In this document: one piece after another, positions 1-43,081 of the stretch
How the letters are laid out: every line of letters begins with the position of its first letter
Position numbering within the stretch: position 1 is the first letter of the stretch
Source of the DNA: a virus
Virus record (IMG/VR): IMGVR_UViG_3300037882_000819
Location: 1 to 43,081 of that record
Reading direction: 5' to 3' (one strand)
DNA: 43,081 nucleotides
Notes under the pieces: generated by a model
Told to the model about the DNA's origin: nothing
Seen by the model: the letters and a program-made list of their open reading frames with translations, nothing else
The model's database searches: none
Translations under genes and position numbers: made by a program

Positions 1-39
1 CTTATAAACCTTTCAATTGATCCGTGATGATGGGGCAGA

Positions 40-1146
40 TTAAGCCGCCAACCCCCGCTTGCGCTGCGCAAATTCAGCCTCGATCACCGCCACAACATCG
101 TCGTCGAAGTGGTTGCGATGGCGCTTGGTCCACTCGCCTTCGAGCGCGGCAAGGGCATCCTTGTCGGCCGCATCGGCGATCTGCTCTCTGATCGACCTGG
201 CAAGCATGGTGACGGAATCCTCGCCAGCGTCCTCGGTGTCGGAATTGGCGGCGGCCGCTTCTTCCTGCCGGCGGGTTTCGGGGATCTCGTCGCCAAGTTC
301 TTCGGCCAAGGTTGGTTGAGGCGTTGCGGAAGCCAGAAGGCTCGCGGCGGTGAGCCCCTGCATTTCGGGGAACTCGTCAACCGCAGAAATTTCGTTGCGC
401 TGGATGCTCCCGTAAGAGACGCGCAAGTTCGCAAGATCGACCGCCGAGAAATTGGCGACCAGCCCCATCTTGCCTTCAATGCGCGCCCTAGAAACGCCGA
501 TCTTCTCGAAGGCGGTAACGGCCTCACTGATGCGAACGGGAAGCGGCTTTTCGTCATTGTCGCCTTGCAAAGTCTGGTGACATTGCCGCTCTGCCGCTTT
601 GGTGAGGTAGGGTGGGAGGACCGAGAAAATGCACTCGCGCAAACGCCGTGCGCCCATGTTCGCGTTGTTCTCGTAGATGTCGCGCATATCGGTCAGCACT
701 TCGCCGCCACCCCGCTTGTCGCGCTTGTGCGGGACGAGGAATTGGGTCTGCGAGCGGGTGTTCGTTTCCAGATCCCAAGCATAGGCCATCATTTCGGAAA
801 CATGCCGGTCGTCGTCGCGGTCCAGTTCGACCACGGCGTAGATGATATTCCCCCAACACCGGGCCAATTCCCGCGCCATGTGAATCGTGGGGCCGCTGAC
901 AGTTTGCCCACCGCGCGGGAACTTGAAGAATGCGGACTGCGCCACGTCCTGCGACCGGCAGCTTTCGAGGACTTCGGCGACCGCGCGGGTGCGATCACGC
1001 GGGCGCCGGTCTGCCACAACAAGCGCGCCTTGCACTTCTGCGACGGCGCGCGACTGCTCAATGACCGTGCCTTGGCTGCGAGCGCCCGTTCCGGCCGCTT
1101 GTTGCCTCAAATCATCTGCGCTCAATTTGGCGACTTGCTTGCTCAT
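40..1146 (-). CDS. Probable phage single-strand DNA annealing recombinase
   Basis: This 368-residue soluble protein is the last gene of the leftward operon, 16 bases after a RecE-like exonuclease gene. I infer a RecT/Red-beta-like role, annealing the single strands the exonuclease makes, from that pairing and from resemblance to a phage family often labelled recombinase. Conserved-looking segments are a PRGG turn followed by SGPTIHMARELA (about residues 80-100), a WDLET patch, and MGARRLRECI (about 165-175). The C-terminal third is acidic and low in complexity. I chose ATG 1146 because GGAG lies six bases upstream; an in-frame TTG at 1158 would add four residues. No catalytic residues are expected, and the family assignment rests on recall and context. 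Confidence 0.75.
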   Translation of the reverse strand: MSKQVAKLSADDLRQQAAGTGARSQGTVIEQSRAVAEVQGALVVADRRPRDRTRAVAEVLESCRSQDVAQSAFFKFPRGGQTVSGPTIHMARELARCWGNIIYAVVELDRDDDRHVSEMMAYAWDLETNTRSQTQFLVPHKRDKRGGGEVLTDMRDIYENNANMGARRLRECIFSVLPPYLTKAAERQCHQTLQGDNDEKPLPVRISEAVTAFEKIGVSRARIEGKMGLVANFSAVDLANLRVSYGSIQRNEISAVDEFPEMQGLTAASLLASATPQPTLAEELGDEIPETRRQEEAAAANSDTEDAGEDSVTMLARSIREQIADAADKDALAALEGEWTKRHRNHFDDDVVAVIEAEFAQRKRGLAA

Positions 1147-1162
1147 TTCGTTCTCCAATTTC

Positions 1163-2101
1163 TCAGCCTGCGTCGGCCATTATGTGTTCAGCGGTGGATT
1201 GTTCTTCGATCTGCATTCGGGCGTAGATCGGCAGGCCAACTTCGGCGGGCTCGTCAGCGTATCCCGGCCACTTCCCGGTTTTCAGGCAGCGTTCGTAGAT
1301 GGCGATCGCCCGGCGATTGAGCAGCCGCCCGCGCTGAATGTCCTCGGCGGGCAATTCGTAGAGCGCGACGCAATACGGCGGCTCTTTCTCGACCACGACA
1401 TGCAGCCAGTTGGTCGGGCGGACATCATAAACAGCGTGGATGCCATCAGAATACCAAGCCGCGCTCTGGTGATAGCCGAAGTTGTTGATCGCCCGGCTGA
1501 AACCATCCTTGCTTGCGTGGGCGGGGGCGACGAATTTGAGATCCGGCACTGCCATGACCTTCCGCTTTTCCAGCAGCGAATGAGGCCGGAAGTCAGGCCG
1601 GGCGCGCAGCCAAAGGCCGGTGAGAGGATCTTGCCAAACCAGCGTCTCCTCGGCCACGCCGTTCGTAAGCGTGGCGACCGCGAGCGAGTTCGTCTTGATC
1701 GAGGCCACCATCGCCTTGAGCGCTTCGTGCTGCTCGAACGTCAAAACCGTCATGCCAGATTTGAGCGCCGCATCGGCTTCGGCAATCTCGTCGGCCATCG
1801 CCTTCGTTTTTGCGCGCGAGAAGCCTTCGGTGGTGACGAAATAGTGATTGCGGAAAGTGTCGGGCAGCAAGATCGCGTCATGGCAGGCGCGGCCCAAGCT
1901 GAAATGCGGCTTGTCGGCCTCTGGCGGGCGGTTCGGGTTCAGCGGACTGTCATGGAAGTAATGAAGTGGCGACTTCGACAGGATCGTTTTCGCGCCGCTG
2001 GACGACAGCGAGGGGCCGGGGAGCAAGTTCGCGTTGCGGTGATATTCCTGCGAACTGATGTCGGCGTATGCGCCGGCCTGTGTGAGAAGGGGGGCGGTCA
2101 T
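1163..2101 (-). CDS. RecE-like PD-(D/E)XK exonuclease (DUF3799 type)
   Basis: The predicted 312-residue nuclease resects double-stranded ends to feed the annealing protein encoded downstream. The fold is visible as ordered motifs: GRACHDAIL (conserved His), ARPDFR (metal-binding Asp), VPDLKF (the D...(D/E)XK core, here D-L-K) and a later GYHQSAAWY, the Gln/Tyr motif of RecB/RecE-type nucleases. This matches the exodeoxyribonuclease VIII/DUF3799 family. An ATG at 2101 overlaps the stop of the upstream exonuclease gene as ATGA and has GGAGAAA in front. An in-frame ATG at 2119 would add six residues but lies inside the upstream gene. Size and motifs suggest a complete, active enzyme. Confidence 0.88.
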   Translation of the reverse strand: MTAPLLTQAGAYADISSQEYHRNANLLPGPSLSSSGAKTILSKSPLHYFHDSPLNPNRPPEADKPHFSLGRACHDAILLPDTFRNHYFVTTEGFSRAKTKAMADEIAEADAALKSGMTVLTFEQHEALKAMVASIKTNSLAVATLTNGVAEETLVWQDPLTGLWLRARPDFRPHSLLEKRKVMAVPDLKFVAPAHASKDGFSRAINNFGYHQSAAWYSDGIHAVYDVRPTNWLHVVVEKEPPYCVALYELPAEDIQRGRLLNRRAIAIYERCLKTGKWPGYADEPAEVGLPIYARMQIEEQSTAEHIMADAG

Positions 2102-2688
2102 TGGGCTTTCTCCCGGCACAGCGCATGGTAAACCCGCTTGCAGGCCCGGACATCGACCAGAGCGTCATGCGCGCCCTCAAGTTCTTCATCGAAGAAATGG
2201 CGCACGCATTCGGTCAGGCTCGCGGACTTAGGCTTGGTGAAACCCGCCGCCACCATCCGAGGGGTTGGCGGGAGGTTCACAATAGGGGTTGCCGCCTGCA
2301 TCGTGCAGAAGGCCGGTATGCGGGGCTCCCACTTGAAACCGTGCGAGCGCGTGATGGTGATCCGCAGAATGCGAATATCGAAGGAAATGTTGCGGCCGAC
2401 CAACTGGCTCGACTTACCAGCGAGGTCCATCATGGCCTCAATTGCAACCTTCGCGTCGATGCCTTCGTCCATCGCTCGCTCAAGTGAAATGCCGTGCGCC
2501 GCAAGGGCTTCGGGCGCGATCACGCACCCGGCATAGGGTCGGACGATCGACTGCCAGCTTGCGGCCTCGCCGCCATCATAATCGGCATGAATGAACGCCA
2601 ATTGGAGCAGGTGCGGTTGGCTTGGGTGATCCGATGGTGCGCGCCAATTCGGCAAGCCGCTCGTCTCAGTGTCGAAGAACAGGTTCAT
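2098..2688 (-). CDS. DEDDh 3'-5' exonuclease (DnaQ/RNase T superfamily)
   Basis: This 196-residue protein should trim DNA or RNA 3' ends with two metal ions. The DEDDh residues are in order: FFDTETSG near the N-terminus (D and E of Exo I), VGRNISFDIRIL (D of Exo II) near residue 98, and GAHDALVDVRAC (the His and last Asp of Exo III) near residue 178. The start overlaps the stop of the upstream small gene as ATGA, and the stop overlaps the next start, so all are translationally coupled. In the operon it probably assists recombination or processes nucleic acid during lytic growth; the substrate cannot be read from sequence. Confidence 0.88.
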   Translation of the reverse strand: MNLFFDTETSGLPNWRAPSDHPSQPHLLQLAFIHADYDGGEAASWQSIVRPYAGCVIAPEALAAHGISLERAMDEGIDAKVAIEAMMDLAGKSSQLVGRNISFDIRILRITITRSHGFKWEPRIPAFCTMQAATPIVNLPPTPRMVAAGFTKPKSASLTECVRHFFDEELEGAHDALVDVRACKRVYHALCREKAQ

Positions 2689-3032
2689 GCCGCCACCCGC
2701 TCGGCAGCAATGGCCGCATCAATCGAGCAATCGCACAGCGGGCCATGCGCGCCGAACCGGCCAACAACGCCGGTCGGAAAGCCCGACCGGACCAGCCAGT
2801 CGAACCGGGCTTGCGACGGCGTGAAATTGTGAGGGCTGACGCTCAGCAGAACATCAAAGGCGGGGCCGCGCGCAATATAGGGTTCGGGATAGCCGGGCGC
2901 GTTCCAAGCGGTGCGCAGTTCCCAGCCACAAACCGGGGAGACATTCGCAACGCGGGCCGTAGGCGACCAGCGCGGCCCATTCGGTGCGGGAGGCGCGTCG
3001 CGGGCAATAATCTCGAAAGCGTGGTTTTGCAT
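2685..3032 (-). CDS. Small protein of unknown function, first gene of the leftward operon
   Basis: The 115-residue product is not recognised. It is rich in Pro, Ala, Trp and Gly, with no membrane segment or signal peptide, and carries several Trp/Pro turns (GWELRTAW, NAPGYPEPY). ATG 3032 is preferred because GGAG lies five bases upstream and because the predicted promoter start point (about 3051) excludes the earlier ATG at 3059. Its stop overlaps the DEDDh exonuclease start, so it is made together with the recombination genes. An accessory role for those nucleases, or an anti-host role typical of first early genes, is possible but unsupported. Confidence 0.65.
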   Translation of the reverse strand: MQNHAFEIIARDAPPAPNGPRWSPTARVANVSPVCGWELRTAWNAPGYPEPYIARGPAFDVLLSVSPHNFTPSQARFDWLVRSGFPTGVVGRFGAHGPLCDCSIDAAIAAERVAA

Positions 3033-3036
3033 GATC

Positions 3037-3056
3037 GCTCCATCGGGTGATGGAGC
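3037..3056. repeat. Perfect 8-bp inverted repeat with 4-base loop
   Basis: GCTCCATC and GATGGAGC are separated by GGGT. The repeat covers the ribosome binding site of the first leftward gene (GGAG read on the minus strand at 3041-3038). Because the predicted transcription start is near 3051, only part of it would be in the mRNA from that promoter. Longer transcripts entering from the repressor-lipoprotein unit could form the hairpin and hide the binding site. That regulatory idea is inference. Confidence 0.5.
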
Positions 3057-3057
3057 C

Positions 3058-3086
3058 ATAACACCATAACGGTGTTAGCGTGTCAA
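3058..3086 (-). promoter_or_regulatory. Predicted leftward early promoter (PL)
   Basis: Read on the minus strand there is a perfect -35 TTGACA (3086-3081), a 17-base spacer and TGTTAT as -10 (3063-3058). Transcription would start near 3051 and run into the recombination operon. One palindromic operator (3061-3075) covers the -10 and spacer, and another (3086-3100) abuts the -35, so repression by the adjacent repressor is the expected control. Confidence 0.72.
3061..3075. promoter_or_regulatory. Operator OL2, 15-bp palindrome
   Basis: The sequence is ACACCATAACGGTGT: perfect five-base arms, ACACC and GGTGT, around a 5-base centre. The palindrome extends outward by TA on each side. It overlaps the -10 and spacer of the predicted leftward promoter and matches sites beside the repressor and Cro-like genes, so it is a probable binding site for both regulators. 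Confidence 0.75.
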
Positions 3087-3100
3087 CACCATAATGGTGT
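3086..3100. promoter_or_regulatory. Operator OL1, 15-bp palindrome
   Basis: ACACCATAATGGTGT is identical to the site at 4236-4250. It sits 25 bp centre to centre from OL2 and touches the -35 of the leftward promoter. The identical copy on the other side of the repressor gene strongly supports a shared regulator. Confidence 0.8.
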
Positions 3101-3116
3101 CGCGCACGAAATCACG

Positions 3117-3503
3117 TCAATATCGAGATTGGCGTATCTGCCTGCGAGCGTCGCGGGCCATCTCCCCCAGCATGACTTGCTCGCCAGAAGGCCGCTGACC
3201 GCGCCGGATCATCGTGCAGAGCGGGACATCAATGCCTCCGTAATCGGGGTCGGCGGTATCACAGGGGCAGTAGCTCGAATAACATGGGCCAACCGGCGTT
3301 GATCGCGTTGGTGTGGGGGGTGGGGATCGTGTGGGTGACGGTGTGGGGGTGGGTGGTGCAGCCTGTGCTATAACGGGTGGGGGTGCGGTGCGCTTGGGCG
3401 CCATTATTGGGCCTTCTGCCAGCGGAGCGGGCTTGGCGTTTGGTTCGGACGCGCACGCTGGCAAAACCACCAAGGCTAGAATCAGGCAAATCCGCAAGCT
3501 CAT
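3117..3503 (-). CDS. Predicted lipoprotein co-transcribed with the repressor
   Basis: The 128-residue product starts with a short basic, hydrophobic signal peptide ending in the lipobox LPAC (Cys17), so it should be lipidated and membrane-anchored. A long Pro/Thr/Ser linker (about residues 25-70) leads to a Cys-containing C-terminal part (CYSSYCPC, then LCTMIRRG). Its ATG overlaps the repressor stop as ATGA, so it should be expressed in the lysogen together with the repressor. Lipoproteins in this position in other phages can block superinfection or alter the host surface. That role is inferred from context; I recognise no family. Confidence 0.78.
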   Translation of the reverse strand: MSLRICLILALVVLPACASEPNAKPAPLAEGPIMAPKRTAPPPVIAQAAPPTPTPSPTRSPPPTPTRSTPVGPCYSSYCPCDTADPDYGGIDVPLCTMIRRGQRPSGEQVMLGEMARDARRQIRQSRY

Positions 3504-4162
3504 ACGTCCCTCTCAATCCTCACGACCCGCCCTGCAATTAGCAGGCTATCCGCGTCAACTTCCTGATCGCTTACATGCGGATTGTCCGACATAACCAACA
3601 CCCGGTTCTCACCAATCGCGCGAAGCCTCTTTATAGCAGCCGCGCCGAAAAGCGAGATGGCCCAAAGCCTGTCTTGTTGGCTCAGTTGGCGCTGCGTTGT
3701 GTCGTTCCATACCGAATCGTTGCTCAAAAGTGTTGGGTGCATACTCTCACCGACGCCGTGGGCGAGCCGTAGCTTCGCCGGAGCCGTCCGAGTGAATGTG
3801 CGAAGATAGTCTAGGTCGAAACTGACGGGCATTTCTTCGACGTAATGGTCTATATCAGTGCCCGGCCCCATAGAAAAAGACAGGTCAAGTTGAGCAATAG
3901 TCACCATCTCGCCGCGCTCGGCCGGCCGCGTGGGCGCCTGGTCAGCATATAAACCCTCGCCGTCTGGCACTGGCGAGATGATCGCTGCCGCATCCACCCC
4001 AAAGGCTTCCGCAGCGCGATCAATCCAATCTTGACGCAGGCTCCGCGAACCCTTTTCAAGCCGCTCTATCTGCTGCGGGCTGGTGTTCATTTTCTTGGCA
4101 AGAATCGGGCGGCTCCATCCTTTTTGCAGGCGGAACCTCTCGATGTTGTTGACGCTGTTCAT
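3500..4162 (-). CDS. CI-type phage repressor, HTH plus S24/LexA-like peptidase domain
   Basis: The 220-residue product has an N-terminal XRE helix-turn-helix (about residues 5-60, including SPQQIERLEKGSR) and a C-terminal S24 peptidase-like domain. The catalytic Ser is in GESMHPTL and the Lys in AAIKRLRAI. It should bind the palindromes at 3061-3100 and 4176-4250 and maintain lysogeny. The usual Ala-Gly self-cleavage pair is not obvious: the position where related repressors carry AG appears to read SMGPG (Met-Gly). Cleavage may therefore be altered, although similar variants exist. ATG 4162 is chosen because the HTH domain begins directly after it; the open frame upstream crosses the operators. 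Confidence 0.9.
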   Translation of the reverse strand: MNSVNNIERFRLQKGWSRPILAKKMNTSPQQIERLEKGSRSLRQDWIDRAAEAFGVDAAAIISPVPDGEGLYADQAPTRPAERGEMVTIAQLDLSFSMGPGTDIDHYVEEMPVSFDLDYLRTFTRTAPAKLRLAHGVGESMHPTLLSNDSVWNDTTQRQLSQQDRLWAISLFGAAAIKRLRAIGENRVLVMSDNPHVSDQEVDADSLLIAGRVVRIERDV

Positions 4163-4175
4163 GGCTTGAATACCT

Positions 4176-4190
4176 GCACCAAATCGGTGC
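4176..4190. promoter_or_regulatory. Operator OR3, near the repressor start
   Basis: GCACCAAATCGGTGC has perfect five-base arms (GCACC/GGTGC) and differs from the ACACC/GGTGT sites in one outer base pair. It ends 14 bp upstream of the repressor start codon, so its occupation should control the repressor's own transcription, as OR3 does in lambda. Confidence 0.65.
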
Positions 4191-4201
4191 CCTTTGCATA
4201 T

Positions 4202-4216
4202 GGGCCAAATTGGTGT
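4202..4216. promoter_or_regulatory. Operator OR2, degenerate palindrome
   Basis: The right arm GGTGT is perfect while the left arm (GGGCC) keeps only two of five bases. The centre AAATT fits the family. It overlaps the first base of the -35 of the predicted rightward promoter. It is the weakest of the five sites and would be expected to need cooperative binding. Confidence 0.4.
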
Positions 4217-4245
4217 TGACGAATGATGCCTTTTGACACCATAAT
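4216..4245 (+). promoter_or_regulatory. Predicted rightward early promoter (PR)
   Basis: TTGACG (4216-4221) and CATAAT (4240-4245) are separated by 18 bases, each matching the sigma-70 consensus in five of six positions. Transcription would begin near 4252, just before the AAGGAG of the Cro-like gene. The perfect operator at 4236-4250 covers the -10. Confidence 0.7.
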
Positions 4246-4250
4246 GGTGT
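4236..4250. promoter_or_regulatory. Operator OR1, 15-bp palindrome
   Basis: ACACCATAATGGTGT is identical to OL1 at 3086-3100 and lies over the -10 of the rightward promoter. Repressor binding here should block the rightward early operon. Confidence 0.8.
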
Positions 4251-4267
4251 TGCAAGGAGATCATCGA

Positions 4268-4483
4268 ATGCAACTTGGTGTTTGGCTAGAAGCCAGCGGC
4301 TGTTCCAACGCAGAGTTTGGCAAGCGCATTGGGCGCAGTGCTGAGGCTGTGCGCAGGTATGCTGGGGGCGAACGCATCCCTGATCGCGAGACTATGCCGC
4401 GTATCGTGGATGCAACGAACGGCAAGGTCACAGCAAACGACTTTTTCGGCATTGCCCAGGCCGCCGCGAAGTGCGGCGCATGA
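4268..4483 (+). CDS. Cro-like HTH regulator
   Basis: This 71-residue protein is divergent from the repressor and first in the rightward operon. It is almost entirely a helix-turn-helix unit: NAEFGKRIGRSAEAVRRYAG fits helices 2 and 3, and PDRETMPRIVDATNGKVTANDFF fits the following helices of the YdaS/Cro type. ATG 4268 has AAGGAG eight bases upstream, while earlier in-frame starts lie inside the operator. By position it should bind the same palindromes as the repressor and shift the switch toward lytic growth. Binding order at the sites is unknown. Confidence 0.82.
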   Translation: MQLGVWLEASGCSNAEFGKRIGRSAEAVRRYAGGERIPDRETMPRIVDATNGKVTANDFFGIAQAAAKCGA

Positions 4484-4539
4484 CCAGCTTGAACCACATT
4501 CAGATGGCCGGGAGTTCTGCCACTCTCCCCGGTCGGCGC

Positions 4540-4585
4540 GGGCGCGCACCCTCTCCCCTTTGTTGTGCGCGCCCCGCCATCTTTT
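4540..4585 (+). terminator. Hairpin terminator-like element after the Cro-like gene
   Basis: GGGCGCGCAC (4540-4549) and GTGCGCGCCC (4565-4574) form a perfect 10-bp stem with a 15-base loop. A short T run (4582-4585) follows seven bases later. It lies in the 150-base gap between the Cro-like and CII-position genes, where lambda has tR1. It could be an early terminator overcome by antitermination; no antiterminator gene is recognised. Confidence 0.55.
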
Positions 4586-4633
4586 CGAACCTCCTTCATT
4601 CCTCAGTTTCTACACAGGAAGGGCAACGAGATC

Positions 4634-5056
4634 ATGCGTGACGCAACTACCATCATGCGCGAGCGGCAAAGCGCCGTCCGCCGTGAAATGGACCGCCGGG
4701 GGATTGCCCCGAAGCAAGTCGAGTTCGACAGCGGCATCCCTTATTCGACGTTGCTCTCCTACTTCCCCGCTCCGGGCGGCGAACGTGAACCTGCGAATAT
4801 TCCGATGGCCGCCGTGTTTGCACTGGTCGAAGGCAAGGCGTTGCCGCTGGATATGCTGGCGCTTTTGCTGCCGACCGGGTTTCTGATCGTGGCTGTGCCT
4901 GATGTGGTTGACCATGATGTCGCCGCCGAAGCGATGCGGTCCTACCTCCACACCAAAGACCGCGCGCACCATCCCGAAAGCCCGGCTGGGCGCGAAATTG
5001 CAAATGGCGAGGATGCCGACCTGCGCGCTCGCCTTGCCGTGGTGCCTCGCTCGTGA
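4634..5056 (+). CDS. Small HTH-containing regulator in the CII position
   Basis: The 140-residue product begins with a charged helix and a probable HTH (PKQVEFDSGIPYSTLLSYFP, about residues 23-42). A hydrophobic stretch follows (VFALVEGKALPLDMLALLLP). It is the second rightward gene after a terminator-like hairpin, the position of lambda cII, so a lysis-lysogeny regulator or early activator is likely. ATG 4634 is preceded by AGGAAGGG at a slightly long distance. I see no direct similarity to CII itself; alphaproteobacterial phages often carry such proteins of unproven role. Confidence 0.65.
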   Translation: MRDATTIMRERQSAVRREMDRRGIAPKQVEFDSGIPYSTLLSYFPAPGGEREPANIPMAAVFALVEGKALPLDMLALLLPTGFLIVAVPDVVDHDVAAEAMRSYLHTKDRAHHPESPAGREIANGEDADLRARLAVVPRS

Positions 5057-5334
5057 TCGGCCCGTTCACTGCCCTTGCCATCGGCGTGATGTGCTTCGGC
5101 ATCGGCGCGCTTTGCATGTTCATCTCAATGATCCGCACTGCGGAAGAATGTGATTGGCTTGCCGGTCGCAACGAGGAAATGAGCAAGGAACTGGAACTTC
5201 GCCGCCGCCATCAACAGGTGGCGGGTGACTATATCCGCGAGAATGCCCATTTCGTGAAGGTCGGCAAGGCCCGCGTGGAAGCGCTCGAAAAGGCTCGCGC
5301 CAAGCGCCGTGCGGCATCGGCAGGTGCCAAGTGA
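5053..5334 (+). CDS. Single-span membrane protein with coiled-coil tail
   Basis: The 93-residue product has one N-terminal membrane segment (about residues 3-27, IGPFTALAIGVMCFGIGALC) and then a charged helical region rich in Glu, Arg and Lys. It probably faces the cytoplasm with its helical tail. Translation begins at GTG 5053, overlapping the previous stop as GTGA. Function is unknown. In early operons such proteins can be membrane-targeted exclusion or replication-anchoring factors, but nothing here decides that. Confidence 0.6.
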   Translation: MIGPFTALAIGVMCFGIGALCMFISMIRTAEECDWLAGRNEEMSKELELRRRHQQVAGDYIRENAHFVKVGKARVEALEKARAKRRAASAGAK

Positions 5335-5996
5335 ACGCCTTGCCGCAATCCCACGGCTCGCAGCAATTGCGGCAATTTCGGATCGCGACCCGCAACGGCG
5401 CATCCCTTGAGGAAGCCTGCGCGGCAACCGGCGGCATTATCCCGCCCGAAGAAGGTCGTCTGTGGCTGGTCCAAGACGCGAAGAATCCGCCACCAGAAGA
5501 AGCCTTCGAGCTTCTCTATGACCCTGCTGCGACGGTGGACGCAGCGCAACCAAAGGAAAGCGCCATGGCAACCGCCGCAGTGCAAGAAGCTCCGATCACC
5601 GGGGAATACAAACGGCCCGATGCCCGCAAGGCCATCGAGATTTTCGACAAGCAGATCTCCCCGAAACTGGCTCATCTCGCCACCATCAAGGGCGACCTGT
5701 CCGAACCGTGGGGCGACCTGAAAGAACAGTCGAATATCTCGAAGAAGGACTTCAACTACGTCCAAGGGCTCGTGGATGAAGAAGATGACGCGAAGCGCGA
5801 GCATCGCATCATCGCCCTGTTCGAACTGATGACGGCGCGCGGGCTTGGTATGCCCGACGATCTGGTCACGCGGGCCGATGGCACGGCTGGCATGGCTCTC
5901 CCCACCATCAAGCGCACCGGCCCGAAACTGGTCACGTTGCCCGTCGCTGATGCCGACGATGGCGACGACGATGATGCCGATACCGAAAACGACTGA
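5331..5996 (+). CDS. Acidic early protein of unknown function
   Basis: The 221-residue product is not recognised. The N-terminal 80 residues include a possible HTH-like segment (GASLEEACAATGGIIPPEEG). A middle helical region (about residues 100-165) has IFDKQISPKLAHL and WGDLKEQSNI motifs. The C-terminus is strongly acidic (runs of Asp near residues 205-220). An acidic tail and helical core would suit a DNA-mimic or protein-interaction factor; that is speculation. It starts at GTG 5331, overlapping the previous stop as GTGA. An internal ATG at 5565 could give a shorter form. Confidence 0.6.
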   Translation: MNALPQSHGSQQLRQFRIATRNGASLEEACAATGGIIPPEEGRLWLVQDAKNPPPEEAFELLYDPAATVDAAQPKESAMATAAVQEAPITGEYKRPDARKAIEIFDKQISPKLAHLATIKGDLSEPWGDLKEQSNISKKDFNYVQGLVDEEDDAKREHRIIALFELMTARGLGMPDDLVTRADGTAGMALPTIKRTGPKLVTLPVADADDGDDDDADTEND

Positions 5997-6004
5997 CTGA
6001 TGAG

Positions 6005-6029
6005 GCCGGGCGGGTTCCTCCCGCCCGGC
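6005..6029. repeat. Perfect 10-bp hairpin between early genes
   Basis: GCCGGGCGGG and CCCGCCCGGC flank the loop TTCCT. The stem is perfect and very GC-rich, in the 53-base gap between the acidic protein gene and the resolvase gene. No T run follows, so it is more likely an mRNA processing or stability element, or a factor-dependent pause site, than a simple terminator. Confidence 0.55.
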
Positions 6030-6049
6030 GCTCCCTTGTGGAATCCCCT

Positions 6050-6601
6050 ATGACCATCCTCGCCCTCGATATGTCGAAATCCCGCACCGGCTGGGCCTTT
6101 TGGCGGCCCGGCATGAACTGCAATGCGCCGTTCGGCCATTGGGTTCTCGGCGGCGAATACAGCAGCGAGGGCATGACCTACGGCAAGGTCCACGAACGGC
6201 TGTCCGAGATGCACATGGTCGAGAAGATCACGCGCATCTACATGGAACAGCCAATCCACCCGGCTAGCCTCACCGGGCACACCAATATCGACACCCTGCG
6301 CGTGTTGGCTGGCGTTTGTGCCCACGTTCACAGTTTTGCCGCTGCCATGCGCCTCCCGGTTCCGGTCGAGATCAATGTTTCGAGCTGGCGGCGCGGCTTC
6401 ATTGGCCCGCAGAAGCGCGGCACCAAGAGCAAGACGCTCAAAGACCTCACGATGGAGCGCTGCCGCCAACTGGGCTTTGCGCCCAAGTATGACGATCAGG
6501 CCGACGCGATCGGCATCCTGACATACGCGCTGGACCACCACGAGCATGTGACGCCGCCTTGGCTGTCCAGCGAGCGGTTGGGCTTGGGGGACATGAAATG
6601 A
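6050..6601 (+). CDS. RuvC-like Holliday junction resolvase
   Basis: The 183-residue protein carries the RuvC/RNase H-like acidic residues in order: ILALDMSKSRTGWAF near the N-terminus (first Asp on strand 1), RIYMEQP (Glu on strand 4) and DDQADAIGI (final acidic pair before the last helix). It should cut branched DNA arising in phage replication or recombination. ATG 6050 is the first sensible start after the hairpin at 6005-6029; the ribosome binding site is weak. The stop overlaps the next possible start as ATGA. The length is normal for phage RuvC-like resolvases. Confidence 0.85.
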   Translation: MTILALDMSKSRTGWAFWRPGMNCNAPFGHWVLGGEYSSEGMTYGKVHERLSEMHMVEKITRIYMEQPIHPASLTGHTNIDTLRVLAGVCAHVHSFAAAMRLPVPVEINVSSWRRGFIGPQKRGTKSKTLKDLTMERCRQLGFAPKYDDQADAIGILTYALDHHEHVTPPWLSSERLGLGDMK

Positions 6602-6789
6602 CCCTGCGCGCTGAATTTACCGGACACCGCCCCCCCCTCCTACCTGCAAGCGGCCCCGGCAGTCGCTTCGATGCCCAACCAGCGGATTCCGAGCGATCGG
6701 ATACGTGGCGAGCGGTCGGGGGACGCGGTTGCATACATAGTGGCTGCGAATGGTTGGGAATGCCGGAATTTTTTGGGGGTGTGCGGTGA
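6598..6789 (+). CDS. Doubtful small protein (63 residues)
   Basis: A frame runs from ATG 6598, coupled to the resolvase stop as ATGA, to a stop overlapping the GTG of the next methyltransferase gene as GTGA. Both junctions favour translation of this frame. The product is not protein-like at a glance. After a run of eight C residues (6630-6637) a second frame reads more convincingly (from MPNQRIPSDR at 6671 onward) but continues deep into the methyltransferase gene. Either this is a genuine small gene or the region carries a frameshift or decayed gene. No function is proposed. Confidence 0.35.
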   Translation: MTLRAEFTGHRPPLLPASGPGSRFDAQPADSERSDTWRAVGGRGCIHSGCEWLGMPEFFGGVR

Positions 6790-7376
6790 GCGCGCCCGCA
6801 CCCTTCGACGGGTTGCGCATGTTTGGCTACTCGGTGATTCTTGCAGATCCGCCGTGGTCATTCGAGAATTGGTCCGAAGCTGGCGAGGATCGCAACGCCA
6901 AGCAGCATTACGACACGATGACGTGGCAGGAAATTGCCGCGCTCCCTGTCGGACACCTTGCGAGCCGCGACTGCGCACTTTTCTTGTGGGCTTGCGATCC
7001 GTTGCTGGACAAAGCCTTTGAGGTGATGGGCGCGTGGGGCTTTCGCTTCGTGACCGTCGCTTTCACTTGGGCAAAGCGCAGCAAGACCGATGCCGCATGG
7101 CACATGGGCACCGGCTATTACACTCGCGCCAACCCGGAAATTTGCCTGCTCGGCATGATGGGCAGCCTGCCTCGTATGGATGCGGGCGTTCGGCAATTGC
7201 TGGTCGAACCGAGGCGCGAACATAGCCGGAAGCCCGACCGAGTGCATGGCGACATTGAGCGCCTGTTCGGCCCGCAATCCAGCGTGGAACTTTTTGCCCG
7301 CCAGCGCCGCCCCGGATGGGATTGCTGGGGCAATGAAACTGACAAGTTTGAGGGGGCAAATGAACATGCGAATTGA
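6786..7376 (+). CDS. MT-A70 family DNA adenine-N6 methyltransferase
   Basis: The 196-residue enzyme should transfer a methyl group from S-adenosylmethionine to adenine N6. The catalytic DPPW motif is at about residues 21-24 (ILADPPWSF), followed by the family's HYDTMTWQEI segment. LFLWACDPLL, FTWAKRSK and the C-terminal LFARQRRPGWDCWGNE close the Rossmann-like fold. It starts at GTG 6786, coupled to the preceding frame. Phage members of this family usually protect DNA from restriction or change regulation. No partner endonuclease gene is present, so it is an orphan enzyme. The target sequence cannot be inferred. Confidence 0.9.
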   Translation: MSAPAPFDGLRMFGYSVILADPPWSFENWSEAGEDRNAKQHYDTMTWQEIAALPVGHLASRDCALFLWACDPLLDKAFEVMGAWGFRFVTVAFTWAKRSKTDAAWHMGTGYYTRANPEICLLGMMGSLPRMDAGVRQLLVEPRREHSRKPDRVHGDIERLFGPQSSVELFARQRRPGWDCWGNETDKFEGANEHAN

Positions 7377-7875
7377 TTTGAGCGCGGCCCCGTCCGCCAT
7401 GGAGACGCTTGCCGCGTCATGGGCGAACCGCCCGAAAGCGCAACCCGTCCGGTCGCAGCCTGATCAGCGCGCCGCACCCTACAGGCCGCAGGTGTTCGCC
7501 AAGCCCGACATCGTAACCTTGCCGCCCCAACGCGTCGTTCGCAAGCCTCAGGCCAGTGCTGAGCGGCCATTGTCGAACAACCAAGAGCAGATCACCGCGC
7601 AGGTCGCCCGCCAATTTGAGGCCGAGCTTCGCAGCTACTTGGCCCCGCCTGAGCCAGATCCAGCCTCATATGCGGCCAACCTTCCATTTGAAATCGCCGA
7701 AGCGCTGATTGGCGCAACGCGCTGCACCGCTCACGATTTGCTCGGCAACAGCGAAGTGCCCGACAATGCTCTCCTCCCCGAACTTCGGGCGCGCGGCCTC
7801 GTCTATTTCAACAACCGTTGCCTTTCGATCTTCGCCCGCGAAGTGCGCAAGGTTCTGTTGAAGGACCGGGGCTGA
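7360..7875 (+). CDS. Unknown early protein with Pro-rich N-terminus
   Basis: The 171-residue product is unrecognised. The first 70 residues are rich in Pro, Gln and Arg and probably disordered. The second half (about residues 75-170) is helical, with PFEIAEALIGATRCTAHDLL and a C-terminal FNNRCLSIFAREVRK segment that could be a winged-helix-like unit. It overlaps the methyltransferase gene by 17 bases and is coupled to the next gene through TGATG. GGGGG lies shortly before ATG 7360. A DNA-binding role is possible but unproven. Confidence 0.55.
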   Translation: MNMRIDLSAAPSAMETLAASWANRPKAQPVRSQPDQRAAPYRPQVFAKPDIVTLPPQRVVRKPQASAERPLSNNQEQITAQVARQFEAELRSYLAPPEPDPASYAANLPFEIAEALIGATRCTAHDLLGNSEVPDNALLPELRARGLVYFNNRCLSIFAREVRKVLLKDRG

Positions 7876-8318
7876 TGGTCGCCTTGGCCTTGGATTGCGC
7901 CGACGCGCTTCACTCGGAATTGCTGGCGCAAGCCTCGCAGGAAGGCGTTATCTATCGCGCCATCTACGAGGCCGCGAAAGCAGGTGAGCCATCGCCGAGC
8001 GATTGGTTTCTCGCCGGTCTGATCAACCGAAGCTCTTACAGCGTGCAGACTTCGATCAAGCGCCTTGAGCGGCTCGGCACAATTGAAGTGGTGCGCGACC
8101 GCCGCCGCCGCGTTTTCATTGTCGCACATGGCGGCTGGCGGACCCAAGTTTCGAACGCCGCCGAGATGTCAGAGAACGACTATCGCCGCCGCGCCATGTT
8201 GCAGGCGGCCGCGAACGAGCAGGCCCCGAAACCGATCGCCCCGCGCGAACCTTGCTTCATGTGCGGCGTCCGTGGCGACATCGGCTGCCCACACCAACCT
8301 TGGGGCGGGGCGCAATGA
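7875..8318 (+). CDS. Winged-helix-like protein with C-terminal Cys/His cluster
   Basis: The 147-residue product has an N-terminal helical region and a probable winged helix (about residues 28-75). WFLAGLINRSSYSVQTSIKR fits the recognition part, and IEVVRDRRRRVFIV fits the beta wing. The C-terminal CFMCGVRGDIGCPHQPW has Cys and His spaced as a small zinc site. It is therefore a probable DNA-binding regulator or replication helper. The start at ATG 7875 shares bases with the previous stop (TGATG). The family is unidentified. Confidence 0.62.
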   Translation: MVALALDCADALHSELLAQASQEGVIYRAIYEAAKAGEPSPSDWFLAGLINRSSYSVQTSIKRLERLGTIEVVRDRRRRVFIVAHGGWRTQVSNAAEMSENDYRRRAMLQAAANEQAPKPIAPREPCFMCGVRGDIGCPHQPWGGAQ

Positions 8319-8503
8319 CCCTCTCCATCGCGCAGGCCGACAAGCGCCGCGACCTCATGAACGAGAAGCGCCGCTTGCTCGGCAAGGTCGAGCGCTACCG
8401 GCGGCTGCGCGATGAATACCATGTGATGTGGGCTGAGGCCGAATTGGAACTCGGCGCCGTCACCACAGAACTCGCCACTTACGAAAGGATGCGCCGACCA
8501 TGA
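8315..8503 (+). CDS. Small coiled-coil protein
   Basis: The 62-residue product is nearly all helix and highly charged (KRRDLMNEKRRLLGKVERYR, then WAEAELELGAVTTELATYE), consistent with a short coiled coil. It is coupled by ATGA to genes on both sides. No family or function is recognised. Confidence 0.55.
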   Translation: MTLSIAQADKRRDLMNEKRRLLGKVERYRRLRDEYHVMWAEAELELGAVTTELATYERMRRP

Positions 8504-8670
8504 CCAGCATGAACCGCTTGCTGCGCCCGTTTCGCCGCCAGGTCGATCCCAGCGCAGCGGCCCGCGCAATGGCCCTGCAGGGCGTCCGGCATCGCAAGGC
8601 CAAGGTGCGCGCCACCTGTGATGCGATGCGCGCCGAGATGGGGCTTCCTGCTTTGCGGTGGCCGAAATGA
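8500..8670 (+). CDS. Very small basic protein (56 residues)
   Basis: The frame from ATG 8500 to TGA 8670 overlaps the previous stop and the next start as ATGA, which supports translation. The product is Arg/Ala-rich (pI strongly basic) with no Asp/Glu cluster, and could bind nucleic acid. It is too short and too generic to assign a family. Confidence 0.5.
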   Translation: MTSMNRLLRPFRRQVDPSAAARAMALQGVRHRKAKVRATCDAMRAEMGLPALRWPK

Positions 8671-10536
8671 GCGAGTTTCGCTTCCTTTCGGTTTGCAGTG
8701 GGATCGAGGCTGCATCGCAGGCCTGGCATACGCTTGGATGGCAATGTGCGGGCGTGAGCGAGATCGAAAAGTTCCCGCGCGCCATTCTTGAGCATCGGCT
8801 TGGCGCGGTTCCGGTCGATTACGAGACGCACCGCTGGCAACCCGGCAGCAACATGACGCCGATGTTCGGCGACTTCACCAAAATCGAGGAGCATCACGTT
8901 GGGCCAATTGACCTTCTTGTCGGAGGAACCCCCTGCCAATCGTTCAGCGTCGCAGGAAAGCGCCTCGGACTGGACGATCCGCGCGGCAACCTCACCCTTG
9001 AATTTCTGGCGCTGGCTAAACGAGTTCGCCCCACCTGGATCGTTTGGGAGAATGTCCCCGGAATCCTGTCACATGACGGCGGACGGACATTTGGAACCTT
9101 CCTCGCTCTCATGGGGGAATGCGGGTTCCGGTGGGCCTACCGAGTGCTGGACGCTCAATATGCAAGAGTGGGTCGCTTCGGACGCGCTGTGCCACAACGA
9201 CGCCGCCGTGTGTTCGTTGTCGGATATTCTGGAGCCGACGACCTCGATCCCCGCGCGGTTCTATTTGACCGCGAAAGCCTGCGCGGGAATCCTGCGCCGC
9301 GCCGAGAACAGGGGCAAAGAGTCGCCCCCACTATTGCAGCGCGCACTCGCGGGGGTGGTGGGCTCGGAACCGATTTCGACGGCGACACAGGACTGATTTC
9401 GCAGCCGGTCGCCCCAACGCTCAACGCCCACTTCGGCGAGAAGCAAGGGCTCGAAGACCAGCACATCAACGGGGGGGGGGGCATGTTCGTCCTCCAAGGT
9501 GGCGATGTGCCTCAACGCGGGTGCGATGGGCCGATTGGGCGCGGAATCCGAAACGCTCATTCCCGTAAACAGGTGCGGGTTCGATGAAGTTGTTGCCGTA
9601 GCTCCGACATTGCGCGCTGGCGGGAACGCAACCGGCGGCACCCGGCCATACGGGACGGATGCGGACACCTGCGAAAGTCTCGTGCCGTGCTACGGCCTCG
9701 CGACGCAGCAAGAGCCAAAGTGGGCCGATGGCGTTTCGCCGACATTGCAGGTGCCAAGCAAAAGCGGTGGTGGGCAACCCCATTGCGCCGTCTATGCCAT
9801 CCAAGAACGCGCCGTGTGCGAGAACCCTGGCGCCGGGCCGGATGGCATTGGTTGCCGGGGCGATGGTGCAGCATATACGCTTGAAGCTCGGCAAAATGTG
9901 CAGGCGGTAGCATTCGCCCAAAACCAACGCGGCGAATTGCGGACCAGTGATGTCTCGCCGCAGATCACATGCGGCGGGGGGAAGCCCGGCGAAGGTTATC
10001 CGGCCATCGCATTCAAGCCGGGAAGTAGCCCAGAAGGTCGCTCAATTGGCGCACAGGAGGAAGTTGCCTGCACTCTGGAATCTGGTGGTGGTGGAAACAA
10101 CAGGCAAGCCATCGCGTTCCCAACCGAGATGTCGGCAACGCAATGCGCCAGCCCCGAAGAACGGGACCCTGCGCTTTCGGTCGGGCACACAACCTCGGTC
10201 GCATTCCAAGAGCGCGGCCGAGATGGTGGTCGAAATGTAGAATGGCAGGAGGACGTGGCCTACAGCCTGAATGCTCCGAGCGGTGGCGGAAGGGCGCAGG
10301 AGCGCAACATCGCAACAGGATGGGCAGTGCGCCGCCTCACACCAACCGAGTGCGAGCGCCTGCAAGGTTTTCCTGACGGCTTTACGGCAATCCCTTGGCG
10401 CGGAAAGCCCGCCGACCAATGCCCGGACGGACCACGATACAAAGCCCTCGGCAACTCGATGGCGGTCAACGTGATGTGCTGGATCGGCGAGCGGATTGAG
10501 GCGGTGCGAATGATTGGAGATACCTCAAATGGCTGA
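8667..10536 (+). CDS. DNA cytosine-5 methyltransferase, split by an apparent frameshift at a G11 run
   Basis: All key C5-methyltransferase motifs are present but in two frames. Frame one (8667-9587) has motif I (FLSVCSGIEAA), IV with the catalytic Cys (GGTPCQSFS), VI (WENVPG) and VIII (QRRRRVFVVG). Frame two (through 10536) has motif IX (RRLTPTECERLQGFP) and X (KALGNSMAV). The switch fits the run of 11 Gs at 9471-9481: ten Gs would give one 622-residue protein. Between motifs VIII and IX lies an unusually long, Gly-rich region of about nine degenerate units (APTLxA-type), where the target recognition domain should be. It is probably an orphan anti-restriction enzyme. The frameshift may be sequence error, phase variation or inactivation. 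Confidence 0.85.
9471..9481. repeat. Homopolymer of 11 Gs inside the C5-methyltransferase gene
   Basis: Eleven consecutive Gs follow CACATCAAC. Removal of one G joins the N-terminal catalytic frame to the C-terminal frame carrying motifs IX and X. Such tracts are prone both to replication slippage and to sequencing error. Confidence 0.9.
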
Positions 10537-11395
10537 GTTCCCCGCTCTCACGCTATGGACCGATTCCTACCTCGCCGACACGCGCACGCTGACCACGTTG
10601 GAGCACGGCGCATACCTGCTGTTGCTCATGGAGGCATGGCGGCGGCCCCATTGTGATCTGCCCGACGATGACGCGATCCTTGCCAAACTGGCGGGCCTTT
10701 CAACGGCAGAATGGGCGAAGATCAAAACCACAATTCTTGCTTATTGGAAGCTCGATGGAAGGCGTAAAACTTTCACGCAAAAACGGTTGCTGAAAGAGAG
10801 GGATGCGGCACGGAAGCGTAGCAAGTCGCAGAAGGATAAAGCGGCAAAGCGCTGGAATAACACCGAAAAAGGCGATGCCCCGGCAATCCCCCGGCAATCC
10901 CACGGCAATGCCTCCACTGCCACTGCCACTGCCATTGAAGAAGATACTGAAGTATCTTCTCCTGACGCGCCTGCGAAGCACGCCTCTGGTGATGGCTGGC
11001 CGACGATCCCTGATTGGGTTCCTGTCGAGCCTTGGAACGGCTTCATCGAAATGCGGCGACGCAAACGGGCAAATCCGACGCCGCGAGCCGTGGAATTGCT
11101 GCTCAAGGAACTCGAAAAATTGAAACGCTCAGGCTGCGATCCGGGCGAGGTCTTGGACCAATCCACGAAAAGCAATTGGACAGACGTTTACAAACTCAAG
11201 GACAGCCAAAATGGAACAGGCGGCGGAAAATCTCCCAGCGACAAACGCGACGGGTTCACTCGCGCCCTTCACCGAGACGCAGATATTGACCTTGGCGGAT
11301 ATTGCGACCCTGCCAGCGCGGCTGACCGACACGCAATTGGCGATGGTGGAGGCGGCGGCGGGATCGTCATTGCCGGAACTTTCCGCGACAGATGA
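10529..11395 (+). CDS. DUF1376 (YdaU-like) phage replication protein
   Basis: The 288-residue product begins with a DUF1376 domain (about residues 1-95: FPALTLWTDSYLADTRTLT, EHGAYLLLLMEAWRR). A low-complexity linker follows (Ala/Thr repeats near 130) and then a C-terminal helical region (about 175-230, WNGFIEMRRRKRANPTPRAV) like the second half of phage replisome organisers. In phages this architecture sits where lambda O does, next to a helicase loader, so replication initiation is the likely role. ATG 10529 has GGAGA upstream and overlaps the methyltransferase stop. Its last 185 bases overlap the next gene in another frame. Confidence 0.78.
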   Translation: MAEFPALTLWTDSYLADTRTLTTLEHGAYLLLLMEAWRRPHCDLPDDDAILAKLAGLSTAEWAKIKTTILAYWKLDGRRKTFTQKRLLKERDAARKRSKSQKDKAAKRWNNTEKGDAPAIPRQSHGNASTATATAIEEDTEVSSPDAPAKHASGDGWPTIPDWVPVEPWNGFIEMRRRKRANPTPRAVELLLKELEKLKRSGCDPGEVLDQSTKSNWTDVYKLKDSQNGTGGGKSPSDKRDGFTRALHRDADIDLGGYCDPASAADRHAIGDGGGGGGIVIAGTFRDR

Positions 11396-11810
11396 CCGTC
11401 ATTTTGCCGGGGTTCTGAACGTGCTGAATGCGGCGCTGCCTCGCCAACAGGCCGACGAGATGACCGGGGAGCTTCGACTCAAGGCTTATCGTCGAATGCT
11501 GGGGCACTTGCCGAAAGAGGCGTTGAACTATGCGGGCGAGCAAGCCCTGCAACGCCTCGACTGGTTCCCGACGATCAAGCAATTGCTCGACCTTGCGGGC
11601 GAGTGGGAGCGCAATGACGAGGCAATCCGGGCTCAGCGGGAAGCTCGCATTCGGGCCTACAACGAGCGCCAGTTGCGGGCCTCCGACGAGCGCCGTGAGG
11701 CCTTGCGGGCGGCCATGCTCGCAGCGCCAGATGTGCAACCGTGCGGCGATATTGGCGAAGCGCTCGACCGGGTGGGGCAGCGGTTGGCCGCCGAAAGGGT
11801 CGGCTCATGA
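11211..11810 (+). CDS. Probable helicase-loader-like replication protein
   Basis: The 199-residue product has an N-terminal low-complexity section. Its helical core contains YRRMLGHLPKEALNYAG and LDWFPTIKQLLDLAGEW (about residues 92-130), a Y...L...fPT pattern seen in G39P-like and other phage helicase loaders. A highly charged C-terminal helix follows. It comes after the DUF1376 gene, the O-P arrangement, so it probably recruits the host DnaB helicase. The start at 11211 has AAGGAC upstream but lies inside the previous gene. A later in-frame ATG at 11343 is the alternative start. The family call is inference from pattern and position. Confidence 0.6.
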   Translation: MEQAAENLPATNATGSLAPFTETQILTLADIATLPARLTDTQLAMVEAAAGSSLPELSATDDRHFAGVLNVLNAALPRQQADEMTGELRLKAYRRMLGHLPKEALNYAGEQALQRLDWFPTIKQLLDLAGEWERNDEAIRAQREARIRAYNERQLRASDERREALRAAMLAAPDVQPCGDIGEALDRVGQRLAAERVGS

Positions 11811-11986
11811 GCGCCGCGCAGATCGGCCGCGATGGCCTTGCTCGCTTTGTCGAGGAATTGAACGGGCAGCGGGCTCGCCTCGGCATCCAGCAGCGATACC
11901 AGATCATTCAAGTTGGGGGTGTGATGACGATGGTTGAGGACAAGCGGGCCGAACAAGGCTCGATGCTTGGGGGGATGAAGCGATGA
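11807..11986 (+). CDS. Small protein of unknown function (59 residues)
   Basis: It starts at ATG 11807 with an ATGA overlap and ends overlapping the next start. The product is mixed alpha/beta in character (FVEELNGQRARLGIQQRYQI, then IIQVGGVMTMVEDKRA), with no motif I recognise. Its place after the replication genes suggests an accessory role only. Confidence 0.5.
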   Translation: MSAAQIGRDGLARFVEELNGQRARLGIQQRYQIIQVGGVMTMVEDKRAEQGSMLGGMKR

Positions 11987-12177
11987 ACCCGACATGCCTT
12001 TCGTGCCGCTGGTGGGTGCTGGACGCGTCTGCGCCCCGCCGTGATGGCCTTCGGGTTGGCGATTGCCGCCGTCGCTCGCCGGCTCAGTATCGGGCGCGTG
12101 ACGGCCAGATGCTCGCAACCTTCCCGCAGACCAGTGAGGATATGTTCTGCGGCCAGCACGAGGAATTTGGGAAATGA
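11983..12177 (+). CDS. Small zinc-ribbon-like protein (64 residues)
   Basis: Cysteines at CLSCRWW (residues 5 and 8), GDC (about 28) and MFCGQHEEF (about 56, with a following His) could form one zinc site. Such proteins are common in early operons of alphaproteobacterial phages and are of unknown role. ATGA overlaps couple it to both neighbours. Confidence 0.58.
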   Translation: MNPTCLSCRWWVLDASAPRRDGLRVGDCRRRSPAQYRARDGQMLATFPQTSEDMFCGQHEEFGK

Positions 12178-12383
12178 GCGACCGGGGGCGAACTTCACTG
12201 ACACGCTACGCGCCGCTGATGCGCGACGTGGACGAAAGCGGTCCACACCGGCTTGCCGCTCGCAAATGGCACGAGGACGGCTCGATCGTCTTGCTGCCGG
12301 AAAGCATTGAGCGACTGGACTGGCAGGACCGGGAATTGGTGCGCGGGATCGCCGCGCGGATCTATGGGCAAAGGGAAACGTGA
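12174..12383 (+). CDS. Small acidic/basic early protein (69 residues)
   Basis: The product has no recognised family. It is charged, with a central beta-like stretch (WHEDGSIVLLP) and a C-terminal helix (WQDRELVRGIAARIYG). ATGA upstream and TGATG downstream tie it into the operon. Confidence 0.5.
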   Translation: MSDRGRTSLTRYAPLMRDVDESGPHRLAARKWHEDGSIVLLPESIERLDWQDRELVRGIAARIYGQRET

Positions 12384-13039
12384 TGACATTGCAAAGTCGA
12401 GGGATTTCCGCTGCCAAGGCAATTGAAGCTGAGCAACGCCGCGTTGAGCAAATGCTCGACCGCGACCGGGCCGAGGCGGCGCGCGAGCAATTTCGTGACG
12501 AGGCCCGCCAGCGTTTCGAAAATGGGGACAGCGCCAGTTCCGCCGACGCGGTGATTCCGCCAACCGAGGAATGGCTCTCGCATGGCGACGTTGAGGGCTA
12601 CACCCCTCAGCAGGACAAGCATTCAACCCGCGTTGTGAAAACCGTTCGGCGGCGGCCAACCCCCCAAGCGCAAAAGATGATGCTCGCGGGGAGGATCGGG
12701 TATGAAGGCTTGCGCGCCTGCATTTGGTATGCCGAACTATTTGAAAACACTGGACATTCTGGCAATATTCCGTCCATCGACTATGGCCGGGAAGTGCTCT
12801 CGGCACCGCATGACCGGCTGGTGTTCACCGAGCGGCAATTGGAGGCTCAGGACTTGCTCAGGGCGGTGCGCGGGATGATCAACCCTCGCTTTTTGGCGAT
12901 CCTTGACGCGATGGTTCTGGACGACAAGCCCTACTATCTCGCGGCGCGGGCGGCGCAGGTTCGGGTTGGGCGCGCACCGGCCTTTTTCGGATTGGCGGTC
13001 GATGACCTGTGCAAAGCGCGGGAGGAGCTTGAACGGTGA
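12383..13039 (+). CDS. Unknown protein at the end of the early operon, possible late regulator
   Basis: The 218-residue product has a highly charged helical N-terminus (about residues 1-60) and a better conserved-looking C-terminal half (about 135-218: TERQLEAQDLLRAVRGMI, then YYLAARAAQVRVG). The second half resembles helical DNA-binding C-termini in style, but I cannot place it. Its position directly before the terminase genes is where many lambdoid phages encode the Q-type late activator. That role is inference from position only. The start at ATG 12383 shares bases with the previous stop. Confidence 0.6.
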   Translation: MTLQSRGISAAKAIEAEQRRVEQMLDRDRAEAAREQFRDEARQRFENGDSASSADAVIPPTEEWLSHGDVEGYTPQQDKHSTRVVKTVRRRPTPQAQKMMLAGRIGYEGLRACIWYAELFENTGHSGNIPSIDYGREVLSAPHDRLVFTERQLEAQDLLRAVRGMINPRFLAILDAMVLDDKPYYLAARAAQVRVGRAPAFFGLAVDDLCKAREELER

Positions 13040-13137
13040 TGTTGACGGCGGGAAAGAAAAAGCATATCGGGCTGAGCATGTCTGTAGTTGCGCCTTGCGC
13101 GATGGCCGGCACCCCCCAAGCTCAGAGGAAACCTTAA
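13039..13137 (+). CDS. Possible 32-residue micro-protein between early and late genes
   Basis: An open frame of 32 codons runs from ATG 13039, sharing bases with the previous stop (TGATG), to TAA 13137, directly before the TTG start of the terminase small subunit. The Lys-rich start (GKKKHIG) and hydrophobic middle are not diagnostic. It may exist mainly to couple translation into the terminase gene, or this 100-base stretch may be untranslated leader. No cos-like element was recognised here. Confidence 0.3.
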   Translation: MLTAGKKKHIGLSMSVVAPCAMAGTPQAQRKP

Positions 13138-13779
13138 TTGGCCCGGCCAACCGCGTCCATTGACGCGCGGCTGAAACGGCTGCGCGAGGCAAAAGACCGC
13201 ATTGCGGCATCTGCGCAGCCCGGCACTGTGCTTGGGTTTGTGCCGATGATGGAATTGCTCGGTGTCAGCCGGCGGACCTTGCAGGATTGGACGCGCGACA
13301 TACCCGAATTTGACGGGGCGGGGTGCTTCAACGCGGGTGCGCAGGGCGTTGGCTATGAGTTCAATCCCGCCGCGACGGTCTGGTTTCTGATCCATCATTT
13401 CGAGATGGAGCGGCGGCGCGAGATCGACGCTGCGCGCAAGACGCGCGAGATGGTTGGCGGGGCGCAAGTTTTGGAAGCGCTGCCTGAGGGGTTCACGCTC
13501 AAGGAAATTCAGGAGGCGATCAGGACTTCGGCGATGGTCCGAGAGGAACGGATTCGCTCTGGCGAATTTGTTGAGGTTGCGCCGCTGCGGGAATCGCTTC
13601 GGGCAGTGTTCGGCACGATGCAAGAAACATTGGTCACGTCAGCAAGCCGGGCCGACCCCACAGGCCAGTGGCCGGGGTATATGAGGGAATCGTTCGAAGA
13701 TGAAATTGGCAGGATCGGCATGGACATGGTTCGTGCCGGTGAAACTGTGCTTGGCGATTTGAATGGGGGACTTGCTTAG
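13138..13779 (+). CDS. Terminase small subunit, Nu1/DUF1441-like
   Basis: The 213-residue protein has an N-terminal HTH-like segment (FVPMMELLGVSRRTLQDWTR, about residues 34-53) followed by helical regions, as in Nu1-type subunits that recognise the packaging site. The C-terminal GRIGMDMVRAGETVLGDLNG is probably the part contacting the large subunit. Translation seems to begin at TTG 13138 with AGAGGAAA upstream. It overlaps the large subunit gene by 17 bases. With the GpA-type partner this points to cos-type packaging. The cos site itself was not identified. Confidence 0.78.
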   Translation: MARPTASIDARLKRLREAKDRIAASAQPGTVLGFVPMMELLGVSRRTLQDWTRDIPEFDGAGCFNAGAQGVGYEFNPAATVWFLIHHFEMERRREIDAARKTREMVGGAQVLEALPEGFTLKEIQEAIRTSAMVREERIRSGEFVEVAPLRESLRAVFGTMQETLVTSASRADPTGQWPGYMRESFEDEIGRIGMDMVRAGETVLGDLNGGLA

Positions 13780-15949
13780 CCCCGCGCGATTGCAGCGGGA
13801 CGCCGAGGCCATCGCGCGGGGGGCATACCTCGCAGATCACCGGGAAATTATCAGGGACGCGCTGGGGCTGTTTCGGCCATCAACGAAGATCTCGACCGTG
13901 GAATGTGCGGAAAAGCACCGCAAGTTCCGCACCACAGAAGGCGGCGCGCTGGTCCCTTACGACCGAATGCGGACGCCCTACAATATCGCGGCAATGGACG
14001 CCCTCGACGATCCTGAGGTCAACCTGGTGGTGATGGTCAAGCCATCGCGTTCCGGGGGCACTACGGTCGCTGAGAACTTCCTGTTCAAGATGCTGATGTT
14101 CGGCCCGGCTGGGAGCGTGGGTTGGTATCTTGGCAGTGACGACGCGGTGAGTGCCTATGTCGAGAACGTCATCAAGGCGATGTTCGATGACCACCCGGAA
14201 TTGGCGGCCAAGATTGGCGCTGACAAGGGGGACGATACGCAAAAGCGCAAGCGGATCAGCGGTCACTTGATCGAATGGCTCGCTGCGAAGGATTCGAACT
14301 TCCGAAACCGGGAATTTCTGTTCGGCGTGATGGACGAGCCCGATGGCTGGACGAAGTATTCGGAAAGCCCTGAGACGCAGTTGACCGGGCGGCAAAAGAA
14401 TGTCGGCCGGCGGCGCAAGGGCATGATCCTCTCTCACCCGGACAAGGGTTGGCGGGCTGGTGTTGCGGCGGCTTGGGAATCAAGTTCGCGCGGCATTTTC
14501 GTGATGCGCTGCGCTGAGTGCGGCGACTTCGCGGCGGCCCATGCGACAAAGTATTGGCCTGACGTATCGGAGTTCAAGCTCTGGTATCAGTGCGACGAAA
14601 TTGACCTTCGGACGGGTCGCCCGGTTCGCGGGCGCGAGCAGATCCCGATGGATGAGCGAATTGCGATGGCGGCCCGGACGGCTGGCATTGAGTGTCCGCA
14701 CTGCGGCGTGGTTCTCGATGACGAGCAGCGCTTTGCAATGGTGGACGAGGCTGGTGAAAATGGCTGGTGGATGCACCGGGGGCAAAGCCTCGACCCGAAG
14801 GCCGGCATCATGGGCGACCGTGACCCGACCAACAAGCTGGGCTTTTACGTCCACGGCATCATGGTAAAGACCTCGCCCGCCGCCGAACTGGCAGCGGCGC
14901 TTGAGGAAGCGCTTGTAAAGTTCGAGCGGTCGGGCGGCAGTAAGATTGCGGGCAAAGCGCTGCGCGAGCTGATGTCGAAGCAACTGGCTGAGATATTCGA
15001 AGGCAAGAAAGACATCGCGGGGGTTTCCTCTGCAAGCCTGCAAAAGCGGGGTGAAAGCGCGGCGGTGCTGCCGATTGGCATGTTCCCGCCGGATGCGGAT
15101 TTTATCACCTGTGCAATCGACGTTGCCCCGCGCAAGTTCGACGTTTCGTTTTACGCTTGGGATTTGGCTGGCCGGTCTTGGTTGCTCGACCGCCTAACCA
15201 TTCGCCAGCGCGAATGGGCTGACGGGCGCATGCGGGACATTGCGACGCGCGAGCGCATTGAGGATTGGGAAGCGGCCCTCATCGACGATGTGGTGCTGCG
15301 GTCATTCCCAATTGTGGGACGCGAGGATCTGGCGATGCCGGTCGCGCAAGTGTTGATCGACGTTGGGGACGGCAACGTGTCATGGATGGGGCGTGAGTTT
15401 GCCGCGCGGTGCTACCAACAAGGGCTGGTGTGGCCGGTCGCGTGGCCTCGCGTTCAACTGCTGCAAGGCTCTAGGAGCGCGGCGGCGGATGAAGTGGCGA
15501 AGGCACCGCGCCATGAGGATTCGAAGGGGCGCAAGTTCCCGGCGGGCGTGAAAGAATGGTCGCTGGGCGTCCACAAGTTGAAGGAATTGGCATTGGAGCG
15601 GCTGTCCATAACGGACGGCGGCCCCGGCCAATGCCATTTCGCGGACGGCATCGCCCGCGCATACTACGACGAGTTTTTCAACGAGCCGTTGGTTGACGGG
15701 AAGTTTGAGCGGGTCGGGCCGAACGAAAGCCTTGACCTGTTCGGTTATGCGGAAGCCGCGCGCCTCCTGCTGAAACCGGATCGTGCAGACATCAATTGGA
15801 ATGACCCTGACAGGCGCCCTGTGTGGGCCTTGCCGGTGTCGCCATTACCGAAAGGGGGTGATCAAGTCGCTGCGGCCTCTGAGAAACCGGAGGATCGCCC
15901 CAAGTCGATATTTGAGCGCTTCGAGGCGTTGAACCAAGGGATTGAGTAA
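13763..15949 (+). CDS. Terminase large subunit, lambda GpA-like
   Basis: This 728-residue packaging motor and nuclease has an N-terminal ATPase with a variant Walker A, VKPSRSGGTT (about residues 92-101), and a Walker B-like FLFGVMDEPDGW near 190. A zinc-binding insert has paired Cys (CAECGDF and ECPHCGVV). The C-terminal nuclease domain has acidic residues (TCAIDVAPRKFDV, then VLIDVGDGN). Size and order match GpA (lambda about 640 residues). It cuts concatemers and pumps DNA into the prohead through the GpB-like portal encoded at 21195. The stop overlaps the next start as TAATG. Confidence 0.93.
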   Translation: MGDLLSPARLQRDAEAIARGAYLADHREIIRDALGLFRPSTKISTVECAEKHRKFRTTEGGALVPYDRMRTPYNIAAMDALDDPEVNLVVMVKPSRSGGTTVAENFLFKMLMFGPAGSVGWYLGSDDAVSAYVENVIKAMFDDHPELAAKIGADKGDDTQKRKRISGHLIEWLAAKDSNFRNREFLFGVMDEPDGWTKYSESPETQLTGRQKNVGRRRKGMILSHPDKGWRAGVAAAWESSSRGIFVMRCAECGDFAAAHATKYWPDVSEFKLWYQCDEIDLRTGRPVRGREQIPMDERIAMAARTAGIECPHCGVVLDDEQRFAMVDEAGENGWWMHRGQSLDPKAGIMGDRDPTNKLGFYVHGIMVKTSPAAELAAALEEALVKFERSGGSKIAGKALRELMSKQLAEIFEGKKDIAGVSSASLQKRGESAAVLPIGMFPPDADFITCAIDVAPRKFDVSFYAWDLAGRSWLLDRLTIRQREWADGRMRDIATRERIEDWEAALIDDVVLRSFPIVGREDLAMPVAQVLIDVGDGNVSWMGREFAARCYQQGLVWPVAWPRVQLLQGSRSAAADEVAKAPRHEDSKGRKFPAGVKEWSLGVHKLKELALERLSITDGGPGQCHFADGIARAYYDEFFNEPLVDGKFERVGPNESLDLFGYAEAARLLLKPDRADINWNDPDRRPVWALPVSPLPKGGDQVAAASEKPEDRPKSIFERFEALNQGIE

Positions 15950-18513
15950 TGACCGCATTCACAATCAACGGCGGGGGTGTGACCAATTGGGACACGCTTT
16001 CCGGCGGGAGTGTGAATGCGACGCTCGACTCCTACCAGGTATCGAACAACACCACGTTGCTGATCGACACTGATAGCTACCAATGCGCGGGCCATAGCGC
16101 GGCCTTCGGGTCGCTTGATACGGTGACGTTCTCTGGTGTTGGCGGCACGGTGCGATTGTCGGGTCAGAACGTGCGCGTCATCGCCTTCACGGGTGGTTCC
16201 GGCATAGTCCCGGCAATCGGCACCACGATCAGCCGGGCGGGCGTCTCTGCAACCCTGCTGGGCGTCTGGTCGGGTTGGCAGGCTGAACCCTTGGCGTTTT
16301 CCGCAGCGATGCCCGCCACCGGGTTCATCAAGGTCAAGAACAAGACCGGCGGCACTTTCACCGCTGGGGCTTTGACCGGGATTACCGCCACCGCCGCCGG
16401 GCCGGACGTTGTGGGATGGATAGAGGTTCGCGGCGCTGACACGGCGGCGATCACGGTCCCGCGCATCGGCAAGTTCGAGGTGGTGGGCGATTGGTTCGAA
16501 CTTGGAACCACGAACGGCACGCGCGGGCAGATTTTGCCGTGCCCAACAACTGCAACGGTTGCGGGCGTTTTTCCCGGCGTATGGATTGAAACGGCGGCCG
16601 GGTCGGGCGTCTATGAGCGATTTTCTGGCGCGGGTTCGATTGTGGCGCTATCCACAATCCCGACCGATGAGCGCGGCAAGATCGTGTGGCAAACGACCGC
16701 CGGCATCAGGATCGGCAATGACGGCACGAACGGCGTTGGCTTCCTTCCGCCAACGGGGTGCAAGGTTCGCATCCCGAATGTGATTATGACGTGCTGCACA
16801 CGAACTGCGGGCGGTTCGGGACCGCGCGTGCTGCCGAGCGCCACGCTGACAACGCGGCAAGAGTTTGTCACCACCTCAGCGGGCGACATTGATTTCAACG
16901 GGGCGGTTTGCCAGTGGTATGCCAACTTTGCGCAGCCATTCAGGACCAAGATTTACAACAGCGCGATCAACGACACCCTGCTCATTTCGGAGCAATCTGC
17001 GGCGCTGGACATCGACAATGTGATCATCGCGCCGACGCAAGCGCAATTGAATTTTGCGCTCAATCTGGTGTCGAATTTTGGCGGCGGTTTCGTCAAGAAT
17101 GTGCAGGCGACCCGTTTCAGTCTCGCGGCTTCTGCCGCCTATGTGAACACCGCCAACTATAACAAGGGTGTGACCTTCGAGAACGTCAAAAGTCAGACCT
17201 TGCTCAATCGGGGCAACGCCACCACTGGAACGTGGACCGTGACGCAAAATCAAGATTGCGTGTGGACAAACCCGGTCAATATCGGCGGGCGCATGGCGCT
17301 TGTTGGCGATGTCCGGGGCGTGATTACTGGACAGGCCTATGCTGACAATTTCAGCGGCACAACCGGCACCGCCAACCCGCACTATGCAGTTGACAGAAGC
17401 CTTGGTTGCATCGGCAATATCATCACCGGGTTCTCCAATCTGGTGACGAACAGCCATCCCTATTCGGGGCTGGTGACGACCGCGAACAGTTACGATTTGA
17501 CGATCAAGGAAATCGGCACCTTCGCCGCGCCCTACAACATGGGCAGCGCAAACGTCTCTGGCCTGATCGTCAATGGTGGCGGGAATAATGACGGCATCAC
17601 GCTCAAGCGGATCTACGCGGCGAACAGCCGCTTCGGGCCTTGGGCCTTTCTGAACTCGGACAGCGGAATCCTGATTGAGAATGCGGGGGCCGATTATGCC
17701 GATACCTCGGTGATGGCCGGCCTGAATGCGACAATCAAGGGCACGGCATTGACGGGGGCCACGACCGGGCAGGTATCGGTTTATGGCACACACTGGATGG
17801 ATGCTTTCACCAGCGCCACGGCGGGCAAGGTCGAAGTTTCGTGCAATGAGCCGACCGCCAGCAGTGCGGCGCAATGCGCCATTACCGCCGGGGCACCGAA
17901 ATTCAATTCCGCCGGTCAGGTGTTGTTGACCACCATCGGCGACCAAGTGACATGGGAAATGCCCTACTTTGCCAAGGGCCACACGGCGCTCGCCAATAGC
18001 GCGCCAGTTCTGACCGGCGCGAACACCGGCAACCTGACCATGCAATACCAGATCGACACCGGCTCAGGGTTCGGTTCGGTCAAGACATTGAGCGCGGCCA
18101 ATCTCGCGGCGGAGACGATCACCGCTGCGGATGGCTTCAAGCTGCGCATTATCGCGACATGCGCCACGGCTGCGGCGGCCAATGCCCTGACACAGATTCG
18201 CGTCATCACGGTTACGACCGGGACGGCGCAAAGCACGAACCTCTACCCGTTGGCGCAAATCACCCTGTCTTTGACCGGATTGGTGGCGGGCAGCGACGTG
18301 ACAATTTTGACGGCCGGGACCGAAACCGTTCTTTCGAACAATGAGGACGTGGCCGGCAGCAGTTTCGACTTCACCTATGAGACGCCGCAAAGCGTGGACA
18401 TCGTATTCAACAAGCCCGGCTACATGCCTGAGGCAGTTCGAAATTTCAGTTTGGCGACCGTGAACGCCAGTCTGCCAATTTCGCAAAAGCCCGATGCCAG
18501 CTACCTCGATTAA
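15949..18513 (+). CDS. Large beta-rich virion protein between terminase and portal
   Basis: The 854-residue product has low charge, is rich in Gly/Thr/Ala/Asn and shows repeated short beta strands through its middle (about residues 270-600, such as GVTFENVKSQTLL and SGILIENAGADYAD). This is consistent with a beta-helix or fibre. The last 100 residues (TLSLTGLVAGSDVTILTAG to the C-terminal SYLD) resemble a recurring beta-sandwich end of phage structural proteins. No catalytic motif is seen. Its place inside the head module, before gpW and portal, is unusual for a tail spike; a head fibre, neck appendage or decoration is possible. The assignment is structural only. Confidence 0.7.
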   Translation: MTAFTINGGGVTNWDTLSGGSVNATLDSYQVSNNTTLLIDTDSYQCAGHSAAFGSLDTVTFSGVGGTVRLSGQNVRVIAFTGGSGIVPAIGTTISRAGVSATLLGVWSGWQAEPLAFSAAMPATGFIKVKNKTGGTFTAGALTGITATAAGPDVVGWIEVRGADTAAITVPRIGKFEVVGDWFELGTTNGTRGQILPCPTTATVAGVFPGVWIETAAGSGVYERFSGAGSIVALSTIPTDERGKIVWQTTAGIRIGNDGTNGVGFLPPTGCKVRIPNVIMTCCTRTAGGSGPRVLPSATLTTRQEFVTTSAGDIDFNGAVCQWYANFAQPFRTKIYNSAINDTLLISEQSAALDIDNVIIAPTQAQLNFALNLVSNFGGGFVKNVQATRFSLAASAAYVNTANYNKGVTFENVKSQTLLNRGNATTGTWTVTQNQDCVWTNPVNIGGRMALVGDVRGVITGQAYADNFSGTTGTANPHYAVDRSLGCIGNIITGFSNLVTNSHPYSGLVTTANSYDLTIKEIGTFAAPYNMGSANVSGLIVNGGGNNDGITLKRIYAANSRFGPWAFLNSDSGILIENAGADYADTSVMAGLNATIKGTALTGATTGQVSVYGTHWMDAFTSATAGKVEVSCNEPTASSAAQCAITAGAPKFNSAGQVLLTTIGDQVTWEMPYFAKGHTALANSAPVLTGANTGNLTMQYQIDTGSGFGSVKTLSAANLAAETITAADGFKLRIIATCATAAAANALTQIRVITVTTGTAQSTNLYPLAQITLSLTGLVAGSDVTILTAGTETVLSNNEDVAGSSFDFTYETPQSVDIVFNKPGYMPEAVRNFSLATVNASLPISQKPDASYLD

Positions 18514-18525
18514 GGACGATCCAAT

Positions 18526-19881
18526 ATGGCAATGATTACCGATCCCGATGACTTGGTTGTTGGCACCAATCTTACGCTGAACACGGCGGCCAAGACATTC
18601 GAGTTCGTCGTGGCCGGTGGCCTTGTGGCGAAGGACGGTGTGGACGGCAACGCGCTCTGGTCCAAGTTCGTCGATCTTTGGGCCACGCCAACCTATAAGC
18701 CGTTCCCGTTCCCCATGAACAAGATCGATAATCGGTCGGGGCAATATGTGTTCGGGCGCGACCCCGGCGGCACCAACAACGGCTGGAAGCCGGGCAGCGA
18801 TGCCACGCGCCAGATGATCCGCAATGCGGGTTGGAGCGAGTATTCGGCGGCGGGCGCGCTCAACCGCGTCTATTTCGGCGCGGTGCTACAAGGCAGCGTG
18901 TCCGCCGGTTCGCAATGTTATTTCCAGCGCACGAGCGGCGGTGCGGCCATCAACTACACCTTCACCGATTTGCCGAATGAAGCGGTGCAGGTGTTCGGTG
19001 ATGCGACGAATGGCAACTTCGACAACCGGACGTTCTTCAAGTCCTTCAACCGGACCTATGGCTACACCTTCGATGACGTGTCCTTGCTGGACATCTCTGA
19101 GACTGCCACAGGAGCCTACAAGCTGCCGTTCGGTATCAACACCAGCGCCGACCTCAACATTACCGACAACGATGCCACAGTGGCCGCCGACGCGCCCTAT
19201 ACTGGGATCACCATCGAATACGACACCGCCGCGACCAACGAGACAATCGGCGGGGGCAGCTTCCCATTTAAGAAGAAGATCCTGCATAGCGGGGCGAGCC
19301 GTTTCGAGATCTACACCAAGATGCAATATCTGCTGCGGCAGGACAGCAATATCAATGGCGCTGGTGGTAGCGCCGGGACGGTCAACGGCAAGACCGCCGA
19401 CCTGATCTGCTGGTTCGTTGGCCCGACGCTCTATAGCCGCGCGTTCTTCACGCCGGAAGCGGCCGACTTGAACGATGTGGTATTCATCGACGATAATGGT
19501 GTGGAGCGGACATTCCCGTATGCCAGTGCGGGGACGCTGAGCTTCAACGCGCCACTGACTGTTGGCGGGACCGGCAGTTACACGATGTTCTATGAAACCA
19601 CGCCGGGCGGCGATGACTATGGCGAGGCCGCCGCCGTGATCGTGAAGGATAAGGACGGCGTGGACATTTCCGGCTCGATCAGCGCGGGGACAATCCCGTT
19701 CTCATTCGATTGGTCGGGCAATGTGCAGGGCGGTTACGCTGGGGGCACGCCGCGCAATGTGGTGCTGGTTTGGGGCAACCCTGGCACCGCGAAACCGGGC
19801 ATTTCGACCGGGACGATCACGCAAAGCAAAGGCATCTCGATCGCAGCCGTGGCCGAAACCGACCCAAGCTATATCGCCTAA
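18526..19881 (+). CDS. Virion structural protein of a recurring phage module
   Basis: The 451-residue product is beta-rich and low in charge. The N-terminus (LTLNTAAKTFEFVVAG, then LWSKFVDLWATPTYKPFPFP) and middle (NFDNRTFFKSFNRTYGYTFD) recall a widely distributed but uncharacterised phage structural family; this is recall, not a search. AAGGAC precedes ATG 18526. With its neighbours at 15949, 19885 and 20403 it forms a compact block inserted between terminase and gpW, so the products probably assemble together on the virion. Confidence 0.68.
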   Translation: MAMITDPDDLVVGTNLTLNTAAKTFEFVVAGGLVAKDGVDGNALWSKFVDLWATPTYKPFPFPMNKIDNRSGQYVFGRDPGGTNNGWKPGSDATRQMIRNAGWSEYSAAGALNRVYFGAVLQGSVSAGSQCYFQRTSGGAAINYTFTDLPNEAVQVFGDATNGNFDNRTFFKSFNRTYGYTFDDVSLLDISETATGAYKLPFGINTSADLNITDNDATVAADAPYTGITIEYDTAATNETIGGGSFPFKKKILHSGASRFEIYTKMQYLLRQDSNINGAGGSAGTVNGKTADLICWFVGPTLYSRAFFTPEAADLNDVVFIDDNGVERTFPYASAGTLSFNAPLTVGGTGSYTMFYETTPGGDDYGEAAAVIVKDKDGVDISGSISAGTIPFSFDWSGNVQGGYAGGTPRNVVLVWGNPGTAKPGISTGTITQSKGISIAAVAETDPSYIA

Positions 19882-19884
19882 CGC

Positions 19885-20406
19885 ATGATTACTCTGGACG
19901 GCCAATCGCGACGCATCATCCTCGATGCCGCCAACTATTCGGCCGCGCAGATTTGGACCGCATGGGTCGATTGGCAGGCGCTCAATCCGCAATGGCCCTT
20001 GGCCTTTGCGCTGGTGGGAGGGATTGACCTTGGCGGCGGGGCCTTCATCCCGCCGTATTTCTTCCTCCGCAACGGATGGCGGGTGCGGCCTATGGAGGCC
20101 AGCCATGTGTTGAAGATCACCGGCAATTTGGTGGTGGAAGGCGGGGGCGACCCGGTGGTGCCAACGCTGGGGAATTTCAACGTCTCGACGCAATACACGG
20201 TGCCGGTGGCGGCGCAGGGGGTTGCGACCGGCGGCGGGCTGACGCCCGAACAAGAAACATGGTTGCTGGAAATGTGGCGGCTGCTTGGGCTTGACCCGGC
20301 CGCCCCTCTCGTGGCGACCCCGGCGGCAATTACCGCTGGGCCTGCCATCGACATCGCTCTCACAGGCGATGGCGAAACGAGCAAGACGGCCACTCGCCAG
20401 CCATGA
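19885..20406 (+). CDS. Virion protein, third gene of the inserted structural block
   Basis: The 173-residue product combines an N-terminal beta domain (WTAWVDWQALNPQWPLAFAL, then IDLGGGAFIPPYFFLRNGWR) with a helical LTPEQETWLLEMWRLLGLDP segment (about residues 118-140) and a low-complexity end. Similar combinations occur in phage fibre-like or connector proteins of unknown position; I rely on memory for that. It starts three bases after the preceding stop and overlaps the next start as ATGA. Confidence 0.65.
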   Translation: MITLDGQSRRIILDAANYSAAQIWTAWVDWQALNPQWPLAFALVGGIDLGGGAFIPPYFFLRNGWRVRPMEASHVLKITGNLVVEGGGDPVVPTLGNFNVSTQYTVPVAAQGVATGGGLTPEQETWLLEMWRLLGLDPAAPLVATPAAITAGPAIDIALTGDGETSKTATRQP

Positions 20407-20630
20407 CTTCGCTGCTGGGAATCGTGACGCGCGGGATGCTGGGTGGCGGGAGCGGGAGCGTCACATACCTCGCAGGCGGAACAGAAATTGACCTGCGCAT
20501 GGAAGCGCAAAGCATCGACATTCAAACCGGCGACAAGCTGGACATTCAACCCGGCGAGGCATCCATTGACCTCGCTCAGACCGGAAAGGAGCTGGACCTG
20601 AATTATGACGGACTCACTGTCGATCTATAA
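20403..20630 (+). CDS. Small beta-rich protein ending the inserted block
   Basis: The 75-residue product has a Gly-rich N-terminus and then a series of similar short strands with alternating hydrophobic residues: IDLRMEAQSIDIQTGDKLDI, PGEASIDLAQTG, KELDLNYDGLTVDL. The near-repeats (I/L-D-I/L) suggest a small beta structure or fibre cap. It overlaps the following gene by 26 bases. Its function is unknown. Confidence 0.58.
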   Translation: MTSLLGIVTRGMLGGGSGSVTYLAGGTEIDLRMEAQSIDIQTGDKLDIQPGEASIDLAQTGKELDLNYDGLTVDL

Positions 20631-21195
20631 GGGTGACACCGCCGGGCCGTGGAATGTTGGCGTCCCGCTCGATGATGGCACACTGGCGACCATCACCGCG
20701 CCGTGGACATGCAAAATCAAGGTGGCTGGCACCGCAATTGATCGCGCCGTTGCCGACCGGACAGTTGACAATAAGCGGTTCATTGCGGCGCTCACGCCTG
20801 CCGAAACCGACACTCTTGAGGTCGGGCAGTATGTGGTGGCGATCGAGGTGGAGAATACCACTACGATCCCCCCGATGCGGCGCGAGCAACACATCATTCT
20901 TACGGTCGCCAAGCATGTTGTCGGCTCGACCGACATGCCTACGCCCGATGGCACCATTGAACGGCTCACAACCGAGATCGCCGAAGCCAAGGCTCAGCGC
21001 CGGTTGGTGGCATTGGGCAAGGCGGCGGTGGACGTTTGGCGCGATGGCCGCCGGGTGCGGACGCCGGTTCAATCGCTGGACCAGTTGAACGCATACATTC
21101 GAACTTTGGAGGGTGAATTGCTCGAAGCGCAAAAGGAGGCTGGGATTGCCATGACGACATCGCGGCGTAGCGCCATCGGGACGTATTACGGCTGA
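20605..21195 (+). CDS. gpW-like head-tail joining protein with an extra N-terminal beta domain
   Basis: The last 75 residues of this 196-residue protein (TEIAEAKAQRRLVALGKAAV, WRDGRRVRTPVQS, LDQLNAYIRTLEGELLEAQK) match the short alpha+beta pattern of lambda gpW, which closes the packaged head. Lambda gpW is only about 68 residues. Here the first ~110 residues form a separate beta domain (SIYKGDTAGPWNVGVPLDDG, then VGQYVVAIEVENTT) like the Ig/BppU N-terminal domains of phage adaptor proteins. The fusion suggests the joining protein also docks the structural block encoded just upstream. It shares bases with the portal start (TGATG). Confidence 0.72.
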   Translation: MTDSLSIYKGDTAGPWNVGVPLDDGTLATITAPWTCKIKVAGTAIDRAVADRTVDNKRFIAALTPAETDTLEVGQYVVAIEVENTTTIPPMRREQHIILTVAKHVVGSTDMPTPDGTIERLTTEIAEAKAQRRLVALGKAAVDVWRDGRRVRTPVQSLDQLNAYIRTLEGELLEAQKEAGIAMTTSRRSAIGTYYG

Positions 21196-22895
21196 TGCTC
21201 GACCGTATTAAAGCCGCCGCCAGCTTTTTGCTGGGGGGCGTAGCTGTGTCCGGCGCAAAGGCATATTTCGGCGGCGGCAACGCCTACGACGCGGGCAGTT
21301 ACGGCCAGCGGGAAATGGCCGACTGGTATCCCTCGATTGGCGCGGCGGACGACGAAATTCTAAGCTCGCGCGACCTGACCGTCTCTCGCGCTCGCGACCT
21401 CTATCGCAACCATCCTGTTGTTCATGGTGCCGTGGACAAGATTGCCGACGCGGTGATTGGGAACCGGGTGCAACTCGACGCAAAGCCGGTCCATGACCTG
21501 TTGAAGCGCGATCTCGAATGGGCGATTGATTGGGCGCTGAATGCTCAGGCCGAGTTCAAGGTTTGGGCCTATTCGCCCCGCTTCGAATGTGATGTGGCGG
21601 GCCAGAACACGTTCGGCCAGATGATGCGGACGGCGGTGGTTACTCGCATTGTCGATGGCGAAACCTTCCTCGTGCTTCGCAACCGCAATCGCGGCGGCCG
21701 CTACTCTACCTGCATCGAACTGATCGACCCGGATCGTGTCAGCAACCCGCTGGGCCTGCCCGACAACCACAAGCTCCCGAATGGCAACACGCTCTACGCC
21801 GGGATTGAATACAGCGCGTCGGGCGAGCCAATGGCATACCACGTCCGGGTGAAGCATCCCGCCAAGGCATTGACGGAAGTTGACCAATTCCGGTGGGTCC
21901 GCATCACGCGGCGCACGGCATCGGGCAAGCCGCAGGTCATTCACAGTTTCCGCCAGCACCGCAGCAATCAGCGGCGCGGCGTTTCCGCATTGGTGCCCGT
22001 GATCAAGCGGGTTCGGATGAACGACAACTACGACATTGCCGAATTGGAAGCGGCATTGTTCGACGCGATCAATGCGGGATTTGTTGAAAGCCCCTACCCC
22101 TCGCAGGACGTTGCGGCGGGCATGGCCCCGGCTGGCGGCGGCGAAGATACCGGCTGGTCACTCTCCAAGCAACTTGCATACCGCGAGAAGGCGCAGGTCG
22201 CTCTCAAGGGTGTGCGGATGAATATGCTTCTCCCCGGCGAGAAGATGAATTTCAAGGCCCCGGCCCGTCCCGCTGGCAACTACCCAGCCTTCAAGGGCGC
22301 CGGTCAGCACGACCTCGCCGCCGGGGTTGGCCTGTCCTACCCTCAGGTGAGCGAGGATTGGGCGGACATCAACTATTCGAGTGCGCGCACGCTGCTGAAT
22401 GAAAAGTGGCGCGGCTTCGACTCGGTGGGCGAGGAGATCACCTCGCAGATTTGCTCGCCCATTTGGGATGCCCTGCTCGAAGAAATGATTGCAGTCGGGA
22501 CGGTCAAGATGCCCGGCGGCGCTGCAAAGTTCCGCGACAACCGCGCGCTGATTGCCTTCTGCGGCTGGCTGCGTCCGGGGCGCGGCACGATCGACCCGAT
22601 GAAGGAAGAACAGGCGGCGGACATCGCCATCAACGGCAACCGCTCCAATTCGTATCTCGAATGCGCCCGCAATGGGCTCGACTTCTACGAGGTCGCACTC
22701 GGCGCGGCGACCGAGGAGATCGTTCGCAAAAAGCTGAACCTGTCCGAGTTCGTGCCGCTCAAGATCGCTGGCGCGGCGGGCGGGGCGGATGGCGCGGCGG
22801 GCGACACCGGGCCGGGCACCGAGCAGGACCGCGATGGAGATGGGAAGCCAAACGAGAACCAGACGCGCAAGCAAGGCGAGGAAGTAGCAGCATGA
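21195..22895 (+). CDS. Portal protein, lambda GpB-like
   Basis: The 566-residue protein forms the portal ring at one head vertex. Typical segments are YRNHPVVHGAVDKIADAVIG (about residues 73-92), RIVDGETFLVLRNRN, and LGLPDNHKLPNGN then AYHVRVKHP. The helical SVGEEITSQICSPIWDALLE lies near 410-430. The C-terminal 60 residues are Gly/Asp/Lys-rich and flexible. Length and order, just before the protease gene, match lambda B. The stop overlaps the protease start as ATGA. Confidence 0.92.
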   Translation: MLDRIKAAASFLLGGVAVSGAKAYFGGGNAYDAGSYGQREMADWYPSIGAADDEILSSRDLTVSRARDLYRNHPVVHGAVDKIADAVIGNRVQLDAKPVHDLLKRDLEWAIDWALNAQAEFKVWAYSPRFECDVAGQNTFGQMMRTAVVTRIVDGETFLVLRNRNRGGRYSTCIELIDPDRVSNPLGLPDNHKLPNGNTLYAGIEYSASGEPMAYHVRVKHPAKALTEVDQFRWVRITRRTASGKPQVIHSFRQHRSNQRRGVSALVPVIKRVRMNDNYDIAELEAALFDAINAGFVESPYPSQDVAAGMAPAGGGEDTGWSLSKQLAYREKAQVALKGVRMNMLLPGEKMNFKAPARPAGNYPAFKGAGQHDLAAGVGLSYPQVSEDWADINYSSARTLLNEKWRGFDSVGEEITSQICSPIWDALLEEMIAVGTVKMPGGAAKFRDNRALIAFCGWLRPGRGTIDPMKEEQAADIAINGNRSNSYLECARNGLDFYEVALGAATEEIVRKKLNLSEFVPLKIAGAAGGADGAAGDTGPGTEQDRDGDGKPNENQTRKQGEEVAA

Positions 22896-23785
22896 CCCAA
22901 CCTCTCTGGACAAGCCTGCTGTATAACGAGCCCCTCGCGATCACACCGCTGCGCAACGAGGCGCTATGCCAAGCCGCGCAACTGCGCATGACGGGGGTGC
23001 TGCCAGATCGCATTGACGCCGCCGTCCTCGACCTCAAGCCTCGCGCCTTTGCGCACGAGGCCAATGATTACTACGGCGGCGAGCGCAAGCCTTTCCCGAT
23101 GAAGGATGGCATCGCCGTTGTCCGCACCATCGGAACGCTGGTGAAGCGCGGCGGCTGGATGGAGGCTGAGAGCGGGCTCATCGGATATGACCGGGTGCTG
23201 GGCCAAATGCGTGAAGCCTACCGCGACGCGGACGTGAAGGGCATCTTTTGGGTAATCGACAGCCCCGGCGGCCACACCGCCCGGATGCTGCAAGCCGCCA
23301 ATGAAATCGCCATGATGTCGAAGGCCGAGGGCGGGAAGCCGATCTACGCCTACATCGACGAGACGGCGGCCAGCGCGGGCTTTGTGCTGGCAAGCGCGGC
23401 TGACGTGGTTCTCGCGCCGGAAAGCGCCCTTGGCGGTTGCCTTGGCGTCATTCTCAACTTGGTCGATAGCAGCAAGTTCCACGAGAAGGTGGGGCTTGAG
23501 CCGATGGTTGTGCGCTCGTCTTGGTCGGATCGTAAAGCGCTGGGCCAGCCCGGCGAAGCGATCAGCGCCGAAGCGCTCGAAGGCTATCAAAAGATTGTCG
23601 ATGACCAAGGCGAAATGATGGTCGAGTTCGTGGCGGCCATGCGCGGCCTGTCTGCCAAGCAGATCAAAGACACCCACGGCGACACCTTTGGGGCCGCCGA
23701 TATGTTCCAGCATGGTTTGCTGGATGAAGTTTGCTCCGAAAGCGAGGCTTGGGCCTTGTTGTCGAGCGAAATCCGGTCGCTCTGA
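22892..23785 (+). CDS. Head maturation protease, S49 (SppA/GpC-like)
   Basis: The 297-residue protease has the S49 signature: GIFWVIDSPGGHTARMLQA (about residues 112-130) and DETAASAGFVLASAADVV (about 153-170), where the Ser in ASAG is the probable nucleophile. GGCLGVILNL follows. It should process scaffold and portal or capsid ends during prohead maturation, like lambda GpC. ATG 22892 overlaps the portal stop as ATGA. Lambda encodes its scaffold Nu3 inside the C gene; here a separate acidic gene follows at 23808. Confidence 0.9.
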   Translation: MTQPLWTSLLYNEPLAITPLRNEALCQAAQLRMTGVLPDRIDAAVLDLKPRAFAHEANDYYGGERKPFPMKDGIAVVRTIGTLVKRGGWMEAESGLIGYDRVLGQMREAYRDADVKGIFWVIDSPGGHTARMLQAANEIAMMSKAEGGKPIYAYIDETAASAGFVLASAADVVLAPESALGGCLGVILNLVDSSKFHEKVGLEPMVVRSSWSDRKALGQPGEAISAEALEGYQKIVDDQGEMMVEFVAAMRGLSAKQIKDTHGDTFGAADMFQHGLLDEVCSESEAWALLSSEIRSL

Positions 23786-23807
23786 CCGGCCAACCGAAAG
23801 GCACAAC

Positions 23808-24341
23808 ATGACGATCAGCCGACGCCTTGCGGCGCATCGGGCCGCAGTCGCGTCCGCGTCTGCCGCGATGCCCGACGACGAACAGGAAATTCCGAACCCG
23901 GATACGCCGGGCGAAGATGAAGATGACGATGAAACCGAGGCGAAAGCCCCGATGAAGAAGGATAAACCCATGACCACAGAAACCGACCAGGCTGCGGCTA
24001 TTGCCGCCGCCAAGGCCGAGGGCTTTGCAGAAGCAAGCGCCCGCGCGAATACCGTTCTCACTTCGGCAGAATATGCCGGCCGCGAAGCCCTTGCTTCGAC
24101 GCTTCTGGCAAATGCCAAGCTCAACGGCGACGAGATCGTTGCTGCTCTGGCCTCTGCGCCGAAGATCGAGGCTTCCACGCTGAACCTCGAAGCCGATGAC
24201 GCTGCGGCCCGCGCCGAAATGCGCGCCTCGCTCGCCAATGAGCAGCCCGCTTCGACCGCCGACGCGGGCGATGTGACCAACCCCGAAAATGACGACAGCC
24301 TCATGCAGAGCATGTCGGCCCGTTTCAAGAACGCCAAGTAA
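23808..24341 (+). CDS. Probable capsid scaffold protein
   Basis: The 177-residue product is helical and highly charged. A Pro/Asp/Glu-rich stretch (PNPDTPGEDEDDDETEAK, about residues 27-44) leads to Ala-rich helices (AAAIAAAKAEGFAEASARAN), then an acidic end and a basic C-terminus (MSARFKNAK). This composition, and the position between protease and decoration protein, fit a scaffold or Nu3-like protein that the S49 protease would remove. AAAGG precedes ATG 23808. An internal ATG at 23970 (MTTETDQAAA) could give a shorter form. Confidence 0.75.
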   Translation: MTISRRLAAHRAAVASASAAMPDDEQEIPNPDTPGEDEDDDETEAKAPMKKDKPMTTETDQAAAIAAAKAEGFAEASARANTVLTSAEYAGREALASTLLANAKLNGDEIVAALASAPKIEASTLNLEADDAAARAEMRASLANEQPASTADAGDVTNPENDDSLMQSMSARFKNAK

Positions 24342-24353
24342 GGAGAAACCGAC

Positions 24354-24734
24354 ATGGCAAATCAGACTGAATCCCTCGTTCTTGGCGATGGCCTCAAGGC
24401 CGAGCTCCCCAATGAGATGAGCCGCGCCACCGAAACGGTCGTTTCGGGCGCGGGCGACCTCCCGCTGTTCCGTGTGCTGGGGCGCATCACTGCTTCCGGC
24501 AAACTGACGAACTACACCCCCGGCGCCGCAACCGGCGCAGAAGTCGCTTACGCAGTTCTGATCCAGCCTACCGATGCCTCGGCCGCAGATGCCAAGGGTG
24601 CGGTGATTGACTGGACGGCTCTGTTCGCCACCAATCGCCTCACATGGGGCGATGCTGTCACCACGCAGGCCCACAAGGACACTGCAATCGCGCAGCTTCG
24701 GAATCGCGGCATTCGCGTTCTGAACCAGGCGTAA
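24354..24734 (+). CDS. Head decoration protein, gpD-like
   Basis: The 126-residue product matches the lambda gpD fold in length and pattern, with a flexible N-terminus, beta-rich core (LFRVLGRITASGKLTNYTPG, EVAYAVLIQPTDASAADAKG) and C-terminal helix (DTAIAQLRNRGIRVLNQA). Trimers should clamp the expanded capsid. A strong AAGGAGA precedes the start. It lies between scaffold and major capsid genes as in lambda. Confidence 0.87.
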   Translation: MANQTESLVLGDGLKAELPNEMSRATETVVSGAGDLPLFRVLGRITASGKLTNYTPGAATGAEVAYAVLIQPTDASAADAKGAVIDWTALFATNRLTWGDAVTTQAHKDTAIAQLRNRGIRVLNQA

Positions 24735-24758
24735 TCACCATAAATAAGGAATAATCTC

Positions 24759-25793
24759 ATGAGTCTCATTGACGCATTTGGCGACAGCGCATTCAAGATG
24801 TCGTCCCTCGCGGACGCCATCAACGTGGTGCCCAACACCTATGGCCGCGTCCGCGAACTTGGCCTTTTCCGCAACAAGGCCATTCCCACCACCACGTTCC
24901 AGATCGAGTTCAAGAACGGCGTTCTTAACCTGCTGAACACATCGAACCGTGGCGGCCACAATGGCACGGTCGGGCGCTCGCCCAAGCGGAATATCCGCAA
25001 CTATTCGGTGCTGCACATCGAGCATGACGAGTTCATCTACGCCGACGACATTCAGAATGTCCGCGCGTTTGGCTCGGAAATGCAGTTGCAGAGCTTGCAG
25101 GAACTGATGAACGACAAGCTCGAAACTCTCGCGGGCAAGTTCGACATCACCGAAGAATGGCACATGGCCAACGCGATCCAGGGCAAACTGGTTGACGCCG
25201 ATGGCACTGCGCTGTTCAACGCCTTCACCGATTTTGGTGTGACCGAAAAGTCGGTCAACTTCGACTTCGCCAACGTCAATGCGGACATGGGCCTCAAGCT
25301 CATGGAGGTTGTGCGCCACATGGAGGACAACCTGCTGGGCGAGTCCATGACGAGCGTGAACGCGCTGGTGTCGAGTGGTTGGTTCGACAGCTTCACTACA
25401 CATGCCTCGATCAAGGAAGCATACAAGTATTATGCTTCCACGCAGGAACCGTTCCGCGAAGATGTGCGCCGCAGCTTCGTCCACAAGGGCGTGAAGATCG
25501 AAGAATACCGTGGCAGCGCGACCCACCTGGCGGGCGATGACACCATGACCACCCGCAAGTTCATTGCGGACAACAAGGCGCGCTTCTTCCCGCTCGGCAC
25601 TCGCCAGACCTTCCAGTCCTACAACGGCCCCGCCGATTTCGTTTCGGACGCGAACAAGCCGGGTCAGCGCCTTGCTGTGAAGATGCTGCCCGATCCTTCG
25701 GGCAAGGACAAGTTCATCGGCGTCCACGCGCAGACGAACCCGTTCTGGCTCTGCACTCGCCCGGCGCTGCTGGTTGAGGGCACCGCGTCGTGA
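24759..25793 (+). CDS. Major capsid protein, gpE-like
   Basis: The 344-residue product has features of the HK97-fold gpE family: the N-terminal region through FRNKAIPTTTFQIEFKNGVL, a GRSPKRNIRNYSVLHIEHDE segment (about residues 73-92), the IQNVRAFGSEMQLQSLQELM helix and a C-terminal FWLCTRPALLVEG (about 328-340). It builds the icosahedral shell. AAGGAA lies in an AT-rich leader before ATG 24759, suiting high expression. Length is close to lambda E (341). Confidence 0.93.
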   Translation: MSLIDAFGDSAFKMSSLADAINVVPNTYGRVRELGLFRNKAIPTTTFQIEFKNGVLNLLNTSNRGGHNGTVGRSPKRNIRNYSVLHIEHDEFIYADDIQNVRAFGSEMQLQSLQELMNDKLETLAGKFDITEEWHMANAIQGKLVDADGTALFNAFTDFGVTEKSVNFDFANVNADMGLKLMEVVRHMEDNLLGESMTSVNALVSSGWFDSFTTHASIKEAYKYYASTQEPFREDVRRSFVHKGVKIEEYRGSATHLAGDDTMTTRKFIADNKARFFPLGTRQTFQSYNGPADFVSDANKPGQRLAVKMLPDPSGKDKFIGVHAQTNPFWLCTRPALLVEGTAS

Positions 25794-25990
25794 TGGTTCG
25801 CACCTTCACGGCTGACTTCTCCTATGACATCGACGAATCCACCCGCCGGACTATTCCGGCGGGTTGGACCGGCGAGGTCGATGAGGACGTTGCGCGCGAG
25901 GCGGATGCTGCCGGGGCGACTGGAAAGCCGGCACACAAAGCCGCCAAGTCGGCCAAGCCCGCCACAGCAGACGACGCACCCGCAGCGTGA
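25793..25990 (+). CDS. Small head protein in the FI position
   Basis: The 65-residue product begins with a beta-type segment (FTADFSYDIDESTRRTIPAG) and ends in an Ala/Lys/Pro-rich tail. It lies between capsid and FII-like genes, where lambda has FI, and could help assembly or packaging. No FI similarity is visible. ATG 25793 shares bases with the capsid stop. Confidence 0.58.
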   Translation: MVRTFTADFSYDIDESTRRTIPAGWTGEVDEDVAREADAAGATGKPAHKAAKSAKPATADDAPAA

Positions 25991-26319
25991 TTTCGCTCGA
26001 AGATCTGGAGCCGGAGATGGACGTGCTTTGCATGTCCATCCTCGGCGACAGGATCACATACCGTCCGGTGAGCGGGCCGACCCTCTCGTTGAAGGCTTAT
26101 GTCAACTACGAGGACGTGGCCCGCTCACTGGATATTGGGCGCGCTATCGAGCAGGCCATGACGGTGGAGTTGCTGCGAAGCGACGCCCCCGTTCGGCCTG
26201 CCGATGGTTGCCGCATCACGCTCGCCCGGCTTCCCGGCAAGACCTACAAGCCGGTGAACGTCACGCTTGGCGTGAGTGGAACCCATTGGGTTTTTGAATT
26301 GAAGGCGGTCAATGCCTAG
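25987..26319 (+). CDS. Head-tail connector, gpFII-like
   Basis: The 110-residue product shows the FII pattern: LGDRITYRPVSGPTLSLKAY near the N-terminus, a central helix, and GKTYKPVNVTLGVSGTHWVF near the C-terminus. It should bind the portal-gpW complex and provide the tail docking surface. It begins at GTG 25987, overlapping the previous stop, and overlaps the tail terminator gene. Confidence 0.78.
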   Translation: MISLEDLEPEMDVLCMSILGDRITYRPVSGPTLSLKAYVNYEDVARSLDIGRAIEQAMTVELLRSDAPVRPADGCRITLARLPGKTYKPVNVTLGVSGTHWVFELKAVNA

Positions 26320-26764
26320 CCCCGCAATTGCTCAAGTCGAGGACGCGCTGGGCGCGGCACTCGCCGCATGGCCCGCGCTCGCCGGTCATACGATTATCAC
26401 CGATGGCAACCCGGACATTGCGCTCGACGATGCCGCGATGCCCGCAATCCAGATTTTCACCACGGCCTACACCGTCGAACTGTTCGACGAGTATAATCAA
26501 TCTCTGCACCGCGCGACGATTGAGTTTGAGGCTGTGTCAGACACGCCCACGGCGGGCACGATCAGCCGCGCCAACCACGAAACGATTGCGCATGTGTTGG
26601 CCTGCATTGCTGCTGACCGGCAGTTGGGCGGGCTCCTGCAAGACATTCAAGAGGTCGATGTCGCTCCCTCGTCCGCCAATGGGCGCGATGTCGGTTCGGC
26701 TTCGCTGCAAGTGACGGCGCTGTTTTTCACGGCCCGCGACGACTGGTTCACCATTCTCGGCTGA
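26312..26764 (+). CDS. Tail terminator, gpU-like
   Basis: The 150-residue protein begins with a helix, then alternates strands and helices: MPAIQIFTTAYTVELFDEYN, RATIEFEAVSDTP, HVLACIAADRQLGGLLQDIQ and a C-terminal SLQVTALFFTARDDWFTI. This is the order seen in tail terminators that cap the tube. The position between FII and tail tube genes agrees with lambda Z-U-V. No direct family signature is claimed. Confidence 0.72.
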   Translation: MPSPAIAQVEDALGAALAAWPALAGHTIITDGNPDIALDDAAMPAIQIFTTAYTVELFDEYNQSLHRATIEFEAVSDTPTAGTISRANHETIAHVLACIAADRQLGGLLQDIQEVDVAPSSANGRDVGSASLQVTALFFTARDDWFTILG

Positions 26765-26792
26765 TGCCGGATATTCAAAGAGGAAAGCCCCT

Positions 26793-26990
26793 ATGACCGA
26801 ACAAACCTGCCCGCCGCTTCCTTCGGGGAGCGTGGATTTTGCCGCACTGCACGCCGCCGCAATGAAGGGCGCTGATCTCAACGCTGCGATTGTGGCCGCG
26901 AATGGCGGCACGACCGAGCTCACCCCTGCACCCGTCCCGGTTGTCGAAGCACCTGCGGTGGAGGCCGCCGCGCCGGCCACCAAGAAGTAA
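26793..26990 (+). CDS. Small Ala/Pro-rich protein before the tail tube gene
   Basis: The 65-residue product has a short helical part (DFAALHAAAMKGADLNAAIV) and a Pro/Val/Ala-rich tail ending in two lysines. AGAGGAAAG precedes ATG 26793, so it is probably translated. The tail resembles that of the FI-position protein (25793). It is unrecognised; it may be a minor tail or capsid accessory factor. Confidence 0.55.
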   Translation: MTEQTCPPLPSGSVDFAALHAAAMKGADLNAAIVAANGGTTELTPAPVPVVEAPAVEAAAPATKK

Positions 26991-27011
26991 CACCAGAACA
27001 AGGAAAGCCAG

Positions 27012-28214
27012 ATGGCACATAGCAGTAATGTCACCGCTCTTGCGGTAGTGAAGCAGCCGGTCGCGGGGACATTCTTTGCTCCCACCGTCCCTGCCGCCCT
27101 GATGCCGATTTCGAACCTGCGCCCGCAGATCCAGAGTCAGACGATTGACAACGATGAATACACTGGCTCGTTCGCGCTCAATGCGGCGCAGGTGTCGGGC
27201 AAGACCGTCACCATGTCGTTTAACATCAAGGTCCGCCCACCTTCCGGCAACGCGGTTCCCGCTGCGGACGCCTACCTCCCCGGCCTGATTTTGCAGGCGG
27301 CGAAATTCACCGAAGTCCGCAATACTGCTGCTATCCCGGCGGCCCCTGAGGCGGTTGTCGCTGGCGCTGGCACTACCACAACCTCCGCCACTTTGGGCGC
27401 CGGAGCGGCTGCAACCCTTGATCTCTACAAGGGCTTCCCGATTGAGTTGAGTGATAACGGCACAACCGTAGCCAAGCGCATGTCTGCAATCACTGGTTAC
27501 ACCGCTGGCAAGGTTGCGACGCTGGCTGAAACACTGGCCCTCGCCCCGGCTGCAAACTACCAGATCCCGCGCTTCCTCGGTTACTACCGCTCGATCGACA
27601 GCAGCGCCCCCCCGTTGCTTTCGCTGCGCGGCTGGTATGGCGGCAATCGCTATGACATGCGCGATGTGGCCGTGACCGGCCTTCGCCTTGTCGTTCCCAC
27701 CAGCACCTCGGACGGCGCCGCGTGGCCCGAATTTGAAGTCACGATTTCGTGCATCATCGCCGATTATGTGGCCGAAGCGGCTCCGGCTGTTCCGGTAGGC
27801 GGGACCACCCCCTTCGCGCGCGATGGCGACCAGCACTTGAACCGCTTCCGTATTGGCGCCCGCTCTTTCAGCCTCGACTTGGGCATCACGTCCGAACGTC
27901 CGCCGAACCTGAATGAAGCGGATGGTTCGGAAGCCTCGCAATTGATCTCGACGCGGGCCAGTGCGACGCTTGAGCGCCAGCACTATGCCAAGAGCGTTTT
28001 TGACACTCTGGCGCTGGCCGACGCTCAAACACAGGTGCCGTTCTGGACGCAATACGGGACGGGCCTTGGCGGCATTGTCGGCATTGTCATTCCGGCTTGC
28101 CGCCTGAGCCATCCCAGCACTGACCTTGGCGGCACGTTCGTCAACGAAAGCGGCGACCTGCTGATTGACGCATTTGATCGCGGCGTTGGGATTTACTTCC
28201 CCACCGCCGCGTAA
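27012..28214 (+). CDS. Major tail tube protein
   Basis: The 400-residue product is beta-rich and has the siphovirus tube pattern: LRPQIQSQTIDNDEYTGSFA and GKTVTMSFNIKVRPPSGN near the N-terminus. An inserted Ala/Thr-rich region (about residues 110-180) follows, and FRIGARSFSLDLGITSERP near 280-300. The inserted section may be a surface domain, like the extra Ig domain of lambda gpV. AAGGAA precedes the start. Its place just before the chaperone pair is diagnostic. Confidence 0.83.
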   Translation: MAHSSNVTALAVVKQPVAGTFFAPTVPAALMPISNLRPQIQSQTIDNDEYTGSFALNAAQVSGKTVTMSFNIKVRPPSGNAVPAADAYLPGLILQAAKFTEVRNTAAIPAAPEAVVAGAGTTTTSATLGAGAAATLDLYKGFPIELSDNGTTVAKRMSAITGYTAGKVATLAETLALAPAANYQIPRFLGYYRSIDSSAPPLLSLRGWYGGNRYDMRDVAVTGLRLVVPTSTSDGAAWPEFEVTISCIIADYVAEAAPAVPVGGTTPFARDGDQHLNRFRIGARSFSLDLGITSERPPNLNEADGSEASQLISTRASATLERQHYAKSVFDTLALADAQTQVPFWTQYGTGLGGIVGIVIPACRLSHPSTDLGGTFVNESGDLLIDAFDRGVGIYFPTAA

Positions 28215-28238
28215 AACTCCCCAACCTAAGGAAAAGCC

Positions 28239-28982
28239 ATGCCCCACAGCATTCCGGTGGAGGCGAGCGATATGCTCGCCTTCACACCATCCTGCCTTGC
28301 CAACACGCCGGGCGCTCCCGTTTTCCACCTGCGCACAATCACATGGCGCGAGGAGCAGTATTACAAGCGCCTGTTGCGCGAGGCGACCCTCGTGCAGCAT
28401 AGCGAGTCCGAAATGCGCGAGACAATGCGCGAGGAATTGGAACGCCTTTGGACTTCGGAAGCATTCTCTCGCGCGATTGAGGTGCTTGAGGCGTATTGGC
28501 AGGCGGTCGATTCCTTCGCCTTGGAGAAGAAAGAGAACTCCGACGCGGCTTTTGACTTCGCCGATATGGCTGAGATTGACGATCTCGATGTGAACCTTCG
28601 CCGGTTCTCGCCTAAGATCGCAAGGATGGTGGCCGACAACGCTGAGGCAGCGGACGTTCTGCCCTTGCTGTTTGTCGCGGTGGCGGTTGCGCGGGTTGAC
28701 GGGCTTTCCGACCCTCTCCCCTATACCGGCGGCTTCCTGTCCATCGACGGCGCGGCTGCGATCATGGGCCAGTTGAAGGCCGTTGCTGGCGACAATGCTG
28801 GCACGGCTTGGGCCGAACTGATGGTGGCCTCTATTCGCCGGATGCGGCTCAGCGGTGAACAGGAAAAAAACTCCGAATCGCCGTTGCCGTCCGACACGCC
28901 CCCGGCGAGTTCGAACACGGCAACGGCCCCTGGGAAATCCCGCGCGTCGGAGCGATCGACCGAGACGATCTCAGAGGCGTAG
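28239..28982 (+). CDS. Tail assembly chaperone, gpG-like (unshifted form)
   Basis: The 247-residue product is helical, with a conserved-looking core (RTITWREEQYYKRLLREATL, then IEVLEAYWQAVDSFALEKKE) and a charged, Ser/Thr/Pro-rich tail from residue 210. The tail begins at the slippery codons 28863-28871, so it is the readout when ribosomes do not shift. The protein should coat the tape measure during tube assembly. AAGGAAAA precedes ATG 28239. The shifted form is listed separately. Confidence 0.82.
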   Translation: MPHSIPVEASDMLAFTPSCLANTPGAPVFHLRTITWREEQYYKRLLREATLVQHSESEMRETMREELERLWTSEAFSRAIEVLEAYWQAVDSFALEKKENSDAAFDFADMAEIDDLDVNLRRFSPKIARMVADNAEAADVLPLLFVAVAVARVDGLSDPLPYTGGFLSIDGAAAIMGQLKAVAGDNAGTAWAELMVASIRRMRLSGEQEKNSESPLPSDTPPASSNTATAPGKSRASERSTETISEA

Positions 28983-29152
28983 GCGATGAGTGCTACGCCA
29001 TGGTTCGCCTCCATTCGCAATGCGACCGGGGGATGGCTGGTCATGTCTATCCTGATGGCCGCGCTTTGCTCGATCAGCCTTTGGTCCTGCTCGATGCCTT
29101 CGCCATCATTGGCGATGCAAAGGCAGCGGTGAGCAAAAATGCCACGCCTTGA
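28239..29152 (+). CDS. Tail assembly chaperone, GT form made by -1 frameshift
   Basis: Ribosomes that slip one base back at 28865-28871 read on from 28871 in the -1 frame to TGA 29152. This gives a 304-residue product: 211 residues of the G frame plus 93 new ones. The new part reads as good protein (HGNGPWEIPRVGAIDRDDL, MAGHVYPDGRALLDQPLVLL, DAFAIIGDAKAAV), including a patch with CYAMVRLHSQC. In lambda the equivalent gpGT recruits tail tube subunits onto the coated tape measure. The extension fills the otherwise geneless gap before 29139, strong support that it is translated. Confidence 0.85.
28865..28927 (+). promoter_or_regulatory. Programmed -1 ribosomal frameshift signal
   Basis: The slippery heptamer A AAA AAC (28865-28871) is in the correct phase with the G frame (GAA AAA AAC). 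After an 8-base spacer there is a perfect stem, GCCGTTGCCGT (28880-28890) with ACGGCAACGGC (28917-28927): 11 pairs and a 26-base loop. Heptamer, spacer and stem together meet the classic requirements for -1 shifting. Confidence 0.88.
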
Positions 29153-29870
29153 GCCCCGCCTTGAACTGGACAATTACATTGGCCGGTATCGCCAGACGCA
29201 ATTGATCTTCGACCGGCGAATTGAGGCGGCGTTCTTGCGGGCAACCGACAAGGCGGCGACCGGCGCAAAGAATGAATTGCGCGAGGCGATGCAGTCGGCA
29301 CGGCTTGGGCGGCTTGGGAACGCCGTTGGCGCGAACTCCGACCTGAGCCGTGGCGATGGCGTTCACCGCAGCGCGACGGGCTTTTCAGCATCGGGCGTGC
29401 TGTTTGTCCGCAGCAAGTCGGAACGGACGTTGGGCGCTCTCGAAGCCTATACCCAAGGCGCTGATATTCGCCCGGTGCGCGGCCGTTGGTTGTGGGTTCC
29501 AACCGATGAGATCCAGCGCCTTGCAGGTTCGGGTTCAAAGCGCCGCCGTCTTACTCCCGGCAATTGGGATGAACTTGGCATGGAAAGCAAGATTGGCACG
29601 CTGGTCGCTATCCAGGGCATCAATGGCCGCCCGTTGTTCATTGTCGAGAATGTTGGCGTGAGCGCGTTGGGCAAGTCCCGCAGCGCTCGTTCGCTGACCA
29701 AATCGGGCCGCCCACGCAAGGGCCAGCGTGAGAAAGCATTCATCGTCGCCTTCATTGGCATCCCCGCCACATCACGCACCGCGCGGGTTCGCGTCCGCCC
29801 GATCGCTGCCGCTGCGCGGGATCGCCTGCCGCAACTCATCAATTCGTCGCTTGAGGACACATTTCGCTGA
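29139..29870 (+). CDS. Minor tail protein, DUF6441-like
   Basis: The 243-residue basic protein has an N-terminal helical region (YRQTQLIFDRRIEAAFLRAT), then LEAYTQGADIRPVRGRWLWV (about residues 100-120), the feature that recalls DUF6441 proteins of alphaproteobacterial phages. A basic C-terminal region contains FIVAFIGIPATSRTARVRV. It overlaps the end of the chaperone GT frame by 14 bases and the tape measure start as TGATG. A role in tail completion or as a Z-like connector is inferred from position. Confidence 0.68.
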   Translation: MPRLEPRLELDNYIGRYRQTQLIFDRRIEAAFLRATDKAATGAKNELREAMQSARLGRLGNAVGANSDLSRGDGVHRSATGFSASGVLFVRSKSERTLGALEAYTQGADIRPVRGRWLWVPTDEIQRLAGSGSKRRRLTPGNWDELGMESKIGTLVAIQGINGRPLFIVENVGVSALGKSRSARSLTKSGRPRKGQREKAFIVAFIGIPATSRTARVRVRPIAAAARDRLPQLINSSLEDTFR

Positions 29871-32800
29871 TGGCAAACGACTTTCCTGTCTATATCCGCG
29901 CTGAGTATCTCAAGGATGGCAAGGCTGAGGCCGCCTTTCTTGCTGATGCCCAAGGCATCCTCTCGGCACCGCGCCGTGAGTTTGCGCGCTTTGCTGAGGA
30001 AACGCAGGAAACCCTTCGCCGTGCGGTTGCACTGCCTCGTTCGGCCACCGGCTCCCTCGACCTTGGCACCAGCCAATTGCAGGAAGCCAAGCGGGTCCAA
30101 GACGCGCTCGCCATTTCGGCGCGCGAATATGCCAATGCGCTTTCCGAAGTCGCTTCAAAAGAAGGTTTTCGCAACCAAGCCACGCGCGATGCGCTCGCGG
30201 CGGCGAAGGAGGAGGCGCGAGTTCAGGAAGGGCTTTCCGCCAGTATCCGCGAGCGCATTCGCCTTGAAGATGCTGTTCAAGCGGAATTGGCGCAGACCAA
30301 ATCTGCAACCGACCAAGTGGTGCAGGCGCAGCGGCGCGGGACTACCGCAGATCAAGCGGTCATCAACTCGCGCGGCGCAATGCGACAGGCCGGCATTCAG
30401 GCCGGGCAACAGCTTCAAGACATGGTTGTGCAGTTCGAAAGCGGCACCCGCGCCACGACCATTTTTGCGCAGCAGGTTCCGCAGTTGGCTTTCGCCCTTT
30501 CTGGCCTTGAGGGTAGCGCGAACAAGACCGCCAACCGCATCGGGCAGTTCGCCACATTTCTATCTGGCCCCTGGGGCGCGGCGATCTTTGTTGCGACCGC
30601 CGTGCTTGGCCCGTTTGTGGCGAAACTGTTTGAGAGCGGCGATGCGTCAAAAGACGCGGAAGGTAAAACCTACGACTTCTCGCGCAGCCTCAATGTTCTC
30701 TCGCTCAGCGCGAGTGAGGCCACAAATGCAATGGGCCAATTGGAGCAAGCCACACGCGGCGCTATTGCGGTTCAAGGCGACTTCCTGCGTGCGCAGGTAA
30801 ACACGGCCAACCAATCAGTTGCAGGGTTGAACGCCAGAATCGCCGCTACACAACGACAAATCCAACAGTTGCAGTCTGAGAACAGCCCGATTGAGGGCGC
30901 ATTCCCCGGAACCGAAACGCGGGCGTTGCAGGCCGTCATCGGTAGGCTTCAATCACAGATCACCGCCGACAGGGCGGCCCTTGCCAGCGCAATAAGCGCG
31001 CAAGCGTCTGGTCAGATTGCGCTTTCGCAACAGCGCGACATTGAATCTCGCGACCCTGCGGCGGCGGCGCGGAATGAATACAACCGGCAGGTCGGTCAGA
31101 TTAATCAGAGGCGTGAGGCCAGCATCCGGTCTGCGGCAACCGACCCGCTTGCGAGGGTTGCGGAAGGTGGCTTCTATTCTCAGCAAGCATACGAGGCGGA
31201 CCTCGCGCGGCTGGGCAATACGCGTGATGCTGCGATAGAGGCTGACCGCGCCACGAACCGGAATGGCGCCACCCCCCGCGACACAAGTGGAGCAGACTTT
31301 CGCCGCGCTTCCGCAGAGGCCCGCCGCGTGGCGACAGAATTGCGCCAACTCGACGACTTTGCAGAGAAGGCCGCCGAAAGCATCGCTCGGATCAACGAGC
31401 AGTTCAACGAACAGCCGAAGCTCGTGGACCAAGCGGCTCAAGCGACCCGGCAACTGGACGCGATCATCGCCGACCTTGGGGAGCGCAAGCCTGCCAACTT
31501 CAAACAAATGATCCTGGACGCAGAAGCCGCCAAGGACGTTATCGAAGATGCACTCGTTCGCCCGTTCGAAGAACTTGAGCGGTCAACCGAGCGCCGGATG
31601 CAGTTGGACGAACTTGTCCTCGCAGGGCGTGAGGCTGAGGCCCGCGCGCTCGAAACCATTTGGCAGATTGAGCAGCAGCTTGGCCCGCTTTCGCAAGAGC
31701 GCGTCGATGATGTTCTGGCGATGGTGGACGCCAACGAGCGGCTGACCGAGCAACTTGAACTTCACCGCGAACAGCAAGAGGCATTCCTTTCGGCCACGAA
31801 ATCGCTGCGCGGGGAACTGGAATCGCTGTTCTCTGGCGAAGGCTTCAACATTGAGCAGATCGGGCGGCAGTTGCAGGCCCGCCTTTCGGTCGAGCGAATC
31901 TTCGGCGACGCGCTGCGCGAGATCGAGGATGAGGTAAAGTCCAGCTACGACACCGGCATTGACCTGTATGAAGCGGGCAACATTCGCGCGGCGGAATCGG
32001 CTGACCGCCTTGCGACCTCATTGGACGGTGCCGCCGATAGCCTTGACAATCCCGGCTCCAAGAGCGGTGGAGCAAAAGGGCTCGCCAAGGAACTGGCAGA
32101 CATTGCCAAATCGGCGACAAGCGCCGTGGGCGTGCCGGCCAACGATAATCTGGCCGACATTGTTGTCACCGCCACCAAGCGGGATGCGCGCACGATTAGC
32201 GGCATGTCGGCGGACGACTATTTCGATAGGGTTGGCCGCTTGTTGGTCGAGCCGCTTCTTGAAGGCTTTGACGAGATCGTCGGCGAGAAGTTGGCCGGCG
32301 AGATCAGCGGTATTCTCGGCAGCGCTGCGGGCGGCTATCTCGCCGCTGGGCCGGTTGGTGGCATCCTTGGCGCGCTCAAGGGTATTCCGGGCCTCTCTGG
32401 TAGCCCGCTGGTGGGCGGCGCTTTTGATGGGGCTGTGCAAGGCGCTCAAATTAACGCCATTCTGAAATCAATTGGCATCGGTGGGAGTAAGGCGGGGGCT
32501 ACCGTTGGCGGAGCGTTTGGCGGCGCGGCGAGCGCGATCACCGGCATCCCCGGCTTGGATAAACTTGGCGCGCTACTCGGCAACTTCGTCGGCGGACTAT
32601 TCAAGGGCAGCGAAAAGGGCAGTGCGAACATCGCGGGTGGGCGCCTGACGGGCATTGTTGGCGATAACAGGGAGTTCGAGCAAGCCGCCGGTCAATTGGC
32701 CGAAACCGTTCTTTCCTCGCTCTCTCAGATTGCCGATGACCTTGGCGCAACGCTCAATACGGCGGTTGGCAATGTTTCAATCGGCGTGCGGGACGGCAGC

Positions 32801-33685
32801 TACCGCGTGGACCCAACCGGGCGCGGGCTCACCAAAACCAAAGAGGGTGCGCTTGACTTTGGTGATGATGCAGAGGCCGCCGTTCGCGCGGCCATTCTCG
32901 ACCTCGTAAATGATGGCATCATCGCGGGGCTTTCTGCTGCGGAGCAACGCCTCCTGAAAGCTGGTGACGACATCGAGAAGGCGTTGCGTGACGTTCTCGA
33001 CTTCCGGGCGGTGTTCGACCGTCTCAAGGCGATTAAAGACCCGGTAGGCGCGCAGATCGACGACCTGAATGACGAGTTCAAGGGTCTGGTTGACCTGTTC
33101 ACCAAGGCAGGTGCGAGCGCCGCTGAATTTGCCCAATTGGAAGAACTCTACGGCATTGAGCGGGCGAACCTTATCCGCGAAGCAACCGAGCAAGTTGCCG
33201 GTTCTCTCAAGTCTCTCCTGTCCGATTTGAACATTGGCGACAGCGGGCTTTCGCTTCGTGAACGCCGGGCCAACGCGCAAACCGAATATGATGCGCTTGC
33301 GGCGCGGGTGCGGGGCGGCGACACAACCGCATTCGATGATTTCGCAGCATCGGCGCGGCAATTGCTGGAACTTGAGCGGACCATATTCGGAAGCCAAGCC
33401 GAGTATTTCCAACGGTTTGATGAGGTCCGGGCGCTCACACAAGGCGCGCTGACAAACCAGCAAGCCCTTATCGACACGGCGGCAAACCGGGATAACCCCT
33501 TCGGCACGACCGGAACGACACCATCGAATGCGCCGCTGATTGCAGCGATCGATGGGCAGACCAATGCCGTTGTCAGCCAGCTTACGGCGATGAACGACAA
33601 TATGGCGACGCTGATCCAGTTGCAATTGGCTGGTGGCGGGGCGGGGCAGTTCAACTATTCCGGCTTTGGGCGAAGCTACTTCTGA
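29870..33685 (+). CDS. Tail tape measure protein
   Basis: This 1271-residue protein sets tail length and probably leaves the tail during DNA entry. Its length suggests a tail near 190 nm (about 0.15 nm per residue). The N-terminal 470 residues are long charged helices around a hydrophobic section (RIGQFATFLSGPWGAAIFVA, about residues 220-240). Gln/Arg/Glu-rich coiled coils follow to about 690. A Gly/Ala-rich hydrophobic stretch (about 810-905, including GGILGALKGIPGLSGSPLVG) probably inserts into membrane. The C-terminus is again helical. No peptidase or lysozyme domain was recognised. Confidence 0.92.
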   Translation: MANDFPVYIRAEYLKDGKAEAAFLADAQGILSAPRREFARFAEETQETLRRAVALPRSATGSLDLGTSQLQEAKRVQDALAISAREYANALSEVASKEGFRNQATRDALAAAKEEARVQEGLSASIRERIRLEDAVQAELAQTKSATDQVVQAQRRGTTADQAVINSRGAMRQAGIQAGQQLQDMVVQFESGTRATTIFAQQVPQLAFALSGLEGSANKTANRIGQFATFLSGPWGAAIFVATAVLGPFVAKLFESGDASKDAEGKTYDFSRSLNVLSLSASEATNAMGQLEQATRGAIAVQGDFLRAQVNTANQSVAGLNARIAATQRQIQQLQSENSPIEGAFPGTETRALQAVIGRLQSQITADRAALASAISAQASGQIALSQQRDIESRDPAAAARNEYNRQVGQINQRREASIRSAATDPLARVAEGGFYSQQAYEADLARLGNTRDAAIEADRATNRNGATPRDTSGADFRRASAEARRVATELRQLDDFAEKAAESIARINEQFNEQPKLVDQAAQATRQLDAIIADLGERKPANFKQMILDAEAAKDVIEDALVRPFEELERSTERRMQLDELVLAGREAEARALETIWQIEQQLGPLSQERVDDVLAMVDANERLTEQLELHREQQEAFLSATKSLRGELESLFSGEGFNIEQIGRQLQARLSVERIFGDALREIEDEVKSSYDTGIDLYEAGNIRAAESADRLATSLDGAADSLDNPGSKSGGAKGLAKELADIAKSATSAVGVPANDNLADIVVTATKRDARTISGMSADDYFDRVGRLLVEPLLEGFDEIVGEKLAGEISGILGSAAGGYLAAGPVGGILGALKGIPGLSGSPLVGGAFDGAVQGAQINAILKSIGIGGSKAGATVGGAFGGAASAITGIPGLDKLGALLGNFVGGLFKGSEKGSANIAGGRLTGIVGDNREFEQAAGQLAETVLSSLSQIADDLGATLNTAVGNVSIGVRDGSYRVDPTGRGLTKTKEGALDFGDDAEAAVRAAILDLVNDGIIAGLSAAEQRLLKAGDDIEKALRDVLDFRAVFDRLKAIKDPVGAQIDDLNDEFKGLVDLFTKAGASAAEFAQLEELYGIERANLIREATEQVAGSLKSLLSDLNIGDSGLSLRERRANAQTEYDALAARVRGGDTTAFDDFAASARQLLELERTIFGSQAEYFQRFDEVRALTQGALTNQQALIDTAANRDNPFGTTGTTPSNAPLIAAIDGQTNAVVSQLTAMNDNMATLIQLQLAGGGAGQFNYSGFGRSYF

Positions 33686-35760
33686 TGGCTGTGATCCACT
33701 GCCTTGCCTCGATCAACGCCTTCGACCCTGTGAGGGGTGAGCGTGTGCAGGTGCGCGTCTCGTCTGCGCAGATCCGCAGCATCACTGGCTTGAACGGCCA
33801 GCGGTGGATTCCGGCGATGGTGGAGGCTCCCTCGCTTTCGATGCAGTTGTTCAATGGGGATTTCACCGCGCCGATTGCGCCGGGAGCGGCCTCGCTCAAA
33901 CTGGTCATGCGGGCTCTGGTTCGCCCGAACGCCTGGCCCGATGCGTGGCGCTATTACTGGCCGGATGCTGAGGTGGTGATTTATGCGGCCCCGGCGGGGA
34001 CCGCATGGCCTTGGCCGGTGGCTTTCCGGGGGCGGGTGGGCAGTTTCCAAGAGGAAAACGGCGCTTTGGCGCTTTCCGCCTCGGTGGACATTGAGCCATT
34101 CGAACGTGACGTTCTGACATCGACCTATTTGGGGACGGGCGGGGCGCAGGGCGTGTCCGATCTAAAGGACAGGCCGCGCCCGCTTGTGTTGGGCCATGCG
34201 CAGAATGTCGAACCAGTGCCCATCAACATCGTGGACTCGATTTTCCAGTTCTCCGGTTACGGCCCGATTGAAGCGGTGGACGTGCTCTACGAGCGCGGCT
34301 CTGCATTCGGTCCTGCCGTGGCTGACTATGCCAGCTACACCGCATTGCAGGCCGCCACGGTGGCAAAGGGCACATGGGCAACCTGCCTTGCCGAAGGATT
34401 GATCAAGCTCGGCGCTCCCAACTACGGGGTGATTACCGGGGACATTCGCGGGCATGTGGTGGGAACCGCGACGCCTCGATTGACCGGCGCGGTGGTGCAG
34501 GCGCTCGCTGGCATTGCGGGCTTGGACCTTGCAAAACTCGACATTGGCACATTGGCGGCGATGGATGCGGCCGCGCCCTATCCCATCAATCTGGTGGTGG
34601 ATGACCAAGTGCGGTTTGCTGATCTGGCGCGGCAACTGGCGCTGTATTGCAACCGGCAGGCGGGGGTGGGGCTGGATGGCCGCTTCTTTGTCGCCCGTCC
34701 TGATCCAGCGGCGGCGGTAACGCTGCCTGCACTGCGATATTCGCGCAGCAAGGAAGAACGGACGAGCCCGCCCTATGCGAAAACGACATTCGGCGCGGCC
34801 CGTAGCTGGCGCGTGCATAGTCCGAACGAGATTGCCACTGATCTGGTGCTGAAAGGCATCTACGAGGCGACCGCATGGTATCGCACCAATGACCTCGTGA
34901 ACGGTCCTGATGGACGGGCCTTCATCTACATCAACGCAACTCCCGGCGTGGGGAATGCGCCGCCGGCCGCGCCCGCGACATCGAACGCCTATTGGCAACA
35001 GTTTGGCACGGCGGACAACACGGCATCGAGCCAAGTCGCGGTTGACCCGATCCCGGCGATTACGGTGACGGCGAATAGCTCGAACGTCACCACGACTGAC
35101 CTCAGCCTGATCCCCCGCCGCATTGTGATCCGGCGCGGGGAAACCGATGTTTCGGCCAGCGCCACCTTCACCGCTGGCACAGCGCCGGGCGGGATCGCTG
35201 GCGCATTTGGGTCGGGCGCGAATGCCAACCTGTTCACGCTGACACAGTGTGATGCAGCGGGCAGCTTCCCGGTGACGGTGACGTTTGCTGGTTTGAGCTA
35301 CGCGGCGGTGATCGAGATCGAGCGGGTGCGCGCGGCTGCAACGGTGGGTGGCGGAACGGGCAACACTAGCCCGATTAGCGATGCCTCATTTGAGCCGATT
35401 TCCAGCGATTCGTTCGTCGCGGTGGCCGAGCCTGGCGTCATCGCGTCCGATGGCAGCGGTGAACTGTCGTGGAGTGCGTCGGCGCAGTATTACGGCGAGC
35501 ATGGCACTTCGGTTGCTATCAAGGCTCAGCACTCACCCGATGGCACCACATGGACGGACGCTGCGGCCGCAACGACTGGCAGCACGACCGTTCTCTTTGC
35601 TGGTGGATATTACCTCAGCCCCGGCTTTGTGGCGGCATCTGGCACCGTGACCGGGCTGACCCCCAGCACTGACTATTATTGGCGTCTGTTGGCCCGCCTT
35701 CCGGCCGTGGCGACTGGCGCGACATTCAACGACGAGAACTTTCTCGTCGAGCAACCGTAA
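33685..35760 (+). CDS. Tail hub-like protein with C-terminal Fn3-like domains
   Basis: The 691-residue product follows the tape measure, where distal tail and hub proteins lie. The N-terminal half holds beta-rich modules (residues 1-150) and a hub-like middle (LVLGHAQNVEPVPINIVDSI near 170; VRFADLARQLALYCNRQAGV near 310). The C-terminal 220 residues are beta-sandwich-like, with a final Fn3 pattern (VTGLTPSTDYYWRLLARLP). It may combine distal tail and hub functions, because no separate L-, K- or I-like genes are seen. There is no enzyme motif. Confidence 0.72.
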   Translation: MAVIHCLASINAFDPVRGERVQVRVSSAQIRSITGLNGQRWIPAMVEAPSLSMQLFNGDFTAPIAPGAASLKLVMRALVRPNAWPDAWRYYWPDAEVVIYAAPAGTAWPWPVAFRGRVGSFQEENGALALSASVDIEPFERDVLTSTYLGTGGAQGVSDLKDRPRPLVLGHAQNVEPVPINIVDSIFQFSGYGPIEAVDVLYERGSAFGPAVADYASYTALQAATVAKGTWATCLAEGLIKLGAPNYGVITGDIRGHVVGTATPRLTGAVVQALAGIAGLDLAKLDIGTLAAMDAAAPYPINLVVDDQVRFADLARQLALYCNRQAGVGLDGRFFVARPDPAAAVTLPALRYSRSKEERTSPPYAKTTFGAARSWRVHSPNEIATDLVLKGIYEATAWYRTNDLVNGPDGRAFIYINATPGVGNAPPAAPATSNAYWQQFGTADNTASSQVAVDPIPAITVTANSSNVTTTDLSLIPRRIVIRRGETDVSASATFTAGTAPGGIAGAFGSGANANLFTLTQCDAAGSFPVTVTFAGLSYAAVIEIERVRAAATVGGGTGNTSPISDASFEPISSDSFVAVAEPGVIASDGSGELSWSASAQYYGEHGTSVAIKAQHSPDGTTWTDAAAATTGSTTVLFAGGYYLSPGFVAASGTVTGLTPSTDYYWRLLARLPAVATGATFNDENFLVEQP

Positions 35761-35795
35761 CCCGCTGACTGGCGCAGCCTGCGAAGGGATCAACA

Positions 35796-36212
35796 ATGAG
35801 TGCGATTGAGAAGAATTACACCGCATGGCGCAGCGCGCCGTGGGGCGGGACCGATGGCGATGTGAAGATCATCATCGCGGGTAGGGATTTGTCCGCTGCG
35901 GCGTTCCTGTGGGCATTTGCGCCAAGCGAGGGCGCTGCGGCGGTGATTTCGTTGGAGGCTGCGGCTGCGGGGGTGGAGGGCGTCAAGGCCACGTATTTTG
36001 CCAGTTATGCCCATCCGACCAGTGGCGCTTTGGTGCCCGGCGGCGCGACTGAGATTGTGCCCCAGATCGACGAGGCCACGCTTGAGGCGCTGACATATAG
36101 CGGGGCTGCCCCCCTGGCCCTTTTCCACCAACTTTACATCACGCCATCGGGGGGTGCTCAGTTCGTTGAGCGCTTCGGCAGTCTGACTATTCGGCAGGGG
36201 GTGCAGAACTAA
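35796..36212 (+). CDS. Small tail protein upstream of the spike
   Basis: The 138-residue product is beta-rich (GDVKIIIAGRDLSAAAFLWA, then ATYFASYAHPTSGALVPGGA), with a C-terminal QFVERFGSLTIRQGVQN. AAGGGA precedes ATG 35796. The following spike begins with QFVER segments that echo this C-terminus, suggesting these proteins contact each other or share an origin. It is probably a spike adaptor. Confidence 0.63.
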   Translation: MSAIEKNYTAWRSAPWGGTDGDVKIIIAGRDLSAAAFLWAFAPSEGAAAVISLEAAAAGVEGVKATYFASYAHPTSGALVPGGATEIVPQIDEATLEALTYSGAAPLALFHQLYITPSGGAQFVERFGSLTIRQGVQN

Positions 36213-38080
36213 TGGCTGATCAGGCACAATTTGTTGAGCGGGGGTCGCAGTTCCAGTTTGTTGAGCGCAGACTTGGTGAAGTTGACCTTGTGATTGACGG
36301 TGAGAATGTTGCCGAGGCGCGGCGGCTGACTGGCTTGGTCGAGGCCAGCGCCGACCTTGCCGAATCTGCGCGCGATATTGCGCAAGCCGCTGTTGGTGTG
36401 GATTACGCCAACGCAGCAGCCGCATTGGCGGGCGCGTCGAACGGCGAAAAGTTCACATATTGGTCGGGCGATGAGATCATTTTCGCCACCAAGACGGCTG
36501 GTGTTCTGGTCACGCTGGCGGGGCCGTGGATTGGCGGAAATCGTATTGCCGGTTACGTCACTCGAACAGCACTCAAGGCCATCGACGCTTTCGCTGGCGC
36601 GCAAGCATATCTCACCGAGGCAGGGCGCGAAGGGCAGTTCATTTTCCGCGCTGGCGACTTCTCTGCCCGCATTGCGGCTGACACCGCCGAAGGCATCTAC
36701 ATCAAGGCTGATGGCGCGGCATCGTCGGCGGGCGCATGGGTGCGGACGAATGAGCTTGTTTTCAAGGCGAGCTGGTTCGGCATTGTGCCAACCGCATCAT
36801 TCGATAATGGGCCGAACCTGCGCGCTGCCAGAAATGTTCTCGAATTGATCAGCGGAACATGGGCATCGTTCCGACTGGTACTTGACTTCGGCGTCTATGA
36901 AGTGAGCACTGCCGAGGCGGATGCAAGCGCCGCCGTGCGCTTCAATAAGGCCCCTAAAATTCAAGGACAAGGCCCACTTAACACCCAAATCCATTGGAAA
37001 ACAAGCACGGCTAACCAGCCTATGTTTCTGGTTGACCCGGTATCATCAAATGCCTGCTGGGGCATCGAGTTTTTCGACTTTGCCATTCATGCTCGCACTG
37101 GCACTGCGGCAGGTGCGGGTATCAAGATCAGTATGACATCGCCCAGTGCGACATTCGCCTTTCTAGTCCAGCGTGTTCGGGTGGCCGGGTGTCATAACGG
37201 TATCGAAACTGCCAATGTCGGCGGAACGACTGTTTACGGAGGTGTCATTCGGGACTGCTCAGTTGAGCAGATTATCAACACTGGCCGTGGGTTCAACATC
37301 GGCGGCTCTTATGTCGAAATGGACAATTGCGAAGCCTATCCGTCTTTCGACGGCACCGGCAATACAGCTTACGCTTTTTATCTGACTGCGGGCTGGTCAA
37401 AGTTCCGCAACCTGCGGGCCGCGGGGCCGGTTTACGGCGATGCACCATCGTCTGAAATCGACATTACTGTTGAGGGTCAAGCGTCTGATTGCGTTCATAA
37501 TTCAGCCGTTGTTCGCATTAATCGGATGAAAAAAATTAGATGCGTCCTTTTGGGTGCGCGAAAAACAGGCGTATCAACGCCGCAGTATGGGCTGCTGTGC
37601 CAAGATAGTGGCTACTTGATCGAGTATCTTAATCAACAAGACACTGCCGGTTATTCATCGCCAGCAACGCCCTTGATACTTGGCGGGGCCGAACCAAGCT
37701 CTTTGATTTTGGCTGAGGCAAGCGGCACTGGTGTTTTGAAGCCAGAAAGTGACGCAGAAACTGGTTACGACCCAACTATGGGTGGCAAGCTGAAAATTAT
37801 GAACGGTGGCACATGGACCGACTTTGGTGTTTGGTCATCCACTTACGATCCCGGCAGTATCGCGCCGGGTGATTCTGCCGTCACTACAGTAACATGCGGC
37901 GGGCTTAGGTCTGGCGTAATCCCGCTACATGCGAACTTCTCGATAGTTGATGCCGATATTGATGTGTCTTGTAAGTATTTGTCAGCAACGCAGGTGCAAG
38001 TCAGGTTTTCTAATCGTGGCGCTGGTGCCATGGACTTGGGTTCAGGCACACTGACTGTTTCGGCGATGAATGTGCCATGA
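36212..38080 (+). CDS. Tail spike or fibre with a beta-helix-like body
   Basis: The 622-residue product has an N-terminal particle-binding region with two QFVER copies (residues 1-20), a helical neck (to about 75) and an entry domain (YWSGDEIIFATKTAGVLVTL). A right-handed beta-helix-like body (about 215-470) contains short turns such as GCHNGIETANVGGTTVYGGV. The body resembles pectate-lyase-type spikes that bind or cut surface polysaccharide; catalytic residues cannot be assigned. Base composition falls in the second half (about 36900-38080, AT-rich codons), suggesting that the receptor-binding part came by exchange. Confidence 0.78.
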   Translation: MADQAQFVERGSQFQFVERRLGEVDLVIDGENVAEARRLTGLVEASADLAESARDIAQAAVGVDYANAAAALAGASNGEKFTYWSGDEIIFATKTAGVLVTLAGPWIGGNRIAGYVTRTALKAIDAFAGAQAYLTEAGREGQFIFRAGDFSARIAADTAEGIYIKADGAASSAGAWVRTNELVFKASWFGIVPTASFDNGPNLRAARNVLELISGTWASFRLVLDFGVYEVSTAEADASAAVRFNKAPKIQGQGPLNTQIHWKTSTANQPMFLVDPVSSNACWGIEFFDFAIHARTGTAAGAGIKISMTSPSATFAFLVQRVRVAGCHNGIETANVGGTTVYGGVIRDCSVEQIINTGRGFNIGGSYVEMDNCEAYPSFDGTGNTAYAFYLTAGWSKFRNLRAAGPVYGDAPSSEIDITVEGQASDCVHNSAVVRINRMKKIRCVLLGARKTGVSTPQYGLLCQDSGYLIEYLNQQDTAGYSSPATPLILGGAEPSSLILAEASGTGVLKPESDAETGYDPTMGGKLKIMNGGTWTDFGVWSSTYDPGSIAPGDSAVTTVTCGGLRSGVIPLHANFSIVDADIDVSCKYLSATQVQVRFSNRGAGAMDLGSGTLTVSAMNVP

Positions 38081-38220
38081 TTAGCGAACAAATCTCCGAC
38101 GCCATCGACCAAGTTATCGCGGGCGAAGTCGGGCGCGTATGCGCTCCCGGCAAGTGGCGCGTTTGGCGCGAGGATGACGGCGAGGTTTATATCGTGAGCC
38201 TTTCGGGATTGCGGTCGTGA
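38077..38220 (+). CDS. Small protein of unknown function (47 residues)
   Basis: The frame begins at ATG 38077 in an ATGA overlap with the spike stop and ends overlapping the next GTG start. The product is acidic at its start and shows a compact beta-like second half (KWRVWREDDGEVYIVSLSG). Junctions on both sides support translation. No function is recognised. Confidence 0.52.
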   Translation: MISEQISDAIDQVIAGEVGRVCAPGKWRVWREDDGEVYIVSLSGLRS

Positions 38221-38330
38221 ACGCCGATTGGGTCGCATGGGCCAGCATGATCGGTGTGACGGCATTTGTCGTGCTCACAGTGCTAGCGCTGGTCGAACTG
38301 TTGCTCGATCTGTTCGAGCGCGACAAATGA
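38217..38330 (+). CDS. Tiny membrane protein (37 residues)
   Basis: GTG 38217 overlaps the previous stop, and the TGA at 38330 overlaps the next ATG. The product is one transmembrane segment (WASMIGVTAFVVLTVLALVE) followed by an acidic/basic end (LFERDK). It sits next to the lysis genes, so it could modulate holin timing, like small antiholins. That is inference. Confidence 0.52.
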   Translation: MNADWVAWASMIGVTAFVVLTVLALVELLLDLFERDK

Positions 38331-38590
38331 CCCGGCCTGAGATCGAGCGGCTCGCGGTCATGGAAAGCGAGATTGGGCGCATCAAAGATCAACTGGCTGA
38401 AATGAAGTCGGAGCGCAGGCAAGAGCAATTGGCAACAAGCGCTCAGCTATCCGCAATCGACGGCAAATTGGATGGCCTCACCGCCCTTCGAAACAAGGGC
38501 ATCGGCGCATTCTGGCTTGCATCTGGACTGATCGGTTCAGGAATTATCGGGACGCTCGTTGCGTTCCGCGATTGGCTTTTCCACCCTTAA
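38327..38590 (+). CDS. Coiled-coil membrane protein in the lysis region
   Basis: The 87-residue product has a heptad-like charged helix (about residues 4-45: IERLAVMESEIGRIKDQLAE) and one C-terminal membrane segment (about 60-80: AFWLASGLIGSGIIGTLVAF) ending RDWLFHP. This helix-then-anchor design occurs beside phage holin and endolysin genes. It may be a holin partner or antiholin. It starts at ATG 38327 by ATGA overlap. Confidence 0.6.
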   Translation: MTRPEIERLAVMESEIGRIKDQLAEMKSERRQEQLATSAQLSAIDGKLDGLTALRNKGIGAFWLASGLIGSGIIGTLVAFRDWLFHP

Positions 38591-38603
38591 AGGGACCAAC
38601 ATC

Positions 38604-39098
38604 ATGCACCCTGACATTTGCTGGCCTCTCGCCCGGAATCGTATCCGGCGCGGGATGGTCAACCATACCTTCGGCTATGTGCGGCGCAATGCCGATGGAA
38701 CAAAGCGCCCGCATCAAGGATGGGATTTCGAAGCGGCGGACGGCACGCCATGCTTTGCCATTTCGGATGGCGAGATTGAGAAGGTCACTGAGTTTGGAGG
38801 CTACGGCAAGCAGGTGATCTTGCGCTTCACATTCGACCATGACCATGATGGCGACCGAGACACTCTATTCGCCCACTACGCCCACCTTTCCCGCTTTGAC
38901 GTGAAGCCCGGCGACAAGGTGAAGGCGGGGCAGCAAATCGGGCTGACGGGTTCCAGCGGCAACGCGGTGAGCATGTCGGGGGTGGACAAGCACCTTCATT
39001 TCGAGATCCGCACCATGCCGCTCGCCGGGCGCGGGCTGGCAAACCGCTACAGTCCGATGATCGTTTTCGGGCATTGCCCATTGGAGAAAGCCGTATGA
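38604..39098 (+). CDS. M23 metallopeptidase, probable endolysin
   Basis: The 164-residue enzyme carries the LytM/M23 zinc signature: HQGWDFE (His and Asp ligands, about residue 38) and HLHFEI (third ligand and partner His, about 135). HYAHLS lies between them near 95. It should cut peptide cross-links in peptidoglycan. There is no signal peptide, so release through a holin is expected; the two-TM gene overlapping its end is the best candidate. ATG 38604 has AAAGGGA upstream. A tail-associated role is less likely because it lies outside the tail genes. Confidence 0.83.
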   Translation: MHPDICWPLARNRIRRGMVNHTFGYVRRNADGTKRPHQGWDFEAADGTPCFAISDGEIEKVTEFGGYGKQVILRFTFDHDHDGDRDTLFAHYAHLSRFDVKPGDKVKAGQQIGLTGSSGNAVSMSGVDKHLHFEIRTMPLAGRGLANRYSPMIVFGHCPLEKAV

Positions 39099-39361
39099 CT
39101 TTTCCTGACATTATGACCCCGGACGGCAGGCGGGCTTGGGCATTCGTGGCGATCGTGGGCGGGTGCATCACCTTCACCGCGTTCGCTGCTGTTGGTGTTT
39201 GGTTGTCACGCGATCACTCTGACTATGCCTTTTGGCTGGCACTGGCCGCACATGGGCAGGTGTTCCTCGGCATGGGTGCATTGGGTTGGGTTCTCGGCCG
39301 CCGCATGATGACTAAGGCAACCCGCGACAGCATTGAGTTCGACGACCGCGAGGCATCGTAA
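39095..39361 (+). CDS. Holin candidate with two membrane segments
   Basis: The 88-residue product has two clear membrane helices (about residues 15-38, WAFVAIVGGCITFTAFAAVG; about 46-67, YAFWLALAAHGQVFLGMGAL) and a charged C-terminus with Arg/Lys then Asp/Glu. Size, topology and ATGA overlap with the endolysin fit a class II holin. No family similarity is claimed. Confidence 0.68.
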   Translation: MTFPDIMTPDGRRAWAFVAIVGGCITFTAFAAVGVWLSRDHSDYAFWLALAAHGQVFLGMGALGWVLGRRMMTKATRDSIEFDDREAS

Positions 39362-40500
39362 TGACCCCGCCCGTCTCGGACGAACTCTGTCTCGCCGCTG
39401 TGGAGGCGATGGCGGCGAACCAAGGCAACCAATCAGCAACCGCCGCCGCGCTCGGAATTGCTCGCAGCACGTTGCAGAAGCGGTTGAAGAACGCGGCGCG
39501 GCGCGGGCTTGCCCCCGGCCATTTCGAGAACGGGGTGGCCCCCGGCTATCTTATGGGCAAGGTGACGGTGCAGCGCGCAGCGGACGGCACGGTCGAACGG
39601 ACATGGGAGCGCCAGTCGCCCGATCAGATGGCGGCCGCAGAAGCCCGGCGGGAGATATTCGAAGCGTTGGTGCAAGACATGCCACGCTCGCCGCCCGTGT
39701 CTGCCCCGGCGGGCGTTATGACCGATCTGTGCAACCTCTATACTTTCACCGACTACCACCTTGGGTGCCTCGCCTGGCACAAGGAGGGTGGGCAGGATTG
39801 GGATTTGGCGATAGCCGTGAAAGTCCTGTGTGGCGCGATGCAGGCGATGATTGCGCAAAGCCCGAAGGCGCACACCGCGATTATCAATGTGCAAGGGGAT
39901 TTTCTGCACACGGATGGCAAGTTGCCACTGACCCCTACCAGCAAGCACGTCCTCGACGCGGACACCAGATTCCCCAAACTGCGACAGGCTGCAATTCGGC
40001 TAATCAGGCAAATGGTCGCGTGGGCGCTGGAATCGCATAGCGAAGTTCATCTGATCGTGGCGGAAGGAAACCACGACGAAGAAAGCGCTGGCTGGCTCGC
40101 CGACCTGTTCACGGTGTTCTACGAGAAGGAGCCCCGCTTGACCGTCAACGATAGCCAGTTGCCGTTCTATGTGTTCGTGTGGGGCGAGACTATGCTGGGC
40201 ATCCACCACGGCCACAAGGTCAAGAATGAGCAACTTCCTCTGCTGTTCGCCTCGCAATTCCCGAAAGAATGGGGGCGGACCCGGCGCAGGGAGATTCATT
40301 GCGGGCACAGGCATCACCGCGACGAAAAGGAATACAACGGCGTAACCGTTATTCAACACCCGACGCTTGCCGCTCGCGATGCCTATGCAGCGCGCGGCGG
40401 TTGGATTGCCGACAGGGCATCATGGGCGATCACGTATCACAAGCGCTGGGGTGGTGTTGGCCGCGTCTGCATCACCCCCGAAATGTTGGAGGTAGCGTGA
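39361..40500 (+). CDS. Metallophosphoesterase with an N-terminal helix-turn-helix
   Basis: The 379-residue protein joins a Fis/HTH-like N-terminus (about residues 8-48, NQSATAAALGIARSTLQKRL) to a calcineurin-like phosphoesterase. The metal-binding motifs appear in order: TDYHLG, GDFLH (a variant of GDxxD), EGNHDE, IHHGH and CGHRHH. It may be a nuclease or phosphodiesterase brought to DNA by the HTH. Such proteins occur in phage late regions with unproven roles in DNA processing or packaging. Here it sits between holin and spanin genes, an odd place for a DNA enzyme. Confidence 0.8.
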   Translation: MTPPVSDELCLAAVEAMAANQGNQSATAAALGIARSTLQKRLKNAARRGLAPGHFENGVAPGYLMGKVTVQRAADGTVERTWERQSPDQMAAAEARREIFEALVQDMPRSPPVSAPAGVMTDLCNLYTFTDYHLGCLAWHKEGGQDWDLAIAVKVLCGAMQAMIAQSPKAHTAIINVQGDFLHTDGKLPLTPTSKHVLDADTRFPKLRQAAIRLIRQMVAWALESHSEVHLIVAEGNHDEESAGWLADLFTVFYEKEPRLTVNDSQLPFYVFVWGETMLGIHHGHKVKNEQLPLLFASQFPKEWGRTRRREIHCGHRHHRDEKEYNGVTVIQHPTLAARDAYAARGGWIADRASWAITYHKRWGGVGRVCITPEMLEVA

Positions 40501-40685
40501 ACGAAATCACCCCAAATCGTTCAAATGAACGGGCCGAGCTTATCGAACTGCAACAGCGCGCCGATGCCTATGCAACCGAGCGCCGCAAGGCCGGCGATAC
40601 CGCCGGCTCTGACCTGATTATCGAACTGCGGGCCGCGCTGATGGCCTACAAGTTCCGCCTCGACAAAGTAAGGAACGCGCTATGA
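40497..40685 (+). CDS. Small helical protein (62 residues)
   Basis: It starts at GTG 40497, overlapping the phosphoesterase stop, and its stop overlaps the spanin start as ATGA. The product is one or two charged helices (ERAELIELQQRADAYATERR; LIIELRAALMAYKFRLDKVR). It is probably cytoplasmic. Function is unknown; junctions support translation. Confidence 0.52.
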   Translation: MNEITPNRSNERAELIELQQRADAYATERRKAGDTAGSDLIIELRAALMAYKFRLDKVRNAL

Positions 40686-41311
40686 TCCCCACCATCACCG
40701 CCCGCTTGGCCGCCTTTGTGGCGCTCAAGTCTGTGCGCCTCGCCGTCATCTTGTCGGGCTGGGCATTCGCCGCTGCTCTCGCATTTGTGACCTATGCGGA
40801 CCTGCGCATTGAAGGCCCGTTCGGCATCGGCATCGGATATGAAGGTTGGAAGCCCTACGGTGAACGGATGGAGCAAGAGCGGGACGCTGCGCTCGCCACT
40901 ATCGCCAAGGTCGAGGTCGAGCAGAAAGAGGCCGAGCGCCGCGACAAAGAGCAGCGCGCCGCCGCTGAACTGAAATACCGCCAGATTGCAGAGGAAACGC
41001 AAAATGAAATCGAACACCTACAAGCTCGCGCTGATCGCGCTTTCCGCGACTTTGCTTCTCACGCCCGGCTGCGCGCCGAAGGTGATCGAGGTCCGGGCGG
41101 CGCAATCATTGCCCCCGCCGAAAGTGGAGGTTCCGCCATTCTTGCTGACATGCCCACCGATTCCCTCGTGGCTGTTGGATACGTTGACCTGCAAGCCTGC
41201 AACGACCTCGCCGTCTATGCCATGACGGCGCATTTCTTCGGGCTGCGGCTTGAAGCGCAGAACCGCGAGAACGACGCTGCGCTGTCCATTGCGCCGGTAG
41301 GGGGGCAATAG
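40682..41311 (+). CDS. Rz: Rz-like inner-membrane spanin
   Basis: The 209-residue product has one N-terminal membrane anchor (about residues 18-40, VRLAVILSGWAFAAALAFVT), then a long periplasmic coiled coil (about 60-125: MEQERDAALATIAKVEVEQK, AELKYRQIAEETQNEIEHLQ). A less regular C-terminus follows. With Rz1, encoded inside it in the +1 frame, it should span the periplasm and fuse inner and outer membranes at the end of lysis. It is longer than lambda Rz (153), the extra length being C-terminal. Confidence 0.82.
   Translation: MIPTITARLAAFVALKSVRLAVILSGWAFAAALAFVTYADLRIEGPFGIGIGYEGWKPYGERMEQERDAALATIAKVEVEQKEAERRDKEQRAAAELKYRQIAEETQNEIEHLQARADRAFRDFASHARLRAEGDRGPGGAIIAPAESGGSAILADMPTDSLVAVGYVDLQACNDLAVYAMTAHFFGLRLEAQNRENDAALSIAPVGGQ
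41004..41225 (+). CDS. Rz1: Rz1-like outer-membrane spanin lipoprotein, nested in Rz
   Basis: A 73-residue frame lies wholly inside the Rz gene in the +1 frame, as in lambda. It has a Lys-containing signal peptide and a near-lipobox LTPGC (Cys23), followed by the Pro-rich segment typical of Rz1 (SLPPPKVEVPPFLLTCPPIP). AGAGGAAA stands eight bases before ATG 41004. The mature lipoprotein would pair with the Rz coiled coil. Only the Pro-rich part is strongly Rz1-like; the Thr/Ser/Pro end is extra. Confidence 0.8.
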   Translation: MKSNTYKLALIALSATLLLTPGCAPKVIEVRAAQSLPPPKVEVPPFLLTCPPIPSWLLDTLTCKPATTSPSMP

Positions 41312-41312
41312 C

Positions 41313-41684
41313 GTGACCGCCACACCCGCCCGCATGGCGTTCATCCAAAGCGAGTTCCGGCTTGGTGTTGCTGAGGATGCAACCGTTCGCGCCAACCATG
41401 GCAATCTTGCGCGTGAAAGCGAGACGATTGAGAGTTGCTTTGACTCGGTGGCGCACGCGACAATCATGGCCGCCGATCGACAAGAACTGCTTTCGGCAGA
41501 GCGGCGGCTGTTCGACATTGCCGTCCCCGGTGCAGCGATAGGGTTGGGGCTCGACCTGACCGGCGGCAATCTCCCGGTCGCGGCATATAGCGATACCGAG
41601 CGAGGGATTGAGCGCTCGGTTGTGGTGGCTGGGTTCACGGTGAACCTCGCCACGCAACAGACAGAACTTCGGATTTGGGGCTGA
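41313..41684 (+). CDS. Unknown protein downstream of the lysis genes
   Basis: The 123-residue product starts at GTG 41313 after a G-rich binding site. It has helical (FRLGVAEDATVRANHGNLAR, ESCFDSVAHATIMAADRQEL) and beta (RSVVVAGFTVNLATQQTELR) parts. It is followed one base later by a tail-like gene and is probably a virion or assembly protein. No family is recognised. Confidence 0.6.
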   Translation: MTATPARMAFIQSEFRLGVAEDATVRANHGNLARESETIESCFDSVAHATIMAADRQELLSAERRLFDIAVPGAAIGLGLDLTGGNLPVAAYSDTERGIERSVVVAGFTVNLATQQTELRIWG

Positions 41685-41685
41685 C

Positions 41686-42489
41686 ATGGCTGTAATCGGC
41701 AAACCTTTCTTCGTGGTCCCCATCGCCTTGTCGGGCATGGTGACGGACAGTGCTGATCCTGGGCACCCCGTTCATGCCTTGGGCGAGCATCGAGACATCG
41801 GCACGACTTGGAAAACAACCACGACCGGCGACCATTGGGTTCGCGGGCAGATTACCGCGCCGCTCGGTGTGGACTTCTGCGCGGTGGTGGCGGCGAACGC
41901 CTCACCCGCTGCGCAGATCCGGGTGAGGCTTGGCGCAACGCAGGCCGAGGTCGATGGCGTTGCGCCGTATGACAGCGGCGTTCTGGACTTCATCGCCACC
42001 ACGCCGGCCGATCTGCCTGAGGACGGGCTCTATCACTCGCACCTTGAAATTCCGGCGGCCCAAACGGCGACATGGTTCCGCATCGACATCAGTGGGCAAA
42101 CCGGCATTTTCGAAGCGGCTATGCTCGTGCTGGGAAAGCGCATCACGCCGAGCCATTTCTATGACCTCGACTATGAGCAGGGCCATCAAGATTTGGGCAA
42201 GCTGGACGTGTCGCGCTGGGGCATCTTCGAAGAAGAACCGGGCCTGACATGGCGGACGCTCGATTTCGTGCTGAACTGGCAGAGCGAGGCCGAACTCGAA
42301 AGCGACTTCCGCCGCCTGCAAAAGCATCTGAATAGCCGGGGCATCTGCTATTGCTGCTTTGACCCTACGGATAGCTCCTATCGCCATGCCCGAACCTATA
42401 TGGGCGTGGCGCGCAAACCGATGGCGGCGCGGGGGCGGCGCAAGCCCCGGACCTTCGCGCAAGAGTTTTCGCTTCTCTCTTACATCTGA
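41686..42489 (+). CDS. Tail-like virion protein at the end of the late operon
   Basis: The 267-residue product is beta-rich. Residues 1-160 look like a jelly-roll or carbohydrate-binding sandwich (GDHWVRGQITAPLGVDFCAV, ATWFRIDISGQTGIFEAAML). The last 110 residues (RTLDFVLNWQSEAELESDFR, ICYCCFDPTDSSYRHARTYM) resemble distal-tail-like C-terminal domains. It lies after the spanins, away from the main tail module, and just before a strong terminator. This suggests a relocated or late-acquired tail gene; the exact role is unknown. Confidence 0.66.
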   Translation: MAVIGKPFFVVPIALSGMVTDSADPGHPVHALGEHRDIGTTWKTTTTGDHWVRGQITAPLGVDFCAVVAANASPAAQIRVRLGATQAEVDGVAPYDSGVLDFIATTPADLPEDGLYHSHLEIPAAQTATWFRIDISGQTGIFEAAMLVLGKRITPSHFYDLDYEQGHQDLGKLDVSRWGIFEEEPGLTWRTLDFVLNWQSEAELESDFRRLQKHLNSRGICYCCFDPTDSSYRHARTYMGVARKPMAARGRRKPRTFAQEFSLLSYI

Positions 42490-42532
42490 TTGAGCTTCGC
42501 CGCGCGGGGCTTCGTCTCCCGGCGGTGCGGGG

Positions 42533-42572
42533 CGGGCGGCGTGTGTGTGGGGCATGTGCGCCGCCCGTTTTT
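42533..42572 (+). terminator. Rho-independent terminator of the late operon
   Basis: CGGGCGGCG (42533-42541) pairs perfectly with CGCCGCCCG (42559-42567), with a 17-base GT-rich loop, and TTTTT (42568-42572) follows directly. It lies 44 bases after the last late gene. The rest of the 42490-42623 interval shows no further gene or repeat. Confidence 0.85.
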
Positions 42573-42623
42573 CATTCCCCCGATAGGTGACAAGAACACC
42601 CGCCCGCGCTAAGCGCCCGGCAA

Positions 42624-42699
42624 GCCGGTGTAGCTCAGATGGTAGAGCGCCTGCCTTGTAAGCAGGGTGCCGTGGGTTCGATTCCTGCCGCCGGCACCA
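42624..42699 (+). tRNA. tRNA-Thr (anticodon TGT)
   Basis: The 76-base cloverleaf folds completely. The acceptor GCCGGTG pairs with CGCCGGC (one G-T), the D stem is GCTC/GAGC, the anticodon stem is CCTGC/GCAGG and its loop CTTGTAA gives anticodon TGT at 42657-42659. The T loop is TTCGATT, and CCA is encoded at 42697-42699. It should read ACA and related Thr codons. It may be the host gene flanking the prophage or a phage-carried tRNA. It is transcribed away from the phage, so its 3' end, the usual attachment half, faces the right edge of the window. Confidence 0.95.
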
Positions 42700-42760
42700 T
42701 TCATTGCCCCGATAGCCCCTCTGCGCGTCTCCACCGATAGGGAGTTGTGTGCAGTTCGGT

Positions 42761-43075
42761 TCAGTCCAGCCTTACGTCCAGCGACCAACCCAATTGCTTC
42801 GCCAGATCGCGCGCCCTTGGGTGCCAGTTGAGATGCTCAAGGATGGCGAAACGCTGCTCGTCGATGTTCTCGCCCGGCGCTACGGCCGTTGCCCGAACCG
42901 GCGCGCCCTGCGACCGCACCCCGCCGATACTGGCGATTAACGCGCCGCCCACGCTCTCCCATATCGCAATGCGGCGGGTATATGCCCCCTCGTTGCCGCT
43001 GGCCTGCCATTCGGTTTCGGCGATCAATTTACCTTGAAACACATAGCGGGGGCCGAAGGTCTGCTTGACCGCCAC
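42761..43075 (-). CDS. Unknown protein at the right edge, possibly host, possibly 5'-truncated
   Basis: The minus-strand frame begins at GTG 43075 or beyond the window and ends at 42761, giving at least 104 residues. It shows a beta-rich first half (YVFQGKLIAETEWQASGNEG, RRIAIWESVGGALIASIGGV) and a helical end (FAILEHLNWHPRARDLAKQL). It is convergent with the tRNA, in the direction opposite to all late phage genes, which suggests a different transcription unit and perhaps host DNA. No family is recognised. Confidence 0.55.
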   Translation of the reverse strand: MAVKQTFGPRYVFQGKLIAETEWQASGNEGAYTRRIAIWESVGGALIASIGGVRSQGAPVRATAVAPGENIDEQRFAILEHLNWHPRARDLAKQLGWSLDVRLD

Positions 43076-43081
43076 GCGGGC

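Follow-up and report, generated by a model that had tools for sequence, protein, structure and literature searches.

The tail gene module and its overlapping frames

The window is a virus record of 43,081 nucleotides (IMG/VR IMGVR_UViG_3300037882_000819), probably from a phage of alphaproteobacteria, and its plus strand carries genes arranged as in a lambda-type tail module (tube-like, G, T, DUF6441-like, tape measure). The first of these, at 27012–28214, encodes a 400-residue tail-tube-like protein, and in each of the 14 loci examined a gene for such a protein precedes G. Its assignment draws on this position and on weak family matches; no direct match to a family was found for the window protein, and within the tube-like family one member matches Phage_tube_2 (E 0.003) and one matches phrog_290, minor tail protein (4e-15). 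The gene that follows G and T, at 29139–29870, encodes a phrog_6367 protein, and its positional counterpart in Synechococcus phage MinM1 carries the annotation DUF6441 family. The 1271-residue tape measure protein lies two genes 3′ (29870–33685) and is recognized because parts of it match proteins annotated as tape measure in the Erythrobacter phages ZS04 (E 1e-10) and vB_EliS_R6L (E 5e-10). A tRNA-Thr (TGT) gene near the end of the record (42624–42699) could be phage-encoded or could mark an integration site.

The G open reading frame (28239–28982, plus strand) encodes a 247-residue product predicted to be an alpha-helical tail assembly chaperone. An AlphaFold model of G has a mean pLDDT of 85.5, with residues 222–245 below 50, and the Ser/Pro-rich C-terminal tail, disordered, is encoded by the 36 codons 3′ of the slip site described below. 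Relatives of G are 18–44% identical to it, and a search for related loci using the G part alone confirmed none. Fold searches of the PDB and BFVD with G and T found weak matches and no clear relative. The best PDB match for G (Z 3.8, rmsd 4.0 over 81 residues) is to an unrelated protein, and among the weak BFVD matches for G are several proteins that carry the name tail assembly chaperone or frameshift protein G (E values of about 1–6). Profile scans of 28 G and 30 T sequences against Pfam and PHROGs likewise returned no relevant match, and by this comparison G and T are uncatalogued protein families.

The T domain (28871–29152, plus strand) occupies the −1 frame relative to G. This frame is open for 93 codons, from CTC at 28871 to the TGA at 29150–29152, as the preliminary description had reported, and it overlaps the next ORF (ATG at 29139) by 14 nt. 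Modelled alone, T has a mean pLDDT of 87, and it is 59–67% identical to four relatives (L003, L004, L006, and L007). T is also better conserved than G, being 70, 60, and 44% identical in the first three relatives found, compared with 43, 36, and 27% for G. Beyond the G stop, 120 pairs give a median pN/pS of 0.51 for the T frame and medians of 1.03 and 1.64 for the two remaining frames, values that indicate purifying selection 3′ of the G stop in the −1 frame only. The G frame contains an ORF of 49 codons 3′ of the G stop, which, with the medians of the two frames other than T in view, was taken as a shadow of T. In two relatives, T carries an insertion of ~30–40 residues before the conserved C-terminal motif (L005:2776–3159 and L021:2779–3171).

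Over ~110 nt (28871–28982), the DNA is read in both frames, with the 0 frame encoding the disordered Ser/Pro-rich tail (SESPLPS...) and the −1 frame encoding the start of folded T. The distance from slip site to G stop is 36–40 codons in the 16 loci measured. Such a dual-coded overlap is unusual, exceeding the averages of 26 and 36 nt reported for two phage sets (PMC10885494).

The slippery heptamer and its conservation

The two frames meet at the heptamer A AAA AAC (28865–28871, plus strand), which is in phase with the 247-codon ORF from 28239, as first described, and is read there as GAA AAA AAC, with codons at 28863, 28866, and 28869. It is the only AAAAAAC in the window, against 4.9 expected from shuffles on both strands. 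A search with the −1-frame protein initially found three relatives, and the alignment of these led to 30 loci in viral contigs and three in genomes; removal of duplicates left 30 distinct loci, the window included, with a mapped site, and one further locus (L035) is too short for the slip site to be read. Two of the genome loci are prophages, in Croceibacterium xixiisoli (L033) and Altericroceibacterium indicum (L034), the former identical to viral contig L007 around the slip site. MinM1 (L036, ON981384.1; 83–403) has a T relative that is 33% identical and is preceded by A AAA AAC TGA, so that the 0 frame stops immediately. A tblastn search of annotated phages with window GT, L003 T, and L005 T gave no match, and an Rfam search gave none either.

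An alignment of homologues, which the preliminary description had proposed as a check, retains A AAA AAC at the homologous place in 29 of the 30 loci, with G GGA AAC in the remaining one (L019). Judged from these alignments, conservation at this place is far beyond chance. The heptamer is conserved as nucleotides because the codon preceding AAA AAC ends in A in all 29 loci, whatever its amino acid (GAA, GCA, AGA, ACA, ATA, or GGA, for Glu, Ala, Arg, Thr, Ile, or Gly), and because AAA makes up just 25% of Lys codons elsewhere in the G genes of these loci. A further, weaker T relative (L028) is without the heptamer; a slip on TTTT could connect its 0 and −1 frames (L028:2800–2900).

A run of seven A residues, as present in the window, might also allow RNA polymerase to add one A, yielding a GT message by transcription and a fusion protein identical to that made by a ribosomal slip. 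The run is seven residues long in 20 loci, however, six in nine, and three in L019, where the site is G GGA AAC; what has been kept is an in-phase X XXY YYZ heptamer, not a long homopolymer. Given the shorter runs in these 10 loci, we regard transcriptional slippage as very unlikely.

The possibility that T is a gene with its own start, or that a sequencing error has split a single gene into the two ORFs, is more remote still. The annotation of MinM1 does start T inside the domain, but the T frame of the window contains no start codon from its upstream stop (28856–28858, 9 nt 5′ of the heptamer) up to the conserved KKLRIAVAV. With the stop so close and a start codon absent between it and the heptamer, the T domain of the window can be reached only by slipping, and a free-standing gene for the full domain is excluded here from the reading of the frames. 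A T-frame start codon is absent between upstream stop and heptamer in 22 of the 30 loci, and in L014 and L019 the upstream stop is 6 nt 5′ of the heptamer. Sequencing error is excluded because the same arrangement recurs in 30 independently assembled loci, isolate genomes among them. The MinM1 record lists T as a 'hypothetical protein' beginning at an internal start, and the frameshift there was apparently missed.

Predicted RNA structure downstream of the slip site

An 8-nt spacer (28872–28879, plus strand) separates the heptamer from two segments, GCCGTTGCCGT (28880–28890) and ACGGCAACGGC (28917–28927), that form 11 perfect Watson-Crick pairs around a 26-nt loop, in agreement with the preliminary description. 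Stems of 11 bp occur at 0.04% of window positions, and the 60-nt stretch from 28877 has a folding energy of −29.7 kcal/mol (z = −4.0 against dinucleotide shuffles). When the coding sequence is resampled with synonymous codons, the window stem has P = 0.007 with all codons free and P = 0.17 with the 5′ arm fixed. Judged by composition, the stem is therefore beyond chance, but the excess shrinks greatly when coding constraints are considered. The suggestion that the 26-nt loop could form a pseudoknot found no support, the longest perfect pairing between loop and downstream sequence being 5 bp.

Nor is the claim of an 'unusually complete' cassette supported, since the exact 11-bp stem is found in the window only, the other 29 loci having 2–9 perfect base pairs under the same rules. 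The two arms differ in how they are kept. The 5′ arm lies inside a conserved dual-coded stretch, TCGCCGTNGCCGTC, where it encodes SPSPS in one frame and IAVAV in the other, and positions +6 to +19 after the heptamer, coded in two frames, are near-invariant (TCGCCGTCGCCGTC). The position of the 3′ arm varies among relatives; in their best helices, partners of the 5′ arm lie mostly at +35–60 or +70–95. On the question whether homologues keep the structure through compensatory changes, the tests disagree: the 5′ arm is strongly conserved and the 3′ arm is not positionally conserved, while the swap test given below is positive and synonymous recoding gives a weak result.

The stem may help the frameshift. 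The alternative is that the frameshift is real and the stem uninvolved, the heptamer acting with, perhaps, upstream elements and the stem arising as a by-product of GC-rich dual coding. This alternative we place somewhat short of an even chance. It gains from the confinement of the 11-bp stem to the window among 30 loci, from the appearance of the stem in 17% of synonymous draws with the 5′ arm fixed, from the Fisher P of 0.16 for synonymous recodings over the 30 loci, and from the fact that just 10 of 30 loci have a dinucleotide-shuffle z below −2. The same recodings, however, give a mean z of 0.86 and a Stouffer z of 4.7, in a set of loci that are not independent, and the mean folding z over nine segments compared is lowest at +5 to +65. 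A swap test also speaks against an uninvolved stem: 5′ and 3′ parts from one locus pair better with each other than after swapping (P 0.0002 for +30 to +100; P 0.014 for +30 to +60), in a comparison that is not corrected for relatedness.

A more specific proposal, which we consider improbable, is that the near-invariant TCCGNATCGCCGTCGCCGTC serves as the fixed 5′ half of a stimulatory RNA whose 3′ partner is mobile (about +35–60 or +70–95), within the ~110-nt dual-coded overlap. If so, the G/T family would have retained a stimulator of frameshifting whose pairing partner is unusually mobile.

Proposed mechanism and relation to known frameshifts

The locus very probably relies on programmed −1 ribosomal frameshifting as in lambda G/GT. 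The anatomy, the conserved heptamer, selection in the −1 frame, the missing independent start, and the gene order are read directly from the loci; the slip itself, its efficiency, a stimulatory role of the stem, and the proteins that the products bind are inferred. Most ribosomes would read GAA AAA AAC straight and end at 28982, giving G (247 residues). A minority would shift back by one base at A AAA AAC, perhaps helped by the GC-rich stem, and read on in the −1 frame as far as 29152. Their product, GT (304 residues), would have the folded 93-residue T in place of the Ser/Pro tail. If the analogy with lambda holds, the tape measure protein would be bound by G and the tube protein brought in by T, with the G:GT ratio setting tail assembly. 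The initial description of a G/GT chaperone pair stands in that a conserved −1 frameshift joins an ORF in the chaperone position to a −1-frame domain, flanked by tube-like and tape measure genes; neither part matches Pfam or PHROGs, and the 'tail chaperone' label is a prediction from gene position and mechanism.

The choice of AAC as the second codon of the slip site may relate to host tRNAs. The prophage-bearing Croceibacterium genome encodes tRNA-Lys with UUU and CUU anticodons and tRNA-Asn with GUU. Because tRNA-Lys(CUU) is present beside the UUU species and would re-pair poorly, an E. coli-type A_AAA_AAG might be disfavored in this host, and AAC may have been kept for that reason.

The frameshift is real and strongly conserved, and its mechanism is one already known. 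What the locus adds is two uncatalogued families, G and T, with about 30 natural variants of a single frameshift site, and an apparent misannotation of the T gene in at least one public genome (MinM1).

The G/GT mechanism is widely conserved among long-tailed phages (PMC5009743), and the −1 frameshift producing gpG and gpGT in lambda is among the closest known systems (Levin 1993; Xu 2004, 2013, 2014, as summarised in PMC5009743). As in lambda, a short chaperone and a rarer −1 fusion would come from one gene, with an X_XXY_YYZ site near the 3′ end of G, and this gene sits between those for tube and tape measure. Unlike in lambda, an extra DUF6441-like gene precedes the tape measure gene of the window, placing it one gene further off; G carries a 36-codon dual-coded tail; no known family related in sequence to G or T was found; and the heptamer is A_AAA_AAC rather than G_GGA_AAG, the lambda site given in the preliminary description. 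That description held the window site to be the stronger of the two, a view not supported by E. coli constructs, in which A_AAA_AAC shifts far less readily than A_AAA_AAG; G_GGA_AAG, lambda's site, is described as 'highly shift-prone' (PMC5009743). The HK97-like tail assembly chaperone cluster shows recoding of the same kind, there measured at 6–7% (PMC3711429), in what is, judging by the Pfam and PHROGs scans, a different protein family. A parallel in the site itself comes from haloarchaeal siphoviruses, whose hosts are archaeal. The likeness is one of heptamers: the g-t frameshift has been reported to use A_AAA_AAC in HCTV-2 and G_GGA_AAC in HCTV-1 (PMC5009743), and these are both of the heptamers found among the window and its relatives.
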